The translations under genes and the position numbers were made by a program. The notes under the pieces are model-generated. The model did not search any database, was not told the origin of the DNA, and saw only the letters and a list, made by a program, of their open reading frames with translations. Shown in pieces: positions 1 through 64,000 of a stretch of 64,000 nt of DNA; the stretch's first letter is position 1, and each line of letters begins with the position of its first letter. The DNA lies in contig LR026961.1 of assembly GCA_900498135.1 (NCBI GenBank), positions 4,643,435 through 4,707,434 of the forward strand. Direction: 5' to 3'. The stretch is from an uncultured Desulfatiglans sp. (lineage in GTDB: Bacteria; Desulfobacterota; DSM-4660; Desulfatiglandales; Desulfatiglandaceae).

Positions 1-111
1 GACTGCTCCACCCCGCGGCAATCTGTTGTTTATAACATTACTGATCCTTCCAGTCAAACAAAAAATCCAAAAGGCCCTTGCCGGCGGATTTGGTCGTGTG
101 ATCGGGTATCT

Positions 112-1638
112 TCACACTCCGGGCAGAAAAATAGAGAAGGTGGTGCCCTGTCCGGGATGGCTGGACACCGAAATGTCCCCCCCGTGGGCCTCTACCAGTT
201 TGAAGCAGATGGACAGCCCCAGCCCCAGGCCCTTGTGCCTGGTGGTGTAGAAAGGTTCGAAGATCCTCTCGAGGTCACCTTCCGGAATCCCGCGCCCTGT
301 ATCGCTGATCTCTATCCGTGCTCCTCCTCTCCCGCGCCGGGCCGAGAGCTTGAGGGTTCCTCCTTCTCCCATGGCCTCCAGACCGTTGCCTACGATATTC
401 AACAAGACCTGCTTCACCTTGTCGGGATCGCAAAGAATCGTGAGCGGCTCCGTCTCCTCCTCGAGAACGAATCGAAAGGTCCCCGGGGGATGCAAGGCGG
501 ACATCACTCCTGCCACCTCCTTCAACAAACTGTTGATGTCCGTCGGTTTTTTCACCAACCGGTACTGCTTGGTAAAATCCCCCAGGTCTGCGACGAGGCG
601 CTCCAACCGGCCGATCTCTTCGAAGATCAAATCGAGCTTGCGCACCGCCTTCTCGTCGGAGAGGGTCTCGCGGATCTGGCGGGAAAACCCCCCGATGATC
701 ATCAACGGATTCTTGATCTCGTGGGCCACCTGCGCCACCGTCTGCCCAACCGCAGCCAACCGTTCATTCTGGAGAAGCTTTTTCTCCATCTGCCTCTTTT
801 CGGAGATATCCCGGAGGATCGCCGTGTAGGTCGGTTCGCCCTCTATCAGTTGATAGGAGATCCCCATCTCGACGGGAAAGGATTCACCTCCTTTTCGAAG
901 GACCGAGAGGGACAAGGGCCTCCGCAGGTGCTTCGGCCTCTTCGCCGAAAGAAAGCGTTTCAATTCGTGATAATCTTCCGCCTGCTGCGGGGGAATGAAC
1001 AGTCCGATTTCTTTTCCGAGCACCTCCCGGCGGCTGTACCCGAAAAGCCGGCAGGCGGCGTCGTTGAAATGGATGATCCGCTGATCGGCGTGAAGGCTGA
1101 GGATCGCATCGGTCGCCGTCTCGAGGATGATGCGGAATTTCCTCTGGGATGCCTTGACCCTTCGGACCAACTGGCGGCGCGCGGTTTCATCCCGAGTAAT
1201 CTGCACAAAATACCGGGAGGCATCGCCCTGACCGCGCACCGGATAAACGAGTCGGACGATCTCGCGCATCCTCTCCCGCCGCGCGTCGAACACCCGGTTG
1301 ACCACCTCGACCCGCTGGTCCGACTTGCGGGCGCGCTCCAAATGACAGACATCCGTCCGGCACGCCTGTTCGCTGCAAAACCCCGAAGCGACCTCGTAGC
1401 ACTTGCGGCCGATCACCTGCTCTTTCGGTAAACGCAGGCGTCTCAGGAAGCTCGGGTTCGCGTCACGGATCACAAAATCCGCGTCCACCACCATGATCTC
1501 TTCTTGAATCCCTTCAAACAAGGTTTTCAGAACCAGGTCACTGACGCCGGCGCCCTCCATGTCGGCGGCTTCATCACCGGGGGCCCGCTCCGGCATTCCG
1601 GTTGCGGATGAAAAAACCTTATCATTTTCATCACTCAT
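112..1638 (-). CDS. PAS-domain sensor histidine kinase (soluble)
   Basis: A 508-residue cytoplasmic two-component kinase with no membrane segment. PAS 1 lies at about residues 36-155 and carries four cysteines (C80, C88, C93, C98). PAS 2 lies at about 165-285. The dimerisation/phosphoacceptor helix has AHEIKNP with His306. The ATPase domain is intact: N box NIVGNGLEAM near 414-423, G1 DTGRGI near 446-451, F box EPFYTT, G2 GLGLGLS. I chose the ATG at 1638, which overlaps the stop of the upstream gene; the reading frame stays open further upstream, but only inside that gene. The two genes are therefore probably co-translated. No response regulator is visible; one could lie beyond the left edge. 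The ligand is unknown. The Cys-rich insert suggests redox or metal sensing, which is inference. Confidence 0.9.
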   Translation of the reverse strand: MSDENDKVFSSATGMPERAPGDEAADMEGAGVSDLVLKTLFEGIQEEIMVVDADFVIRDANPSFLRRLRLPKEQVIGRKCYEVASGFCSEQACRTDVCHLERARKSDQRVEVVNRVFDARRERMREIVRLVYPVRGQGDASRYFVQITRDETARRQLVRRVKASQRKFRIILETATDAILSLHADQRIIHFNDAACRLFGYSRREVLGKEIGLFIPPQQAEDYHELKRFLSAKRPKHLRRPLSLSVLRKGGESFPVEMGISYQLIEGEPTYTAILRDISEKRQMEKKLLQNERLAAVGQTVAQVAHEIKNPLMIIGGFSRQIRETLSDEKAVRKLDLIFEEIGRLERLVADLGDFTKQYRLVKKPTDINSLLKEVAGVMSALHPPGTFRFVLEEETEPLTILCDPDKVKQVLLNIVGNGLEAMGEGGTLKLSARRGRGGARIEISDTGRGIPEGDLERIFEPFYTTRHKGLGLGLSICFKLVEAHGGDISVSSHPGQGTTFSIFLPGV

Positions 1639-2236
1639 GATGCATCGGCCCCACTCTCGGACAGTAAAAAACATAGCGCCGGCCGAGGATGTCAAACATG
1701 GTATCGGTGCCCTCACGAATCCGCTGGTAAAGTTCCTTCATGGTGGCGGCGCGATTCAGGACCGCCCGATACACAGACGCATCGTGCAAAGCACGGTCAA
1801 TGGGCAACAGCACCTGATCGAGCGGGCCATACCAATGGAACTGCAACAGGTCCTTCAACTCGAAAACCTTGCGGTACAGATCTCTCAGAATGTCGGTTCG
1901 CAGAATGGGATTCACCTGGTTGATCAGGCAATCCAGAAGGCCGACGAGATAATAGGCCTCCCGCATCTTCTCCTCTTCTCCGCGGAGGCCGCACATCCCG
2001 CGGATTGTATATCCCACACCTCCCTTCAGGGTGAAATGGGGCGGCAGTTCGCCAACACTCCGGCCCTCCGCGAGATCAGGGACGCCCAGCTCATCCTCCC
2101 ATCGGTCGGCGGCCTCCCGCAGCACCTGGACAAAATGAGACGATTCCCAGTGCGCCTTCCGAAACTCCCAAGGCTTGGCGACCAGCACATTGCGGCGCGC
2201 CGGGGCCTTGAGGGGCAATTGTATGAGTTCTCCCAT
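1631..2236 (-). CDS. conserved hypothetical protein upstream of a histidine kinase
   Basis: A 201-residue soluble protein I do not recognise. It is rich in charged and aromatic residues, with a helical-looking second half and no signal peptide, membrane segment or obvious catalytic motif. The ATG at 2236 is preceded by AAGGACAGGA at good spacing, so I prefer it to the start 12 codons upstream. Its stop overlaps the start of the PAS kinase (ATGAGTGA), so the two are probably translationally coupled. It may be a partner or input protein for that kinase, but this rests on position only. Confidence 0.7.
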   Translation of the reverse strand: MGELIQLPLKAPARRNVLVAKPWEFRKAHWESSHFVQVLREAADRWEDELGVPDLAEGRSVGELPPHFTLKGGVGYTIRGMCGLRGEEEKMREAYYLVGLLDCLINQVNPILRTDILRDLYRKVFELKDLLQFHWYGPLDQVLLPIDRALHDASVYRAVLNRAATMKELYQRIREGTDTMFDILGRRYVFYCPRVGPMHHE

Positions 2237-2461
2237 TCCTGTCCTTATCGGCCCGCTGTGGCCTTGGAGCATCCAGGCATGGACGGGACCGCTCGGCCGG
2301 CGGCGCCCTGACAGCGTATTGAAGCATCCATTGTGCGCAGGCCGCTGAAAACAGCCGGATGCAAAGCGTGAGAAATCCCGTGGAATGAGGCGCCCGGATC
2401 AGTGCACAGCAGCGGCGCGGGATGGGCCCAACGCACCTGTCGGACGCTTTTCAACTGCCTG

Positions 2462-3349
2462 CTAAGGCCGCGGATGATGCTTTTCGTGCACGGCCTTCAG
2501 CCGTTCCCGAGTGACATGGGTATAGATCTGGGTGGTCGAGATATCCGCATGCCCGAGCATGATCTGCACCGATCTCAAATCCGCTCCACCTTCGAGCAGG
2601 TGGCTGGCGAAGGAATGACGCAGCACGTGGGGAGTGATCTCCTTCCTGATTCCAGCCTGTCGTCCATACTGCTTGATGAGCTTCCAGAAACCCTGCCGCG
2701 ACATCCGCCCTCCTCGCATATTGAGGAAGAGATACGGGCTGTTCGGGCCCTTCCGAAGGCTGGGGCGGCCGCCTTCCAGGTAGCCTCGAACAGCCTCGAC
2801 GGCGCGCACGCCCAGGGGAACGAGCCTTTCCTTGGAGCCCTTGCCCATGGTCCGAAGAAAACCACCCTCGAGGTCCACCAGAAAAGTGCGCAGTTGAATC
2901 AGCTCTGAGACGCGCAGGCCGGCCGCATAGAGGACCTCGAGCATCGCACGGTCGCGCAGCCCCTTCGGTGAGCGTCCGTCCGGCGCGGCAAGGAGCTTGT
3001 CCACTTCGTCCACGCTCAAGATCTCCGGGAGTTTGCGCCGCATCTTGGGCAAATCCAGCAGCCTCGCTGGATTGCCGGATATCACGCCTTCCCGCACCAG
3101 GTACTTCAGAAAGACCCGGATGGCTGAAACATGGCGGGCGACACTGCGAAAAGAGAGGCACCGGCCAAGATCGGCAAGGTACGCGTTCAGGTCATCCTGG
3201 GTCAAGCCGCCGAGGTCGAGACCCCGGCCCCTCAGGTACAGGTTGAAACGGCCGAGATCGCGGGCATAGGCCTGAATGGTGTGGTTGGATAAACCCCGCT
3301 CGAGCTCCATTTGTATCAGAAACCGGTCGATCCACTGCTCCGCGTCCAT
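2462..3349 (-). CDS. xerD: tyrosine recombinase XerD
   Basis: A 295-residue tyrosine recombinase of the XerC/D type, which resolves chromosome dimers at dif with FtsK and a partner recombinase. The N-terminal SAM-like core-binding domain is at about 1-90 (SNHTIQAYARDL). The catalytic domain shows Arg146 (AAGLRVSEL), Lys near 170-173 (MGKGSKER), HVLRHSF (His241, Arg244), LGHADI (His267) and the nucleophile Tyr276 in IYTHV. The length equals that of XerD. The ATG at 3349 follows AAAGGTGG at good spacing, and the 19 codons upstream of it are not needed. No phage or integron context surrounds it, which favours the housekeeping role over an element integrase. Confidence 0.93.
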   Translation of the reverse strand: MDAEQWIDRFLIQMELERGLSNHTIQAYARDLGRFNLYLRGRGLDLGGLTQDDLNAYLADLGRCLSFRSVARHVSAIRVFLKYLVREGVISGNPARLLDLPKMRRKLPEILSVDEVDKLLAAPDGRSPKGLRDRAMLEVLYAAGLRVSELIQLRTFLVDLEGGFLRTMGKGSKERLVPLGVRAVEAVRGYLEGGRPSLRKGPNSPYLFLNMRGGRMSRQGFWKLIKQYGRQAGIRKEITPHVLRHSFASHLLEGGADLRSVQIMLGHADISTTQIYTHVTRERLKAVHEKHHPRP

Positions 3350-3501
3350 ACCCGCCACCTTTCGCAAGGGCCCTGATCGAAACTGCCCCAAAAACCGCCT
3401 GGTCATCTCTCTTGGATTGCACTCGGCTCCAGACCGAAAAGACCCTGAATTCCGCCTGTCCGGCTCCCTTTCGCCCGCTGCCGTTCAGGGCGCCGACCCA
3501 G

Positions 3502-4620
3502 CTACTCCCGAAAATCGTGGTAGTGCGCCTCCGGGGTCAGAATCCTGGCACCCCCAGCCTCTATCAGCACCATCTCCTCCAGGCGGACACCCCCCTTTCC
3601 CGGAAGATAGATCCCCGGTTCGACCGTCACGACCATGCCCTCTTCAAGGGTGACCGGACGCAAGGGGCTGAGGCGAGGGCCCTCGTGGGTGGCCAAACCC
3701 ACGCCATGGCCCAGGGCATGTCCAAAAAAAGGCCCATAGCCCGCATCCGCGATGATCCGCCGCGCCTCCGCATCGGGAAGATCGCTCCGCACGCCCGGGC
3801 GAACCTCCTTCAAACCCGCCAGCTGCGCCTCCCGGACGATGGAGTAGACCTTGCGGAATTCCGACTCGGCCTCGCCGAGAAAAACCGTCCGCGTCATATC
3901 CGAGCAATATCCATTCAGGCGCACGCCCATGTCGAGTACGATTGGTTCGCCCGGCCGCAGCCGCCGGCCGGTGGGGACGGCATGGGGCAACGCGCCGTTC
4001 GGCCCCGAGGCAACGATCGGCGGGAAAGCGACCCCGTCGGCGCCGGCCTCCGCCGCCATTCCCTCCATCATCCAGGCCACCTTCCGCTCCGTCAGCCCCG
4101 GCTTGAGATTTTCGATCAATTCGTTTACGATGGACGCTATCAGTTTGCCGGAAGCTTCCATGGCCGCGATTTCATCTGAATCCTTGACCTCGCGCATGGC
4201 CTCGACCAGGCCTCCCAGAGGGGACAGCCCCCCGGATACCTTGCCGTCAAGGGCTTGACTGACCTTATGGTGGAGGCCCCACGTCACCTGGTCCTCTTCG
4301 AATCCGAGAAGTCCGGTCCCCATCTCCAGCAGCAGGGACGGGAGAAGGGTGTGAACACCGTTCTTGACCTCGATGATCTCGAAATCGGGCGCTTCGTCCT
4401 GCGCCTGCACGATATATCGGGAGTCGGTCAAGAGCAGGCAGCGGGTCGCGTCGATCAGGAGCGATCCGGAGGATTCGTTGATCTGCGGGTCATCGGCCCT
4501 GAACCCCGAGAGGTACCGGCGGTTGTGAGGCTCGGAGATCCAGGCCGCATCGCAGGGAGTCTTTTCACGAAGGCGGCTGCGAAAAAGATCCAGGCGTTTT
4601 TTGTAAGGGCTGTCCGTCAT
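3502..4620 (-). CDS. M24 family aminopeptidase (Xaa-Pro peptidase type)
   Basis: A 372-residue two-domain metallopeptidase. The N-terminal creatinase-like domain spans about 1-130. The pita-bread catalytic domain spans about 140-365 and has the expected di-metal ligands: two Asp in DMGVRLNGYCSDMTRT, His in FGHALGHGVGL, Glu in VTVEPGIYLP and Glu in GVRLEEMVL. It should remove an N-terminal residue ahead of proline in the cytoplasm. The size and N domain separate it from methionine aminopeptidase. It reads in the same direction as xerD, about 150 bases upstream of it, and could be cotranscribed. The ribosome site is weak. Confidence 0.9.
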   Translation of the reverse strand: MTDSPYKKRLDLFRSRLREKTPCDAAWISEPHNRRYLSGFRADDPQINESSGSLLIDATRCLLLTDSRYIVQAQDEAPDFEIIEVKNGVHTLLPSLLLEMGTGLLGFEEDQVTWGLHHKVSQALDGKVSGGLSPLGGLVEAMREVKDSDEIAAMEASGKLIASIVNELIENLKPGLTERKVAWMMEGMAAEAGADGVAFPPIVASGPNGALPHAVPTGRRLRPGEPIVLDMGVRLNGYCSDMTRTVFLGEAESEFRKVYSIVREAQLAGLKEVRPGVRSDLPDAEARRIIADAGYGPFFGHALGHGVGLATHEGPRLSPLRPVTLEEGMVVTVEPGIYLPGKGGVRLEEMVLIEAGGARILTPEAHYHDFRE

Positions 4621-5006
4621 GGGTGCCTTCAGGGCGCAGGAAGGGTTCGCAGTGGATTTGCACGGTCAAGTCTGAAGATATCAAAGAAAAGCGTTCAATG
4701 CAACGACGGACCTGGAAAGGCCGGAAACCCGAGGGTGAACGCCCTCGTTCCGGACCCGGCGCAAGACCTTTGCCCGTATCCGTTTCCGGCCGGCAAAAAA
4801 TAACAGTCATGCCAGGAATCTGAATTCAACCTTTGAAAGTACGTCCCGAAGCGAACAGGTTGAAGGTTTGAGTTGAACCAGCGATCTTGGAAACGAAGAC
4901 ACCCTGATCCGGGAGGGAGGCCTTGAAATGCAGGAATTGAAGATTATTTTGTAAATCCAAGCCCCTGACGCCTATCTGCCCGGAAAGGGGCAGTCAGCGG
5001 CACCAT

Positions 5007-5142
5007 TTTCCCAATCCAAGAACGAGCCTCTTTCCAGATTCGGGAAATCGAGCGTTCGCCTGGAGGCGGCCCTTAAGCCACCCGCCAGGCTAAGAGCACC
5101 TTGTCTCCCGGATCGGCAAACAAGACCCTTTCCGGGTGGGAC
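5007..5142 (-). repeat. diverged copy R0 of the dispersed long-hairpin repeat
   Basis: This lies in the 565-base gap between the M24 peptidase start and the RNase gene. It aligns over its whole length with the other copies: CCAATCC arm, GGGAAATCGAGCG, central hairpin, CGGATCGGCAAACAAGACC, TTTCCGG. In the forward (minus-strand) sense the central structure is GCCTGG..GGTGGC-TTAAGG-GCCGCC.CCAGGC. Both sides of the outer stem differ from the other copies yet still pair. No gene is seen in the rest of this gap. Confidence 0.7.
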
Positions 5143-5185
5143 CGGATCCGAAAACCTTTTCATCCCTATACGGACTTAACCACTT

Positions 5186-7174
5186 ATGCACGAAGGTCAG
5201 ATCATCGAATATATCGACCAGGGGAAATTTATCTGCACGCTGTGCTTACAGGACCGCGGCAGCCGCCTCCATCTCCTGACCGCCTACAACCGCGAAGTCA
5301 ACCTTTCCCACAAACGGACCCTCCTGGTCTCGAACCGCAGCATCGATCCGTCCCGGCCCCGCGAGGAACTGCTGGATATCCTGAAGCGAACGGAAGAAAC
5401 CCGCGACCGGCTCAAGCAGGAGATCAACGTCAAGGATCTCTGGGAGTTGGTCAAGGATGAAAAGGAAAGTTTCAGCCACAGCTATCTGACGGAGCTGGTC
5501 TTCGGGGAGGACGTGCGGGACGACCACGTCTCGGCCCTCATGCGCGCCCTCTTCGAGGACCACCTCTACTTCAAATACAAGGACGGCCGTTTTCTGCCGC
5601 AAAGCGAAGAGCGGGTCGAGCTGATCATCCGGCAGATGGAGGAGGAGGCGCTGAAGGAAGAGCGTCTTTCAACGGGCAGTGTCTGGCTGAAGACAGTCCT
5701 TTCAGGGGAACCGGCCGCCCCGCCCGATTGCACCGATTTCCTGGTGAATCTTCTCGAGCAGGTGGCGCTTTGGGGTGAGGAGGCGCAGGACCTCAAGTAT
5801 GCGAAAGAACTGCTCACCAGAGCCGACATCAGAGACATCCGCCATGCCCGCAGCATATTGCGGCAAATCGGCATCTGGGAGGAGCACGAAAATCTGGATC
5901 TCCTGCGCTCGGGCATCAGAACCGGTTTCAGCGCGGAAGAACTGGCCGCCGCCTCGGAGCTCGCACAGGGGGATTTCGACACCCAAGACCGCGAAGATCT
6001 GACCGGCCTCCACACCCTGACTATCGACGGCGCATCCACCGAGGATTACGACGACGCCCTGAGCCTCGAAAAGGTGGACGGCTTCTACGAGCTGGGCATC
6101 CACATCGCCGACGTCGCGGCCATGATCCCCCCGGATACGCTGCTCGATCGGACGGCTGCCGAGAGGGCCTCGTCCCTTTACCTTCCCCGCCGGCAGGTTC
6201 CCATGCTGCCTCCCGGCCTCTCACAGGACACCCTGAGCCTCAAAGCGGGGTGCGACCGCCCTGCCCTTTCGCTGCTGGCACGGTTCGACGCCGAGGGGAA
6301 CCTGGCCGGGTTCGCCCTCAAGCCGAGCATCATCCGGGTGAGGGCCCAGATGACCTATGAAAGCGTCAACGCGCAGCTGGAGGAGGACCCCCGCCTGCAG
6401 GATCTGCTTCGCCTGAGCCGGCGTTTCCGGGAGGTCCGCCACTCCCAGGGGGCGCTCAACATCTCCCTGCCCGAGGTCGACATCGTCTTCAGCGAGGCCG
6501 GAGAGGTCCAGCTCTCGCTCATCGACCAGGATACGCCTTCGCGCATGATCGTGGCCGAAATCATGATCCTCTACAACTGGCTCACGGCGCGCTTTTGTGT
6601 CGAGCACCAGATCCCGACGCTTTTCAGGACCCAGCCGGAGCCGAGCGAGAAGGTTCCCCTGGAAGAGAAAGATTATCTTTTCTACGTCTTTCAGCAGCGC
6701 CGCAAACTCGCCCCGCTGCAGATCCAGACCGCACCCAAGCCGCACTGCGGATTGGGGGTGGACGCCTACATCCAGGCCAGCTCCCCCATCCGGAGGTATC
6801 TCGACCTGGTGGTGCAGCGTCAGATCTCGGCATTCCTTCTGGAGCGGGCCTTTCCCTACGACGCCAAAAAGCTGGAAGAAATCCGCCTCTTCACCGATCC
6901 GCTGGTCCGGGAGATCGGGAAGATCAAGCGCAACCGCCTTCGTTACTGGATCCTGACCTTCTTCTCGCTCAACCGCGGGAAAACCTACCGCGCCGTCGTC
7001 CTCGACGAACTCAAGAGCAAATACCGCGTCGTCCTGCGGAACACCCAGCTGATCGCCGAGATCAGGAAGGCGGACGGAAAGATCTTCCAGGCGGGTCAGG
7101 AGATCCTGGTGACCGTCGGCAAGGCCGACCCCTGGGAGGACATCCTGGAACTCAAGGTGGCGGATAATCAGTGA
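5186..7174 (+). CDS. RNase II/R family 3'-5' exoribonuclease
   Basis: A 662-residue exoribonuclease. An N-terminal winged-helix/OB-like region occupies about 1-250. The RNB catalytic domain begins near residue 275 and has the metal-binding Asp cluster in DGASTEDYDDALSLE (about 281-295), followed by ELGIHIADVAAMI and YLPRRQVPMLPPGLS. The late motif YIQASSPIRRYLDLVVQRQI is typical of RNB enzymes. A short C-terminal S1-like segment follows. It degrades single-stranded RNA processively in the cytoplasm. It is shorter than E. coli RNase R and close to RNase II. No strong Shine-Dalgarno precedes the ATG. Repeat R0 ends about 40 bases upstream, so R0 may lie in the 5' leader. It converges with purB. 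Confidence 0.9.
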   Translation: MHEGQIIEYIDQGKFICTLCLQDRGSRLHLLTAYNREVNLSHKRTLLVSNRSIDPSRPREELLDILKRTEETRDRLKQEINVKDLWELVKDEKESFSHSYLTELVFGEDVRDDHVSALMRALFEDHLYFKYKDGRFLPQSEERVELIIRQMEEEALKEERLSTGSVWLKTVLSGEPAAPPDCTDFLVNLLEQVALWGEEAQDLKYAKELLTRADIRDIRHARSILRQIGIWEEHENLDLLRSGIRTGFSAEELAAASELAQGDFDTQDREDLTGLHTLTIDGASTEDYDDALSLEKVDGFYELGIHIADVAAMIPPDTLLDRTAAERASSLYLPRRQVPMLPPGLSQDTLSLKAGCDRPALSLLARFDAEGNLAGFALKPSIIRVRAQMTYESVNAQLEEDPRLQDLLRLSRRFREVRHSQGALNISLPEVDIVFSEAGEVQLSLIDQDTPSRMIVAEIMILYNWLTARFCVEHQIPTLFRTQPEPSEKVPLEEKDYLFYVFQQRRKLAPLQIQTAPKPHCGLGVDAYIQASSPIRRYLDLVVQRQISAFLLERAFPYDAKKLEEIRLFTDPLVREIGKIKRNRLRYWILTFFSLNRGKTYRAVVLDELKSKYRVVLRNTQLIAEIRKADGKIFQAGQEILVTVGKADPWEDILELKVADNQ

Positions 7175-7197
7175 GCCGGTTCGAGCCCGTACCGGTC

Positions 7198-8496
7198 TCA
7201 GGCCCTCCCGAACACCCGCTCGAAAATCGTATCAACGTGCTTCAGGTGGTAGTTCAGATCGAAAAGCCCCTCGATCTCCTCGCGTGACAGGACCTTCAAG
7301 ATGTCCGGGTCCTCGAGCAGCAGCGATTTGAAATCCTGACCCGTTTCCCAGACCTTCATCGCGTTGCGCTGCACGAGGACATAGGCGGCCTGTCTTTCAA
7401 GGCCCCTTTCGGCCAACTCGACAAGGACCTGCTGCGAAAAGATGAGCCCTCTCGTCTTGTGCAGATTCTCGAGCATCCGATCCGGATGAACCACCAGCCT
7501 GTCGAGGATCCCCTTCAGGCGATGAAGCATGTAGTCGATCAGGATCGTGCTGTCCGGGCCGATGACCCGTTCGACGGAGGAATGGCTGATGTCCCGCTCA
7601 TGCCAGAGCGCCATGTTCTCCAGGGCCGCCAGGGCGTTCGTCCGCACCAGGCGCGCCAAGCCGGAGATGTTTTCACAACCGATCGGATTCTTCTTGTGGG
7701 GCATCGCCGAGGAGCCCTTCTGCCCCTTCGCGAACGGCTCCTCGGCCTCCAGCACCTCGGTCCGCTGAAGGTGGCGGATCTCCACCGCGATCTTCTCGAG
7801 GGTCCCGGCCAAAACCGCGAGGGCCGTGAAGTACTGGGCGTGCCGGTCCCGCTGGACGATCTGGGTGGAGACCTCGGCCGGCTCGAGGCCGAGCAGTCGA
7901 CAGGCCCTGGCCTCGACGGACGGCGAAACGTTGGCGAAGGTTCCCACCGCCCCGGAGAACTTCCCGCAGGAAATCACCTCGCGGGCCTGTTCCAGGCGCA
8001 GCCGGTTCCGCCGCATCTCCGTGTACCACACGCAGAGCTTGACCCCGAAGGTGATCGGCTCGGCGTGAACCCCGTGGGAGCGCCCGATCATGACGGTCTG
8101 CTTGTGCTCGCGGGCCCGCCGCTCGAGGACCACAGCCAATTCGTCGACCCCGGCGAGGATGCGGTCCATGGCCTCGCGCAGGAGCAAGGCCAGACTGGTG
8201 TCGAGGACATCGGACGAGGTCAGGCCCAGATGGATAAAGCGCGAGTCGGGCCCGACATGCTCGGCCACGTTCGTCAGAAAGGCGATCACGTCGTGCCGGG
8301 TCTCCTCTTCGATCTCGAGGATGCGCTGCACGGAGAACCCCGCCTTCCTGCGGATGTTTTCGAGGGCCTCGCGCGGAACGATCCCCTCCTCGCTCATGGC
8401 CTCACAGGCGGCCAGTTCCACATCCAGCCACTTCGCGTACCGATTCTCGTCCTCCCAGATTCGCCCCATCTCAGTGCGTGTATACCGGCTGATCAT
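7198..8496 (-). CDS. purB: adenylosuccinate lyase
   Basis: A 432-residue fumarase/aspartase superfamily enzyme. It splits SAICAR and adenylosuccinate, releasing fumarate, in purine synthesis. The signature loop SSAMPHKKNPIGCEN is near residues 262-276. HLGLTSSDVLDTS and GRSHGVHAEPITFG carry the conserved His residues. The length is normal for the short bacterial PurB class. The ATG follows GGGGAGGA at good spacing. It lies 45 bases downstream of the endonuclease III-like gene in the same direction and is probably cotranscribed with it. Confidence 0.95.
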   Translation of the reverse strand: MISRYTRTEMGRIWEDENRYAKWLDVELAACEAMSEEGIVPREALENIRRKAGFSVQRILEIEEETRHDVIAFLTNVAEHVGPDSRFIHLGLTSSDVLDTSLALLLREAMDRILAGVDELAVVLERRAREHKQTVMIGRSHGVHAEPITFGVKLCVWYTEMRRNRLRLEQAREVISCGKFSGAVGTFANVSPSVEARACRLLGLEPAEVSTQIVQRDRHAQYFTALAVLAGTLEKIAVEIRHLQRTEVLEAEEPFAKGQKGSSAMPHKKNPIGCENISGLARLVRTNALAALENMALWHERDISHSSVERVIGPDSTILIDYMLHRLKGILDRLVVHPDRMLENLHKTRGLIFSQQVLVELAERGLERQAAYVLVQRNAMKVWETGQDFKSLLLEDPDILKVLSREEIEGLFDLNYHLKHVDTIFERVFGRA

Positions 8497-8541
8497 GCTG
8501 TCGTTCCTCCCCTGTCCAAATTTTCCTTTATGCGGGTTTCA

Positions 8542-9195
8542 TCATTCCTCGGCGGGCCAGCCATCCAGCGGACACGCAGCGCAGTTCGGCCGTTTGCCGC
8601 AGCAGGTCTTGGCCGTCCGCACGATGAGGGCATGAAACTCGTTGTAAAGAGCGGCATCTTGCGGCAGGTGGTCCATGAAGCAGGACTGCGTCTCGTCATA
8701 GGTCGCCTCTTCGGAAATCAGCCCGTGCCTCCCAAGGATCCGGTGCGTGTAGGCATCCACCACGAAAACAGGGCGTCCGGCCGCGTAAAGCAGGATGCTG
8801 TCGGCGGTTTCGGGTCCTACCCCCTTGATGCCCAGGAGCGCCTCCCGAAGCGCCGAGGTCTCCTCGCTGAAGAGCGCATCCAGGTCGCCAGCAGCGCGCT
8901 GCACGATGAACTCCGCAAGGTTCTTCAGCCGCCGCGCCTTGATATTGTAGTAACCTGCGGGCCGGATCACCTGCGCCAGTTCCTCGAAAGGGACCCGGCA
9001 GAGCGCCTCCGGGTCGATCATCCTCCTCGACTTCAACCCTTCGATGGCCTTTTCGACATTCCGCCAACTCGTGTTCTGGGTCAACACGGCCCCGACCATC
9101 ATCTCCAGGGGCCCCTCAGCGGGCCACCAGTGCTGAGGCCCGAAGGATTCAGACATCTTCTCATACATCCGCATCAGGACCACTTCCATATCCAA
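8542..9195 (-). CDS. endonuclease III-like HhH-GPD DNA glycosylase (MpgII-like)
   Basis: A 217-residue helix-hairpin-helix base-excision glycosylase. The hairpin is IKGVGPETADSILLYA (about 123-138), followed by VVDAYTHRI with the catalytic Asp147. Where Nth has its Schiff-base lysine (GVGRKTA), this protein has Glu129 (GVGPETA), so it should be a glycosylase without lyase activity, as described for the MpgII branch. The C-terminal Cys set C198-x6-C205-x2-C208 fits a 4Fe-4S loop, but the fourth position is Pro214 and the protein ends soon after. I place the start at TTG 9195, because GAGGAGG lies eight bases upstream. The in-frame ATGs on either side of it have poorer sites. Confidence 0.82.
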   Translation of the reverse strand: MDMEVVLMRMYEKMSESFGPQHWWPAEGPLEMMVGAVLTQNTSWRNVEKAIEGLKSRRMIDPEALCRVPFEELAQVIRPAGYYNIKARRLKNLAEFIVQRAAGDLDALFSEETSALREALLGIKGVGPETADSILLYAAGRPVFVVDAYTHRILGRHGLISEEATYDETQSCFMDHLPQDAALYNEFHALIVRTAKTCCGKRPNCAACPLDGWPAEE

Positions 9196-9354
9196 ATTCC
9201 CGGAACCTCCTCGAGCCATTGCTTTCCGGTCGAACCGCTCCAGCCGCCGCGGCCGGCGTCCCCAAAAAACGCTGCACCCCAGGGGGCGTGGAACAATGCC
9301 CCCAAAACGCGCCCGGCCTGCGGGCCGGCCAATCCGGAGCCGCTCGCCAGCATC

Positions 9355-9383
9355 TTGACAGTCGGGTGAAGATACCGTATTTT
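9355..9383 (+). promoter_or_regulatory. sigma70-type promoter for the EF-G paralogue
   Basis: TTGACA at 9355-9360, 17 bases, then TATTTT at 9378-9383, about 140 bases before the start. The gap 9196-9524 also contains a GC-rich inverted repeat near 9312-9330 and no gene. Confidence 0.6.
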
Positions 9384-9524
9384 AAATGGTTATGTCAACG
9401 CCGCCAGGGGCTCCTCTTCCGGCATGCCCCGTACAGCTCACAGGCTTGTAAACCCAGCGCCCGGCCAAGACGGCTTTTTTTACGCGAACCTTTGTAAACG
9501 TTTTTGCATACAGGATCCGAATCC

Positions 9525-11558
9525 ATGCCGATCGCCCAGCATCTGAACACCACGCGCAACATCGGGATCATCGCCCACATCGACGCCGGCAAAACGACCG
9601 TGACCGAACGGGTGCTTTTCTACACAGGCCGCCTCCACAAGATGGGGGAGGTCCATGACGGCGAGGCCACCATGGACTGGATGCTCGAGGAGAGGGAGCG
9701 CGGTATCACCATCACCTCCGCGGTCACCTCCTGTCTCTGGCACAACCACACCATCAATGTCATCGACACCCCCGGTCACGTGGACTTTACGGTCGAAGTC
9801 GAACGGGCCCTCCGGGTGCTCGACGGCGCCATCGGCGTATTCTGCGCCGTCGGCGGCGTGGAGCCGCAGTCCGAGACCGTCTGGCATCAGGCCGACCGCT
9901 ACAAGGTCCCGAAGATCGCCTTCGTGAACAAGATGGACCGGATCGGAGCCGACTTCAACCGCGTCGTCCGCATGATTCGAGAGCGGTTGGGCGCCGCCCC
10001 GCTCGTTCTGCAAATCCCCTGGGGTGCAGAAGACCGGTTTCGGGGCATCATCGACCTGGTGCGGATGAAGTCTGTCATTTGGGAAAACGAAGGCCTCGGA
10101 GCGCAATACATCGAAGGCCCCATCCCGCCGGAGCTCGAGGAGGAGGCGCGGGCGCGGCATGAAGAACTGCTGGAGACGCTGGCGGACAAAAACGACGCCC
10201 TCATGGAAAAATACCTGGCCGAGGAGGAGATCCCCGAGGTCGACCTCAAGCAGGCCATCCGCAAGGCTACGATCCAGTTGCAGCTCGTCCCCGTTTTCTG
10301 CGGCGCGGCCCTGCGAAACAAAGGCATTCAGCCTCTGCTCGACGGCATCGTCGATTTTCTGCCCTCCCCACTCGACATCCCGCCGGTCGAAGGCATCGTC
10401 CCGGCCACCGGGGAGACCGTCCAGTGCCCGCCCAAAGCGAAGGCGCCTGTGTGCGCTCTGCTCTTCAAGGTCATGATGGACCAGGGCCGCAAGATGAGCT
10501 ACCTCCGGATCTATTCGGGGACGCTCTCGGCAGGCGACACGGTTTTCAACTCGACCCGGAACAACCGTGAAAAGGTCGCCCGCCTGCTCCGGATGCATGC
10601 CAACAAGCGCGAGCGGATCGACAGCGCGTCGGCCGGGGACATCGTCGCTGCAATGGGACTCAAGCTGTCGACCACCGGCGACACCCTCTGCGACGAAAGC
10701 CACCCTGTGCTGCTCGAATCCATCCGCTTCAATACCCCGGTCATCAGCATCGCCATCGAGCCCAGGAAGGTCCAGGATCAGGACCGGGTGATGGACGGCC
10801 TCGCCAAACTGGCCGACGAAGACCCCACGTTCCGCTACCATATCGATGAAGAAACGGGCCAGACGATCGTCTCGGGCATGGGCGAGCTGCACCTCGAGAT
10901 CATCCTCGGAAGGCTCAAACGGGAGTTCCTGGCCGAGACCAACCAGGGCAAGCCGCAGGTGGTCTACCGGGAGACCATCACCGAGACCCTCACCCACCGG
11001 GAAATCTTCCAGCGCGAATTGGCCGGACAGGCGTATTACGCGGGCGTCACCCTCGAGGTCTCGCCGCTACCCCGCGGAACCGGGAACCGCTTCGTGGACC
11101 GGTGCGATCACCCGGGCTTAACCGACGTCTTCCTAGAGGCGATCCGGCAGGGCGTCGCCGAGGCGGAGGAAAGCGGGGTTCTGATGGGTTATCCGGTCAT
11201 CGATGTGCAGACGGCGGTCCTCGAAATCGAGATTAAGGAAAACATCTCGGATGCCATGGCCTTCAAGGTCGCCGCGTCCATGGCCTTCCGCAATGCGTGC
11301 AGCCAGGCGGGGCCGCTCAAGCTCGAGCCGATCATGAAGGTGGAAATCCTTGTGCCGGATGAATTTGTGGGCGAGGTCATCAGCGATCTGAACACCCGTC
11401 AGGGAAGGATCGAACAGATCCTGAGCGAAGGGGCCGTCCAGGTGTTGATCGCGCGTGCACCTCTTTCGAGGATGTTCGGCTATTCGACAGCCTTGCGGTC
11501 GGTGTCGCAGGGGCGCGCCAACTTCACCATGCAGTTCAGCCACTACGACAAGGCCTGA
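9525..11558 (+). CDS. elongation factor G paralogue (EF-G2 type)
   Basis: A 677-residue translational GTPase. G1 is AHIDAGKTT (17-25), switch [11 protein letters not shown]4 NKMD and G5 in the FCGAAL region. Domains II-V follow in order, with domain IV beginning around YRETITET and domain V ending in [18 protein letters not shown]-like sequence. EF-G drives translocation and ribosome recycling. This gene stands alone, without rpsL, rpsG or tuf, so it is probably a second EF-G (an EF-G2 or spd-type recycling or translocation specialist) rather than the str-operon copy. That assignment is inference. An in-frame TTG at 9504 exists, but ATG 9525 has AGGA nine bases upstream. Confidence 0.88.
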
Positions 11559-11570
11559 CCAGCCGCCCAG

Positions 11571-11590
11571 GGGCGAAAGCATCGCCCTTT
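11571..11590. terminator. possible terminator between convergent genes
   Basis: GGGCGA-AAGCA-TCGCCC followed by TTTCC lies between the ends of the EF-G gene and the enoyl-CoA hydratase gene. The T run is short, so this is a weak call. Confidence 0.35.
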
Positions 11591-11595
11591 CCGGG

Positions 11596-12417
11596 CTAGA
11601 CCGGCTGAAAACGGGGTTTGCGCTTTTCCAGGAAGGCCCTTACGCCTTCATGACCGTTCGGATGGTCTCCGCATCGGGCAAGCATTTCGCGTTCACGCTC
11701 CAGTTGAACCTCGAAAGGGTTGCCGAAAGACTCGAGCAGAAGCTGCTTCGATGCTGCAAACGAACTCGAAGATCGGGACAGGATATCCTCCATCACCTCC
11801 AGCGCACGGGCGACGCTTCGCCCCTGCTCCACGACCTCGGTGACCAATCCCCATTCCAGGGCCTTGGCGGCATCGATCGGCGCGTCGAACGTGACGACCT
11901 CCATGGCCCTCGCGAGGCCCACTATGCGCGGCAGGGTGAAGGTCCCGCCCCCGTCGAGGCTCAGACCGTTGCTCGTGTAGGCCTGCCGCAGAACCGCGGA
12001 TCGGTCCATGATACGGAAATCGCAGGCCAGCGCGAGCGAGAAGCCGCCGCCTGCAGCCAGTCCGTTCAGTGCGGCGATCACGGGTTTGGGCATCCGCCGT
12101 ATCTCGAGGATCGCCTGGTGAAAGCGGGCCGCCAATTCGTGGAAGGCGGCGCCGTACTGTCCCTTGTACCCGGCGATCCAACGCAGGTCCCCTCCCGCGC
12201 AGAAGGCCTTTCCATAACCGGTGACGATGAGCCCGCGGACGTCTTCCCTGCCGGCCAGTGCGACCAGTTCGTCTGCGAGGCATTGGACCATGGGGAGGTC
12301 GAAGGCGTTATAGGCCTTCGGGCGGTTCAACTCCAGAATACCGACGCCGTTTTGCACCTCCAGCACCACGGCAGCCGCTGGTGTCCCCACAGATTCGGAA
12401 TGCGCATCTTCGTTCAC
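11596..12417 (-). CDS. enoyl-CoA hydratase/isomerase family protein
   Basis: A 273-residue crotonase-fold enzyme acting on acyl-CoA thioesters in the cytoplasm. The first oxyanion-hole segment is AFCAGGDLRWI and the second is GLAAGGGFSLALACDFRIM. The region that follows, LSLDGGGTFTLPRIVG, resembles PaaG/isomerase-like members as much as hydratases, so the reaction is left open. I start at GTG 12417, which has GGAAGGAG nine bases upstream. An ATG 13 codons earlier falls inside repeat R1. It could feed the acyl-CoA pathway that includes the ligase at 32.5-34.0 kb. Confidence 0.85.
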   Translation of the reverse strand: MNEDAHSESVGTPAAAVVLEVQNGVGILELNRPKAYNAFDLPMVQCLADELVALAGREDVRGLIVTGYGKAFCAGGDLRWIAGYKGQYGAAFHELAARFHQAILEIRRMPKPVIAALNGLAAGGGFSLALACDFRIMDRSAVLRQAYTSNGLSLDGGGTFTLPRIVGLARAMEVVTFDAPIDAAKALEWGLVTEVVEQGRSVARALEVMEDILSRSSSSFAASKQLLLESFGNPFEVQLEREREMLARCGDHPNGHEGVRAFLEKRKPRFQPV

Positions 12418-12448
12418 GATTTCCGTCTCCTTCCTCAAACATAGCCTC

Positions 12449-12623
12449 GTTTCCATTCCGGAAATGAGGATTTTGTGCCAATCTCAAGGAAATCAAGCGT
12501 TTGCGCGGAGGCGACCTGGTGGTCGCCGCACAAGCAAACGTGCAGATTGACGCCGAGATTGGCAAAAAAGACCATTTCCGGACTGGAAACCGGGTTGTAC
12601 CGGGAAATCATTTCCGGATGGAG
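12449..12623 (-). repeat. dispersed long-hairpin repeat, copy R1
   Basis: The core is at 12449-12590 and an extra end module runs to 12623. The arms are GTTTCCATTCCGGAAATG and CATTTCCGGACTGGAAAC. The central stem-loop is GGCGACC-TGGT-GGTCGCC. It fills the space between the hydratase gene start and the amidohydrolase gene end, whose stop is 8 bases beyond the repeat. Confidence 0.9.
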
Positions 12624-12630
12624 ACCAGGA

Positions 12631-13473
12631 TCATACCGCAGAGCCGAGCACATCCGCGGCATTCCCTCCGGTGACCCACTGCAGGGCCTCATCCGAAAGC
12701 CCGGCCGCCTTCATCTCCGTTAGATATCGGGAGGGTTTCAGCAGGGGGTAATCGCTGCCGAGCAGGATCCGATCGTAGCCGATGATCTCCCCGGCGATCC
12801 GGTAGATGGCCGGCTCATACAGGTAAGGCGAGGCCGCCGTGTCGAACCAGACGTTGGCCAATCGCTCCCGGACCTCTTTTTTCATGAGGGCGTAAAAAAA
12901 GATCCCCCCGCCCCAGTGCGCCAGAACGATCCGGTTCTCGGGATAGGCCGCGACGAAGGTATAGACCTCCGCCAGGGTCATCGGCGCCTTCCCGGGATAA
13001 GAGTGGCCCACAGGCTCGTTTACGTGCATGAGCAGCGGGGCGTCGTGTGCACGGCAGATCTCCATGACCTCGGACAAACCGCGGGTCACCGCCCCGGTCA
13101 GACCTCCTCCGTAGACGGCCAGTTCGCCGATCCCTCTCAGCCCGGCGGCAAGACACCTCTCCGCCTCTCGGGCCGCCCCCGGGGCCGTCGGAGAAAAACA
13201 GGCGAAGCCGATCAGGCGGTCTGGATAACGCCTTACGGCGTCGACGATGTAATCATTGTGGGTTTTGTAAAGCGTTTCCCTTTCCCAGGGAAACCCGAAG
13301 ATCACCGATTTCCGGATCCCCCCTTCATCCATGGCCTGGATGATCTCTTCAGCCCCGACCAGCCGGGCCTTCGGTGATTCGTAAAGGATTCGGAATCCGT
13401 CCTCGCCTTCGAAAAGCGGGATCCGGTCCCGCGCGAACTCCGGAGGAAACAGATGGGTATGAAAATCGATCAT
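12631..13473 (-). CDS. amidohydrolase family 2 (TIM-barrel metal hydrolase/decarboxylase)
   Basis: A 280-residue amidohydrolase-2 protein. Metal ligands are visible as DFHTHLFP (His4, His6) at the N terminus, LLMHVNEP mid-chain, IVLAHWGGG and LLGSDYPLL (Asp) near the C terminus. Family members are decarboxylases (ACMSD or gamma-resorcylate type) or hydrolases of cyclic amides; the substrate cannot be told here. Its start overlaps the stop of the TlpA-like gene by four bases (ATGA), so the pair is translationally coupled. Confidence 0.85.
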   Translation of the reverse strand: MIDFHTHLFPPEFARDRIPLFEGEDGFRILYESPKARLVGAEEIIQAMDEGGIRKSVIFGFPWERETLYKTHNDYIVDAVRRYPDRLIGFACFSPTAPGAAREAERCLAAGLRGIGELAVYGGGLTGAVTRGLSEVMEICRAHDAPLLMHVNEPVGHSYPGKAPMTLAEVYTFVAAYPENRIVLAHWGGGIFFYALMKKEVRERLANVWFDTAASPYLYEPAIYRIAGEIIGYDRILLGSDYPLLKPSRYLTEMKAAGLSDEALQWVTGGNAADVLGSAV

Positions 13474-13988
13474 GGTTCCAGCAGCGGTTTGAGCGCCCTC
13501 CGCAAGGCCTCGGGGTTGTAGCCGACCACCTTGTCCCGGATCCTGCCGTTCCGGTCTATGACGAACATCGTCGGGATCGCCGGATTGTCTTCCGTGAAGT
13601 AGGCCTCGATCACCCGGTCATTGTAGCGGACGATCGGGTAGTTGATCTTGTGTTTATCGCTGAAGGCCTTGAGATAGGCGTCCTTGAACTGGCGCTTGTC
13701 GTCCACGGAAACGCCCAGGATCACCAGACCGTCCTCCTGATGGTCCCGCTGCAACTTCACGAGTTCAGGGATCGAAAGACGGCACGGAGGGCACCAGGTC
13801 GCCCAAAAATCCAAGAGCACGATCTTGCCACGGTACTGCTCCAGGGTCACCTCTTTTCCATTTAGATCCGGCAGAGAAAAAGAGGGCGCCGCGATATCCG
13901 CCCCGGCTTCGGATTGAAATGGAACACCGAGCAGACATAGCATCAGCAAACCCAGCAGCACCTTGAACGTTTCGAGCTTTTTCAACAT
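13470..13988 (-). CDS. TlpA/ResA-like thioredoxin-fold protein
   Basis: A 172-residue exported thiol-disulfide protein. Residues 1-30 form a signal peptide or membrane anchor (LLGLLMLCLLG). The AhpC/TlpA-type thioredoxin fold carries WATWCPPCR with Cys66 and Cys69. The insertion typical of ResA/TlpA proteins is present. It probably reduces disulfides in the periplasm, for example during cytochrome c maturation. The ATG at 13988 has AAAAAGGGGGG upstream; a longer start exists but lacks a site. It is coupled to the amidohydrolase gene that follows. Confidence 0.88.
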   Translation of the reverse strand: MLKKLETFKVLLGLLMLCLLGVPFQSEAGADIAAPSFSLPDLNGKEVTLEQYRGKIVLLDFWATWCPPCRLSIPELVKLQRDHQEDGLVILGVSVDDKRQFKDAYLKAFSDKHKINYPIVRYNDRVIEAYFTEDNPAIPTMFVIDRNGRIRDKVVGYNPEALRRALKPLLEP

Positions 13989-14320
13989 GAACCCCCCTTT
14001 TTCCCGGGCCTGATCCCGGCCCCTCATCTGTTTCGCTCATCCGGCATGCCAGGCGTCCTTCGGGGATACCCGCCAAACACATGAAGCATCGCTCAGTCGG
14101 GTTATTGTAGGCATCCCGCATCCAGAAAGCAACCCTTCAAGAACATCTCGAAGGGCTCGCGGCCGTGCCTCAACCGCGGAGAGCGTCCCCGGCCTTTGCC
14201 TCCCTTGGAGAAAAATTTTCCATTATATAGAGCTTCATCCGCCCAAAAGGTTTCAGACCCGGAAATCATGCCCTCTCTTGCCTTCCAAAAGGTTCCCGGA
14301 CCAGACAGCCCATGCAAAGC

Positions 14321-14486
14321 TTCCTCCCGGAAAATCTCCGTACCAATCAGCCAACGCTAACTCCCCCTTCCTCCCGGAAAATCTCCGCACCAATCAGCCA
14401 ACGCAAACTCCTCCTTCCTCCCGGAAAATCTCCGTACCAATCAGCCAACGCAAACTCCTCCTTCCTCCCGGAAAATCTCCGTACCA
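14321..14486. repeat. 47-bp tandem repeat, about 3.5 units
   Basis: Units begin at 14321, 14368, 14415 and 14462, exactly 47 bases apart. Each opens with TTCCTCCCGGAAAATCTCC, and the last unit stops after about 25 bases where repeat R2 begins. The units are nearly identical, so there are no spacers. The gap 13989-14320 otherwise shows no gene. Confidence 0.92.
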
Positions 14487-14607
14487 GAAATGAGGATTTT
14501 TTGCCGAGATCAAGGAAATCAAGCGTTTGCGCGGAGGCGACCTATAGGTCGCCGCACAAGCAAACGTGCAGGTTGACGCAGAGATCGGTAAAAAAGACCA
14601 TTTCTGG
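14484..14607 (-). repeat. dispersed long-hairpin repeat, copy R2
   Basis: The arms are CCAGAAATGAGG and CCATTTCTGG, altered on both sides so that they still pair. The central stem-loop is GGCGACC-TATA-GGTCGCC. It ends eight bases past the priA stop and abuts the 47-bp tandem array on its other side. Confidence 0.9.
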
Positions 14608-14615
14608 GGCGGAAA

Positions 14616-17051
14616 TCAGAGCATTTGATAGGGATCGACATCCACGGCCACCTGCACCCCGGCCGGCGGCGTCCTCACCGCTTCGCCCATCCTTTCGAGG
14701 AGATGCTTCAACGCTGCTATCTTACGGCCCTTCAGAAGAATCTGCCAGCGGTAGCGGTCCTTGATGCGCGCTATGGGGGCCTCCACCGGTCCCATCACCT
14801 GAATGGCCTCTTCCCGCCCCGCGATCCCGTTCACCATACGCCGGAAACCCGCCCCCAGCTCCCCCGCACAGGCCACCGTTTTCGCCCGGTCCTTCCCTTG
14901 CACCCGGATGCAGACCAGGTGGGCGAAAGGCGGGTAGCCAAGAGCGGACCTCAGCGCAGCCTCACGCTCGAAGAAGCCTTCGAAATCATGGGCCATCGCC
15001 GCCTGCAAGGCATAGTGGCGGACATTGAAGGCCTGGATAATGACCTTTCCCGGCCGGTCTCCGCGACCCGCCCGTCCGGCCACCTGGCTCAGGACCTGAA
15101 ATGTGCGCTCGGCCGCCCGGAAATCCGGAAAGTTCAGGAGAAGGTCCGCCGCGATCACGCCGACGAGGGTCACCCGAGGGAAATCGTAGCCTTTTGTCAC
15201 CATCTGGGTGCCGACCAGGATGTCGATGGCCTGCTCTTTGAACTGCTTGAGAATCTCGAAGGACACCCCCTTCGCCCGGGTGTTGTCGGTGTCCATGCGC
15301 GCCACCCGGGCCGAAGGGAAGAGACTCCGCAGCTCGAGTTCGAGTTTCTGGGTGCCGAACCCGTAAGTCTTGATCGCGTCGCGGCCGCATTCCGGACATG
15401 TCTGCGGAACGGGCCCCGTAAAGCCGCAATAATGGCAACGAAGTTCACGCCCTCCCAGATGGTGGGTCAGGGCCACGTCGCAGTGCGGGCAACGAAGGGA
15501 GCGCCCGCAGGCGCTGCAGACATGCAGCCGGTGAAACCCCCGCCGATTGAGAAAGAGGATCGCCTGGGACTCTTCTTCCAGGGTCGCCTTCAGCGCCTCC
15601 CGCAGTTCTCGGCTGAGCATGGCGTCGGCGGGATCGGAGGCCGAACTCCGCGTCATATCCACGATCTCGACTCTCGGCAAGGCCCTTTTTTCCACGCGCT
15701 CCGGCATCGAGAGCATCCGGTAGCGGCCCGCGCAGGCATTGCGGAAGGACTGCACCGACGGCGTCCCAGACCCCAGGAGCACGGTCGCCTGCTCCATCTT
15801 TGCGCGCATAACGGCGGTGTCCCGGCCCTGGTAACGGACCCGGTCGTCCTGTTTGTAGGCGGCGTCATGCTCCTCGTCGACGATGATCAGGCCGAGGCGC
15901 GGCACAGGCGCAAAAAGGGCCGAGCGAGCGCCGATCACCAGATCGATCTTCCCCTCCGACATCTGCAGCCAGGCGTCGAAACGCTCCCCCCTGCTGAGCC
16001 CGCTATGGTAAACCGCGACGCGATCGCCAAGCCGCAGCCTGAAAACACCCTCCAGATAGGCCGCTAGCGCTATCTCCGGAACCAGGACGATCACCTGCCG
16101 GCCGATACGGATCGCCTTTTCCGCCGCGCGGACGTAGACCTCGGTCTTCCCGCTGCCGGTCACACCATAAAGGAGCGCGGGGGCGAACACACCCGATTCG
16201 ATGCTCCCCTCCAACCATGCCAGCACCGTTTTCTGGTCCTCGTTCAGCGCAAAGGGCCCCGCCGGCACCAGTGCGGTTCCGCCTCCTGGGCTTCGAAAAA
16301 CCGGGGCGGTAAAGGCCTCGAGCACCCCTTTCCGAACCCACTTTCGAACGAGGTAGTCTCCGTTGGGGAAAAGCGCACAGATCCGGCTGAGCGCCGCATC
16401 GCCCCGGTCCAGGAAGATCCGCAGGAACTCCTGCTCGTTCGCGGCGCCTGCCCTGCGGGCGCAAACCGCAGCTGCAGCCTCCAGACCGGCGCGATCCTTC
16501 ACGCAGACAAACCGCCGCAAAAGCCGGCTCACACGCCCGGACCTCCGCCCTGTCCCCAGGCTCACCCAGCCTTTTCGCACCAGAGGATCGACCTGTTTCG
16601 CAGACCAGGGCAGTTTGGCGCCCGGATTTCCGCCGATCCACCCCAAGATCTCTCTTGCGGGGTCTTCAGGCGGCAGACGCTTCAAGGCACGCTCGCCTGC
16701 TTTGGTCAACACGGCGCATCGAAAAGGGTTTACGTTGAGGCCGGCCGGCAGCACACTCTCGATGACCTGTCCGGGCGGGTGAACATAGTAGTCCGCCATC
16801 CACTCGAACAGGGGCACCATTGCGGAACCGAACAGGGGGGGCTCGTCGAAGATCCGTCGAATCTCTTTGAGCTCCATGCCCGATTCGTTCCCGTCCTCGG
16901 ACAGGATGAACCCGGTCACCGTACGTCTCCCGAAAGGGACCAGGACGCGCCGCCCCACCTCGGCCGGGGCGGCCAACGACGGGGGCACGCGGTACGTATA
17001 CGTCCCCCACACGGGGGCGCACACGGCGATCTTTACGCATCGAGCGGCCAT
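14616..17051 (-). CDS. priA: primosomal protein N' (replication restart helicase)
   Basis: An 811-residue PriA. The N-terminal 3' DNA-binding and winged-helix regions cover about 1-270. Walker A is GVTGSGKTEVY, the DEAH-type box is IIVDEEHDAAYKQ, and RYQGRDTAVMRA follows. Eight zinc-binding cysteines sit in CSACGRSLRCPHC and CHYCGFTGPVPQTCPEC. The C-terminal helicase motif includes LSQVAGRAGRGDRPG. It restarts stalled replication forks. The length is somewhat over E. coli PriA (732 residues). The Shine-Dalgarno is weak. It is the last gene of the leftward cvpA-mazG-mtgA-kinase-plsC run. Confidence 0.94.
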   Translation of the reverse strand: MAARCVKIAVCAPVWGTYTYRVPPSLAAPAEVGRRVLVPFGRRTVTGFILSEDGNESGMELKEIRRIFDEPPLFGSAMVPLFEWMADYYVHPPGQVIESVLPAGLNVNPFRCAVLTKAGERALKRLPPEDPAREILGWIGGNPGAKLPWSAKQVDPLVRKGWVSLGTGRRSGRVSRLLRRFVCVKDRAGLEAAAAVCARRAGAANEQEFLRIFLDRGDAALSRICALFPNGDYLVRKWVRKGVLEAFTAPVFRSPGGGTALVPAGPFALNEDQKTVLAWLEGSIESGVFAPALLYGVTGSGKTEVYVRAAEKAIRIGRQVIVLVPEIALAAYLEGVFRLRLGDRVAVYHSGLSRGERFDAWLQMSEGKIDLVIGARSALFAPVPRLGLIIVDEEHDAAYKQDDRVRYQGRDTAVMRAKMEQATVLLGSGTPSVQSFRNACAGRYRMLSMPERVEKRALPRVEIVDMTRSSASDPADAMLSRELREALKATLEEESQAILFLNRRGFHRLHVCSACGRSLRCPHCDVALTHHLGGRELRCHYCGFTGPVPQTCPECGRDAIKTYGFGTQKLELELRSLFPSARVARMDTDNTRAKGVSFEILKQFKEQAIDILVGTQMVTKGYDFPRVTLVGVIAADLLLNFPDFRAAERTFQVLSQVAGRAGRGDRPGKVIIQAFNVRHYALQAAMAHDFEGFFEREAALRSALGYPPFAHLVCIRVQGKDRAKTVACAGELGAGFRRMVNGIAGREEAIQVMGPVEAPIARIKDRYRWQILLKGRKIAALKHLLERMGEAVRTPPAGVQVAVDVDPYQML

Positions 17052-17183
17052 TGGTGATCTCTCGAGGCCTCGAAAAAGAAAAAAACCGACTCAGACCGGG
17101 TGGTTCGAGGCGGTCAGGGGAATACGCTGCAGATCTGAACTTGACGTGCGCGACAACTAACTGCAGGCCGCCGCTTCAACGAT

Positions 17184-17912
17184 TCACGATGGGTGCCCGG
17201 CAGGCTCCCTGTGCGGGGAAATCAATTTGTCGATGGCAAGCCACACATCCATTTCCAGTTTTTGAATATCGCGCTTGCCGTAATCCGCCAGGGAAATCGG
17301 GGCTCCGATCCTCATATCGATCGTTCCCCGGTTGATGCGAAGGCTGCCTTTGGGAACGATCGCGTGGCTGCCGCTGATGCCGATCGGAACGATGTCGCAT
17401 CCTGATTTGACCGCCAGGTTGAACCCGCCGCGCTTGAACCCCTGGAGGCTCCCGTCGATGCTTCGCGTCCCTTCAGGAAAGATCAGCACCGACGCGCCAT
17501 CACGGATGCGCTGTGCAGCCTTGTTCATGCTCTCGACGGCCTTGCGCGGGTCGCCCCGCACAATGCCGATATACCCTGCCCGGCGCACAGCGAACCCGAA
17601 GAGCGGAATGCGCATCAACTCCTGCTTCATGATGAACTTGAAGTTGACCGGGAGGTATGCCAGAAGGGCGAAGATGTCGAAAAAGCTCTGATGGTTGCAC
17701 ATGTAGATGCGCGGCTTCGAGCCGTCCGCGGCCTCGGCCCCTGCTACGCGCACCTTGACGCCGCAGCCCCACAGGATGCTTTTCCCCCAGGGGCGCGCCA
17801 CCCAGGCGTGGATCGTGTTCCCGGTGCGATCGAAGATCGCGAGAATGGCAGTCCACAGACAGAACAAAATCGTATCGATGGCAATATAGGCATTTAACAG
17901 AATGAATCGCAT
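17184..17912 (-). CDS. plsC: 1-acylglycerol-3-phosphate acyltransferase (PlsC family)
   Basis: A 242-residue membrane-associated acyltransferase for phosphatidic acid synthesis. One hydrophobic segment is at about 5-27. The catalytic HX4D is NHQSFFD (His74, Asp79). The glycerol-phosphate site is FPEGTR (about 145-150), and a KQELMRIPLFG block lies between them. The start at ATG 17912 follows GGGGAGG closely; a GTG four codons upstream overlaps that site. It lies 48 bases after the sensor kinase gene in the same direction. Confidence 0.9.
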   Translation of the reverse strand: MRFILLNAYIAIDTILFCLWTAILAIFDRTGNTIHAWVARPWGKSILWGCGVKVRVAGAEAADGSKPRIYMCNHQSFFDIFALLAYLPVNFKFIMKQELMRIPLFGFAVRRAGYIGIVRGDPRKAVESMNKAAQRIRDGASVLIFPEGTRSIDGSLQGFKRGGFNLAVKSGCDIVPIGISGSHAIVPKGSLRINRGTIDMRIGAPISLADYGKRDIQKLEMDVWLAIDKLISPHREPAGHPS

Positions 17913-17960
17913 AAACCTCCCCACTCAGGGCCGATGCGTAAAAACCGATCCAGACAACCC

Positions 17961-20213
17961 TCAATTCGCCGAACGTACCTGTCGGCCTTTTCCCCCCCGC
18001 GGTTTCGGCAGAATCACCGGCAATTCTATCCGCAGCAGGATGCGCCCTTCGATCTCGCGCTGGACGGTGACCTTGCCTCCGTGCCGGTGAATGATGACCT
18101 TCGCCAGAGGCAGGTCCTTGATATCGGACCCGGTCTTTCCCGTGATGCGCGGGAAGAAGAACTGCTCGAGGTCCTCGTCCCCGAGGCCCTCCGCCCGGTG
18201 GCTGATCTTGACCACGCAGGTGCCATTCCTCTTCTCTGTTGCGACGAGCAGTGAGTCGTTGCGCGGCGAGGAGACTACAGCATGCTTCAGCAGGCACTCG
18301 AAGGCCCGGTGGAGCAGATCGGAATCCCCCTCGATCGACTCCAGCGCCGGATCGAAGATCGTCTCCAAATGAATTTGCCTCACCTGGATCGATTCTTCCA
18401 ACTCGTCGAGGCAGTGCTGCAGGCTTTTGTTGAGGTCTACGCGGGAGACCGTCAAGGTAAACGGCTCGATGGACGAAAGGATGATCTGGAGAATGTCCTC
18501 CAGGCGGGCAACCTCCTCCACGATGATCTGGGCGAACTTGTAATGGGGGTCATCCTGGGACATGGCGTTGCAGAGGCGCCGGGCGAACCCCCCCGCAATA
18601 GCCAGCGGGTTGCGGATCTCGTGGGCGAAACGCGCCGAGATCTCACCGAGGACACGGATCTCTTCCGTCTGCAGGGTCCGCTCCTGCAGGTGCTTCAGCT
18701 CGGTGATATCGACCATCGTGCCGTCCACCCACTTCACATTGCCGTGCTCGTCCAAGGCCGGGATGGCGTGATCGATAAAAATGAGTTCTTCACCTTTTCT
18801 GGATTTGATGACCCGCTCGACGCGCAGCTCCGCCCCGTTCTCCCAGCAGTGCCGGACCATGTCGTCTTCCGGCCCGCCGGTGTATCCGCAGACCTTCTCC
18901 CACCAGAAGCGCTTGTTGCCGACCGCCTCCTCGATCGAATACCCCAGCTTTTCAGTAAAGTAAGGGTTCAGGAACTCGGTCGTCCCGTCATCGAGCAGAC
19001 GATAGACGATCAAGGGGATGTTCTCGACCAGCGTGCGGTATTTCTCTTCGGAGGAAACCAGGTCGGCGGTGCGTTCCTGCACCTTGCGCTCGAGCGTACG
19101 GGCGTAGTTGGCGATCTCGCGCCGCCGCGCCTGAAGCGAATCGAGCATGGTGTTCAGGGAGATCGTGAGCCTGCCCATTTCATCTGAGGGCCTGATCTTG
19201 AGGCGTTTCTCCCGTCTGCCCCGGGCGATCTCGTCGGCGTCTTCAACGATCTCGACGATCGGCCGGACAAAGAGATAAGCCACCAGCCACGTCAGGGCGA
19301 ACGACAGAATGATGCCGACGCCCCCGACGAGAAACATCAGGTTGCGTGTCTTCTCGAGTCGCCGCATGATGGCTGAGCGGTCGACCTCGATCTGCACCAG
19401 GGCCACCGTCTCACCGTAAAAATCACTGACAGTCCCGAGAAGCACCGACCTGTCGGGCGCGCCGGCGGGCGAAATCAGCATCCGGGGCCACCCCGAGCGC
19501 AAATCCCCGTTCAGGGGGAACGGGTCATAGAACGCGTGTCCTTTGACCGTGGTCGCCAAAAGGATGTAGTTGTCCTCACCGCGCTTTTCATAAACCGTGA
19601 GATCGGTTTGCCATTCGCCCTTCAGCTGATCGAGAAACGGGGCGTCGAAAGGGAATCCGATTTCGACGGTCCCGGCCAGCTCGCCGGCATAATAAACCGG
19701 TGCCACACCCCGGATCCCGAGTCCCGTCAGGCCCCACTCCAGCCCGGAGACAGCCTTGCCGGATTTCATGGCATCGATGACCTCACGCCGGTAGGAAATC
19801 ATCTCCCCGGACTCCTCCGGCATGTGCAGCCGCAGGAAGGATTTCGCGGGCGGGATATGGAAGTGGAACTGCCCGATGCCGAAGTTCTTGCGAAGTTCAT
19901 CGTAAAGAGGGACGAAGGAGCGGTAGAGCCCCTCCCGGTCCCTGAGGGCCAAAGCGGCCTCGGCTATCGGGTTGACAGCGACCATCGTAGCGAGGGAAAG
20001 CGCCTGCGTCTCACGGTGATCGATAACCGTCAGGAAGATCTGATAGACCCTCGCGAGCTCTTTCAACTCCTCGTTCTTGATCAGCTTCTCCTGAGACCTG
20101 AGCCCGATGTAGACCAGCACGGTCGTGCCGATGAAAGAAAGGATGAGAAAGGGGAGCAACAGCTTCCATTTCAGGCTCATCCTCAAAATCCAGTCGGTAA
20201 TCAGCGAGATCAT
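17961..20213 (-). CDS. membrane sensor histidine kinase with degenerate ATPase domain
   Basis: A 750-residue sensor. TM1 is at about 18-37, a periplasmic sensing domain at about 38-290, TM2 near 292-314, then HAMP (RPIVEIVEDADEIA), a PAS domain (about 390-505) and a HisKA helix with His531 in FAHEIRNP. The ATPase boxes are poorly kept: the N box reads LLKHAV (His for Asn), G1 reads SHRAEGLG (no Asp), and G2 reads DLPLAKV. It may bind ATP poorly or act as a signalling platform. The start overlaps the mtgA stop (ATGA), so it is translated with a peptidoglycan synthesis gene. No response regulator is adjacent. Confidence 0.85.
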   Translation of the reverse strand: MISLITDWILRMSLKWKLLLPFLILSFIGTTVLVYIGLRSQEKLIKNEELKELARVYQIFLTVIDHRETQALSLATMVAVNPIAEAALALRDREGLYRSFVPLYDELRKNFGIGQFHFHIPPAKSFLRLHMPEESGEMISYRREVIDAMKSGKAVSGLEWGLTGLGIRGVAPVYYAGELAGTVEIGFPFDAPFLDQLKGEWQTDLTVYEKRGEDNYILLATTVKGHAFYDPFPLNGDLRSGWPRMLISPAGAPDRSVLLGTVSDFYGETVALVQIEVDRSAIMRRLEKTRNLMFLVGGVGIILSFALTWLVAYLFVRPIVEIVEDADEIARGRREKRLKIRPSDEMGRLTISLNTMLDSLQARRREIANYARTLERKVQERTADLVSSEEKYRTLVENIPLIVYRLLDDGTTEFLNPYFTEKLGYSIEEAVGNKRFWWEKVCGYTGGPEDDMVRHCWENGAELRVERVIKSRKGEELIFIDHAIPALDEHGNVKWVDGTMVDITELKHLQERTLQTEEIRVLGEISARFAHEIRNPLAIAGGFARRLCNAMSQDDPHYKFAQIIVEEVARLEDILQIILSSIEPFTLTVSRVDLNKSLQHCLDELEESIQVRQIHLETIFDPALESIEGDSDLLHRAFECLLKHAVVSSPRNDSLLVATEKRNGTCVVKISHRAEGLGDEDLEQFFFPRITGKTGSDIKDLPLAKVIIHRHGGKVTVQREIEGRILLRIELPVILPKPRGGKGRQVRSAN

Positions 20214-20914
20214 CGTCCATTCACCAGCGGCATCAATGCCATGTCTTTTCGGATGCGCTCGATGCGCCGAACGACATCATGGTCCGGCTTGACGGGAGAC
20301 CATCGATGCGGGTTGGGCAGAACAGCTGCCATCGCTGCGGCCTGGGAAGGCGTCAGGCTGGCGGCCGATTGGTTGAAATACCCCCTGGCTGCACTCTCCG
20401 CCCCGGCATATCCCCGCCCCCAGTCGACCATGTTGAGGTAGACCTCCAGAATCCTCTCCTTGCTCCAGAAGGCCTCCATCACGACCGTGTAGTAGGCCTC
20501 CAGAAGCTTCCTGAGCCAGCTTCTTTCCGGCCAGAGAAACACCGTCCTGGCGGCCTGCATGGATATCGTGCTGGCTCCCCTGATCCCCCGGTCCGCGGCC
20601 ATGTCCTTCAACGCGATCGAAAGCTCCGTCCAATCAAAGCCGCGGTGCATCAGAAAACGCTGATCCTCCCCTGCAAGGACGGCGCGTCGCAGGTGCGGGG
20701 ATATCTCATCGAGGGGCACCCACCCGGCCAGCCTCCAACGCTTCAGAACGACACCGCTGTGCTTGAAATAATCCCACAGCATGATCGAATTGAACGGCGG
20801 ATTGACGAATCGAAAGGCTGCCACCTGCAGGGCCGTAAACAGGAAAAACCCGAAAAGGCCTGCCAGCACCCATTTGAGAGGCTTCCTCAGAACGCTTTTC
20901 TTCCTCCGAGGCAA
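20210..20914 (-). CDS. mtgA: monofunctional peptidoglycan glycosyltransferase
   Basis: A 234-residue GT51 enzyme that polymerises lipid II. It has a cytoplasmic tail, one membrane anchor at about 15-35, then the glycosyltransferase domain. The catalytic Glu83 sits in AGEDQRFLMHRGFDW. GASTISMQAARTVFLWPERSW and KERILEVYLNMVDWG are the next two family motifs. There is no transpeptidase domain, hence monofunctional. The start appears to be TTG at 20914, six bases after the mazG stop. It is coupled to the sensor kinase downstream. Confidence 0.92.
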   Translation of the reverse strand: MPRRKKSVLRKPLKWVLAGLFGFFLFTALQVAAFRFVNPPFNSIMLWDYFKHSGVVLKRWRLAGWVPLDEISPHLRRAVLAGEDQRFLMHRGFDWTELSIALKDMAADRGIRGASTISMQAARTVFLWPERSWLRKLLEAYYTVVMEAFWSKERILEVYLNMVDWGRGYAGAESAARGYFNQSAASLTPSQAAAMAAVLPNPHRWSPVKPDHDVVRRIERIRKDMALMPLVNGR

Positions 20915-20920
20915 CCCGGA

Positions 20921-21712
20921 TCACACCCTTTCCTTCCGAATGCCCTGCCACACCTCTGCCTTCCTCTCTCTCGGAACGGCATCGAGATCCAGGCCCTGGC
21001 TCTTGAAACGGCCCTCCACGCGCTCCACATCCTCCTGAAACCTCCGATTCGACAAGCGCAGGAGGTCTTCCGCATGGACACCGCTCACCCTCGCCAGAGC
21101 AGCCAACGAGAACAGCAGATCGCCCATCGCCTGATCGAACCCGCCGCCACCGGCCACCGCAAACTCCAGAGACCGGAAATCCTTCCGGGCCTCATCCAGC
21201 AAGGAATCGGCGTCCCCCGATTCCAGGCCGTATTTCGAAGCGCGCTCCGCCATGCGATGGGCCCTCATGAGAGCCGGAAGGTGCACGGGCACGCTGTCGA
21301 GCAGCGAGGCGGCCGAATCGGCCCCATGGTTCTCATGCTTCTTGATCTCCGCCCAGTTCCGGGCGACCTCTTCGGCATCCTCCACTTGCGCTTCGCCGAA
21401 GACATGAGGATGCCGGCGGATCATCTTCTCGATGATCCCGTCGAGCACGTCCAGCACGTCATAGGCCCCTGTCTCCGATTCGATCCGGGCCATGAACACG
21501 ATCTGAAAGAGGAGATCCCCCAATTCCCCGCAGACATCCTGCGGATCGCCCTTCTCGACCGAATCCACCACCTCGTAGGCCTCTTCGAGGAGATACCGCT
21601 TGATGCTGTCCACCGTTTGTTTCGCATCCCACGGGCACCCGCCGGGCGAGCGCAGCCGGTCTATCAGCCGGCACAGTTCGATGAAACGCTTTCCAATGCT
21701 GTCCCAATCCAT
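20921..21712 (-). CDS. mazG: nucleoside triphosphate pyrophosphohydrolase MazG
   Basis: A 263-residue tandem MazG protein that hydrolyses NTPs or dNTPs to monophosphate and pyrophosphate. The N-terminal domain begins RLRSPGGCPWDAKQT, then LLEEAYEVVDSV and GELGDLLFQIVFMARI supply the EExxE and ExxD metal ligands. A second MazG-like domain occupies the C-terminal half (GDLLFSLAALARVSG). The ATG at 21712 is preceded only by GGAAG. A frame running further upstream translates repeat R3 and is rejected. It sits in a run with cvpA and mtgA. Confidence 0.92.
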   Translation of the reverse strand: MDWDSIGKRFIELCRLIDRLRSPGGCPWDAKQTVDSIKRYLLEEAYEVVDSVEKGDPQDVCGELGDLLFQIVFMARIESETGAYDVLDVLDGIIEKMIRRHPHVFGEAQVEDAEEVARNWAEIKKHENHGADSAASLLDSVPVHLPALMRAHRMAERASKYGLESGDADSLLDEARKDFRSLEFAVAGGGGFDQAMGDLLFSLAALARVSGVHAEDLLRLSNRRFQEDVERVEGRFKSQGLDLDAVPRERKAEVWQGIRKERV

Positions 21713-21719
21713 ATTTAGC

Positions 21720-21893
21720 TTCCATCCGGAAATGATTTCCCGGCAGAACCCCGTTTCCATCCGGAAATGGTCTTTTTGGCCAATCTCGGCGTCAATCTGC
21801 ACGTTTGCTTGTGCGGTAACCTGCAGGTCGCCTCCGCGCAAACGCTTGATTTCCTTGATATTGGCCAAAAATCCTCATTTCCGGATTGGAAAC
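21720..21893 (+). repeat. dispersed long-hairpin repeat, copy R3, inside the cvpA-mazG run
   Basis: An extra end module (21720-21752) is followed by the core at 21753-21893, with arms GTTTCCATCCGGAAATGG and CCGGATTGGAAAC. The central stem is partly worn (GGTAACC-TGCA-GGTCGCC). It starts 7 bases from the mazG start and ends 3 bases from the cvpA stop, so it fills the whole gap. Confidence 0.92.
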
Positions 21894-21896
21894 TAT

Positions 21897-22448
21897 TTAT
21901 TTCGCTTCGGACCGGTCCGGCTCTCCGGATTCGCCGCCGGTCCATTTCTCCCCCCGGAACTTTCTCTTCCACTGTTCATAGGTCTCCGACGGTATCTGCC
22001 CTGCCACGAACTGGCAAGACCGGACGACCCAGGGATACAGCTTCGACTGGGTTACAACCGGCGAGGCCGCCGGGACGAAAAAGTTGATGATCACCATACC
22101 GAGATAAAGCACCACCATTCCCTTGACAAAGGCTACGGCCACTCCCAGAGCGCGGTCGAGCCAGCCGAGGAAAACCTTCTTGAATGCCGCTTTGAGAGCC
22201 AGGCTGAGCACATTGCAGGCAACCATGATCGCCAGCATGATCAGGGCGAAACTCAGCAGAGAGAGAAAAGGCCAGTCCGGAAGAAACCCTTTGAGAAGAC
22301 CCGTCAGATTCGCCTCGAACCGAAAGGCGGCGAGGAGCCCAAGCACGACCCCCGCGAGTGATCCGACCTCACGGAAGAAACCACGGAAAAGCCCTCTGAC
22401 CAACAGAAAGCCCATCAACGCTATGATCAGAATGTCCAGCCAATTCAT
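21897..22448 (-). CDS. cvpA: CvpA family membrane protein
   Basis: A 183-residue inner-membrane protein of the colicin V production family. It opens with the typical NWLDILIIALMGFLLVRGLFRGFFREV and has four hydrophobic segments at about 5-20, 25-45, 62-85 and 102-123, then a charged tail. The biochemical role of the family is unclear; it is linked to envelope homeostasis. It is the first gene of the leftward run toward mazG, and a plausible promoter lies about 160 bases upstream. Confidence 0.85.
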   Translation of the reverse strand: MNWLDILIIALMGFLLVRGLFRGFFREVGSLAGVVLGLLAAFRFEANLTGLLKGFLPDWPFLSLLSFALIMLAIMVACNVLSLALKAAFKKVFLGWLDRALGVAVAFVKGMVVLYLGMVIINFFVPAASPVVTQSKLYPWVVRSCQFVAGQIPSETYEQWKRKFRGEKWTGGESGEPDRSEAK

Positions 22449-22603
22449 AGGCTATCAACCACTGGACCGCATCCCGGAAAACCGAAGCGCCGCGTCCGGA
22501 CGGCACTCGATGCCATCGAGCCGTACCTGTTTTCCAGTCCGGGAAGATCCGCCCCGCCGGAAATCACCCTCATAAAGGCTGCATCCACATCCTTCAAGTT
22601 TTC

Positions 22604-22632
22604 ATTATAGGAGAGTATCCATCCTCAGTCCA
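22604..22632 (-). promoter_or_regulatory. putative promoter for the cvpA-mazG-mtgA run
   Basis: On the minus strand TGGACT (22627-22632), 17 bases, TATAAT (22604-22609). The -10 is perfect and the -35 matches four of six. The leader would be about 150 bases. Confidence 0.5.
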
Positions 22633-23272
22633 GAAACGAATACCGGCGACAACCGCAGGCCCAGCCCCGGCATAAACATGCATAGCCGTAGCCATTCGGC
22701 CAGCAACATCGCCCGATCTCCACCCGCCCGCCTCCGCTTTCTGTCTCCCCGGGGTGCATGCGTCGGGCTAAACGGAAGAGCAACCGGATTGCAGCGGTCT
22801 CGCAAACGCCACCGCCGGAAGAAACTCGCGGGCCTGTTCCCGCCTCGAGGCAAAAGCGCCTTCAGGAAAAAACACCGGACGTCCCCTGTTCGAGAGCAGG
22901 CAGCCGTTCGGGGCAGCATACGAAAAAAGTGGCTTGAAGACAATCGATGATTCCTATAGACTGCAGTCAGGACCGGGGAAAATCAACGCAACATCTTGAT
23001 GTGCGATCCCTTTTTAGAGCAGGGCTTTTCCATTCCGACCGGAATGGGCGAAGATCTGCCGGCCTTGGAGGCATGCTGGACAAACCCTCTGGTCGCAGGC
23101 CCGAGAGCGACGCTCAGGTCCAAGGCCTGCATTCCCCGGAAAATGAGCGCACCCACGAGCACGCCGCAATGGGGGAGGGACGAGCCACACGCGGGAGGCG
23201 GGCATTCGACAACGGCCTGGCAGCCACTCGAAAGGGCTCCGCTGGAGCCCATCCGAACCGGGAGAATATCGC
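22633..23272. other. gene-free stretch
   Basis: I see no convincing gene or structured RNA here. Short open frames on both strands have no ribosome site and no recognisable sequence. A weak promoter-like pair (TTGAAG, TATAGA) lies near 22933-22959 and could serve the rightward small regulator gene. Confidence 0.5.
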
Positions 23273-23458
23273 ATGAACGAACAGGAAAAAATGGTCTACG
23301 ACGCTATGGTCAAGGCCGGCGCGCCGGTTCGCCCTGGAGACATCGCCAAAAACATCGGCATCGACGGCAAGGAGGTCTCCAAAATCATCAACTCGCTGAA
23401 AAAGCAAGGCAAGGTATTTTCCCCCAAACGCTGTTTTTACGCTCCGGGCTCCGAGTAA
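23273..23458 (+). CDS. small winged-helix DNA-binding protein
   Basis: A 61-residue protein that is almost only a winged helix-turn-helix: MVYDAMVKAGAPVRPGDIAK, then EVSKIINSLKKQGKVFSPKR forming the recognition helix and wing. It resembles the minimal MarR/BlaI-like regulators. GGGAGAATATCGC precedes the ATG. It lies 48 bases before hsp20 in the same direction, so it may be a local regulator of the chaperone and protease genes. That role is inferred from position. Confidence 0.75.
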   Translation: MNEQEKMVYDAMVKAGAPVRPGDIAKNIGIDGKEVSKIINSLKKQGKVFSPKRCFYAPGSE

Positions 23459-23506
23459 ACACCTGAAAACGCCCCCCGGCGACGGACCCGTAAAGGAGGA
23501 CGAACC

Positions 23507-23953
23507 ATGCTTGAACTGACGGTATGGAAAAACCAGCAACTCGACGACCTCAGAAGAGACATCGACCGCCTCTTCGACCGGATATGGGCGGATTTCGGGA
23601 TCTCTCTCCTGCCCGGTGAATTCGTCCGCGGACCTGCTGTACACATGGCCGAAAACGCCACCACCTTGATCGTTCAGGTCGAATTGCCGGGCGCCGATCC
23701 GGATTCGCTGCGGTTGAGCGTAATGAAAAACGTCCTGCTTGTCCAAGGAGAAAAACCGGCTCCTTTCGCCCGCAGCGCGGGCAGGGATCGAGCCGTTGAA
23801 AACGTCTTCACGCCGTTTGCCAGGCGCATCCAATTGCCCTGCCGCGTCATCGAGGATGAGGTCGAGGCCACCTTCGCAGACGGAATCCTACGGGTCGTTT
23901 TGCCCAAACAGCTCAAGGCACGCTCATCCAGCATACGTATAACCGTCGCTTGA
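23507..23953 (+). CDS. Hsp20/alpha-crystallin small heat shock protein
   Basis: A 148-residue small chaperone that holds unfolded protein. The N-terminal arm (about 1-40) includes LRRDIDRLFDRIW. The alpha-crystallin domain (about 42-140) contains VQVELPGADPDSLRLSV, VLLVQGEKP and the closing AFADGILRVVLPK-like motif (EATFADGILRVVLPK). The usual C-terminal IxI appears as SSIRITVA. AAAGGAGG precedes the ATG. The Lon-like protease gene follows after 52 bases, so a holdase and a protease are probably made together. Confidence 0.9.
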   Translation: MLELTVWKNQQLDDLRRDIDRLFDRIWADFGISLLPGEFVRGPAVHMAENATTLIVQVELPGADPDSLRLSVMKNVLLVQGEKPAPFARSAGRDRAVENVFTPFARRIQLPCRVIEDEVEATFADGILRVVLPKQLKARSSSIRITVA

Positions 23954-24005
23954 TCTCCTCTCCACCCCCCCTGTCAACGCTCTGGATGAAACAAGGAGGA
24001 TATCG

Positions 24006-26498
24006 ATGCCCAGAAAGAAAAAGACCCCTGAGGTCCCTGTAGAACAGTTGCGCTGGCGTCTCGAACCGGCTGCCTTCGAATTCGAAACAACCAATGACCT
24101 CGATCCGCTCAAAGAGATCGTCGGCCAGGATCGCGGGGTGGAGGCCTTCCGGTTCGGGATGGGCATGGACAAACAGGGGTACAACATCTTTGTGACCGGG
24201 ATTGCCGGCACAGGCCGGATGTCCACCGTCCAGAAGCTTCTGCAGGAAATGCGCCGCACAGACAAAAAACCGCCGGATCTGTGCTATGTCGCCAATTTCG
24301 AGAATCCTGAAGCCCCTGCCCTGATCCAACTCGACCAGGGAAAGGGGGCCGAGTTCAAAAAGGACGTCCACGAACTCGTGGAGACCCTGAAAAAGGAGAT
24401 CCCTCAGCTCTTTGAAAGCCAGGAGTACATCAGCCTGAAAAAAGAGATCATGGAGACCTACGAACAGAAGGGCAAGAGCTTCTTCAAGGGCCTGGATCAG
24501 AAGGTCAAGGAAGAGGGGTTCGCCCTCGTAGACATCCAGATGGGACAGATCAAGCGGCCGGAGGTCATGCCGGTCGTGGACGACAATCCGGTGCACATCG
24601 ATCAGCTGGAAGCCATGGTCGAAAAGGGACGCTTTCCGAGAGAGGAATTCGAGGTCCTCAAGGCGAAGCAGGCGAAGCTGCGCGAACAGATCGACCAGAT
24701 CTTCCTCGAACTGCGGGATCTGCAGAAGGAGGTCCAGCAGAAGATCGAAAAAATGGACCGGGTCGTTTTCATGAAGAACGCCTCGGAGCTGACCGACCCC
24801 CTCTCCGCCAAGTTCAAGAACGAAAAAGTCACGGCCTTCCTGAGCGCCATGCTGAACGACATGGCCGACCATCTTCAGATCTTCCGACCACCGCAGCACC
24901 AGGTCCCACCGGAAATGGCCGGGATCCTCCCGGAGTCGGACCCTTTCCAGCCCTATCAGGTCAACCTGCTGGTCGACAACAGCAAGCAGGAGGGGCAGCC
25001 GGTCATCGTCGAGAATTACCCGACCTATCGGAACATCTTCGGCGCCATCGAGCGCATTGTCGACCGCCACGGGCTGTGGCGCACCGATTTCAGCAAGATC
25101 AAGGCCGGCTCCTTCATCAAAGCGAACGGCGGCTATCTGGTCATCAACCTCCTCGATGCCATTGTCGAGCCCGGGGTCTGGCAGGCCCTCAAGCGGGCGC
25201 TCAAGAGCCGGAAGCTCGAGATCCAGACCTACGACCCCTTCTACCTTTTCACCACCAGCGGCCTCAAGCCCGAACCCATCGAGATCGACACGAAGGTGGT
25301 GGTGATCGCGGACGCTTATGTTTACTATCTGCTCCTCGCCTATGACGAGGACGTCCAGAAGGTCTTCAAGGTTCGTGCGGACTTCGACACGAGCATGAAG
25401 AAGACGGACGAAAGCATCCGGCAGGTCGCCCGGTTCGTGAAGCGCACGACCGAAGAGGAGGCCCTGAAGCCCCTCGACCGTGGTGCGGTGGCCGCGCTCG
25501 TCGAAGAAGCTGTGCGAATGACCGGACGGCAGGAAAAGATAACGACCACCTTCCCCGGGATCGCCGACCTGGTCCGCGAGGCCAATTTCTGGTCCCGTGA
25601 AGACGGACAGGACATCGTTACCGCCAAGCACATGGAAAAGGCCATCGAGGCCCGCATCTACCGCGCCAACTTGATCGAAGAGCGCATCCAGGAGATGATC
25701 GATCGGGGCACCCTCATGATCGATGTCGACGGCGCCGTGGTCGGCCAGGTCAACGGACTTGCGGTTTACAGCCTCGGGGACTACATGTTCGGCAAGCCCT
25801 CGCGGATCACCGCGTCCACTTCCATGGGGCGCGCAGGGATCATCAACATCGAGCGGGAAGCGGACCTGTCGGGCAGCACGCACAACAAGGGCATGCTGAT
25901 CCTGGCCGGGTACCTTCGCAAGAAATACGCCCAGGACAAGCCCCTGACGATGAGCGCCAGCATCGCCTTCGAACAGTCCTACGGCGGAGTGGACGGCGAC
26001 AGCGCGTCCTCGACCGAGATCTATGCCCTGCTATCGAGCCTTTCCGGGGTGCCGATCAAGCAGACCCTGGCGGTCACCGGCTCCGTCAATCAGAAAGGCG
26101 AGGTGCAGGCGATCGGAGGGGTGAATCAGAAGATCGAGGGGTGGTTCGATTGCTGCCGCCTGCGGGGACTAACGGGCGATCAGGGCGTTTTGATCCCGGC
26201 AAGCAACGTCCAGGACCTCATGCTCCGTAAGGACGTCGTGGAAAGCGTCGCCGGCGGCCGTTTCCACATCTACCCGGTCAGCACCATCGATGAGGGGATC
26301 GAGATCCTCACGGGCGTCACCGGCGGCGAGCGGAAGGCCGACGGCACCTACCCGAAGGGATCCATCAATCAGCTGGTGGACCTCAAATTGCGCAGTCTGG
26401 CCGAGGGGCTGAAGGAATTTGCGGGGGAAGAATCGTCCAACGAGTCCGCACCCAGAAAATCAGGCAAAAAACACTGCGGTCATCCGCGGCTGAACTGA
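24006..26498 (+). CDS. Lon-related ATP-dependent protease (AAA_32/LonC-like)
   Basis: An 830-residue Lon-like serine protease without the Lon N-terminal substrate domain. The nucleotide site near residue 60 reads VTGIAGTGRMST, an Arg replacing the Walker A lysine. A coiled-coil insert (about 150-270) follows, then the AAA lid and protease domain. The catalytic pair is Ser666 (DGDSAS) and Lys709 (NQKIEG), 43 residues apart as in Lon. AAGGAGGATATCG precedes the ATG. The stop overlaps the next gene's start by one base. It probably degrades misfolded protein with Hsp20. Confidence 0.92.
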   Translation: MPRKKKTPEVPVEQLRWRLEPAAFEFETTNDLDPLKEIVGQDRGVEAFRFGMGMDKQGYNIFVTGIAGTGRMSTVQKLLQEMRRTDKKPPDLCYVANFENPEAPALIQLDQGKGAEFKKDVHELVETLKKEIPQLFESQEYISLKKEIMETYEQKGKSFFKGLDQKVKEEGFALVDIQMGQIKRPEVMPVVDDNPVHIDQLEAMVEKGRFPREEFEVLKAKQAKLREQIDQIFLELRDLQKEVQQKIEKMDRVVFMKNASELTDPLSAKFKNEKVTAFLSAMLNDMADHLQIFRPPQHQVPPEMAGILPESDPFQPYQVNLLVDNSKQEGQPVIVENYPTYRNIFGAIERIVDRHGLWRTDFSKIKAGSFIKANGGYLVINLLDAIVEPGVWQALKRALKSRKLEIQTYDPFYLFTTSGLKPEPIEIDTKVVVIADAYVYYLLLAYDEDVQKVFKVRADFDTSMKKTDESIRQVARFVKRTTEEEALKPLDRGAVAALVEEAVRMTGRQEKITTTFPGIADLVREANFWSREDGQDIVTAKHMEKAIEARIYRANLIEERIQEMIDRGTLMIDVDGAVVGQVNGLAVYSLGDYMFGKPSRITASTSMGRAGIINIEREADLSGSTHNKGMLILAGYLRKKYAQDKPLTMSASIAFEQSYGGVDGDSASSTEIYALLSSLSGVPIKQTLAVTGSVNQKGEVQAIGGVNQKIEGWFDCCRLRGLTGDQGVLIPASNVQDLMLRKDVVESVAGGRFHIYPVSTIDEGIEILTGVTGGERKADGTYPKGSINQLVDLKLRSLAEGLKEFAGEESSNESAPRKSGKKHCGHPRLN

Positions 26499-27007
26499 TG
26501 TTCCATCCGCCGCCTCCGCTTTCAGGCTCCATCGAGGACCGCATCGAGTGGGCTGATGCCTGCTGCGAGGCCGCTGAACGGAGGCTGCGCTCCGACAAGG
26601 GTGTAGAGGCGCTGCTCTCCCGCTTCAGACGGGCCGCGGCGGGCTCCCGCGAAGCCCTGCAGTCAACCGGGATCGTCGAGATCTGCCGCCGCTGCGATGC
26701 ACTGGAGGGCGGCTCATGCTGCGGGGCCGGCCTCGAAAGATACTATGACGCGGTGCTGCTCCTGATCAACCGGCTCCTCGGGGCCGCCCTCCCCAAGCGG
26801 CGCCAGGATCCCCGCTCCTGCTTCTTTCTCGGCCCGGAGGGCTGTCTCCTCACCGCGAGGCATGTCCTGTGCGTCAACTATGTCTGCCGCAAGATCACCG
26901 ACCGCATCCGCCCCGAAGGCCTTGCCCGATTGCGTAACAGGGAAGGCGAGGAACTCGAGGCGCTGTTTCTCCTCCACGAGCGCATCAAGAAGGTGCTGAA
27001 GTCATGA
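26498..27007 (+). CDS. Cys-rich YkgJ-like putative metal-binding protein
   Basis: A 169-residue soluble protein with a cysteine array: CRRCDALEGGSCC in the first half, then SCFFLGPEGCL and VLCVNYVC. The arrangement resembles the YkgJ/CxxCxxCC family, thought to bind zinc or an iron-sulfur cluster; its function is not established. It overlaps the protease stop (TGATG) upstream and the methyltransferase start (ATGA) downstream, so all three are translated together. Confidence 0.72.
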   Translation: MFHPPPPLSGSIEDRIEWADACCEAAERRLRSDKGVEALLSRFRRAAAGSREALQSTGIVEICRRCDALEGGSCCGAGLERYYDAVLLLINRLLGAALPKRRQDPRSCFFLGPEGCLLTARHVLCVNYVCRKITDRIRPEGLARLRNREGEELEALFLLHERIKKVLKS

Positions 27008-27681
27008 AGCCCGATTATCCGGCAGACCTTTCAATCAGCAGCATGCCCCCCCGAAGCGCACCACCGGAGAGCGTCTTGCCGCACTGGCGGACCCTGGAGG
27101 CCGTCGCCAGGTTCTATGACGAGCGCAAGGTCGGGAACGTGGGGGCGCTCGGCTTCCGTCGCTCCACCGATCTGCTGGTCCTCCTTCAATGTCTTGAAAC
27201 CCTCGTGCAGGAAGGCTGGCTGGACCCCGGCAAGTCGCGTTTTCTCGATCTCGGGTGCGCAGACGGGCGGGTCAATGTTTTCATGAGCTACCTGACACAG
27301 GTCTCGGCCGGCATCGAACTGGATGAATGGACACTGGACGAATACGCCCCGCTCAAACAGTCCCTCGAAGCACGCCTCCAAGAGGAAGGACGCCCTCCGC
27401 CTCCCCGGAACATCCACCTTCTCCACGGCGATTCGACCGCACCGGATGTCCATGATGCCTTGAGGGAAGCCACAGGCCTCCCCTTCGAAGACTTTGACCT
27501 CTTTTACACCTACCTCATCATGCACGAAGAGTTCGGCGAACTGATCCGCCGGCGCGCCCGCTCCGGGGCGCGCTTCCTGGTCTACGGCCTGAGCAGCATC
27601 ATGCCCCGCTACCCGGGCATGCGCCTCCTTACCGATCCCCGTCCCCTGGAAGGCATCCTCGCCGTGTACGAGAAAGGCTAG
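27004..27681 (+). CDS. class I SAM-dependent methyltransferase
   Basis: A 225-residue Rossmann-fold methyltransferase. Motif I is FLDLGCADGRVN (about 80-91), the acidic end of strand 2 is AGIELDEW, and the motif near 150-165 (DFDLFYTYLIMHEEFGELI) occupies the motif IV position. The substrate is unknown. The start overlaps the Cys-rich gene by four bases. The stop shares the palindromic CTAG with the stop of the oppositely oriented radical SAM gene. Confidence 0.78.
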   Translation: MKPDYPADLSISSMPPRSAPPESVLPHWRTLEAVARFYDERKVGNVGALGFRRSTDLLVLLQCLETLVQEGWLDPGKSRFLDLGCADGRVNVFMSYLTQVSAGIELDEWTLDEYAPLKQSLEARLQEEGRPPPPRNIHLLHGDSTAPDVHDALREATGLPFEDFDLFYTYLIMHEEFGELIRRRARSGARFLVYGLSSIMPRYPGMRLLTDPRPLEGILAVYEKG

Positions 27682-29549
27682 GCCTCCCGCAGCGGGCCGC
27701 AGCGCACGGCAAGGCTCAGATAACGATCGTCCTCGCTGAACATGAGACGCTTTTCGACCATCATCCGGAGGAAGGGGAGCACACGCTCCTCCCCAAGGCC
27801 GGAAAAACGGGTGAGGATCGCCCGCAGGCTCCGATGGACGTCGCAAAACAGGTAAAGATCGCGCGAGAGGCCCTTCAAACGGTGGGTTTTTTGGAAGGCC
27901 CCCGGCTGGCGCTCCCGGATGATCATGAAATCGCGCCCGTCGAGGTAAGATAGGATGGGTTCGCAGTCCGAAGGACCGCCTTCCCCGCCTCCGTGCAGGT
28001 TTTGGTACGATCGATGCCATGCCTTGATTTTCTCCCGCACGGGGCGCCAGAGACGCCTTTGCCGGAGCACCCCGCCGCTGTATCCCTGGACCATCAATTT
28101 AAGGTCCTTCAAAACGGCCGGGGGGAAAAGGCGTTCGTAGAAGGGGTGGTTGCGAACCCTGCCGATCCCGTAACGCTCCGGGTCGATATGAACCGGGCTC
28201 CCGTACCCGAGCCAGAAGGAAATCCCCCGGAGTGGTCTGAAAGGCAGGGCGAAGTCGAGATTTCTGAGGGTTTCCGCCACCTCTGCCTCCCCGCTCGACG
28301 GGAACTCCAATATGAGATTGGCGGCAAGATCCGGATACCCGAAGGCCTCGCAATGCTTCATGATCTCCAGGTTGTCGATAGCCCTCGTACCTTTGTGCAT
28401 ACGCTCGAGCAGCCGGGTGCTCAGGCTCTCGATCCCGACCTGCACCTCCCGCACCCCCGCCATGCCCATCGCCCGGAGGGCCTTCAAAGGCGTCTTGGCC
28501 CGGATCTCACCGAAGAGGCGGAAACCCCGGCCCAGTTCTTGAATTCCATCGAAGATCTCCGCCAGTTCCCGCGCCGGAAGCAGGTTGTCCATGAAAGAGA
28601 CCGACAGGACCTGATGGGCGCCGGTAAGGGCATCGAGCTCGTCCAGGATCCTCCGGCGGCTCTTCGCGCGGTATCCCCACCACTGGAGGTTCAAGTTGCA
28701 GAAAGCACACCCTGAAGAACTGGCTGTGCGCCCCGCTCCGCGCCACCAGCATCCCCTAGAGATCTCCATCGGCAGGCGGGGGAAAAACCGTCTGGTCGGC
28801 GGCAAGGCGCTCAGTTCCTTGAAATAGTCATTGAAATCCGGATAGGGCAAGTCATCGAGCGAATCGACCTGAGAGGTCTCTGAGGCGGTTTGGTTCGCCT
28901 TGCGCCCGATCAAACCCTGGCAGGGTGGAACCGCTTCAGGGGCCGCCCCGCCGCCGAGATGCTGCACCAGGTGGACGAGCGGCCTCTCGCCTTCCCCCTG
29001 AACGACGAAATCGATCTCCGGAAAGGCTCGCAGGAGACTTGCCCCCATATCTCCGGCGCACGAAGACCCGCCGGCCGTGATCAACACGTTGGGGCTTTTC
29101 CGCTTGATTTCCCGGATAAAAAACAGGCTGCTCGTCAGCTGCCCCAGACAGATCGAAAACCCGGCCAGGCCTAAGCGATCCCATGCCATCCCGTCCATGA
29201 AGCGGGCGGATGACCGATCGAGGGCGCCGAGGAGTTCGTCGAAAGAGAGACGCCGCAGGACAGGGACGTGTCGGACCTGCCGCTGCCAAAACTTCTGCAG
29301 ACCCTCGCGCCGGTCAGGGTAAAGCAGTGCGGCGTAAAGCGATTCGGCGGGCCACGTTCGATCCGCGATTTCGCGATACACATCGTAGCCGAGGGCGGCC
29401 GCAATGGTCAGATAAGGATGGAAGGCATCGACTTCGAGATTCGGCACTTCCCGGCAAAGGTAGGCCTTGAGGGCGCCCAGTTGGATGGAAGGTCGATTGA
29501 AAAGCGGCCAGGGGGTCGATACCAGGGCGATTCGGGTCACCTTGCCCAT
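27678..29549 (-). CDS. B12-binding radical SAM protein of the RiPP-maturase type
   Basis: A 623-residue protein. The N-terminal cobalamin-like domain runs to about 240, with RPSIQLGALKAYL and TAGGSSCAGDMGASLLRAFPEIDFVVQGEGE. The radical SAM domain opens at PMEISRGCWW, followed by GCAFCNLNL. The order, the CWW motif and the downstream GIESLS and hairpin regions match what I know of RiPP maturation radical SAM protein 1. The cluster cysteines are spaced C-x13-C-x2-C, not C-x3-C-x2-C. A C-methyltransferase role on a peptide is inference; no precursor peptide is evident. The start is ATG 29549 after AAGGG. Confidence 0.78.
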   Translation of the reverse strand: MGKVTRIALVSTPWPLFNRPSIQLGALKAYLCREVPNLEVDAFHPYLTIAAALGYDVYREIADRTWPAESLYAALLYPDRREGLQKFWQRQVRHVPVLRRLSFDELLGALDRSSARFMDGMAWDRLGLAGFSICLGQLTSSLFFIREIKRKSPNVLITAGGSSCAGDMGASLLRAFPEIDFVVQGEGERPLVHLVQHLGGGAAPEAVPPCQGLIGRKANQTASETSQVDSLDDLPYPDFNDYFKELSALPPTRRFFPRLPMEISRGCWWRGAGRTASSSGCAFCNLNLQWWGYRAKSRRRILDELDALTGAHQVLSVSFMDNLLPARELAEIFDGIQELGRGFRLFGEIRAKTPLKALRAMGMAGVREVQVGIESLSTRLLERMHKGTRAIDNLEIMKHCEAFGYPDLAANLILEFPSSGEAEVAETLRNLDFALPFRPLRGISFWLGYGSPVHIDPERYGIGRVRNHPFYERLFPPAVLKDLKLMVQGYSGGVLRQRRLWRPVREKIKAWHRSYQNLHGGGEGGPSDCEPILSYLDGRDFMIIRERQPGAFQKTHRLKGLSRDLYLFCDVHRSLRAILTRFSGLGEERVLPFLRMMVEKRLMFSEDDRYLSLAVRCGPLREA

Positions 29550-29648
29550 CGTGGTTTCCCTTGACAACCGCCCGGGCAGTCCGGCGATCGAAGCGTTGAG
29601 GGAGAAAACGGGAGGATCGGGAAAACGCCTCCGCCTCCCCGATCCCTT

Positions 29649-29675
29649 GAAAAAGAGGGGGCAAAGCCTGCCCCC
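29649..29675 (-). terminator. intrinsic terminator of the ior operon
   Basis: On the minus strand GGGGGCA-GGCTT-TGCCCCC followed by TCTTTTTC, 16 bases past the iorB stop. This is a classic stem and T run. Confidence 0.85.
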
Positions 29676-29690
29676 ACAGCAGCAAACGGT

Positions 29691-30281
29691 TTATCTGGCA
29701 CTCGCCATCCCTAAATCGAAGGCCTTGATGTTGGACTCGAGGAACGCCTTCTTGGTGGACGCAGAGATGGTCTTCTTCATATCTTCAGGGGTGATCGGGA
29801 CGGCGCCCGATCCGATCAAGGCGCCGAGCATAACCATATTGAGCGAAAGCGGGTTGCCGGCCTCCGCCGCCAGCGCGCTCCCGTTCAAGGCAATGACCTT
29901 CTTCTTGACCTTCTTCTGGATCAGCTCCAGGGCCTCATCCACTTTCGGATACTTGCCCTGCCCGATAGAAACCGTAAACGGGGGCAACGGGCTCAGGTTG
30001 GTGATCACCAGGCTGTCCGCATTGCATTTCCCCATCGCCCGCAGGGTCTCGATCGGCTCGAAGCCGATCAGGACATCCGCCTCAGCCCCTGACACGATGG
30101 GGCTAGTGACGTTCCCCATCAACACAGCCGATTCCACGATCCCGCCTCTCTGGGCCATACCGTGAATCTCACTGACCACAACAGGGATGCCGGCGGCAAG
30201 GGCCGCCTCCCCCAACAGACGCGAGGCTAAAAGATTCCCCTGGCCGCCGACGCCGACAAATACCAATCGTTTCGTTTCCAT
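29691..30281 (-). CDS. iorB: indolepyruvate:ferredoxin oxidoreductase beta subunit
   Basis: A 196-residue gamma-type 2-oxoacid:ferredoxin oxidoreductase subunit. It opens with LVFVGVGGQGNLLASRLLGEAA and contains VSEIHGMAQRGGIVES, both family hallmarks. With IorA it oxidises aryl pyruvates to aryl-acetyl-CoA and reduces ferredoxin, in amino acid fermentation or in reverse for synthesis. GGGAGGCTTTA precedes the ATG, and iorA ends 16 bases upstream. A terminator follows. Confidence 0.93.
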   Translation of the reverse strand: METKRLVFVGVGGQGNLLASRLLGEAALAAGIPVVVSEIHGMAQRGGIVESAVLMGNVTSPIVSGAEADVLIGFEPIETLRAMGKCNADSLVITNLSPLPPFTVSIGQGKYPKVDEALELIQKKVKKKVIALNGSALAAEAGNPLSLNMVMLGALIGSGAVPITPEDMKKTISASTKKAFLESNIKAFDLGMASAR

Positions 30282-30297
30282 TAAAGCCTCCCTTTCC

Positions 30298-32145
30298 TCA
30301 TTTCACGGGCACGATGGCGTTTTCGGGACAGACCTGGGCGCAGACCGAGCAGCCAATACACAGATTCTCGTCGATCCGGACCTTCTCCTCCTCCACAAAC
30401 ATGGCCGGGCAGGCCAGCTTGTTGATGCAGTCCCTGTGGTCCTTGCACTTTTCCTGATTGACGGTGAAGACCTTACCCCGTTTGAACTGCTTGGTCGCCT
30501 TCGCGAACAGGGGGCAGAATTCCTCGGAAATCACCACGGAAAGGCCATCGTAGTCCTTGGCGGCCTGCAAGGCTTCGATCGTCTTCTTGATCTTGTAGGG
30601 TTTTACGATATGGACATCCTTGACTCCACAGCCCCGCACGACCTGCTCAATGGAGATGCGGGAAAGATTGAGCCCCATCAGCTCCGCCTGGACCCCCGGG
30701 TGGGGCTGGTGGCCGGTCATGGCCGTCGTGCCGTTGTCGAGGATGACGAGGGTGAACTTGTGGTTGTTGTGCACAGCGTTGACCAGGCCGGTGATGCCGG
30801 AGTGGAAAAAGGTCGAGTCGCCGATGAAGGAGACGGTCTTCTGATCGGTCCCCTCGGCGAAACCGCAGCCGCTGCTGACCGAAGATCCCATGCAGATCAG
30901 GTAATCCGCCATGGAAATAGGCGGAAGAACGCCCAGGGTGTAGCAGCCGATATCCGTCGGGTACACCGCCTCGTTGCCGAACACCTGCTTCACCGCATAG
31001 AAAGTAGCGCGGTGCGGGCAGCCTGCACACAGGTTAGGCGGCCTGCCGGGCAACGGAGGCAGGTCGGACATTTCGACCACCGCCGGAGCCTTGTAATCGA
31101 TCCCGAAATACTCCGCGACTGATTTGCGGACCAGACCCGGATCGTATTCGAAGAGGCGCGAGAGGCCGCCGATCCCTTTGCCCTTGATCGGGATCATGAT
31201 CCCGTTTTCCTGTGCGAGGGCCTTCAGCTCGTTTTCCATGATCGGCTCCAGTTCCTCGACCACCAGAACCTTGTCCACCTGCTTGAGGAACCGCGTCATG
31301 AGCGCCTTCGGAAGCGGCCATGAGAAACCGAGTTTGAGGAGTGTCACCTTGTCCGCAATGCCGAGATCGACGACGGCGTCGCGGACGTAGTTGACGCTCA
31401 CACCGTTGGCGACGATGCCCCACTTGCCTTTCCCGGTCAACTGGTTGTACGGCCACTGTTCGGACTTTTCGAGGGCCCGGTCATACTTTTCGAGCAGCAC
31501 CTGGTGCAGCTTGCGTGAGACCGCGGGAACCGTCACCAGATTGAACGGGTCCTTTTTGAAGGTCCCTTTGGTTTTTCTGGGAGGCAGCTTGCCGAGTTCC
31601 ACCCCTCCGCGGATGTGGTTCAGGCGCGTCGTGGTTCTCAGGATGACCGGAAGTCCGAGTTCCTCGGACAGGTCGAATGCCGCAACCGTGGCGTCCTTCA
31701 TCTCCTGGACGGTGGTCGGCTCCAGCATCGGCAGCCCGGAAAGACGGGCATAATACCGGTTGTCCTGCTCGTTCTGGCTCGAGAAAAGCGACGGATCATC
31801 GGCATTCACGATCACCATGCCGCCTTTCACCCCGACATAGGCGAGCGTCATCAGCGGGTCTGCAGCCACATTGAGCCCCACGTGCTTCATCGTCACCATG
31901 GTCCTCAACCCGCACGCCGCCGCCCCGGACCCCACCTCCAAGGCAACCTTCTCGTTCGTCGAGTATTCGAAGTAGAGATCGGTTTCCTGGCTGATGTGGA
32001 GGAACTGCTCGGGAATCTCCGAAGAAGGCGTTCCCGGATAACAGGTGGCGAAAGACATCCCCGCCTCCAGGGCACCCCTGGCAATGGCCTCATTGCCCAA
32101 CAAAAGCATCTTTGTACCTGGTGCATCTGTCAATAATTTGTGCAT
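30298..32145 (-). CDS. iorA: indolepyruvate:ferredoxin oxidoreductase alpha subunit
   Basis: A 615-residue TPP and iron-sulfur subunit. The pyrimidine-binding domain (about 1-200) is followed by the TPP domain with NLCAGCPHRATFY and FIGDSTFFHSG. Two 4Fe-4S clusters lie at the C terminus: CKDHRDCINKLAC with CP following, and CIGCSVCAQVCP. I start at ATG 32145, preceded by GGGGGAGAAG, and not 54 codons upstream inside the leader. A promoter and hairpins lie in the leader. The acyl-CoA ligase gene next door may use or supply the CoA thioester. Confidence 0.94.
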   Translation of the reverse strand: MHKLLTDAPGTKMLLLGNEAIARGALEAGMSFATCYPGTPSSEIPEQFLHISQETDLYFEYSTNEKVALEVGSGAAACGLRTMVTMKHVGLNVAADPLMTLAYVGVKGGMVIVNADDPSLFSSQNEQDNRYYARLSGLPMLEPTTVQEMKDATVAAFDLSEELGLPVILRTTTRLNHIRGGVELGKLPPRKTKGTFKKDPFNLVTVPAVSRKLHQVLLEKYDRALEKSEQWPYNQLTGKGKWGIVANGVSVNYVRDAVVDLGIADKVTLLKLGFSWPLPKALMTRFLKQVDKVLVVEELEPIMENELKALAQENGIMIPIKGKGIGGLSRLFEYDPGLVRKSVAEYFGIDYKAPAVVEMSDLPPLPGRPPNLCAGCPHRATFYAVKQVFGNEAVYPTDIGCYTLGVLPPISMADYLICMGSSVSSGCGFAEGTDQKTVSFIGDSTFFHSGITGLVNAVHNNHKFTLVILDNGTTAMTGHQPHPGVQAELMGLNLSRISIEQVVRGCGVKDVHIVKPYKIKKTIEALQAAKDYDGLSVVISEEFCPLFAKATKQFKRGKVFTVNQEKCKDHRDCINKLACPAMFVEEEKVRIDENLCIGCSVCAQVCPENAIVPVK

Positions 32146-32189
32146 CTTCTCCCCCGACTTCCATGGTTGGTTGTTTGGTCTCTCCCCCT

Positions 32190-32294
32190 CGGGCCCGGCG
32201 GGCCCAAAACGCTGAAGAGCTGGGTCTGCATGAACAGGATGGCACTGCGTCGTCGACCACCAGGCGGCCTTCGTCGTTTCATGGCCGCCTGGTG
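32190..32294 (-). promoter_or_regulatory. two hairpins in the iorA leader
   Basis: A perfect 12-bp stem (CACCAGGCGGCC at 32258-32269 with its complement at 32283-32294, 13-base loop) and a second GGGCCC-rich palindrome near 32190-32205 lie between the promoter and the iorA start. Neither has a T run, so they are not simple terminators. A leader-based control is possible but unproven. Confidence 0.55.
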
Positions 32295-32332
32295 CTAGGC
32301 TGGTCATATTGCAGCTATATTCTAGCTATCTT

Positions 32333-32361
32333 TTCATACCGAACGTTTGGAAACATGTCAA
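32333..32361 (-). promoter_or_regulatory. sigma70-type promoter of iorAB
   Basis: Minus strand TTGACA (32356-32361), 17 bases, TATGAA (32333-32338). It gives a leader of about 180 bases. Confidence 0.7.
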
Positions 32362-32470
32362 GCAAAAAGACTTTTTCTCCTGATATCCGGCAGGCTTCCC
32401 TCCCCTATGCAGCCGCATCGTCCATGCGGCGGCCTGCAACCGCCGCAAAGACGCGCTGCAGGGGAATCAA

Positions 32471-34048
32471 TCAAGGGTTGATCTTGAAGGTCTCGGCCGC
32501 ACCGGCATATTTCTTGCGCAATTTCGGCTTCTCGATCTTTCCGGTGGGATTGCGCGGGACCTCGTCAAAGAACACCCGGCGGGGCCGTTTATAGCGCGGC
32601 AGGCCTTCGCAGTACTGGAAGAAAGCGGCTTCGTCCATCTCTGCGCCCTCCTTCAGCTTTACAATCGCCGTCACGACCTCTCCGAGCCGCTCATCGGGCA
32701 GACCGATCACCGCGGCATCCTGAATGAGCCGATTTTCCATCAGAAAATCTTCGATTTCGACCGGGAAGATATTCTCCCCGCCGGTGATGATCACATCCTT
32801 CTTCCGGTCCACCAGCCAGATGAAACCGTCTTCGTCGACGCGGGCCATGTCCCCGGTGAGCAACCACCCGTTGAAAAGCGTATCCCGGGTCGCCTGCGGG
32901 TTCTTGTAATACTCCTTCATAACGCACGGCCCCTTGACCATCAACTCGCCTGGTTCGCCCGGTACTACGGGCTTCCGTTCGAAATCGACGATCTTGAACT
33001 CCCAGTCGAAGCCCGGGACGCCGATGGCGCCGACCTTGTGGGTGTTCTCGACGCCCAGGTGCACGCACCCGGGGCCGGTGCTTTCACTCAATCCGTAGTT
33101 CGTGTCGTACTGGTGATGCGGGAAAACCTTCTTCCAGTTCCTGATCAGGCTTGGCGGAACGGGCTGCGCCCCGATGTGCATAAGACGCCATTGATCCAGG
33201 TGATAATCTTCGAGTTTGACCTCCCCCCGCTCGATCGCGATGAGGATATCCTGCGCCCAGGGGACAAGGAGCCAGACGATGGTCGCCCTCTCCTCGGAGA
33301 CCGCCTCCAGGATCCACTGCGGTTTGACCCCCTTCAGAATGACGGCCTTCGCCCCCACGATAAAATTTCCGAACCAGTGCATCTTGGCGCCGGTGTGGTA
33401 AAGCGGTGGGATGCATAGGAAATTGTCGGCGTGGGTCTGGTAGTGGTGGCGGTTTTCGACGACGCAGGAAAATTCGAGGTTGCGGTGGGTCAGAAGGATC
33501 GGCTTGGGGGTCCCGGTGGTTCCGGACGTAAAATAGAGCGCCGCCTCGTCGAGGACATCGATCGGGACACGCGGCTCATCCGCCGCAGCCCCCGCCATGA
33601 AGGCGTCGAGATCCTCCGCGTATCCGGGCCGAAGATCCGGAGGACCCGAAAAGATGAAATGCTCGATCGTCCCGAGTTCATCCTTGATAGGCGCCAACCG
33701 GTCGATGAACTCCTCGCCGAAGATCATGACCTTCGCCTCGGCGATCTCCGCGCAGTAGCGGATATCCGATGAGGAGAAGCGGAAATTGAGCGGCACGGCC
33801 CATGCCCCGGTCCGGAGGATGCCGAAGTAGGCGGGAAGCCACTCCAGGCAGTTCATCATCAAATGGATGACCTTGTCCCCCTTCTTCACTCCCTTCGCCA
33901 TCAGGCCGTTCGCGATCCGGTTCGCCGCCTCGTCGAAGGCCTTCCAGGTCATCTCCAGCCGTTTCCCCTTGGCCGGATCCCTCTCGATCAAAGCGATTTC
34001 CTTCCCGTACATCCTGGCGTTGCGGGCCAGAATTTCACCGATCAGCAT
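32471..34048 (-). CDS. AMP-forming acyl-CoA synthetase/ligase
   Basis: A 525-residue ANL-superfamily ligase that joins a carboxylic acid to CoA through an acyl-AMP. The P-loop is YFTSGTTGTPKPILL (about 171-185). YGLSESTG, WLLTGDMARVDEDGFIWLVDRKKD and the C-terminal PTGKIEKPKLRKKY with the adenylation lysine are present. The substrate cannot be read from the sequence; fatty or aryl acids are likely. AGGAGGAACGCT precedes the ATG. The ior promoter lies just downstream of its stop, so ior is a separate unit. The TPR gene ends 95 bases upstream. Confidence 0.93.
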   Translation of the reverse strand: MLIGEILARNARMYGKEIALIERDPAKGKRLEMTWKAFDEAANRIANGLMAKGVKKGDKVIHLMMNCLEWLPAYFGILRTGAWAVPLNFRFSSSDIRYCAEIAEAKVMIFGEEFIDRLAPIKDELGTIEHFIFSGPPDLRPGYAEDLDAFMAGAAADEPRVPIDVLDEAALYFTSGTTGTPKPILLTHRNLEFSCVVENRHHYQTHADNFLCIPPLYHTGAKMHWFGNFIVGAKAVILKGVKPQWILEAVSEERATIVWLLVPWAQDILIAIERGEVKLEDYHLDQWRLMHIGAQPVPPSLIRNWKKVFPHHQYDTNYGLSESTGPGCVHLGVENTHKVGAIGVPGFDWEFKIVDFERKPVVPGEPGELMVKGPCVMKEYYKNPQATRDTLFNGWLLTGDMARVDEDGFIWLVDRKKDVIITGGENIFPVEIEDFLMENRLIQDAAVIGLPDERLGEVVTAIVKLKEGAEMDEAAFFQYCEGLPRYKRPRRVFFDEVPRNPTGKIEKPKLRKKYAGAAETFKINP

Positions 34049-34143
34049 AGCGTTCCTCCTCGCAAAGAATGAATCCGCAGGGCCGGGTAAAAAACGATCC
34101 GGGCGCTTTTCCCGGGCGCGGCTGAGCCGGCCCGCCGTTGAGA

Positions 34144-34824
34144 TCAGAGCCTGGCTTCCGCCATCGGTTTGAACATGGAGTTAGGATAGGTTTCCACGAA
34201 TTCCTTGAAAAGGGCCTCGGCCTTGTCTTTCTGACCGGCCAGATCATACAAACGCGCCAGTTGGTAAATGGCTGATTCCTTGAATGGGCTCTCTTCCTCG
34301 GCCACCACCGGGGCAAGCTCCGCAGCGGCCCTGTCGAATTCCCCCTTGTCTTCATAGATGGAAGCGATCGCCAACGCGCTCAGCGCAGGATACGGCGGCT
34401 TGTGCGAAACGGCGTCGTTGAACTTGCGGTAGGCCTCGATGGCCTCGTCGTACTGCTCGTCGAGGGCGTAAAGATGCGCCAATTGGGGCAGTGCAAGATC
34501 AGCCGCCTTCGACAGCCCGTAATCATCGATCACTTCTGCGAACAGGTCCTTCGCCCGCTTGAGCGCCTCGACATCGGGATCGGGCCCGAGGTTGTCACTG
34601 ACGATCTCATACGCCTCGTTATAGGCCGTTTGGCCGGCCTTGTTGACATGCTTGAGATACCCCCACCCGGCCAAATACGCCGCGAACACAACGGCCAACC
34701 CGATCACGGCGATTTTCACCTGCCGGGTGTGCTCGCTCAGATAGCGCAGAACCTTCTCGGAGAGGGTCAGGAACTCGTCTGGAGACTTCAACAATTCCTT
34801 CCGTTTCAATTTTTCTTTCGCCAT
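34144..34824 (-). CDS. YfgM-like membrane-anchored tetratricopeptide protein
   Basis: A 226-residue protein with a short basic cytoplasmic N terminus, one membrane segment at about 38-57 (VKIAVIGLAVVFAAYLAGWGY), then four or more TPR helices (ALPQLAHLYALDEQYDEAIEAYRKF; AIYQLARLYDLAGQKDKAEALF). It resembles YfgM, the SecYEG-associated periplasmic TPR protein. AGAGG lies close to the ATG. It may be cotranscribed with the ligase gene that follows. Confidence 0.8.
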   Translation of the reverse strand: MAKEKLKRKELLKSPDEFLTLSEKVLRYLSEHTRQVKIAVIGLAVVFAAYLAGWGYLKHVNKAGQTAYNEAYEIVSDNLGPDPDVEALKRAKDLFAEVIDDYGLSKAADLALPQLAHLYALDEQYDEAIEAYRKFNDAVSHKPPYPALSALAIASIYEDKGEFDRAAAELAPVVAEEESPFKESAIYQLARLYDLAGQKDKAEALFKEFVETYPNSMFKPMAEARL

Positions 34825-34876
34825 GGCCTCTGTTTTCTCCTCGCTCGATGAATCGGTCCCGCCCTGCCCGGAAGGC

Positions 34877-35150
34877 GGAATGGAAATGATTTCCCCTCAG
34901 AACCCCGTTCCCAATCCGGAAATAAGGATTTTTCTTCACACGCGGGGCGTGCTCAGTCCCACCCCTGCGGGGCGGGTCCCGGTTCTTCGCACCCTTCGGG
35001 TGCTCAGCCCCTTGTTTCCCGGCAAATCCGGTTTGCCCCATATCAAGGGAATCAAGCGCTTGCGCGGAGAGGCGACCTGCAGGTCGCCGCACAAGCAGAC
35101 GTGCAGATTGACGCCGAGATCGGCCAAAAAGACCATTTCCGGATGGAAAT
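34877..35150 (-). repeat. dispersed long-hairpin repeat, copy R4, interrupted
   Basis: An end module at 34877-34909 and a left arm near 34911-34934 are separated from the rest of the core (about 35035-35150) by about 100 bases of foreign sequence. The central stem-loop is intact: GGCGACC-TGCA-GGTCGCC. The insert begins TCACACGCGGGGCGTGCTC, and a similar stretch occurs at 36813. This copy also carries two extra bases (GGAGAGG) next to the stem. Confidence 0.85.
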
Positions 35151-35315
35151 TAGCTAACAAATGGCACGCGGGCAGTCAAGGCAAAAAGAGGGCTTGTCTT
35201 TTGGCGCCCGCCCCCCAATAATGCCTTTGACCGGCGCTTTCCCATAGCCGGCGATCGGCGGAACCGCCTTCAGGGCCTTGCCCGGTTCAGGAAAACACCT
35301 CGAGGAGTCCTCCTG

Positions 35316-35939
35316 TTGAATCACCTTGACCAGTTTCTCCGTTGGGTTGGAGAATTGCCCGAAGCAATGATCTATGCGCTCCTCGGGTTCTGCGCCTTCC
35401 TGGAAAACCTCTTTCCACCCATCCCCGGGGACACGATCACGGCCTTCGGCGCCTTCCTGGTCGGGTCCGGCAAGCTGGGTTTCGCCGGCGTCTATGCAGT
35501 CACGACCATAGGAAGCCTGGCAGGGTTCCTGGCGCTCTTTCAGGCGGGCAGCTACTTCGGCCGGCATTTCTTCATCGAAAGGGATTTCTGGTTCCTCAAG
35601 GCATGCGACATCATCCGCGCCGAGGTCTGGTTCAATCGTTATGGCTATGGACTGATCCTGATGAACCGTTTTTTCCCCGGGATCCGTTCGGCGATCGCTC
35701 TCTTCGGAGGGTTTTCCCGCCTCAGGCTCCCGATCGTGGTTCTGCTTTCACTGGTCAGCGCCGCCGTCTGGAACCTCATCTGGATCTCCATGGGCTACGC
35801 CCTCGGCAGCAACTGGGATCACGTGCGTGAAAGCATCGACCGCATCCTCTACCGTTATAATATAGGACTCGTCATCCTCTTCGTCCTGGCCTGCGGATTC
35901 CTGCTCGTCGTCCGATACCGGCGCCGTCGAAGGCCATGA
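35316..35939 (+). CDS. DedA family membrane protein
   Basis: A 207-residue DedA/VTT-domain protein, proposed to act in lipid carrier or phospholipid transport. ENLFPPIPGDTITAFGAFLVGSG is the conserved reentrant motif near 30-52, and RFFPGIRSAIALFGGFSRL near 115-133 carries the conserved Arg and Gly residues. Hydrophobic segments continue to about 195. The start is TTG at 35316, supported by GAGGAG eight bases upstream. Confidence 0.9.
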   Translation: MNHLDQFLRWVGELPEAMIYALLGFCAFLENLFPPIPGDTITAFGAFLVGSGKLGFAGVYAVTTIGSLAGFLALFQAGSYFGRHFFIERDFWFLKACDIIRAEVWFNRYGYGLILMNRFFPGIRSAIALFGGFSRLRLPIVVLLSLVSAAVWNLIWISMGYALGSNWDHVRESIDRILYRYNIGLVILFVLACGFLLVVRYRRRRRP

Positions 35940-36078
35940 GAGCGGCCCCGGGACAGGGCCTTCTCTTCGTCCGGCGGTTCTTGCCGGGAGCTTATCCATA
36001 AGAAGCGAGCGGCCTTGGGGATGGGCCTGGCCCGGTTTACCGATGTGGCAAACAGCGCCGCACACGAACCGGAGGCAG

Positions 36079-36166
36079 CTGCTCCTGGCGCCTGTCGGCG
36101 AGCGTTCAACGCCTGTGTGCTGGTGGCCGGAGGTCTCCAACTGCTCCGGGCGCCTGCCGGCGAGCG
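36079..36166. repeat. pair of 26-base direct repeats
   Basis: CTGCTCC(T/G)GGCGCCTG is followed by (T/C)CGGCGAGCG at 36079-36104 and again at 36141-36166. No gene is visible in the 277-base gap between the dedA and cutA ends. Confidence 0.6.
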
Positions 36167-36216
36167 AATACAATCCAGTGCGGTCGAAGGCGCAGCAAAT
36201 CTCCCCGATCACCCGG

Positions 36217-36558
36217 TCACACCGCAGGCGCCCGCTCGTCCCCCGAGGCCGTTTCCCGGTCGATCCACTCCAGAAAGGGTTGATACCCGCCCGCTATCGG
36301 GATGCTCACCATACAGGGGCACTCATAGCTGTGCATGGATTTCACCGCCTCCAACACTCGCGGGACCAGGTCCGACCGCGTCTTGGCCACCAGCACCACC
36401 TCCCGGTCTTCCTGAACCGCTCCCTCCCACCAGTAGAAGGACTGCATCCCTTCGAAGATGTTCACACAGGCAACCAAACGCTCCACGACGAGATGTCTGC
36501 CGATCCGCCGCGCTTCATCGAGGCTGTCGGCCGTCATATAGATCAAATTTCGATCCAC
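36217..36558 (-). CDS. cutA: divalent cation tolerance protein CutA
   Basis: A 113-residue CutA1 trimer-forming protein, linked to copper and other divalent metal tolerance. Its motifs are EARRIGRHLVVERLVACVNI, MQSFYWWEGAVQEDREVVLVAKT and SYECPCMVSIPIAGGYQPFLEWI. I start at GTG 36558, directly after GGAGGAGGAATC. A start 28 codons upstream would add residues the family lacks. The length then equals that of CutA. Confidence 0.9.
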   Translation of the reverse strand: MDRNLIYMTADSLDEARRIGRHLVVERLVACVNIFEGMQSFYWWEGAVQEDREVVLVAKTRSDLVPRVLEAVKSMHSYECPCMVSIPIAGGYQPFLEWIDRETASGDERAPAV

Positions 36559-36750
36559 GATTCCTCCTCCATCGGCTTTCCGATCTTGCTGCCATCCAGT
36601 CATAGACCGCTCCTTTTCTTCACCGCCTTCGGGTGCCGGCATACACTATATCGGCGCAGATTCAGGCCTGCTCAACCGTTTCGCCGGCACATGGCGCTGA
36701 CGGAGGTGCATTCTCCAAGGCCATGCCGCCTCCCTCCTTACTGCCCGGTG

Positions 36751-36853
36751 TCCATCCGGAAAGGATCTCCCGCTGGAATTTCTTTTTCCATCCGGAAAGG
36801 AGAATCATTAGGTCACACGCTGCACGTGCTCGGTCCCCCGCCTGCGGGGCGGC
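36751..36853. repeat. fragments of two dispersed repeats
   Basis: 36751-36810 holds two TCCATCCGGAAAG units spaced about 38 bases apart, like the end module of the long-hairpin repeat. 36813-36853 (TCACACGCTGCACGTGCTC onward) matches the insert inside copy R4. The rest of the gap 36559-37003 shows no gene. Confidence 0.7.
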
Positions 36854-37003
36854 GGTGAGAGAAACTCTTCGTAACCCAGAGCAAAATGATTTGAATTCCC
36901 AAATCAGATGTGCTATTGACCCTTCGGTGGCGCATAAGATTTTTTTCACAAGCCCATCGATTATTCCATTTTTTTAATGAAAAGTCAGGAAAGGAGATTC
37001 GGA

Positions 37004-37912
37004 ATGACCGCCAAATTAATCAAGGGGACCGAAATCAGGGAGCAAATCCTCAAGGAAATCGAGGAAGAGGTCAAACAGATCAAGGAGAAGCATGGCGTCG
37101 TACCGGGGCTCGTGACTATCCTGGTGGGTGAAAACCCGGCTTCTATTTCCTATGTCACGCTCAAGATCCAGACGGCCCATCGCGTGGGCTTTAAAGAGGT
37201 CCAGGACAGCCAGCCGGTGGACATTTCCGAAGCCGACCTGCTCGCTCTCATCGACAAGTACAACAAGGACGATTCGATCAACGGCATCCTGGTGCAATTG
37301 CCCCTGCCCAAACACATCAACGAGAAGAAGGTCCTCAACGCCATCGACCCGGACAAGGATGTGGACGGCTTCCATCCCGTCAACGTCGGCCGGCTCATGA
37401 TCGGTGGCGACGAAGTCAAGTTCCCGCCCTGCACCCCGGCAGGCATTCAGGAGATGATCGTCCGGGCGGGTGTCGAAACCAGCGGCGCCGAGGTCGTGGT
37501 GGTCGGCCGCTCCAACATCGTTGGCAAACCCATCGCCAACATGATGCTCCAGAAAGGCCCCGGGGCCAACTCCACAGTGACGATCGTTCACACACGCACC
37601 AAAGACATCGCGTCCCACTGCAAACGGGCCGATATCCTGATCGTGGCCGCAGGCGTCCCCGGACTGGTCAAGCCCGAATGGATCAAACCCGGCTCCTGTG
37701 TCATCGATGTCGGCGTCAACCGGGTCGGTGAGACCATCAGTGAAAAAACCGGCAAGAAGGTGGCCATCCTGCGCGGCGACGTCGATTTCGACAAGGCGAA
37801 GGAAATCGCGGGCTACATCACCCCCGTCCCGGGCGGCGTCGGCCCCATGACCATTACGATGCTGATGAAAAACACTTTGAAATCCCTGAAGTTCCAGCTC
37901 GGCATCGCCTGA
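37004..37912 (+). CDS. folD: methylenetetrahydrofolate dehydrogenase/cyclohydrolase
   Basis: A 302-residue bifunctional FolD interconverting methylene-, methenyl- and formyl-tetrahydrofolate. It has the catalytic SYVTLKIQTAHRVG (Tyr and Lys), PLPKHINEKKVLNAIDPDKDVDGFHP, the dinucleotide motif VVVGRSNIVGKP and the signature PVPGGVGPMTITMLM. GGAAAGGAG precedes ATG 37004; an ATG nine codons upstream has no site. A strong terminator follows, so it is probably a single-gene unit. In anaerobes it also serves one-carbon (Wood-Ljungdahl) flux. Confidence 0.95.
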   Translation: MTAKLIKGTEIREQILKEIEEEVKQIKEKHGVVPGLVTILVGENPASISYVTLKIQTAHRVGFKEVQDSQPVDISEADLLALIDKYNKDDSINGILVQLPLPKHINEKKVLNAIDPDKDVDGFHPVNVGRLMIGGDEVKFPPCTPAGIQEMIVRAGVETSGAEVVVVGRSNIVGKPIANMMLQKGPGANSTVTIVHTRTKDIASHCKRADILIVAAGVPGLVKPEWIKPGSCVIDVGVNRVGETISEKTGKKVAILRGDVDFDKAKEIAGYITPVPGGVGPMTITMLMKNTLKSLKFQLGIA

Positions 37913-37945
37913 TCCCGTCATCCTGAGCTGTCACCGATAAACGAA

Positions 37946-37977
37946 GGGGCATCGAACCATGATTCGATGCCCCTTTC
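37946..37977 (+). terminator. intrinsic terminator of folD
   Basis: An 11-bp perfect stem GGGGCATCGAA-CCATGA-TTCGATGCCCC followed by TTTCTT. Confidence 0.92.
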
Positions 37978-38100
37978 TTGTGCAAAACCGTTCAATTCTC
38001 AGCCGGCCAAAATAGATCAGCCCGGATGGATAGGCGTCACTCCATCTTCCAGGCGGTGCATTCTCCTGCACCCTGTCCGCCTTTTCTCCGGCTCGGTTTC

Positions 38101-38289
38101 CTATGCGTATTCGCCTTCCTTCTTCCGCAGAAATTTCCCGCCCATGATGGAGCCGGCCAAAATCGCCATGACGATCACCCAGCCCCAGACCACGAACCAG
38201 GAATGCGTCCAGCTGTACAAAAGGCCTCCTCCCACAAAAGAAGGGACCATCATCACGATTCCGACACCGATTTTTCTCCAGAGATCCAT
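38101..38289 (-). CDS. small two-helix membrane protein
   Basis: A 62-residue protein of unknown function with two hydrophobic spans, at about 7-25 (VGIVMMVPSFVGGGLLYSW) and 30-50 (SWFVVWGWVIVMAILAGSIM), and a basic C-terminal tail (KFLRKKEGE). GGAGGG lies before the ATG. It is monocistronic and sits between folD and tRNA-Pro, pointing toward folD. Confidence 0.7.
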   Translation of the reverse strand: MDLWRKIGVGIVMMVPSFVGGGLLYSWTHSWFVVWGWVIVMAILAGSIMGGKFLRKKEGEYA

Positions 38290-38411
38290 AAAACCCCTCC
38301 CTCCCGGATTTTCCGCCGCAAAGCGTTCCTCATCCGGAACCCGCGGCCGCTTTCCCGGGGCACTCTATATCAAATGCCGGGTACCGGTCAAGCTCTTAAA
38401 GAAAAAACGGC

Positions 38412-38440
38412 TTGATTTCACCCCCTCCCTGGGCTACATT
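38412..38440 (+). promoter_or_regulatory. putative tRNA-Pro promoter
   Basis: TTGATT (38412-38417), 17 bases, TACATT (38435-38440), ending 19 bases before the tRNA. Confidence 0.5.
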
Positions 38441-38458
38441 TACGGCATCTCCAACCCA

Positions 38459-38535
38459 CGGGGCGTGGCGCAGTCTGGCAGCGCACTTGCTTTGGGAGCA
38501 AGGTGTCGCAGGTTCAAATCCTGCCGCCCCGACCA
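38459..38535 (+). tRNA. tRNA-Pro (anticodon TGG)
   Basis: A 77-base cloverleaf with acceptor CGGGGCG/CGCCCCG, D arm GCGCAG..GCAGCGC, anticodon stem CTTGC-TTTGGGA-GCAAG with anticodon TGG, T arm GCAGG-TTCAAAT-CCTGC, discriminator A and an encoded CCA. All stems pair. The following 375 bases up to the IS element hold only an unconvincing open frame. Confidence 0.97.
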
Positions 38536-38900
38536 GAAAAATTTCAGGGTTACGGCCGCAAGCCATAGCCCTTTTTTGTGATGGAGCATCTCACCGGGGC
38601 GCTTTCTATAAAAATGAGACACTTTTTTTGACGGTTCATTGGGCGATCCTTTCTTCTCATCCTCTTGCATGTCGATCACCGCACCGCATTCCCGACATTG
38701 AAGATAGAAGAAACTGACCTTTTGCTCGGCTGAGAACGCCGGATGCTCAAGCCGCAAGGCGCCTGTGCACTGATCAGCTTGGTCCAATACAAAACTCGAT
38801 CCGCTCATCTATACCTGCTTCTCTCCCCTTGGCCTGTCCTCCGGACGGGATATGCACCTCTTTGAAAGGTTGTTTTCACCTGAGCCGTCTTTAGGCGGCG

Positions 38901-40403
38901 AATAATCATTCAATGTCATTGACTTAAGAGAACGCTGATCATGTTTTTACTTGTAAATATAATAAATTATGCTATTATACCCTCAGTAGAAAACGGGGCG
39001 TATATTACTTTTCAAGGAGGCGAGATATGTTTACAGAAAAATTTGATGAAAAGACTGCGGTTGGCACAGAAGGTGCTTTCCAGAATTTGTGCCAAACTTG
39101 TCGGATTTCTCAATAAATATCTTGACTCTCCTGATTTTTTTCACCGACATCGTCTGTGTGAAAAATATTTTTCTCGCAATCGTAAACTCCCCTTCAGCAC
39201 CGTAATACTTTTCCTCATGAATTTCGTCCGCTGCTCCTTACAAAAGGAACTTGACGGGTTCTTTCAACTTTTTCCGTCTTCCGATCGCTCCGAAAGAAAG
39301 GTTACCGCTAGCGCGTTCTGTCGAGCCAGACGCAAAATTTCTTTCGAGGCTTTTGTTGATCTGAATCAGAGACTGCACTCCTTCTTTTATCAGTCCTTCC
39401 CTGTTCGGCGCTGGATGGGATTTCGTCTGCTGGCTGTCGACGGATCTACCTTGCGTGTCCCTGACAACGATGAGACCAGAAAGTTCTTTGGCGTTTGGCA
39501 TCCCGCCAAAACCCGGAAACCCTGCCCTTTGGCCAGGGTCTCGTTGCTCTACGACGTCTTGAATCGTATCACCGTTCATGCACTCATGGTTCCTAAAGGG
39601 GAAGGTGAACGCTCATTAGCCGCTAAACACGTGCAGAATACCGGTGAAGGCGACCTTCTTCTTCTCGACCGGGGATACCCCGCATACTGGCTTTTTGCCC
39701 TGATCCTCAACCGGGGCTCTCAATTCCTTTGTAGGATGAAAAAGGATTCAGATCTTGTCAAAGAATTCCTCCGCTCCGGAAAGCGCGAGGCTATCGTCAC
39801 CCTTAAACCGTCGCCCGCCGCCATAAAATTCTGCCAAGAGAAGAACTTGAGCACCAACCCCCTGAAAGTTCGCGTCCTCCGGTTCACATTGAAAAACAGG
39901 GTAAAGGTCGTTCTTTTGACTTCCCTCCTTGACAAACGCCAATTTCCTTTGGCTGAGCTCAAAGAGCTCTACACCAAGCGCTGGTCTGTGGAGACCGCCT
40001 ACAGCCATCTCAAATGCCGCATCGAAATGGAGAACTTCTCGGGAAAATCTCCCCTCGCTGTCCTCCAGGATTTCCACGCGAGAGTTTTGACAGCCAACCT
40101 GACTGCCATGATCGTTCATCCAGTTCAAGATCTTATTGAGGAGCAGGCCAAAAAGCATCCCGAACGACTCAGGTACCAGGTCAACTTCACCTATGCGCTT
40201 TCGTCTATGAAAAGCAACGTCGTGCTCCTCTTTGCCCGGCGACACATCACAAAAATCCTTCGAAGCCTCCTCTCGCTCCTCGGTAAGTCTTTATCGATTA
40301 TACGACCAGGCCGGAAGAATCCCAGAAAGAGAGGGCCGAAACTGAAAATTGCCGCTATGGCCTACAAGCCCATAGCTTAAGTCAATGACATTGAATAATC
40401 ATT
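38901..40403 (+). mobile_element. IS4-family insertion sequence, complete, with 10-bp target duplication
   Basis: The element is 38911-40393 (1,483 bases). The ends are perfect 18-bp inverted repeats, CAATGTCATTGACTTAAG at 38911-38928 and its complement at 40376-40393. They are flanked by the direct repeat AATAATCATT at 38901-38910 and 40394-40403. Ends and duplication are unmutated, so insertion looks recent. The base composition is more AT-rich than the surrounding chromosome. Confidence 0.95.
38941..40380 (+). CDS. IS4 family transposase
   Basis: A DDE transposase of up to 479 residues. The catalytic Asp residues are in AVDGSTLRVPDN and LLDRGYPAYWLF. The IS4 signature Y-x2-R-W-x2-E-x6-K appears as YTKRWSVETAYSHLK. 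The stop codon lies inside the right inverted repeat. The start is unclear: an AAGGAGG site at about 39014 serves an ATG at 39027 in another frame, while in-frame ATGs are at 38941 and 39046. Either a +1 shift, a lost base or a less usual start is needed. Otherwise the frame is intact. Confidence 0.9.
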   Translation: MFLLVNIINYAIIPSVENGAYITFQGGEICLQKNLMKRLRLAQKVLSRICAKLVGFLNKYLDSPDFFHRHRLCEKYFSRNRKLPFSTVILFLMNFVRCSLQKELDGFFQLFPSSDRSERKVTASAFCRARRKISFEAFVDLNQRLHSFFYQSFPVRRWMGFRLLAVDGSTLRVPDNDETRKFFGVWHPAKTRKPCPLARVSLLYDVLNRITVHALMVPKGEGERSLAAKHVQNTGEGDLLLLDRGYPAYWLFALILNRGSQFLCRMKKDSDLVKEFLRSGKREAIVTLKPSPAAIKFCQEKNLSTNPLKVRVLRFTLKNRVKVVLLTSLLDKRQFPLAELKELYTKRWSVETAYSHLKCRIEMENFSGKSPLAVLQDFHARVLTANLTAMIVHPVQDLIEEQAKKHPERLRYQVNFTYALSSMKSNVVLLFARRHITKILRSLLSLLGKSLSIIRPGRKNPRKRGPKLKIAAMAYKPIA

Positions 40404-41248
40404 CATGTTGAGCTTCGGTATTTTTCCGCGGGTTGAGCTTACAACTCGGGCCGGTTGCCAATCGCGGGTTGGCCTTGACCACCGGTTTGGACAGCGGCGG
40501 AGTGGAGCCTGGTAGAGTGCGTGCCTTTTCACCAAGATCTGTGGCTCCCGCTCGTAATGACGATCATCAGGAGTAACGAACTTGATGACGCTGATTTCAC
40601 GGTCCGTCATCTAATCCGCTGCGACGGTCTTTCTGCGGCCCCCCAACTCGGTCTGAATACACAATTAGGTGGACAGAAGTCCGCGGGGTGACTCATCAGA
40701 AGAGCACTTCACACAAAATTGTGAACATTGCATTTTTTCCTTGACTGGTACCCAACTAATGTCTTAGGTGAAAATAACCGTGTGGGAAGCCTCAAAATTT
40801 ACAACCTTTACATGATGATGAGCCAGCCAGGTCTAAATCAACTCCCAGACATTATTTCAATTTGACTTGAATGCGCGCAGAACGGGAAACAAATAAGACA
40901 TAAAATACCATGTTACCAGCAATTTATTCCCACCAGCCAAAGGATCCTCCAGAAGCATTCAGATTGTGATATCGAAATATTAGGATATAACTGCATTTTG
41001 TGAAGTTATTCAAGCGCTATAATAGGAAAAAATAAACACTAACGTTTAGGAATGTGATAGAAAGTATATCATCACTTTGCTCTATCAGAGATATTTTACA
41101 GTCATGTGATTTATCCGCATTATCTACCATGGAATAACAGCAAAGTGGATAGCCTATATCAGCATGAATGCATCATTGAATGCAATCATTATAAAACGCA
41201 ACTCTAATCGCTGCAAACAATTTTTTTAGCTTCTTGGAGGTGCAATTC
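40404..41248. other. AT-rich gene-free stretch
   Basis: About 845 bases with no convincing gene. The composition is clearly more AT-rich than most of the window. A TATAAT at 41018-41023 could be the -10 of the secreted-protein gene, but its -35 is poor. It probably came in with, or decays around, laterally acquired DNA. Confidence 0.55.
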
Positions 41249-42973
41249 ATGAAAAGCGTTGCGATGAAGAGAGTATTTTTTATTGTACTTATGGTTTTCC
41301 TTACAAATTTTTTTCATATTCAGACATGGGCTGAGACTTCTCTGCTGACAAAGGCGGCTGTTCTGAAACAAAACCTGCTGAACAGCGGTTATCAGGTGTT
41401 GGGAGACCTGAATTATGAAAACTATGTAGAGCTCAATTTTATGAAGCTCTATTGCCAAGGGCTCATCGACTCCTGCAACGGCAACAACGTCACCAATCGT
41501 TACCTCACAGCGGTGGTTCCGCCTCTGCCGGGACAAGCCCCGACACTTTTACCCGTTATATTTCGCATTCGGAGGAATGAGGCGGTCGTTCTCATCGGGC
41601 CGACGCCTCCCCCGTGCGACTACTTCAGCTATGCCAGCTTTCTATTTTCCCGCTACGAGGAGGGATGGGGCCCGGCGGACGCCCACAAGATATTCTCGAG
41701 CTTCGGAGATCCCATTAATCGATTCACCATCAAGACATTCGGGGGAGAGTTCAACAGCAATATCGTCCTTATCTTCACCGCCGACAGGAAAACAAACGAG
41801 GCCATCCGTGCCGCGGCCATCCGCGCAGGCTTCCTCGGCCGGGTCAACACTTCTGTCATCCCGTCGAGTCTTCTCAAAACCAATGATGCCCTGGATGAGA
41901 CCACGGACCAGATCATCATCGGTCAGCGCACGGCCTTGTGGAAGGATGGCACAAGCGATGGTGGAGGCTACCTCGAAAACCCGGGGGTCGTGGTGTTCCG
42001 CGTTACGCCCCCGAATGATTCTCACGATCCATTTCCCACCCCACCCCAAGTGGTCCGGGGCACCGGCCAAACGGAATTCGACCTCGCCCCGGCAGTGGAC
42101 GGGCTCCGAAGGGCCATCCTGGACACTTACCCAGGCCAATCCGCTCAGGAGTTGACGACGGATCAATGGATCAAGCAAAGCCCCCTCGCGCTCCAAACCT
42201 TGACAAACACCTTGGGGGACAGCAGTGATGCCGCCTATTTGATGACTCAGGAATTCTTCAAGCTCTCGGAGGACCCGGATGACTTTCTCGTCATTTACGG
42301 CGTCAACCATCAAAAGAGCGGAAAGGCCACCTACCACAACTTCAGTATTTACCAGGCATATAAGTACTGCGGGATAGCAACCGGATTCGATCATTGTTAT
42401 TCCCCGGACTGTTTCAGTTTCGCAGGCAGCGCCAGCTCTTATCTCCCATATGGCCCCCCCAGTGAAGTCGATAAACTTTACGCCATCAAAGTGGCACGCC
42501 ACTGCGACGGTGAACCTTACTGTATGGAGGTCCCCATCGCTGGATGCGGTGAGGGGACGCAAATCGATGATGAGATGTTTGTCGCGTTCAGGGCGTATGT
42601 AGAGCCCGGCACAAAGACCGGCCCGAGCTATACCGAACTGCTGTTTGACCGGGTGATCCATTTTACGGCACCCAAGCCTTCGCTGGAGTTGCTCTCCAAG
42701 ACTGTCGAGAGCGATTACCCCGGGCCTGCAGAAGTCTCGTTTTGGGTCTCTTCCGGAGCACCGGTTCGCTGGGAAGCAGAGATCGAATACCCGGATGATG
42801 TCAGCGGCGCGAAGATAGAACCGAATCAGGGAGAGATATCCGCCGTAGACGAGAAGGTTTCCTTCTACGTCACGGGGGCTCACCCGGGCTCCTACCACAT
42901 AAAGATCACCGTAAAGGACGGGCAGAGCAGGTTTGCAGCCAATGAAGTAATCGTCGTCCTGAATCAACCCTAG
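41249..42973 (+). CDS. secreted Cys-rich protein of unknown function
   Basis: A 574-residue protein I do not recognise. Residues 1-31 are a signal peptide (basic start, VFFIVLMVFLTNFFHIQ, then TWA before the likely cut). The middle holds cysteines in pairs (YCQGLIDSC; GFDHCYSPDCF; ARHCDGEPYCMEVPIAGC), suggesting disulfides outside the cytoplasm. The last 100 residues (from about PGPAEVSFWVSSGAPVRW) look like an Ig-like beta sandwich. GGAGGTG precedes ATG 41249, which I prefer to the TTG five codons earlier. It stands alone next to an IS element and AT-rich DNA, so lateral transfer is likely. Confidence 0.75.
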   Translation: MKSVAMKRVFFIVLMVFLTNFFHIQTWAETSLLTKAAVLKQNLLNSGYQVLGDLNYENYVELNFMKLYCQGLIDSCNGNNVTNRYLTAVVPPLPGQAPTLLPVIFRIRRNEAVVLIGPTPPPCDYFSYASFLFSRYEEGWGPADAHKIFSSFGDPINRFTIKTFGGEFNSNIVLIFTADRKTNEAIRAAAIRAGFLGRVNTSVIPSSLLKTNDALDETTDQIIIGQRTALWKDGTSDGGGYLENPGVVVFRVTPPNDSHDPFPTPPQVVRGTGQTEFDLAPAVDGLRRAILDTYPGQSAQELTTDQWIKQSPLALQTLTNTLGDSSDAAYLMTQEFFKLSEDPDDFLVIYGVNHQKSGKATYHNFSIYQAYKYCGIATGFDHCYSPDCFSFAGSASSYLPYGPPSEVDKLYAIKVARHCDGEPYCMEVPIAGCGEGTQIDDEMFVAFRAYVEPGTKTGPSYTELLFDRVIHFTAPKPSLELLSKTVESDYPGPAEVSFWVSSGAPVRWEAEIEYPDDVSGAKIEPNQGEISAVDEKVSFYVTGAHPGSYHIKITVKDGQSRFAANEVIVVLNQP

Positions 42974-42980
42974 CCTGGCC

Positions 42981-43025
42981 TGTCCCTTGCGCCGGTCGAA
43001 CCGGGGGGCAGGGACAAGCCTCCTT
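42981..43025 (+). terminator. probable terminator after the secreted protein gene
   Basis: TGTCCCT..CCGGT-CGA-ACCGG..AGGGACA forms an interrupted hairpin at 42981-43016, followed by CCTTTT. Confidence 0.5.
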
Positions 43026-43155
43026 TTCGCTGGATGGCTGCTATTATAAGCCTGCCAGGGGGCGGATCTATGCCAAGGAAGATTATCATACGGAAATCCT
43101 CAAACTTCTTGTCCGTTTCATGCAAAGAGAGGAGATTCACCTGAATTCATTTAAA

Positions 43156-43185
43156 TTGACATACTGGGGTTCCATAGCGTAGGTT
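43156..43185 (+). promoter_or_regulatory. putative promoter of the RND efflux operon
   Basis: TTGACA (43156-43161), 18 bases, TAGGTT (43180-43185). The -35 is perfect and the -10 is weak. It lies about 115 bases before the fusion-protein gene. Confidence 0.45.
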
Positions 43186-43304
43186 CCCATCGTTGGGGAA
43201 AAAACGCTGCGTCACCCTGTCCTTTCGCGATGGATTCAGGCGGATCGGCCGAAGTGCGCACGTCCTGAAAAGACTGCTGAACCGCTAACGGAGGATGTGA
43301 CACC

Positions 43305-44402
43305 GTGAAACGCCTCCTGCTTCCTCTGCTTCTCTCGCTGTTCTGCCAAGGCTGTTCGGATGGCCCCCAGGCCCCGTCGGCGGCCCCTCCTCCCGTTCCC
43401 GTCACCGTGTCGATCTCGACCAAAAAGGAAATGCCTCTCGTACTGGACGCCCCCGCTCAAGTGGAGCCCGTCCGGACCGTCTCCATCCTCAGCCGGGTCA
43501 CGGGGCAGCTCGAAAAAATCGGATTCGGTGAGGGGCAGAACGTCGCAAAGGGCGAGGTCCTCTTTACGATCGACTCGAAGCCTTTTGTCGAGAAGATCCG
43601 CGAGGCCGAGTCGCGGCTCGCCATGCACCGCGCGAACCTCGAATTCCAACGCGCCGAGGCGCGGCGTTATGCCGGCATGGTCGGCGAAGGCACGGTTTCG
43701 GAATCCGACATCGAAAAGACCCGCGCCGATGCGATGGCCACCGAGGCCCTGATCCGGGCCGATGCGGCATGCCTGGCGCAGGCCAGGCTCGATTTGTCCT
43801 ACTGCACCATCCGGGCGCCTTTTGCCGGCCGGACCGGCAGCCGGCTCGTGCACGAGGGAGCTATCGTGGAGGCCAACACGACCGTCCTGACGGTGATCAA
43901 CCAGATGACCCCTATCCATGTTCGATTCGCGGTGCCCGAAAGGCACCTCACCACCATTCGGCACTATATGGAGCAACACCCTCTCGAGGTCCTGGCCTTC
44001 ACAGACGGGGCGTCGAAAACGCCCCTTTCCGGCCGGCTCGTTTTCATCGACAACGCGATCGACGCGGCAACCGGGATGATCGCCCTGAAGGCGGAGTTCG
44101 AAAATGCGGACCAGATCCTCTGGCCGGGTCAATACGTTCAGGCCCGCCTCGTTCTGGATCTTCAGAAAGACGCCTTGACGGTGCCGCTGAATGCGGTCAT
44201 GAGCGGCCAGCAAGGGTTCTACCTGTTTGTGGTGCGCCAGGACAACACCGCAGAAGTGCGGGCGGTGGACGTGGATCGACGGATCGGCGGCGAGGCGGTC
44301 CTATCCAGTGGACTCGAAGGCGGTGAAGCGGTTGTCCTGACCGGCCAGAACAAGCTGCAGGAAGGCTTCAAGGTCAGGATCGTCGAGGGGCCTCAGCGCT
44401 AA
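43305..44402 (+). CDS. RND efflux periplasmic adaptor (membrane fusion protein)
   Basis: A 365-residue HlyD/AcrA-like adaptor linking an RND pump to an outer-membrane channel. The signal sequence MKRLLLPLLLSLFCQGC may be a lipoprotein signal ending at Cys17, though the lipobox is weak. SILSRVTGQLEKIGFGEGQNVAKGEVLF and SYCTIRAPFAGRTGSRLVHEGAIV form the two lipoyl halves around a coiled-coil hairpin (about 95-160). A beta-barrel follows. The start is GTG 43305 after GGAGGATG. The permease follows after 40 bases; no outer-membrane channel gene is in the operon. Confidence 0.93.
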   Translation: MKRLLLPLLLSLFCQGCSDGPQAPSAAPPPVPVTVSISTKKEMPLVLDAPAQVEPVRTVSILSRVTGQLEKIGFGEGQNVAKGEVLFTIDSKPFVEKIREAESRLAMHRANLEFQRAEARRYAGMVGEGTVSESDIEKTRADAMATEALIRADAACLAQARLDLSYCTIRAPFAGRTGSRLVHEGAIVEANTTVLTVINQMTPIHVRFAVPERHLTTIRHYMEQHPLEVLAFTDGASKTPLSGRLVFIDNAIDAATGMIALKAEFENADQILWPGQYVQARLVLDLQKDALTVPLNAVMSGQQGFYLFVVRQDNTAEVRAVDVDRRIGGEAVLSSGLEGGEAVVLTGQNKLQEGFKVRIVEGPQR

Positions 44403-44442
44403 GGGGCCGGCGACCGGCGGGCATCGAGGGGGAGGCCGCTTT

Positions 44443-47400
44443 ATGAACATCTCCGAGATCTGGATCAGAAGGCCCGTCATGACCATCATGGTTATGGCTG
44501 GGCTCCTCTTTCTTGGAATCCTCTCCTACAAAAAGCTTCCCATCGGCAACCTCCCCAACGTGGATTTTCCGACCATCAGCGTCACCGCCTCTCTTCCAGG
44601 AGCCGATCCCGAAACCATGGCGGCCACCGTGGCCACCCCCCTCGAGAAGAAGTTCTCCTCCATCGCCGGGATCGACTCCATGGCCTCCCAGAGCGTGCTC
44701 GGACAAACCACCATCAACATCCAGTTCAATCTCGAACGCGACATAGACGCCGCCGCCCTGGATGTGAACGCGGCCATTGCCGCCGCGATGGGCGTGCTGC
44801 CCGAGAGCATGCCCAATCCACCCGTCTACAACAAAGTCAACCCGGCCGATATGCCCATCATCTTTCTGGCCTTGAGCGCGGACGACCTTCCCGTGAGCGA
44901 CTTGCAGGATTTCGGGGAAAACGTCATGATCCCGCGCCTTTCCGCCATCAACGGGATTGCCGAGGTGGACATCCTCCCGGCGCAGCGTTACGCCGTTCGG
45001 ATCCAGGTCAATCCGAAGGCCCTGGCGAGCCGCGGGATCGGCATCGATGAAGTGTCGGCGGGCGTGAGCGCGGGCAACGTGAACCTGCCGGGCGGGACGC
45101 TCGACGGAGCGCGGATCAGCTACACCATGCAGAGCAACGGGCAGCTCATGCGGGCGGAGGACTACGAAGGCCTGATCGTCTGCTATCAGAACGGCTACCC
45201 CGTGCGGATCGAAGACATCGGCAGGGCCGTGGCGAGCGTCGAAAACGAGCGGAACACCGCCTGGTTCATGAAAGATGGGGAAAAACGCAAGGCTGTCTTC
45301 GCCCGGGTCCGGAAACAGGTCGGCACCAACACGGTTTTCCTGGCCGAGCAGGTCAAAGCGAAGCTCCCCGCGATCGCCAAGGCCATGCCCGGAGCCATGA
45401 GCCTCGACATCCTCTACGACCAGTCCTCCTTCATCAAGGAGTCGATCCACGACGTCCAGTACACGATGATCCTGACCATCTGCCTCGTTCTGGTGGTCAT
45501 GTTCCTCTTCATCCGGGCCATCAGGCCTACGCTCATCCCTAGCGTCGTCATCCCGCTGTCTCTGGTGGCGACCTTTCCCGTCATGGCGGTCTACGGCTAC
45601 ACCCTCGACAACCTCTCCCTCATGGCCATGACTTTGGCCATCGGCTTTGTCGTCGATGACGCCATCGTGGTGGTGGAAAACATCATCCGGCGGATCGAAC
45701 TCGGGGAGCAGGCCCTCGAGGCATCGCTGCGCGGGTCCCGGGAAATCGGTTTCACCATCCTCTCGATGACCATCTCGCTCGTGGCGGTCTTCATCCCCAT
45801 CATGTTCATGGGCGGGATCATCGGCCGGCTCTTCAGGGAGTTCGCCGTGGTCATCACGACCGCCATCCTGGCCTCCGGCTTCATTTCCCTCACGTTGACG
45901 CCCATGCTGAGCAGCCGTTTTCTCAAAGGCATGTCCGGCCGATCATCCGCCCACGGCCGGTTCTACAGGTCATCTGAGAGGGTTTTCGAAGGGGCCGCCT
46001 CCGTCTATGGGAAGACCTTGACCTTCTGCCTCGTACACCGCTTCTGGATGCTGATCTTGACCGTCATCGTCATGGGTGGAATGGTTTTTCTGTATCAGCG
46101 CATCCCGAAAGGGTTCATCCCGAATCAGGACCAGAACTTCTTCCGCATCTTTTCCCAGGCGGAGGACAGAACATCCTACCACGAGATGTTCCGCATCCAG
46201 GACACGCTCAACAGCATCCTCCTTCAGGACCCGGACTGCGCCGAGGGGTCCATGGGCTCCGTCGCCGGGTTCTCGGGGGACTGCAGCGGCATCGTCTTCA
46301 TAAGCCTGAAGGAACGGGCGGAACGCACCGCCTCGGTAGACGAGATCATTGCACGGCTGAGGCCCCGGCTGAACCAGATCCCGGGGGTATTCACCGCCCT
46401 GACCAACCCGCCTTTGATCACTATCGGGTCCCGGCTCGCCACCACCCAGTGGCAGTTTACCCTGCAGAGCACGGACCTCGACGATCTGTACGAATACGGC
46501 ACGCTCATGGAAGAGAAGCTGCGGAGCATCCCTCAACTGATCGATGTCAAATCGGATCTTCAGTTCCGGAAGCCCACCCTCGACATCGACGTCGACCGCG
46601 ACATGGCCTCCTATTACGGTCTGACCCTGGAGCAGATCCAAAACGCCTTCTACTCGGGCTATGCCTCCCGCCAGATCTCTACGATCTACACCTCGAGCAA
46701 TTTCTATTACGTCTACCTGGAGTTCCTGCCCGAATACCGGGGAGACCCGGAGGCGGTGGAATCCCTTTATGTGCGGTCTTCAAACGGGACCCTGGTGCCC
46801 ATCAAGCAGGTGGCGCGGTTCAGAGAGTCTGTTTCAGCCCTGAGCGTCAACCACTCGGGGCAGATCCCCGCCGCCAATATCGCCTTCAACCTGAAGCCCG
46901 GAGCCTCTATCGGGGTCGTCATGCCCGAGATCGAAAAGTTCGCGGAGGAAAAGCTCCCCGCCACCATGAGCACCGGGTTCCAGGGATCGGCCGAAGCCTT
47001 CAAATCCTCCTTTGCCAGCATGGGATTCCTGCTGCTCGTGACCGTGGTCGTCATCTACATGATCCTCGGCATCCTCTACGAGAGCTTCATCCACCCGGTG
47101 ACCATCCTGACCGCCCTGCCGCTCGCTGGGTTCGGTGCCCTGGCCGCGCTCTCGCTGTTTGGCAAGGAGTTGGATCTTTACGCTTACGTTGGGCTCATCA
47201 TGCTGGTGGGCATCGTGAAGAAAAACGGCATTATGATGGTAGACTTCGCCATCGAAGCCGAACGTAGGGAAAGGCTCACCTCGCTGGCGGCGATCCACCA
47301 GGCCTGCCTCATCCGTTTCAGGCCGATCATGATGACGACCCTGGCCGCTCTGATCGGCGCACTCCCCATCGCACTCGGGCTCGGCGCCGGAGGCGACGCC

Positions 47401-47541
47401 CGGCAGTCCCTGGGCATCTCGGTGGTGGGGGGGCTGCTTTTTTCGCAGCTCATGACCCTGTACATCACCCCTGTCTTTTATGTTTACCTGGACGGGCTCA
47501 GCAACCGGCTGCAGCGCCGCAAGGGCGCTCCCGCGCCATAA
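44443..47541 (+). CDS. RND family multidrug efflux permease (AcrB-type)
   Basis: A 1,032-residue, 12-helix proton antiporter. It starts with the family opening IRRPVMTIMVMAGLLFLGILSY. The proton-relay Asp pair lies in TM4 (GFVVDDAIVVVENIIRR), with Lys in TM10 (GIVKKNGIMMVDFAIEAE). Two large periplasmic loops follow TM1 and TM7. The sequence is hydrophobe-and-amphiphile type (HAE1), not heavy-metal type. GGGGGAGG precedes the ATG. It works with the adaptor just upstream; the substrate is unknown. Confidence 0.95.
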   Translation: MNISEIWIRRPVMTIMVMAGLLFLGILSYKKLPIGNLPNVDFPTISVTASLPGADPETMAATVATPLEKKFSSIAGIDSMASQSVLGQTTINIQFNLERDIDAAALDVNAAIAAAMGVLPESMPNPPVYNKVNPADMPIIFLALSADDLPVSDLQDFGENVMIPRLSAINGIAEVDILPAQRYAVRIQVNPKALASRGIGIDEVSAGVSAGNVNLPGGTLDGARISYTMQSNGQLMRAEDYEGLIVCYQNGYPVRIEDIGRAVASVENERNTAWFMKDGEKRKAVFARVRKQVGTNTVFLAEQVKAKLPAIAKAMPGAMSLDILYDQSSFIKESIHDVQYTMILTICLVLVVMFLFIRAIRPTLIPSVVIPLSLVATFPVMAVYGYTLDNLSLMAMTLAIGFVVDDAIVVVENIIRRIELGEQALEASLRGSREIGFTILSMTISLVAVFIPIMFMGGIIGRLFREFAVVITTAILASGFISLTLTPMLSSRFLKGMSGRSSAHGRFYRSSERVFEGAASVYGKTLTFCLVHRFWMLILTVIVMGGMVFLYQRIPKGFIPNQDQNFFRIFSQAEDRTSYHEMFRIQDTLNSILLQDPDCAEGSMGSVAGFSGDCSGIVFISLKERAERTASVDEIIARLRPRLNQIPGVFTALTNPPLITIGSRLATTQWQFTLQSTDLDDLYEYGTLMEEKLRSIPQLIDVKSDLQFRKPTLDIDVDRDMASYYGLTLEQIQNAFYSGYASRQISTIYTSSNFYYVYLEFLPEYRGDPEAVESLYVRSSNGTLVPIKQVARFRESVSALSVNHSGQIPAANIAFNLKPGASIGVVMPEIEKFAEEKLPATMSTGFQGSAEAFKSSFASMGFLLLVTVVVIYMILGILYESFIHPVTILTALPLAGFGALAALSLFGKELDLYAYVGLIMLVGIVKKNGIMMVDFAIEAERRERLTSLAAIHQACLIRFRPIMMTTLAALIGALPIALGLGAGGDARQSLGISVVGGLLFSQLMTLYITPVFYVYLDGLSNRLQRRKGAPAP

Positions 47542-47552
47542 GGGGATCTGCA

Positions 47553-48182
47553 ATGGGTTTCGGACTCTTCAGCGACACCTTCCCGTTTTACAGGCTCTTC
47601 CAGGAGCAATGGGCCGTCCTGAATCGCGGGACGATCCTGCTTGCTGCCTTGTTGAAGGATCTGCAGGACCTCCCCGGCCGATGCAGCGCCATCCACGAAC
47701 TCGAAAAGGAACAGATCCGCCTCTTCCGGGAGATCTTCAAGGAACTGTCTCTGACATTCATCCAGCCCCTGGAGCGGGGCGACGTACACGAACTGAACCG
47801 CAGCTTCGACGAGGCCATGCGGGCGATCAAGGCGGTTTCTACGCGCCTCGGCCTCTACGGCTTCGGCCGGCCCAGGGCCGCCGCCTCCGAGATCGCAGCC
47901 AACCTGGTTGAAATCAACGCCGAGACCGGGTCGATGCTCGAGCACCTGCGCACCGCGACCGTTGCTTCTCTGCCTATCGGCAAGATGGACGACATCAGGG
48001 AGGAGACGCGGATGCTCTTCCTGGTGGGCGTCGGCGAGCTTTACGAGGGAAAGGCGGAAAACGCCACCGATCTGCTGGAAATCATCAAGTGGACACAGAT
48101 CTACGACCGCCTCGAAGAGGCTTTCGACCGGATGGTGGAAACATCGCGGGCCTTGGCTGCGGTGATTCTCAAGAACCTCTGA
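47553..48182 (+). CDS. DUF47/PhoU-like family protein
   Basis: A 209-residue all-helical protein of the DUF47 type: LFQEQWAVLNRGTILLAALLKDL, LEKEQIRLFREIFKELSLTFIQPLERGDVHEL and a C-terminal EIIKWTQIYDRLEEAFDRMVE. DUF47 proteins normally accompany Pit phosphate transporters and are thought to regulate them. No phosphate transporter is present here; instead it starts 11 bases after the RND permease with its own GGGGATCTGCA site. It is probably part of the efflux operon. Confidence 0.82.
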   Translation: MGFGLFSDTFPFYRLFQEQWAVLNRGTILLAALLKDLQDLPGRCSAIHELEKEQIRLFREIFKELSLTFIQPLERGDVHELNRSFDEAMRAIKAVSTRLGLYGFGRPRAAASEIAANLVEINAETGSMLEHLRTATVASLPIGKMDDIREETRMLFLVGVGELYEGKAENATDLLEIIKWTQIYDRLEEAFDRMVETSRALAAVILKNL

Positions 48183-48464
48183 GCCCGGGCTTCCTTTTGC
48201 TTCTTCTCGCCCCCTCTCCTTCCTCCTGTTTCGAATAGATCGAACCACCTTTTCGCTTCGTTAAAAGCAGACGGCTCGATACGAATTCGTTTCCATCCTA
48301 TCAGCAGCCCCAGCCCCTGAACGAAGGGCCGCCGCGTCGCCGTTCATCGCGAAGATTTCATTTGCATTGACATGATGCGGATTACTCTGATAACGGTTTA
48401 AAGCGATAGGTACTTTTTACACTCTGTCCCGGAATGATCCCGGCATGGCAAGAGGAGAAACCAC

Positions 48465-48740
48465 ATGAAAAAGACGATCGTGAGGAAAGGCGTTCGAATC
48501 GGGGCGGCCGTTTTGCTGTTCGCGGCCGGGTGGTTCTGCGGAAACGTCACTCAGCCCAATGCAGAGGCGCAGTTGGACGACATCAAGAAATCGATCATGC
48601 AGAAGGCCACCGACCAGGGTGGAACAATCGGCACTGCGGCAAAACTGGGAACCACGATCAACGACATCCAGACGCACCTGGACGCCCTTCAGGAAAACGT
48701 CGATACGCTGAATTCGATCAAATCGATGATCGGCGGCTGA
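48465..48740 (+). CDS. small exported or membrane-anchored protein
   Basis: A 91-residue protein of unknown function. A basic start and a hydrophobic segment at about 12-28 (GAAVLLFAAGWFCGNV) suggest a signal peptide or anchor. The rest is helical (LDDIKKSIMQKATDQG; INDIQTHLDALQENVDTLNSI), perhaps a coiled coil. AGAGGAG precedes the ATG. GGCGGC...GCCGCC just past the stop may be a weak terminator. It is likely real because of the site and composition. Confidence 0.6.
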   Translation: MKKTIVRKGVRIGAAVLLFAAGWFCGNVTQPNAEAQLDDIKKSIMQKATDQGGTIGTAAKLGTTINDIQTHLDALQENVDTLNSIKSMIGG

Positions 48741-48921
48741 GAAGTCGGCCGCCCACCTTTCCCTCGGTCCCCCGCACATCGCCCGGGGCTGAGGGGCGGA
48801 AACCTTGTTCAACCTTCATTGCCAGCCATAGACTGAGGGTGCCGATCTTTCCGAAAGAGGGCCTTCAAGCTTCTCGTCCAGCGCCAGAGGCGCCGGGCCC
48901 ATTCGTGCACAACAAGAGGAA

Positions 48922-49566
48922 TCATTCGTTTTCCAGAGACGCGATGAAGGCATCGGCCTGTGCGACGGAGGCCTCGATCTCGTTCACCAACTCGTCCACG
49001 TTCGCCTCGACGCTGATCAATTCCTGGCTAAGGCCGGCGATCGCCCTGGCGTTGAGGTTGTGCTTCATGAACAGGACCTGATCACGCAGCGGGATCAAGG
49101 CCGGCTCCAGCCTCGATTCGGCCCTTTTCATAGCCGTGATCAGTTCTGCGTATTTCCGCTTCGTAAGATCGTATTTCTGCTGGCTCGACCGCCGCAACGT
49201 ATCGCTGCTGTACTGTTTGATCTCCGACCGCCATTCGCTGAACAAGGCCTCGGACACATCCTCGACCGAACGGATGCGGGCACGGACTTCCTCCGCCTTG
49301 GCTTCGCTCCGCTGCAGCGTCGCGTTGAGTCTCTCGTATTCCTTTTCGAGATCACCCCCTTGGAAGTTGACTACCCGCTTGTATTGCTCCATCGCCGTCA
49401 GGAACTGCTCTTTAGCCTCATTCTGGGTGTCGCGCGCCGCCTTGACACGGTCGACCATGATCTCGCGCTTGTGCACCCCCAGCTTTTCCATGGTCCCATA
49501 GTACATGCTGCTGCAGCCGCTCAATCCGAAAATGACAGCAGCAAGAATGAAGGGGCGTATTTTCAT
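48922..49566 (-). CDS. DUF2959 family lipoprotein
   Basis: A 214-residue lipoprotein. The signal peptide ends in the lipobox GLSGC (Cys18). The rest is long helices with coiled-coil character (RVKAARDTQNEAKEQFLTAMEQYK; LEKEYERLNATLQRSEAKAEEVRARI). The sequence fits DUF2959, found in many Gram-negatives with no known function. The ATG at 49566 has AGGAG seven bases upstream; two earlier in-frame starts crowd that site. Confidence 0.85.
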   Translation of the reverse strand: MKIRPFILAAVIFGLSGCSSMYYGTMEKLGVHKREIMVDRVKAARDTQNEAKEQFLTAMEQYKRVVNFQGGDLEKEYERLNATLQRSEAKAEEVRARIRSVEDVSEALFSEWRSEIKQYSSDTLRRSSQQKYDLTKRKYAELITAMKRAESRLEPALIPLRDQVLFMKHNLNARAIAGLSQELISVEANVDELVNEIEASVAQADAFIASLENE

Positions 49567-49624
49567 ACTCATGCTCCTTTGTCCCATTCGCTTTTCAACA
49601 AATCAGCTCGACTTCCCATGGCCG

Positions 49625-50101
49625 TCAAACACTACGGCAGAGAATGATGTTTATGCCGTCACAGCGCATTACAACATCCCCCTCCTGATTGATCACTTCC
49701 ACGAGAGATCGAACGATGCCTCGATCCGGTTTGGAATCGGATTTCCTGGTCTCCAAGACGGAGACCCTCACAGTGAGCGAATCGCCGGGCCGGACGGGTT
49801 TCAACCACCAAAGCTCTTTCAGACCGGGCGAACCGACACTCGACACCGGGGATAAATAGCGTTCGACCAGCAGGCGCATGGCCATTGCAGCGGTGTGCCA
49901 CCCGCTTGCCACCAGGCCGCCGAAAGCCGTCTCGCGGGCCTTTACCGGATCCGTGTGAAAAACCTGGGGATCGTAACGTCTGCCGAACTCGATGATTTCC
50001 TCCTCCGTCACCGGGATGGTCCCAAGACGGTGGACTGATCCAGGCAGGTAATCCTCGAAGAACCTTTCTTGAACCGGCACGTTCACCCCCATGTTCTGCA
50101 C
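49625..50101 (-). CDS. MaoC-like dehydratase
   Basis: A 158-residue single hot-dog domain of the R-specific enoyl-CoA hydratase type: PVTEEEIIEFGRRYDPQVFHTDP with the catalytic Asp and His, AFGGLVASGWHTAAMAMRLLVE, then GLKELWWLKPVRPGDSLTVRVSV. It hydrates trans-2-enoyl-CoA. The start is GTG 50101 with AAAGGAG seven bases upstream; the frame is open further but without a site. Two short-chain dehydrogenases lie nearby and could act on the 3-hydroxyacyl-CoA product. Confidence 0.88.
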   Translation of the reverse strand: MQNMGVNVPVQERFFEDYLPGSVHRLGTIPVTEEEIIEFGRRYDPQVFHTDPVKARETAFGGLVASGWHTAAMAMRLLVERYLSPVSSVGSPGLKELWWLKPVRPGDSLTVRVSVLETRKSDSKPDRGIVRSLVEVINQEGDVVMRCDGINIILCRSV

Positions 50102-50666
50102 GTTGATGCTCCTTTTCCTCTCATAGATGCACCCGCGGCACGAAAGCCGAACCGTAAATCCGGAAAACCCTCCACAGACGCCGGGGACAACGGAGACGGA
50201 CCCAAACCCGAAACGCACCGACCATGTTGCCCCTTCCTGAACAAGAGCTCTTTATATCATATTTATTCAGTCTCTTGGAAGCGTTGGATTCACTGTTACC
50301 CACCAACGCGGCCGATATTTCACCATCAATTGCGCCTATCGAATCACTCTCCGAGAAAACTCTTATAGCATTTATTCATCTCATGAAGATGCTGATTCAA
50401 AAAAACCTGAAAGATTATGCACTTTGCAACATCGAAAATGCCTTCCCTAAAGATGCGTTGGCTAAACAAATGATTTTTTCATCTGCAGTCACAAACATCC
50501 ATTCTCATCAAGCGCAAATTATGCTTCCTAAAACAGCATGCCGATGCTAAAATGCGATCGGCTTTCGATTTCATCACATTCTCCATTTGGCGGATGTCTT
50601 TGGCAACACGTCTTTTAAAAATCCTTTTTGTATCATGAAAAACGTTCACCCGAAAACAGGAGGAGA
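50102..50666. other. AT-rich intergenic region
   Basis: About 565 bases between the divergent MaoC and dehydrogenase genes. A 108-codon rightward frame (50224-50550) lacks a ribosome site and similarity I can recognise. It probably holds the two promoters, but I cannot assign them firmly. Confidence 0.5.
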
Positions 50667-50672
50667 ATGGGC

Positions 50673-51527
50673 ATGGAAAATGAAAAGTATCCTAGCGACT
50701 CCTTTTTTAAAGACAAGGTGGCTATCATCACAGGAGCATCTACAGGCATAGGACTCGGTTTGAGCCGTGGTCTTCTCGAGCGAGGGGCGGAGGTGTACAT
50801 GTGCAGCCGGACGCCGAAAAACATCGCGGCGGCGGCGGAATCCCTTCGGAAACACGGCGGGCGCGTCCACGCGCAGGTGTTGGACGTGCGCGACGAAGAT
50901 GCAGTCAATGCCTATATCGAATACGTAGGGAGCAGAGGTCCAATCGACTACATATTCTGCAACGCAGGCGTAGGCTTCGGCCAAGCCTTCACCGTGACCA
51001 AAAGAGAGGACTGGAATACGGTATTCGACGTCAATCTGTTCGGTGTTGTGAACTGTGTTCACGCGGTCTTGCCCATCATGATCAAGCAAGGATACGGGCA
51101 TATCGTGAACACCGCTTCCGTATGCGGGATCGTGCCCCTGCCCTATCAGACCGTTTACGCGGCCTCGAAGTATGCCGTGGTGGGGTTCGGCGAGGATCTG
51201 CGCTACGAGATGTCCTTCCACAATATCAAGGTGACGACGGTCTGTCCCGGTGCGGTGGATACGATGATCTTCTACCGCTCCCTCGATTACAAACTCCAGA
51301 TGAATCTGCCGAAGCCGCCCGAGGCGATCAGCATCGACCAGGCAGCCGACGAGATCCTCGAGGGCATAGAGGCGGGTCGCAATATCATACCCGTTCAGGA
51401 CTTCGCGCGCAGGATGCACCACGCCATCGGCGCCAACCCGTCGGAGGTCGAAGAAACGATGTGGGCGCTGGCGAACCAAAGGCGCGGGGAACCGCAATAC
51501 CAGGCGGACAAGTTGCCGGGGGAGTGA
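50673..51527 (+). CDS. short-chain dehydrogenase/reductase
   Basis: A 284-residue classical SDR. The cofactor motif is TGASTGIGLGL, then NAGVG, the catalytic Ser in NTASVCG and YAASK (Tyr, Lys). Arg in the segment after GAEVYMCSR suggests NADP(H). AGGAGG lies before two ATGs, at 50667 and 50673; I take the second for spacing. The substrate is unknown. It is divergent from maoC and upstream of the porin gene. Confidence 0.9.
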   Translation: MENEKYPSDSFFKDKVAIITGASTGIGLGLSRGLLERGAEVYMCSRTPKNIAAAAESLRKHGGRVHAQVLDVRDEDAVNAYIEYVGSRGPIDYIFCNAGVGFGQAFTVTKREDWNTVFDVNLFGVVNCVHAVLPIMIKQGYGHIVNTASVCGIVPLPYQTVYAASKYAVVGFGEDLRYEMSFHNIKVTTVCPGAVDTMIFYRSLDYKLQMNLPKPPEAISIDQAADEILEGIEAGRNIIPVQDFARRMHHAIGANPSEVEETMWALANQRRGEPQYQADKLPGE

Positions 51528-51667
51528 TGCCGATTGCGAACGGCCAGTATCCCAGCACCCGGCCCCGCGCGAACCGTTTCATCCGTGAGGGCTCTTTTCC
51601 GGCAATCGCGCGGCGTACGCGTCCGACCGTATAGGCGGCCCTGTGCCGCCGTGGCATAAGCGGCCGG

Positions 51668-51711
51668 TTTTCTTGATCTTGGGGCAACGTCCTCATTTCC
51701 GGATTGGAGCC
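51668..51711 (+). repeat. partial copy of the long-hairpin repeat (one arm)
   Basis: TTTTCTTGATCTTGGGG and CCTCATTTCCGGATTGG match one outer arm of the forward-oriented repeat; the centre and other arm are missing. It sits in the gap between the dehydrogenase and porin genes, which otherwise shows no gene. Confidence 0.75.
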
Positions 51712-51887
51712 CCGCTTGCTTTGGACGATCGTTTCCGCAAGGACACGAGCCGGCTGATTTCCACCTCGCATAAACTGCGTGCCCCAGAGGCCGTCCGTCG
51801 TGGTGCTGGCTGCAGGGACACCCCATGGCGGCATCCACCAGGAGGGGCACCCTTTCCTCTGCGATCACCACGGGTATGGAGGTCTCA

Positions 51888-53273
51888 ATGAACCGCCGCT
51901 TCTTCAAGAGACAGCTCTATTTGATAGGGTTCTTTTCGCTTATCCTTGCCCTCCCATGCGCTGGACAAGCGACCACCCTTCTGGAAGATCGAACCCCGGA
52001 GGCCGGGGGAATTGCCTTGAACCCCCAGACGGTCTACACTTTTCTAGGTTGGGATCAACTGGGCCGCACCCTGGGTCTGAAAGATGAATGGGGGGTTCGT
52101 GTGGGAGGATTCCTCATCCCCGAATTCAACCGGATTGCCTCGGGCGGAGCCGATCCGCACTCGAGTCATGCGAGCCTCGCCGTGGGCATTCACACGTCCG
52201 TCGATCTTCAAACGGCCTTCGGCATCCGCGGGGGGACCCTGGGCGTCGAATTCCTCGGGTTTACTGGAGACCCCATCACCCATGCCGCCGGCTGCATCCA
52301 GATGTTCAGCAATATGGACGGGTCGCCCCCCAGAGACCGTGTGGAGATGATGCAGGCATGGTGGCATCAGCGTTTGTTCGAAGACAAGCTCACCTTTCAT
52401 ATCGGGAAGATGAACGCGGCCGGCCACTTCGGCACGGTTACGAAACCGGTCATCATCACCGAAACGCACCTTCAGGATCGAAGCAGTGATATCAGCAGCC
52501 TGATCTGGGTCCCTGTAGGCCTCAATCCGACCTTGCTGACCATCCTCCCGGCCTATTACAACACGGCGTACGGGGCCACGGTCCACTTTGCCCCTACCCG
52601 GGAGTTCTATGCTTCCTACGGGTTTTTCGACGGTAATTTAGCTCGGGGCGTACAAACGGGCCTCAAGTGGAAGCCCCATTTCAACAGCTATACCCTTCAC
52701 ATTGGAGAGATGGGATATTCCTGGCGGGTGGGAGAGCATCGCAAGCCGGGGCGGTTGGGGGTCGGGGCATGGGCGCAGACAGGAGACTTCTACACCCCCG
52801 CCCTGACCCTGGAGGATGGGGCGGAAGGGTATTATCTGTTTGGGAACCAGCGGCTGTGGTACATGCGGCCGAACATCAACAACGCCGGAATCATAAGCTA
52901 TTTTCAATACGCGCACACCGGCGCCGATTCGTTGATGGTCAACGATTATGTAGGCGCAGGCCTCAGCGGGGTAGGTCTGGTGCCCGGGCGCCCATACGAC
53001 ACCATCAGTGCAGGGATGGCCTGGTCGGGACTGAACGATCTCCCGGGCGCAGGAGCGTTCTTCTGCCCCGAGACTCCGTCCTCGTCGAACGACCTCCGGG
53101 GGCACGAGCTGATGCTGCAGGCCGCATATTTGACCACTCTTGTTTTCGAGACCTCCAAGGCCTTCTGGACGCTCACCCCGCAGTTGGCCTACACCTATAT
53201 CCCCACTCCAGGACGGCGTCCAGACCTCGATGCGGCCCATGTATTCACGCTACGATTCGTTGTATTGTTTTGA
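51888..53273 (+). CDS. OprB-type carbohydrate-selective porin
   Basis: A 461-residue outer-membrane beta-barrel. A signal peptide (about 1-28, cut near CAGQA) is followed by amphipathic strands with many Gly, Tyr and Trp, and the chain ends in Phe (FVVLF) as outer-membrane proteins do. Family features include LGLKDEWGVRVGGFLIPEFN, WWHQRLFEDKLTFHIGKMN and AYGATVHFAPTREFYASYG. GGAGG precedes ATG 51888. A hairpin follows the stop. It probably passes sugars or other small solutes. Confidence 0.86.
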   Translation: MNRRFFKRQLYLIGFFSLILALPCAGQATTLLEDRTPEAGGIALNPQTVYTFLGWDQLGRTLGLKDEWGVRVGGFLIPEFNRIASGGADPHSSHASLAVGIHTSVDLQTAFGIRGGTLGVEFLGFTGDPITHAAGCIQMFSNMDGSPPRDRVEMMQAWWHQRLFEDKLTFHIGKMNAAGHFGTVTKPVIITETHLQDRSSDISSLIWVPVGLNPTLLTILPAYYNTAYGATVHFAPTREFYASYGFFDGNLARGVQTGLKWKPHFNSYTLHIGEMGYSWRVGEHRKPGRLGVGAWAQTGDFYTPALTLEDGAEGYYLFGNQRLWYMRPNINNAGIISYFQYAHTGADSLMVNDYVGAGLSGVGLVPGRPYDTISAGMAWSGLNDLPGAGAFFCPETPSSSNDLRGHELMLQAAYLTTLVFETSKAFWTLTPQLAYTYIPTPGRRPDLDAAHVFTLRFVVLF

Positions 53274-53284
53274 GACGGCTGTCC

Positions 53285-53318
53285 CTCCGCGGCGGTCCAA
53301 GACGCCGCGGAGGAGTTT
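53285..53318 (+). terminator. hairpin after the porin gene
   Basis: A perfect 10-bp stem CTCCGCGGCG-GTCCAAGA-CGCCGCGGAG, followed by GAGTTTCC. The T run is short. Confidence 0.6.
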
Positions 53319-53366
53319 CCTATGCAACCCTTCTGTTTACGCATCGATCGATGCACACCTGCAGGA

Positions 53367-54191
53367 CTATATCGATGTAAAGTCCCCGGCCTTTCTGGCC
53401 CGGGCCACTCCCAGCAGGTAGGTATTCAAGGATTCCTCCATGTTCGGCATATAGGCCGCTCCCAGGGCCATTTGGACGCAGCCGTTTCTGTCGTCCTCTG
53501 TGACGAAGATGACGCGCTTATTCTCCGCCGCACCCTTGAGCACCGCCGCCGCGCATTCCTCCGGCGTGATCGCGTTGGTTGGAGCCCCGCCGGCCCCTTC
53601 CCAAATAGCGGTGGCCACAGTGCCTGGAATAACCGTTGAAAAGCGGACGCCGTCATCCCAATACTCATAGCGCAGCGAGTTGGTCATGCCCAGGAGCGCC
53701 GCTTTCGTAGCGGCATACATGCTCTGCAGAGGAAAATTCACGAAGGCGATGCCGGAGGCGGTATTGCAGATGTGGCCGCTCTTCGCCTTCTTCATGTAGG
53801 GCAGCGCCGCCCGGATCCCGTAGAGCGCACCGTAGAAGTTGATGGCGAAGGCCTTGGCCCAATCGTCATTCCCAAGGTCGTCGAAGGCGCCGCTGAGGCC
53901 GAGGCCGGCGTTGTTGAACAGCAGGTCCAGCCGGCCGCCGCCGAAGACCGCCGCCCCATCCACCATGGCTTTGACGCTCTCCTCACGGGTCACGTCGGTC
54001 CTTACGCCCTGCACCTTGCCAGGATAACGCCCGCTCAGGCGCTCCACGTGTTTCTTCAGATTGGCTTCGTTGATATCGGCCATGGTCACGGCCCTGGCGC
54101 CCATCTCCAGCATCGCCTCCACCAGCGCCAGCCCGATTCCCGAGGCGCCGCCGGTCACGGCGGCTACTTTGTCTACAAAGTATTCTTTCAT
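53367..54191 (-). CDS. short-chain dehydrogenase/reductase
   Basis: A 274-residue classical SDR: TGGASGIGLAL, then the acidic residue in VTMADINEANL (favours NAD), NNAGLG, the Ser in NTASGIAF and YAATK (Tyr, Lys). GAGGAGG lies six bases before ATG 54191. It is distinct from the dehydrogenase at 50.7 kb, with a different cofactor signature. It converges with the porin gene. Confidence 0.9.
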   Translation of the reverse strand: MKEYFVDKVAAVTGGASGIGLALVEAMLEMGARAVTMADINEANLKKHVERLSGRYPGKVQGVRTDVTREESVKAMVDGAAVFGGGRLDLLFNNAGLGLSGAFDDLGNDDWAKAFAINFYGALYGIRAALPYMKKAKSGHICNTASGIAFVNFPLQSMYAATKAALLGMTNSLRYEYWDDGVRFSTVIPGTVATAIWEGAGGAPTNAITPEECAAAVLKGAAENKRVIFVTEDDRNGCVQMALGAAYMPNMEESLNTYLLGVARARKAGDFTSI

Positions 54192-54441
54192 TTTTTTCCT
54201 CCTCATCTTTCGACGTCGCCGACCATCCACCCGTCATGATTTCATAAATTTTCCGACCCCTTCCATCGCCTTTGTCTTCCGGTTATAGCGAGACTGAACC
54301 TGCGTGCAGCCAGTGCATGTCGATGCTGCGCTGCACCCACAGCCGCCGACGGATGTTCTGCCGAAGATGCAGCCTGGACAACCACCCCCTCCTAACAGAC
54401 CATCGGAAAATGGCCACCTGCCGGGTTACGTTCATCCTGTG

Positions 54442-55638
54442 TCACGCCGGCACCTCCTGCCTTTGAACCTTCCTCAAAGTTTCGAGCTGGTAGAGCAGGT
54501 AAAGTAGAACACACCCATTGGCAGCGAGGATCGCCCCAAGGATCAGCCCCGGGATCAGGTTGGAGACAAGCATCGTCGTGCCGAAGAGAATAGTCAGGAT
54601 GTTCATGAGAAGGAGCGCGGAGTCGATCTTGATACGGATCGGCGGGATCGGCCCGCCGGACTTTCTCTCCTTCAGCAACGGCAGACTGACCTTTGCGATG
54701 GTGACAATCCCCCCGGCTATGTTGAGAACGCCGACCATGAAGGTCAGCGCTACGACCAGGATACCGGGGATGATGCAGGAGACGATTCCAAGCCCCCCGA
54801 AGACGAATCCCAGCAGAATGACGAGCCAGCTTCTCTCGAAGGCCCCGATCGGCGTGCTGCCGACCGCCAGCATCTGGATGCCGAACAGGACCATCAGAAG
54901 ACCGAGTTGGGCGCTCGGGGAAAACGGGATCAAACCGAGGTTCACCGGCAGGAGCAGAAGCCCTAGAAGCAGCATGAAAACGCCCATCATCAGCAGCATG
55001 GCATTGTCCAGGGAAAGGCCCGTCGCGCTGTCGGAGGCTTGACCGGCCGGGGGATGGCGCCGGCTGATTTTCTGCAGCACGCAGGCCAGGTAGACGAGTG
55101 CAAGACCATAGAGAAGGGCGGCGGAAGCGACCAGGGAACCCGGCACGAGGTTTGGTTTGAAGATCAGCACCGCAATCAGGATCTGTACGAGGTAGACCGT
55201 ACAGCATGCGACGATGAGGTAGTTGAAGATGCCGCCGTAGGTTCTCCAAAGCCGCGCTTTGTCTTTGACAAGGACCATCTGCAGCAGAAGGAAAAGACCG
55301 CCCACCCCGAACAACAAGGTGAGGAGCATGCGGGGGACATTTCCAAGCAGGTCCGGGATGAAGCAGGTGACAATCCCGACAGCCGCCACAGTTATCCCGC
55401 AGAACATGACGGGCCCGTTGCGCTTGAAATCGCCGAACGGTGTTTTTCCCATGGCGACGATCTGGAAGGCGAATATGACGAGGAGAAGCCCGAACAGGCC
55501 GTTTTCGTAGTATGGGAGGACCCCTGCGTAAACGGGGAAAAGAAGAATGCCCAGTATAAGCATGGCCATCCCTCCGAAGAGAAGGATGACGACCTCCATG
55601 GAAAGATCGGCTGCCTGAAAAAGCTTGGATTCCACCAT
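54442..55638 (-). CDS. integral membrane protein with internal duplication
   Basis: A 398-residue protein with about ten to twelve hydrophobic spans and no recognised catalytic motif. Its two halves align: LLFGGMAMLILGILLFPVYAGV/MLLMMGVFMLLLGLLLLPVNLG, then FQIVAMGKTPFGDFKRN/IQMLAVGSTPIGAFERS, then GIVTCFIPDLLGNVP/GIVSCIIPGILVVAL. It vaguely recalls HdeD/DUF308 proteins, but I am not sure. The frame is intact, unlike the broken paralogue at 63.4 kb. No partner gene is adjacent. Confidence 0.75.
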   Translation of the reverse strand: MVESKLFQAADLSMEVVILLFGGMAMLILGILLFPVYAGVLPYYENGLFGLLLVIFAFQIVAMGKTPFGDFKRNGPVMFCGITVAAVGIVTCFIPDLLGNVPRMLLTLLFGVGGLFLLLQMVLVKDKARLWRTYGGIFNYLIVACCTVYLVQILIAVLIFKPNLVPGSLVASAALLYGLALVYLACVLQKISRRHPPAGQASDSATGLSLDNAMLLMMGVFMLLLGLLLLPVNLGLIPFSPSAQLGLLMVLFGIQMLAVGSTPIGAFERSWLVILLGFVFGGLGIVSCIIPGILVVALTFMVGVLNIAGGIVTIAKVSLPLLKERKSGGPIPPIRIKIDSALLLMNILTILFGTTMLVSNLIPGLILGAILAANGCVLLYLLYQLETLRKVQRQEVPA

Positions 55639-55778
55639 CCGTTCCTTATCCGTCCGGCCAGAAGGTCATACGGCCGATGCCCTGGTTGGAGGTGTTTCTA
55701 TATGGAATCTGACGTTAATCAAACAACAGTTCTTATACCATTGAACCGATTTCGCCAAGATTTTCGCAGAGTCGCTTG

Positions 55779-55809
55779 ATAATAGCATCACATTATGGAT
55801 CCATGTCAA
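55779..55809 (-). promoter_or_regulatory. possible promoter of the duplicated membrane protein gene
   Basis: Minus strand TTGACA (55804-55809) and TATTAT (55779-55784) with 19 bases between, longer than usual. The surrounding 55639-56183 shows no gene. Confidence 0.35.
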
Positions 55810-56183
55810 CCAGTTCTTTGCTGAAAATGTGGTATTGCATTTATTTATCTCCTTTGTGCTAAATGCGTTTAAGCCATTAGCCATAAACTGCCGGAAAACC
55901 AAAACTCTTTCCTTGGCTCCGAATCGAAACAGCATCCATGGTCAACCGCTCAGTAACCTCTTTGCAATCGGCTACAGCCGTTTCGCATTTCATTCCCCGT
56001 ACACGAAGCATCCCCTCCCGAAATCCTTTTCGAACGGTGCGATTTATGAACTTCCCGATCCTTTTTAAAGGAGGATTTGATTCTAAAATTCATGTTATTG
56101 GCTATATGATAGGCTTTTAATACGGCGTGGAAGCATTCAGATAGGCTCATGTCTTCCCAGGATTTTCCCAGTATACTTAGATA

Positions 56184-56359
56184 GTTTCCATCCGGGAATG
56201 GTCTTTTTGGCCAATCTCGGCGTCAATCTGCACGTTTGCTTGTGCGGCGACCTGCAGGTCGCCTCCGCACAAACGCTTGATTTCCTTGATATTGGCCAAA
56301 AATCCTCATTTCCGGATTGGAAACTGAGTTCTACCGCGAAATCATTTCCGGATGGATAC
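56184..56359 (+). repeat. dispersed long-hairpin repeat, copy R5 (best preserved)
   Basis: The core is 56184-56326, plus an end module to 56359. The arms GTTTCCATCCGGGAATGG and CCGGATTGGAAAC extend inward through TTTTTGGCCAAT and ATTGGCCAAAAA. The centre is TTGTGC-GGCGACC-TGCA-GGTCGCC-TCC-GCACAA, a 13-bp stem with a three-base bulge. It lies between the membrane-protein and glycosyltransferase genes. Confidence 0.93.
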
Positions 56360-56438
56360 TAGATAACCGATAAGGACATAGGGAGAATCGCGAACGGGTT
56401 GAAGGATACTGGAGATGTCTTGCCAAAAAAATACCTCA

Positions 56439-57539
56439 TTATTTATACAAACAGAATCTATTTAGCGATACAACCCGGAATACATCTCGAAAGGGGGAAA
56501 AAGCCAGACTCTCTGGTAAAATCAATATCAACAACTTTAAACACAACCTTCTTATAGTTATATACATATCAATATCAAATGATTTTTTTAATAGTGTTGC
56601 ACTCATATCGGGCATTTTTCTTACATGTATTTTTGCCGCAAATAAAAGTTTTTCTATGATATCTTTTTTTATTTCGCAATTGGACACGGAATCTATACGA
56701 TTTGTTTTAATAAAATAATTATAAATATAAATTAACATTTCAACAGCGTCTTTTATTTCAACCTTATTGCCTAAACGTTTTTCAATAAATAAATTGAAAA
56801 AACGATCCAGCGATCTTTTAGGAACTTCTCCATTGATATAAACATGGATGTTCTCTTCAAAGGATTTTTTCAACATAACACTTTGTATTTTTGCATATTT
56901 TCGACAAATGCTTTCTTCATGAACACGATAACGCAGATGTATTTCGGGAATATTCATTAATCTCGAGATCTTGGACATGCGGAGCCAGAGATCTCGATCT
57001 TCGATGTAGTTTGCCCCCTCCCTGTAATAGCCTGATTTTTCCAACACCGCCTTACGCATCGCGACTGTTGGATGGCTGATGGGTGACCCGAACAGTAGGC
57101 CCCAGATCGTGCTCATCGGCTGGGTGGGCAATGCCCCCACACCCGCATCCTTCCCTTCTCCCGAAAACCGTTCGAACCAAGTCCCCAGAGCACCCACTTC
57201 AGGGTGTTTGTCAAGAAAGCGAATCTGGCGCTCGAAGCGTCTCGGCAAACTGATGTCATCTGCATCCATCCTGAACAGCAAAGGCCCCTGAGCCAGGCGG
57301 CACCCCCTGTTCAAGGCTCGGATCACCCCGCTGTTTTTCTGGTGGCAGACTTTGATGCGATCATCCATGTCACGGTATTCCTCCAGGATATCACCGCTGC
57401 CATCCGTCGACCCGTCATCGATGATGATGAATTCGAAATCGCAAAAAGTCTGGTTGAGGATGCTTTCCACGGCCTGGGCAAGGTATAAGCCAGCGTTATA
57501 GACGGGCATGACAACACTTACAGGCCTCGATTTTCTCAT
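56439..57539 (-). CDS. family 2 glycosyltransferase
   Basis: A 366-residue GT-A enzyme using a nucleotide sugar. It has VSVVMPVYNAGLYLAQAVESI, IIIDDGSTDGSGD and the metal-binding DXD as RMDADD (about 95-100), then WLRMSKI and the C-terminal half. There is no membrane segment strong enough to call. The first two thirds has ordinary GC content; the last third is strikingly AT-rich. ATG 57539 is chosen because the family motif follows at once; its site is weak. It probably acts in surface polysaccharide assembly. Confidence 0.87.
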   Translation of the reverse strand: MRKSRPVSVVMPVYNAGLYLAQAVESILNQTFCDFEFIIIDDGSTDGSGDILEEYRDMDDRIKVCHQKNSGVIRALNRGCRLAQGPLLFRMDADDISLPRRFERQIRFLDKHPEVGALGTWFERFSGEGKDAGVGALPTQPMSTIWGLLFGSPISHPTVAMRKAVLEKSGYYREGANYIEDRDLWLRMSKISRLMNIPEIHLRYRVHEESICRKYAKIQSVMLKKSFEENIHVYINGEVPKRSLDRFFNLFIEKRLGNKVEIKDAVEMLIYIYNYFIKTNRIDSVSNCEIKKDIIEKLLFAAKIHVRKMPDMSATLLKKSFDIDMYITIRRLCLKLLILILPESLAFSPFRDVFRVVSLNRFCLYK

Positions 57540-58201
57540 GTTAGGCCAGCACCTTTCTTCAAACCTGCCAAGGTCAACAGGCCGAGCCGTCGACCTCCCG
57601 ACAATGCGAGGCAAACGATTGATTTGCCTAACAAGTTTGCACCCTGGGCATGAGCGCCTGCACATCAAAAGGGATAAGGCCCGCCCTGATCACCTCAAAC
57701 AATCCCGAAAACCAGCAATAAATGATTTCACAATGATTTAAAGGTGTTGGTTAAACGAAATACAAAACCGAGGCAAAGGAATACCATCAGCAAAGCCTTC
57801 CTCTCCGATTCTTTCGATGAAAGATTCTGATGTGGTCCTGAAGATACACCTTGTCACCGGAGGCTTTCTGGTATATGCAATTCTGATTGCATTCTGCTGA
57901 TCCTACAGATGGCGCTTTCGGATATACCATGAAAAAGGACGTACCTTTCTGTCAGAACACTGCAGCGCAACAGGTGCTCTACTCCCCTACAGAAAAGGGG
58001 GCAACCCTCTTTACCTCCTGGAAAATCTACACTTCAAGATCTTTGACCAGGTGATGGCGACTGATCCCAGGCCGTCAAGCGGTGCACTGGAGGGTTATCC
58101 GGAACAGGGCATAACGAGTTTCATTCAACCTAAACACGAAGGAAACTCGCGTTGTTCCGGGTCCATGTGGATTATGCTTCTTTTCAAACTGGAGTTTTTT
58201 T
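57540..58201. other. gene-free stretch between divergent glycosyltransferases
   Basis: About 660 bases with stops in all frames and no structured RNA that I can see. It may hold promoters for both glycosyltransferases; no clear hexamer pair is visible. Confidence 0.5.
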
Positions 58202-59173
58202 TTGGAACGTAAAGAGACAACTATATCCGGTTTCATGATCGTGAAGAATGTCGTAATCCAGGGCTATCCCTTCCTCGAGGCGATAGCGGCTGCCCTGCCT
58301 GTCTGCGATGAGTTTCTTGTCTCCGATGGATACTCGACCGACGAAACATGGCCAATCCTGACGGCCTTACGGAAAAAACATCCCGACAAGCTGAAGCTGT
58401 TTAGAGACGCTTGGCCTGGGCCTGAACTCGCTGTACGCGGCGGCATTCTGGCCAAAATGACCAATATTTTGAAGGAACGGTGCCGTGGTCAATACTGCCT
58501 GAACCTTCAGGCGAACGAGGTTCTACATGAATCATGCGTTGATGAGGTCAAAGCTCTGCCGATATTGTATCCCCGGGCAGAGATTTTTTCCCTCCCGTTT
58601 TCCACCATTATGGGAATGCATTTTGTCTGGATGACCGATTTCCGAAAAAGGCTTTTCAAGAACCTACCCTGCATCCTATCAAAGGGAGATGCTTATGACG
58701 TAGGATATGACCTTAGGGCTCTCCTCCGCAGCCCAAGGGGAATCTTCCGGCGACTGCGGAATACCAGAGGCCAACCCTGCTACTTATCGAAGCCGGTTTA
58801 TCGTTACCGCGCGTTGTTTCCCGACAATTACCTCGCCAAAACCGCGGCTCTCAAAGACAGAACTTACCTCTGGCACAAGGAAGACAGTTTTGCTCAAAAG
58901 GCTGCGCAACGAACGTTATCGGAAGGTCGAGGCCCCGACGCCTTCTGGGAAATGATGCGGACTTTTTTTTGTTGTGACTATCATAAAAATCTCCCCCCAC
59001 GCATCAGGTTGGCGGAAGTGATCCCCCACGGTACCGGCGGCCCTGTTAACGAATGTCCCGCAATAATGAAACACTTCATGCATAAAGACCATTACGATAT
59101 TCAAGACAGCGCCAAGGCCCTCAATCTCGATGTCCTTTCAGACGAGGCTGGTTTTCCCTCAGAAAGCAGATAA
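58202..59173 (+). CDS. glycosyltransferase (GT-A fold)
   Basis: A 323-residue protein with SGFMIVKNVVIQGYPFLEAI, then FLVSDGYSTDETWPIL, resembling GT2-like enzymes in which the usual DDGSTD is DGYSTD. The central region (NLQANEVLHESC) lies at the position of the DXD, but that motif is not clear. The start is TTG 58202 with GGAG about nine bases upstream. No membrane segment is seen. The neighbours suggest a glycan cluster. The exact sugar is unknown. Confidence 0.75.
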   Translation: MERKETTISGFMIVKNVVIQGYPFLEAIAAALPVCDEFLVSDGYSTDETWPILTALRKKHPDKLKLFRDAWPGPELAVRGGILAKMTNILKERCRGQYCLNLQANEVLHESCVDEVKALPILYPRAEIFSLPFSTIMGMHFVWMTDFRKRLFKNLPCILSKGDAYDVGYDLRALLRSPRGIFRRLRNTRGQPCYLSKPVYRYRALFPDNYLAKTAALKDRTYLWHKEDSFAQKAAQRTLSEGRGPDAFWEMMRTFFCCDYHKNLPPRIRLAEVIPHGTGGPVNECPAIMKHFMHKDHYDIQDSAKALNLDVLSDEAGFPSESR

Positions 59174-59441
59174 AAGGCATCTATCCCTTGCGTTCTGTTC
59201 ATTCCCTTGCATCACTTTCCATCTGTTAAATCAAACACCGGATAGTACTTGAGTTGATTACGGAAAATTGGTTACCGAAAATTTAAGGCGGGATGTCTTG
59301 CATAAGCCATTAATTTTAGCTGTGAGCGAGATACTGACTTCCAACTCGAACTAAAAGATAGGACAAATCGATCAATATGTCCGAATTTCTCCTCGAAGCG
59401 ATGACTGCCATTTCAGAAAACGTATACCATAATAAAATTGA

Positions 59442-60347
59442 TTAAAACATTTTTTTTGCACAAATCGTGAATACTAAGAATATAATACGAATCAATATTT
59501 TTGCACTAAATGCATTAACATTAAGCGAATTTATAAAAGCGCTTAGGGTTTTATTATATTTGGAAGCTATAAGCAAATGACATCCGACACTGATATAAAC
59601 ATTACTGTATGCTATCGGCTTTAAATTCATATATTTTGAAGAGATATATCCATCTGCAAAAGCTTTATCGAGCACATGAATTCTGCTTTCAAGGATTTTA
59701 TCGAAAAATGGCGACGTGTTTTTAGTAATATTACCAGAATGACTTCTGAAAAAGGCCAAAATCTGATTATTGAATTTAAATTTACAATGCTTGGCGATTT
59801 GCAGCCACATGTCCCAATCTTCATTTCCATGCAGCGATGTATCATAGGGTCCAGCAAGCGCAAAACAGCCACGTCGTGCGACTACAGTGATGTTGCAGGT
59901 GAAATCTTCAAAGAGCATGCTCTTCAGACTATCCCCTGGAAAATGCATCTCTTTTCCTCTGACCTCCGTCATTCTGTTTCCGGTCTCGTCGATCTGCTGT
60001 GCCTTTGCGTATGCAACGCCAATATCCGTTTCTTTTTCAAGGATGGCGATCTGACTTGCAAGCATCTGAGGCAGCCAGATATCATCGGAATCCAACCGCG
60101 CAATATACTGACCGGAAGCGACTTGAAGGCCATGATTCATAGCCGCACTGATTCCCGAGTGCCGCTGTCTTAGATAATGCAGGCGCGAATCGCTGAAAGA
60201 CGCAATAAGGTCAGCAGAACGGTCCGTTGATCCATCGTCGATCACTATAAACTCAAAATCCTTATAAGTTTGCTGCAGCACACTGTCGATGGCCTGGCAT
60301 ACGTACCTTTCACGGTTGTAAACAGGCATGATAACAGAGACCTTCAT
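59442..60347 (-). CDS. family 2 glycosyltransferase
   Basis: A 301-residue GT2 enzyme: VSVIMPVYNRERYVCQAIDSVLQ, FIVIDDGSTDRS, ARLDSDDIWLP (DXD) and HGNEDWDMWLQ (the ED motif near the acceptor site). The N-terminal two thirds has ordinary composition; the C-terminal third is AT-rich and ends in hydrophobic helices (ILIRIIFLVFTICA), perhaps membrane-associated. It differs from the GT at 57 kb, though the two share layout. The gap 59174-59441 shows nothing. Confidence 0.88.
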   Translation of the reverse strand: MKVSVIMPVYNRERYVCQAIDSVLQQTYKDFEFIVIDDGSTDRSADLIASFSDSRLHYLRQRHSGISAAMNHGLQVASGQYIARLDSDDIWLPQMLASQIAILEKETDIGVAYAKAQQIDETGNRMTEVRGKEMHFPGDSLKSMLFEDFTCNITVVARRGCFALAGPYDTSLHGNEDWDMWLQIAKHCKFKFNNQILAFFRSHSGNITKNTSPFFDKILESRIHVLDKAFADGYISSKYMNLKPIAYSNVYISVGCHLLIASKYNKTLSAFINSLNVNAFSAKILIRIIFLVFTICAKKMF

Positions 60348-60468
60348 CCACCCCTCGATTGTCTCAGTCTGTTCAAAACCCTCTATTCCCGATGCCGCTG
60401 CGCGGCACTAGCAGTCGAAAGCCAAACTTCATCCTACGCGATTGCACGGAGTCTTGGTATCATACAGT

Positions 60469-60783
60469 TCAATTCACTGCAATCCAGAACTCGCTCAGGT
60501 TGGCATGCTCGAAATAGAACTTGAGCTCGCTGACTGGCTGGGCCGGGAGAGAAGAATGCGTCCATCTGCCAACGAGCAGGTCATTCAAGGATGAAATCTT
60601 CTTCAGCACGTCTACCCGGGTCCCTGCATCCGTCTTGTCCGCCCTGTCGGCGACGGTGAGACTGGCCGGGGCGGGGTCTTCTGCACTCCGCGCGAAGAGG
60701 TCGATGCGAACGACAGTGTTCTGGTGTGCAAGCACCTGGGGATTTTCCTTCTTAGCTTCTGCATATGAAATGTACCGCCGCGT
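60469..60783 (-). pseudogene. 5'-truncated gene remnant, family unknown
   Basis: An open frame of about 105 codons with good coding character (RRYISYAEAKKENPQVLAHQ; SSLNDLLVGRWTHSSLPAQP; LKFYFEHANLSEFWIAVN). It is closed upstream by TAA with no start codon until a mid-frame GTG. I read it as the C-terminal piece of a longer protein left after a rearrangement. I do not recognise the family. Confidence 0.45.
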
Positions 60784-60890
60784 TTATGTAAATCAATTTA
60801 AAACTATCACTTCAAGAAACTTGTAAGAAGAAAAAAGACACAGTTCTATTTATGGGTGGACGCAAGAACCTAGCCGGACATTACTGATTG

Positions 60891-61871
60891 TTACTTGAGT
60901 ATGTCTTTTACGGCTGCAATCAATTTTTCTTCATCAGGCATGTAAAAGCGCTCGAGCGGCGGACTGGCGGGTACAGGTATATCCGGCCCGGTCACCCGCC
61001 GCAACGGAGCCTTCAGGCTTTCAAAGGCCTCTTCCATGGCCAGCGCCGCTACTTCACCTGCAAAGCCGCCGGTGCGCGTGGCCTCGTGCAATACGACCAG
61101 TCGGCCGGTCTTGCGAATAGAACCAAGGAGCGTGTCCTTGTCCAGGGGCACCAGGGTGCGCAAATCGACGATCTCTATCTCGATGCCATCACGGGCTAGC
61201 TGATCGGCTGCCTTCATGGCCACACCCAGCATCTTGGACCATGTCGCCACGGTGACATCCTTCCCCTGCCGCTTGACATCGGCCTTGCCGATAGGGATCA
61301 GGTACTCCTCTTCAGGTACCGCTCCAGGAACAAAGTAAAGCATTATGTCTTCGATGAAAATAACGGGATTGGGGTCCCTGATGGCGGACTTGAGAAGCCC
61401 TTTGGCATCTGCGGCCGTAGCGGGCATGACCACCTTCAACCCCGGGCAGTGCGCCACCCATGCTTCGAGGTTGTGGGAGTGTTGACAGCCGGCGCCGATT
61501 CCGGCGCCGCTTTTCATCCGCACCACCAGCGGAAAGGATGATTTCCCGCCGGACAGGTAGCGCAGCTTGGCCGCGTGATTGACGATCATATCCGAAGCCA
61601 GGGTAAAGAACGGATTGAACATGATTTCCACCACAGGCCTCAATCCGGCTACTGAAGCGCCGACCGCCAATCCTGCGATGGCTGCCTCTGAAACCGGGGT
61701 GTCCTTCACCCGCCCCGGGCCGAATTCTTTGAGCAACCCAGCGGTTGGAAGCATCGGGCTGTGATGGATGCCTGTTCCGATGCCCTCGCCCGCCAAAAAA
61801 ACATCAGGATCCCGCAACATTTCTTCCCTCAAGGCCCGATTGATAGCTTGTCCCATTCCTAATTGCTGCAT
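60891..61871 (-). CDS. 2-oxoacid or acetoin dehydrogenase E1 component, beta subunit
   Basis: A 326-residue transketolase-like subunit that pairs with the alpha subunit to bind thiamine diphosphate: FLAGEGIGTGIHHSPM, DTPVSEAAIAGLAVGASVAGLRPVVEIMF, RMKSGAGIGAGCQHSHNLEAWVAHCPGLKVVMPATAADAKGLL. It decarboxylates a 2-oxoacid or cleaves acetoin. AAAGGAG precedes the ATG, 22 bases after the alpha gene. No E2 or E3 gene is in the window. Confidence 0.92.
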   Translation of the reverse strand: MQQLGMGQAINRALREEMLRDPDVFLAGEGIGTGIHHSPMLPTAGLLKEFGPGRVKDTPVSEAAIAGLAVGASVAGLRPVVEIMFNPFFTLASDMIVNHAAKLRYLSGGKSSFPLVVRMKSGAGIGAGCQHSHNLEAWVAHCPGLKVVMPATAADAKGLLKSAIRDPNPVIFIEDIMLYFVPGAVPEEEYLIPIGKADVKRQGKDVTVATWSKMLGVAMKAADQLARDGIEIEIVDLRTLVPLDKDTLLGSIRKTGRLVVLHEATRTGGFAGEVAALAMEEAFESLKAPLRRVTGPDIPVPASPPLERFYMPDEEKLIAAVKDILK

Positions 61872-61893
61872 GCTGCGCTCCTTTCATCCGGGT

Positions 61894-62856
61894 TTAGGCA
61901 AAAACATCCTGGAGGGCTTCGTGGGGTTCGGGATAGGGGCTCTCCTCGGCAAAGCGGATCGCATCCTTCACAATGACATCCATGCGGCTCTCCATTTCCC
62001 CCAGTTCATCCGGGCTGATGAGCCCCTCGGCGAGCAATTCATCGCGCAGTTTCGGAATGGGGCACATTGCCTGCCACGCCTTGATCTCTTCCTTGGGCTG
62101 ATAGAGTTGGAGGTCGCTTTCGCCATGCCCGCGCCACCGATAGGTTTTATATTCGATGAGCGTCGGTCCCTCGCCGGCAACCGCACGCGCCCTGGCTTCC
62201 ACAGCCGATGTATATACCGCCAGCGCATCGTTGCCATCCACCACGACCCCGGGAATAGCGTAACCGGCCGCCCGCTCCGCAATATTGTGGATCTTGGTAT
62301 GTTCGTCATAGCGCTGCGCGCCTGCGTAAAGATTGTTTTCACACACAAACAGGACTGGAAGGGACCAGAGGCTCGCAAGGTTTACGGCTTCGTGAAAAGA
62401 GCCCTCGTTGGTCGCGCCGTCGCCGATGAAGCAGACGGTGACGTTTTTTTCCTTTCTGTACTGCTGGGCAAAGGCCCTGCCGACCGCTATGGGCGGCCCA
62501 CCGCCCACAACGGTTGTCGTGCAGGGCGCGTTTATTTCCGGAACCGCGAGATGCAGCGTGCCGCTTTTCCCCTTGTTGCAACCGGTTTTTTTGCCGTAAA
62601 TTTCGGCCATCAGCATTTTGGGGTCGGCCCCCTTGGCCAGCAAGTGGCTGTGGCTGCGGTGATTGGTGATAATGACATCCTCCATTTCAAGTGCGGCGCA
62701 CACCCCTGCGCCCACCGCCTCCTGCCCCGTGCACAGAATCATCATTCCCGGGATCTTATTTTCGATCTTACAGAGCTCCGTCAGCGCCTCCTCGAACTTG
62801 CGGGAAAGCAGCAACGATCGGAGCATCTCCAGCTTTTTCTGCTTCGATATCTGCAT
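61894..62856 (-). CDS. 2-oxoacid or acetoin dehydrogenase E1 component, alpha subunit
   Basis: A 320-residue subunit carrying the thiamine-diphosphate motif GDGATNEGSFHEAVNLASLW...VCENN (about 165-195). It also has HLLAKGADPKMLMAEIYGKKTGCNKGKSGTLH and the phosphorylation-loop-like YRWRGHGESD. AGAGGAGG precedes the ATG. It is translated just ahead of the beta subunit. Glycosyltransferases lie next door, and E1 pairs do occur in some surface-sugar clusters, so a role outside central metabolism is possible. Confidence 0.92.
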   Translation of the reverse strand: MQISKQKKLEMLRSLLLSRKFEEALTELCKIENKIPGMMILCTGQEAVGAGVCAALEMEDVIITNHRSHSHLLAKGADPKMLMAEIYGKKTGCNKGKSGTLHLAVPEINAPCTTTVVGGGPPIAVGRAFAQQYRKEKNVTVCFIGDGATNEGSFHEAVNLASLWSLPVLFVCENNLYAGAQRYDEHTKIHNIAERAAGYAIPGVVVDGNDALAVYTSAVEARARAVAGEGPTLIEYKTYRWRGHGESDLQLYQPKEEIKAWQAMCPIPKLRDELLAEGLISPDELGEMESRMDVIVKDAIRFAEESPYPEPHEALQDVFA

Positions 62857-63030
62857 TTGGCCTCCTCTTGTGGTTGAAGTTTACCTTTGGAACTAACGGT
62901 TCAGCTCAACCCCCCTTAAAAACCTCCTGCATATTCAGCTCTGCAAGGTCTTGCGGCTCTCGCTGGATGGGTAGCCAGGATTGGGGCGGAACGCTTTTCC
63001 CAGTTTGATGTTACTGTAATACACTGCCAT

Positions 63031-63424
63031 TCACAGCCCCTGGTGCGGTCGGCGGATGTTCTAGAACTCGAAGTAGGCCCGAAGGCCGTCGATCTGGTCC
63101 GCTACCGTCTCGTATTCCCTGATGTAAATGTCCTCCTACTTCAGCGAGCGCCATAGACGTTCGACCATGATATTGTCTGCCGCACGCCCTTTGCCGTCCA
63201 TGCTGATTGTGATTCCGTGGTCGCTTAACACCCCGGTAAAAGCGGCTCCGGTATACTGCGATCCCTGATCCGTGTTGAAAATCCCCGGCTTCGGATACCG
63301 TCTCGGAGCCCGCTCGAGGCTGCACACGCAGAAGCTCTCATCCATGGTGACCGACACTTCCCAGGATAGAACGTAGCGGCTGTACTAGTCCATCACAACC
63401 GTCAGATGCACAAATCCGCCCCGA
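63031..63424 (-). pseudogene. IS3-family transposase (OrfB) remnant
   Basis: The C-terminal part of an IS3 OrfB integrase: VHLTVVMD-stop-YSRYVLSWEVS, FNTDQGSQYTG, NIMVERLWRSLK, then stop-EDIYIREYE and NIRRPHQGL. The second Asp and the Glu of DDE are present. The reading frame is unbroken except for three TAG codons at positions where relatives have Trp, Tyr and Tyr. The 5' part is missing, replaced at the joint by a membrane-protein fragment. Confidence 0.85.
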
Positions 63425-63751
63425 AGAAGACCATCAGAAGGATGCGGGGAACCGTCCCCAAGAGGCCTGGAATGAAGCAGGTGACAATCCCCACCGCCGC
63501 GACGATGACTCCACAGTGAACCGATACTGCCGATCTCTGTATGTCCCCGAAAGGGGTCTTTCCCATGGATAGGATCTGGGGGCGAATGCGACGAGCATCA
63601 TGCCGAAAAGACCGTTTTCATAGTAAGGGAGAATACCTGCGTATACCGGAAACAGGAGAAGGCCCAGGATAAGCATGGCCATTCCCGCAAACAGAAGGAC
63701 AACGACCTCAAGGGAAAGGTCGGCCGGTTTTAAAAGCCTGGATTGCGCCAT
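63425..63751 (-). pseudogene. truncated, frameshifted paralogue of the duplicated membrane protein
   Basis: It starts MAQSRLLKPADLSLEVVVLLFAGMA, close to the gene at 54.4-55.6 kb (LFQAADLSMEVVILLFGGMA). Near 63,587 a one-base change shifts the frame; the other frame resumes with QILSMGKTPFGDIQRS and GIVTCFIPGLLGTVP. It then ends at the junction with the IS3 remnant, about one quarter of the way along its homologue. Confidence 0.85.
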
Positions 63752-63818
63752 CTGCTTCGGCCTTCTCCCGCTCTTGACCACCATCGGATTTTCGTTGGGC
63801 AGCTGTGTGTTGCTCGTT

Positions 63819-64000
63819 TTAGGCTTCATAATGCTGATGCCCTTTGCAGAGGCAGCAGCGGTCATAGCGGCCCGAATACAGGTAACACATGACCTCCATG
63901 GCTTCCTCATCGGTATACGCTTTCAGCTCATAGACATTTGTCACCCGGTTGGAATTGATGCTGTACGCACCCCCGAGCACCCGTACGACAGGGATCTCCG
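63819..64000 (-). CDS. C-terminal end of an unknown protein, cut by the window edge
   Basis: An open frame reading in from the right edge for about 60 codons to a TAA at 63819-63821. It includes VYELKAYTDEEAMEVMCYLY and ends with the Cys-rich SGRYDRCCLCKGHQHYEA. Codon use looks coding. I do not recognise the family. The broken membrane-protein paralogue starts about 68 bases downstream in the same direction, so the two may once have been an operon. Confidence 0.5.
   Translation of the reverse strand, partial: EIPVVRVLGGAYSINSNRVTNVYELKAYTDEEAMEVMCYLYSGRYDRCCLCKGHQHYEA

Follow-up and report, generated by a model that had tools for sequence, protein, structure and literature searches.

A MITE with a conserved hairpin core and a likely ISNCY-family partner in the genome of an uncultured Desulfatiglans

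The window analysed here, a stretch of 64,000 nucleotides (64 kb) from the genome of an uncultured Desulfatiglans sp., harbors copies or remnants of a dispersed hairpin repeat at approximately eight places. These copies, designated R0 to R5 where they had previously been listed, and one associated remnant are as follows.

4972-5143, minus strand: R0, degenerate copy (covariance model score, 32 bits)
12449-12625, minus strand: R1, MITE copy common to the sister genome G001, without an intact target duplication
14478-14616, minus strand: R2, MITE copy without an intact mini-hairpin, common to G001
21718-21893, minus strand: R3, MITE with the mini-hairpin on its left, TATTTA at 21712-21717 and 21894-21899
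34877-35150, minus strand: R4, MITE copy, one arm of which is interrupted by GC-rich modules (module at 34932-34981)
36749-36811, minus strand: degenerate fragment, the right part and mini-hairpin of one copy
48290-48299 (approximate), no strand assigned: GTTTCCATCC remnant where G001 has a MITE (comparison with G001)
51575-51746, plus strand: degenerate copy
56184-56359, plus strand: R5, intact 176-bp MITE with TAGATA on both sides

An earlier sequence-only reading of this DNA had described six copies and two further fragments (at 51668 and 36751), of which R1 to R5 do lie at or near the positions that it gave; R1, R2 and R4 are, however, older or altered copies, R4 carrying the inserted modules, while R0, which possesses neither intact arms nor the GGCGACC stem, and the two fragments are degenerate.

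The complete unit is composed of a hairpin of approximately 142 bp (hairpin 1), a 6-nt spacer and a 29-nt mini-hairpin which has inverted ends of its own. In R5, these parts are arranged as follows.

56178-56183, no strand assigned: left copy of the target duplication, TAGATA (sequence)
56184-56324, plus strand: hairpin 1, whose outer arm is like the right end of the insertion sequence described below (sequence and folding)
56194-56313, plus strand: conserved core of approximately 120 nt, present alone in other genomes (comparison)
56246-56263, no strand assigned: central stem, GGCGACC-TGCA-GGTCGCC (sequence)
56325-56330, no strand assigned: 6-nt spacer between the hairpins, TGAGTT (sequence; relatives compared)
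56331-56359, plus strand: 29-nt mini-hairpin, bearing the outer right terminal repeat (sequence)
56360-56365, no strand assigned: right copy of the target duplication, TAGATA (sequence)

DNA folding of the element returned a z of -7.8. The central stem had been reported as constant around a variable tetraloop (TGCA, TATA or TGGT), and this was confirmed with the exception of R3, whose stem has GGTAACC. The spacer of many relatives looks like a target site (TAGCGA and similar), as though an element had inserted next to a second one and both had thereafter moved as a unit. A GC-rich module of approximately 50 bp, single or tandemly repeated, is found at a constant position of the right arm, and 24 of its 25 sampled occurrences were in or beside a MITE copy; in the window, this module, which comprises two small hairpins, is located at 34932-34981 and 36813-36852.

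The sequence-only reading had anticipated hundreds of copies in the genome if they were spread uniformly, and the family is indeed real and larger than was stated. The terminal repeat GTTTCCATCCGGAAATG, with up to two mismatches, was matched 248 and 240 times (488 matches) in the 4.8-Mb genome, versus once and once for the reversed control, while a covariance model identified at least 150 full or near-full copies genome-wide, the weakest listed having an E value of 6e-15. Because approximately eight places carry copies in a window that was not picked for them, several hundred copies, remnants included, is a fair guess, this total being an estimate and not a count. The copies had all been described as intergenic, which is mostly the case: according to a simple gene caller, the 58 sampled copies comprise 44 intergenic ones, 11 that overlap the end of a gene and 3 within a gene, whereas random 176-bp stretches fall inside genes 64% of the time. 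Within the genome of the window, no orientation bias relative to genes was apparent (15 versus 13). Enrichment between divergent genes was significant by gap number, yielded a P value of 0.06 by bases, and is not claimed; strand-specific insertion governed by replication was rejected, the strand excess along the chromosome not being significant (P = 0.29). Tandem arrays of two to three MITE cores, with a period of approximately 142 to 149 bp, were observed at three places (G000:C1, 3015755-3016212, 3536505-3536965 and 803217-803531). Separately, window positions 55302-55639 and 63416-63752, approximately 8.1 kb apart, are 72 to 77% alike and hold overlapping open frames without a Pfam match.

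The 176-bp element is non-coding and is bounded by terminal inverted repeats (TIRs) of approximately 17 bp, GTTTCCATCCGG...GGATGGAAAC. Exact 6-bp duplications, with the consensus TANNTA, flank 9 of 32 copies in this genome, against a mean of 0.25 after shuffling, and 23 of 66 in relatives, against a mean of 1.4, while no 4- or 5-bp duplications were found around either set. Inspection of empty sites, one of the checks proposed at the outset, was informative at R3, where the sister genome G001 has a single TATTTA and this genome has TATTTA-element-TATTTA. We are, therefore, confident that the repeats represent a MITE, as the sequence-only reading had suggested, the element being short and non-coding with TIRs, generating a target duplication of fixed length and sharing its ends with an autonomous element that encodes a transposase. 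The remnant near 48290 was considered as a further empty site, yet a deletion in this genome, between repeats of 10 bp, accounts for it better. In G001 (locus L029, G001:C53), the right flank of R5 (window position 56360 onward) is joined via a MITE to the left flank of the insertion sequence copy L055, a junction which reflects either a rearrangement at repeats or a misassembly.

A search for a transposase sharing the arm sequence, also proposed at the outset, identified a candidate partner. Among the 20 loci of the genome which encode a PF01609 transposase, MITE ends are present on both sides only at three copies of the type designated P0001; these are copies of one insertion sequence (1,693 to 1,698 bp; mutually 92 to 95% identical in DNA), whose 455-amino-acid transposase matches the ISNCY model of NCBIfam, NF033593, with 446 bits against a cut-off of 325. 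One copy has an in-frame TGA in its transposase gene, and one copy in this genome is flanked by an exact TAAATA duplication. Across seven copies from five genomes, exact 6-bp duplications were observed at four, three of them being TAATTA duplications of relatives in three other genomes, and homologous transposases across the sampled phylum are associated with GTnnCCATCCGG-type ends adjoining TANNTA-like hexamers. ISNCY-family insertion sequences (ISDol1 group) are among the closest known systems, having this transposase family, a length of 1.7 kb, and ends and a 6-bp target duplication as in the MITE. The right end of the insertion sequence in this genome agrees with the left arm of the MITE over approximately 25 nt with few mismatches; the hairpin core is absent from it. 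Since this insertion sequence has both the ends and the target of the MITE, we infer that an ISNCY-family transposase of the same genome is likely to move the element. In genome G016, the ends of the insertion sequence and of the MITE (GTGTCC versus GTTTCC) are one base apart.

Beyond the genome of the window, the association is less evident. A P0001-like transposase (E ≤ 1e-40) was found in 13 genomes, of which 3 are among the 54 that carry the repeat (approximately 1.8 expected by chance), a count to be read in light of the fact that draft assemblies hide multi-copy insertion sequences; most repeat-carrying genomes have no visible partner transposase now, and a scan of genome contigs with the transposase protein found no relative. 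The small number of repeat hosts with a partner gene weakens a phylum-wide link between the MITE and this transposase. At locus L210, two ISNCY insertion sequences lie side by side with a common TAATTA target, a layout similar to that of the two hairpins of the MITE. In the window itself, a PF01609 transposase gene at 38941-40380, close to a tRNA gene (38459-38532), lacks MITE ends and belongs to a different insertion sequence.

With regard to known systems, a covariance model search of Rfam at gathering and permissive thresholds found no match for the element, and the statement that the family has no recognized name holds for Rfam and for the literature searched; its core, however, corresponds to a family presented in a supplementary figure for Geobacter metallireducens (PMC2700814). 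In that genome paper, 24 "predicted short RNA elements" (Gmet_R1005 and others; Additional file 4) are reported, in 2009, as an intergenic RNA family which has the central palindrome GRCGTAGCGCTGCTACGCC, is located near lysine/arginine genes and before dapL, and has relatives in three other species (PMC2700814). The same palindrome, a 19-mer, is present at 19 loci of the genomes with stand-alone cores described below, and the dapAB-dapL position is matched by a core between dapB and an aminotransferase gene at locus L323, whereas the centre of the MITE in the window has diverged (GGCGACCTGCAGGTCGCC). As the core was seen in G. metallireducens in 2009, it is not new; the accessible text of that account does not mention terminal repeats, target duplications or a partner transposase (PMC2700814), nor does it contain the MITE form, the spread, the support for the structure or the stop-codon placement. 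Judged by description, the element also resembles the enterobacterial repetitive intergenic consensus (ERIC), a high-copy intergenic imperfect palindrome of similar size whose interior is conserved across families, and the Chunjie MITE of Geobacter uraniireducens (178 to 235 bp), which is similar in size and belongs to the same phylum (PMC10969869). Unlike ERIC, the element displays 6-bp TANNTA duplications, and an insertion sequence of its genome is a candidate partner. The features of an integron attC site were not found, the RYYYAAC and GTTRRRY boxes not being seen by eye and the copies being dispersed in host operons and not arranged as a cassette array.

The core or the whole element was detected in 54 of 395 genomes sampled from the phylum. 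Between genera and families, the MITE is 65 to 94% identical and mostly 175 to 187 bp in length, and in two genome pairs its DNA shows conservation no lower than that of the transposase gene (71 to 74% versus 65% identity). Across the 39 base pairs of the structure, 96% of cells are paired, and 13 pairs changed on both sides, versus 5.8 in shuffles; among 44 stand-alone copies, 14 pairs occur in three or more Watson-Crick types, with up to four per pair. A conserved 27-mer was found in records named as Desulfobacterales, Desulfobacteraceae, Syntrophaceae, Geobacter, Desulfuromonadales and, in one case, Nitrospinae, as well as in records named just Deltaproteobacteria or Proteobacteria, while searches of phage, plasmid and viral collections returned no match to the queries used. 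We propose that selection for the folding of a single strand has kept the core across the phylum.

In several families, the inner 120 nt or so are found without terminal repeats. A second model, built for this stand-alone core, identified 22 to 78 copies per genome in six genomes and 2 to 3 in two more. In 20 longer stretches from six genomes, the left-hand gene reads towards the copy for 53 of all 61 copies, and 42 of the 52 copies with a sense gene on the left (one MITE-form copy left out; simple gene caller) start within 8 nt of its stop codon, which may be TAA, TGA or TAG; seven of the more distant copies are later members of tandem arrays. The arginine-lysine cluster of G361 is illustrative, in that copies follow argB, argF, argG, a NUDIX gene and dapB, the dapB copy being followed directly by the gene for LL-diaminopimelate aminotransferase, the order described above for L323. 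G361 and G146, which are species of the same genus, share stand-alone positions, and the MITE and stand-alone forms coexist in both. The presence of a conserved core directly behind stop codons in relatives suggests a role besides hitch-hiking, from which we infer that the core may have a function of its own.

The strand on which this fold is maintained was assessed from wobble pairs, using structures folded without them so as to favour neither strand. For the stand-alone copies (n = 44), the plus strand has 76 A-C cells and 17 G-T cells; the corresponding counts are 54 and 13 for a mixed set and 72 and 24 for MITEs. Of these three sets, 43 of 44, 23 of 24 and 32 of 36 copies, respectively, fold better on the minus strand. 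In the mixed set, 17 of the 54 A-C cells come from two columns, while those of the stand-alone set are derived from 25 columns; the bias is clear on strand-neutral structures and no clear bias is seen when the structure is fitted to the plus strand. The signal is weaker in the genome of the window, as the plus strand folds better in 3 of 8 copies checked. Most stand-alone copies have their minus strand opposite the operon, so the wobble pairs suggest that foldability is maintained on that opposite strand, and single-stranded DNA is as possible as RNA. The asymmetry may fit single-stranded DNA or antisense RNA better than an mRNA hairpin, although a location behind stop codons is reminiscent of REPs, which act on mRNA (PMC12306157). 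The earlier suggestion of an RNA structure is thus retained in so far as the core appears to be under selection for a single-strand fold, and is qualified as to the molecule.

Taken together, we consider it very probable that the element is a MITE moved in trans by an ISNCY-family transposase and that it contains a conserved, structured core which exists in two settings. In the proposed mechanism, the ISNCY-family DDE transposase, encoded elsewhere in the genome, would recognise the ends GTTTCCATCCGG and move the 176-bp element in trans via its outermost ends, insertion at TANNTA duplicating six bases and the two hairpins, joined by 6 nt, transposing as one composite. The core of approximately 120 nt would be either packed in the MITE or located alone directly behind stop codons inside operons, where it may exert a REP-like effect on the upstream message, by analogy with the nearest known model. 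In E. coli, REP hairpins located no more than 15 nt from a stop codon are reported to cause ribosome stalling and reduced translation (PMC12306157); the core differs from these in its length (approximately 120 nt versus short), in having no RAYT link and in that its folded strand is opposite to the message.

It is plausible that a functional core was captured by, or is descended from, a MITE. That a host element, be it an RNA or a single-stranded DNA site, was captured by insertion sequence ends and later fused with a mini-MITE is a reading to which we give a little less than even weight: the stand-alone form occurs in several families, including within the arg-dap cluster (argB, argF, argG and dapB), the family match in G. 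metallireducens extends to the position before dapL (PMC2700814), and the 6 nt between the hairpins are target-site-like in many relatives, although stand-alone copies were found in some families only.

Conversely, the core could be the ancient interior of a MITE with no function of its own, the stand-alone copies being MITEs which inserted at stop codons and later lost their ends. TANNTA overlaps TAA and TAG, the latter being re-created by the G with which the element begins; among MITE-form left ends with a long open frame nearby (n = 44), 9 frames terminate precisely with this junction TAG and 8 with the first codon of the hexamer, the corresponding numbers for right ends being 4 and 3, and in other families most of 20 MITE copies are likewise located at stop codons. 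The coexistence of both forms in G361 and G146 is also in keeping with such a descent. We nevertheless regard it as unlikely, since the stand-alone copies lack the same 10 nt between stop and core, and decay would not be so uniform; they use TAA and TGA besides TAG; their positions are conserved between these two species; and neutral decay would destroy pairs which occur in up to four Watson-Crick types.

Still less probable is a non-coding RNA which is transcribed from the strand opposite to the operon and has multiplied as a mobile unit: this is favoured by the wobble asymmetry and by the better folding of the minus strand in all three sets, yet single-stranded DNA would give the same asymmetry, no conserved promoter was seen by eye outside the core, and the copies in the window's genome have no orientation bias relative to genes (15 versus 13). 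Mobilisation of REP-type repeats by a RAYT (Y1 transposase), which the sequence-only reading had also offered, can be set aside as highly improbable, because, while high-copy hairpins near stop codons resemble REPs and GTAG often precedes the stand-alone copies, the MITE form has target duplications and terminal repeats, a core copy lies beside just one of 30 Y1-transposase loci, and no Y1 match was found in G361 (77 copies), G207 or G340.

Returning to a MITE with a functional core, we tentatively envisage a phylum-wide structured element which would act on one strand alone, directly behind stop codons in operons and against the direction of their transcription; a MITE would have taken it up and multiplied to hundreds of copies, in which the fold is still maintained, such that a transposon may carry and distribute a functional site. 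MITEs and REP-like gene-end hairpins are each of a known kind; to our knowledge, their combination is new in the literature searched, and it brings together two separately noted things, a MITE that has a present-day candidate transposase and a conserved hairpin found where genes end in numerous Desulfobacterota and Geobacter-like genomes. Should the core prove functional, ready-made sites for gene-end control or recombination would be distributed across genomes by a mobile element. Because the wobble pairs point to the strand which is not transcribed with the operon, the hairpin also represents a clear test case for RNA versus single-stranded DNA. Finally, at one stand-alone locus (L256, positions 132-236, minus strand), a sub-threshold match to the TPP riboswitch (36.9 bits versus a cut-off of 54.3) overlaps the end of the core, on the folding strand of the latter.
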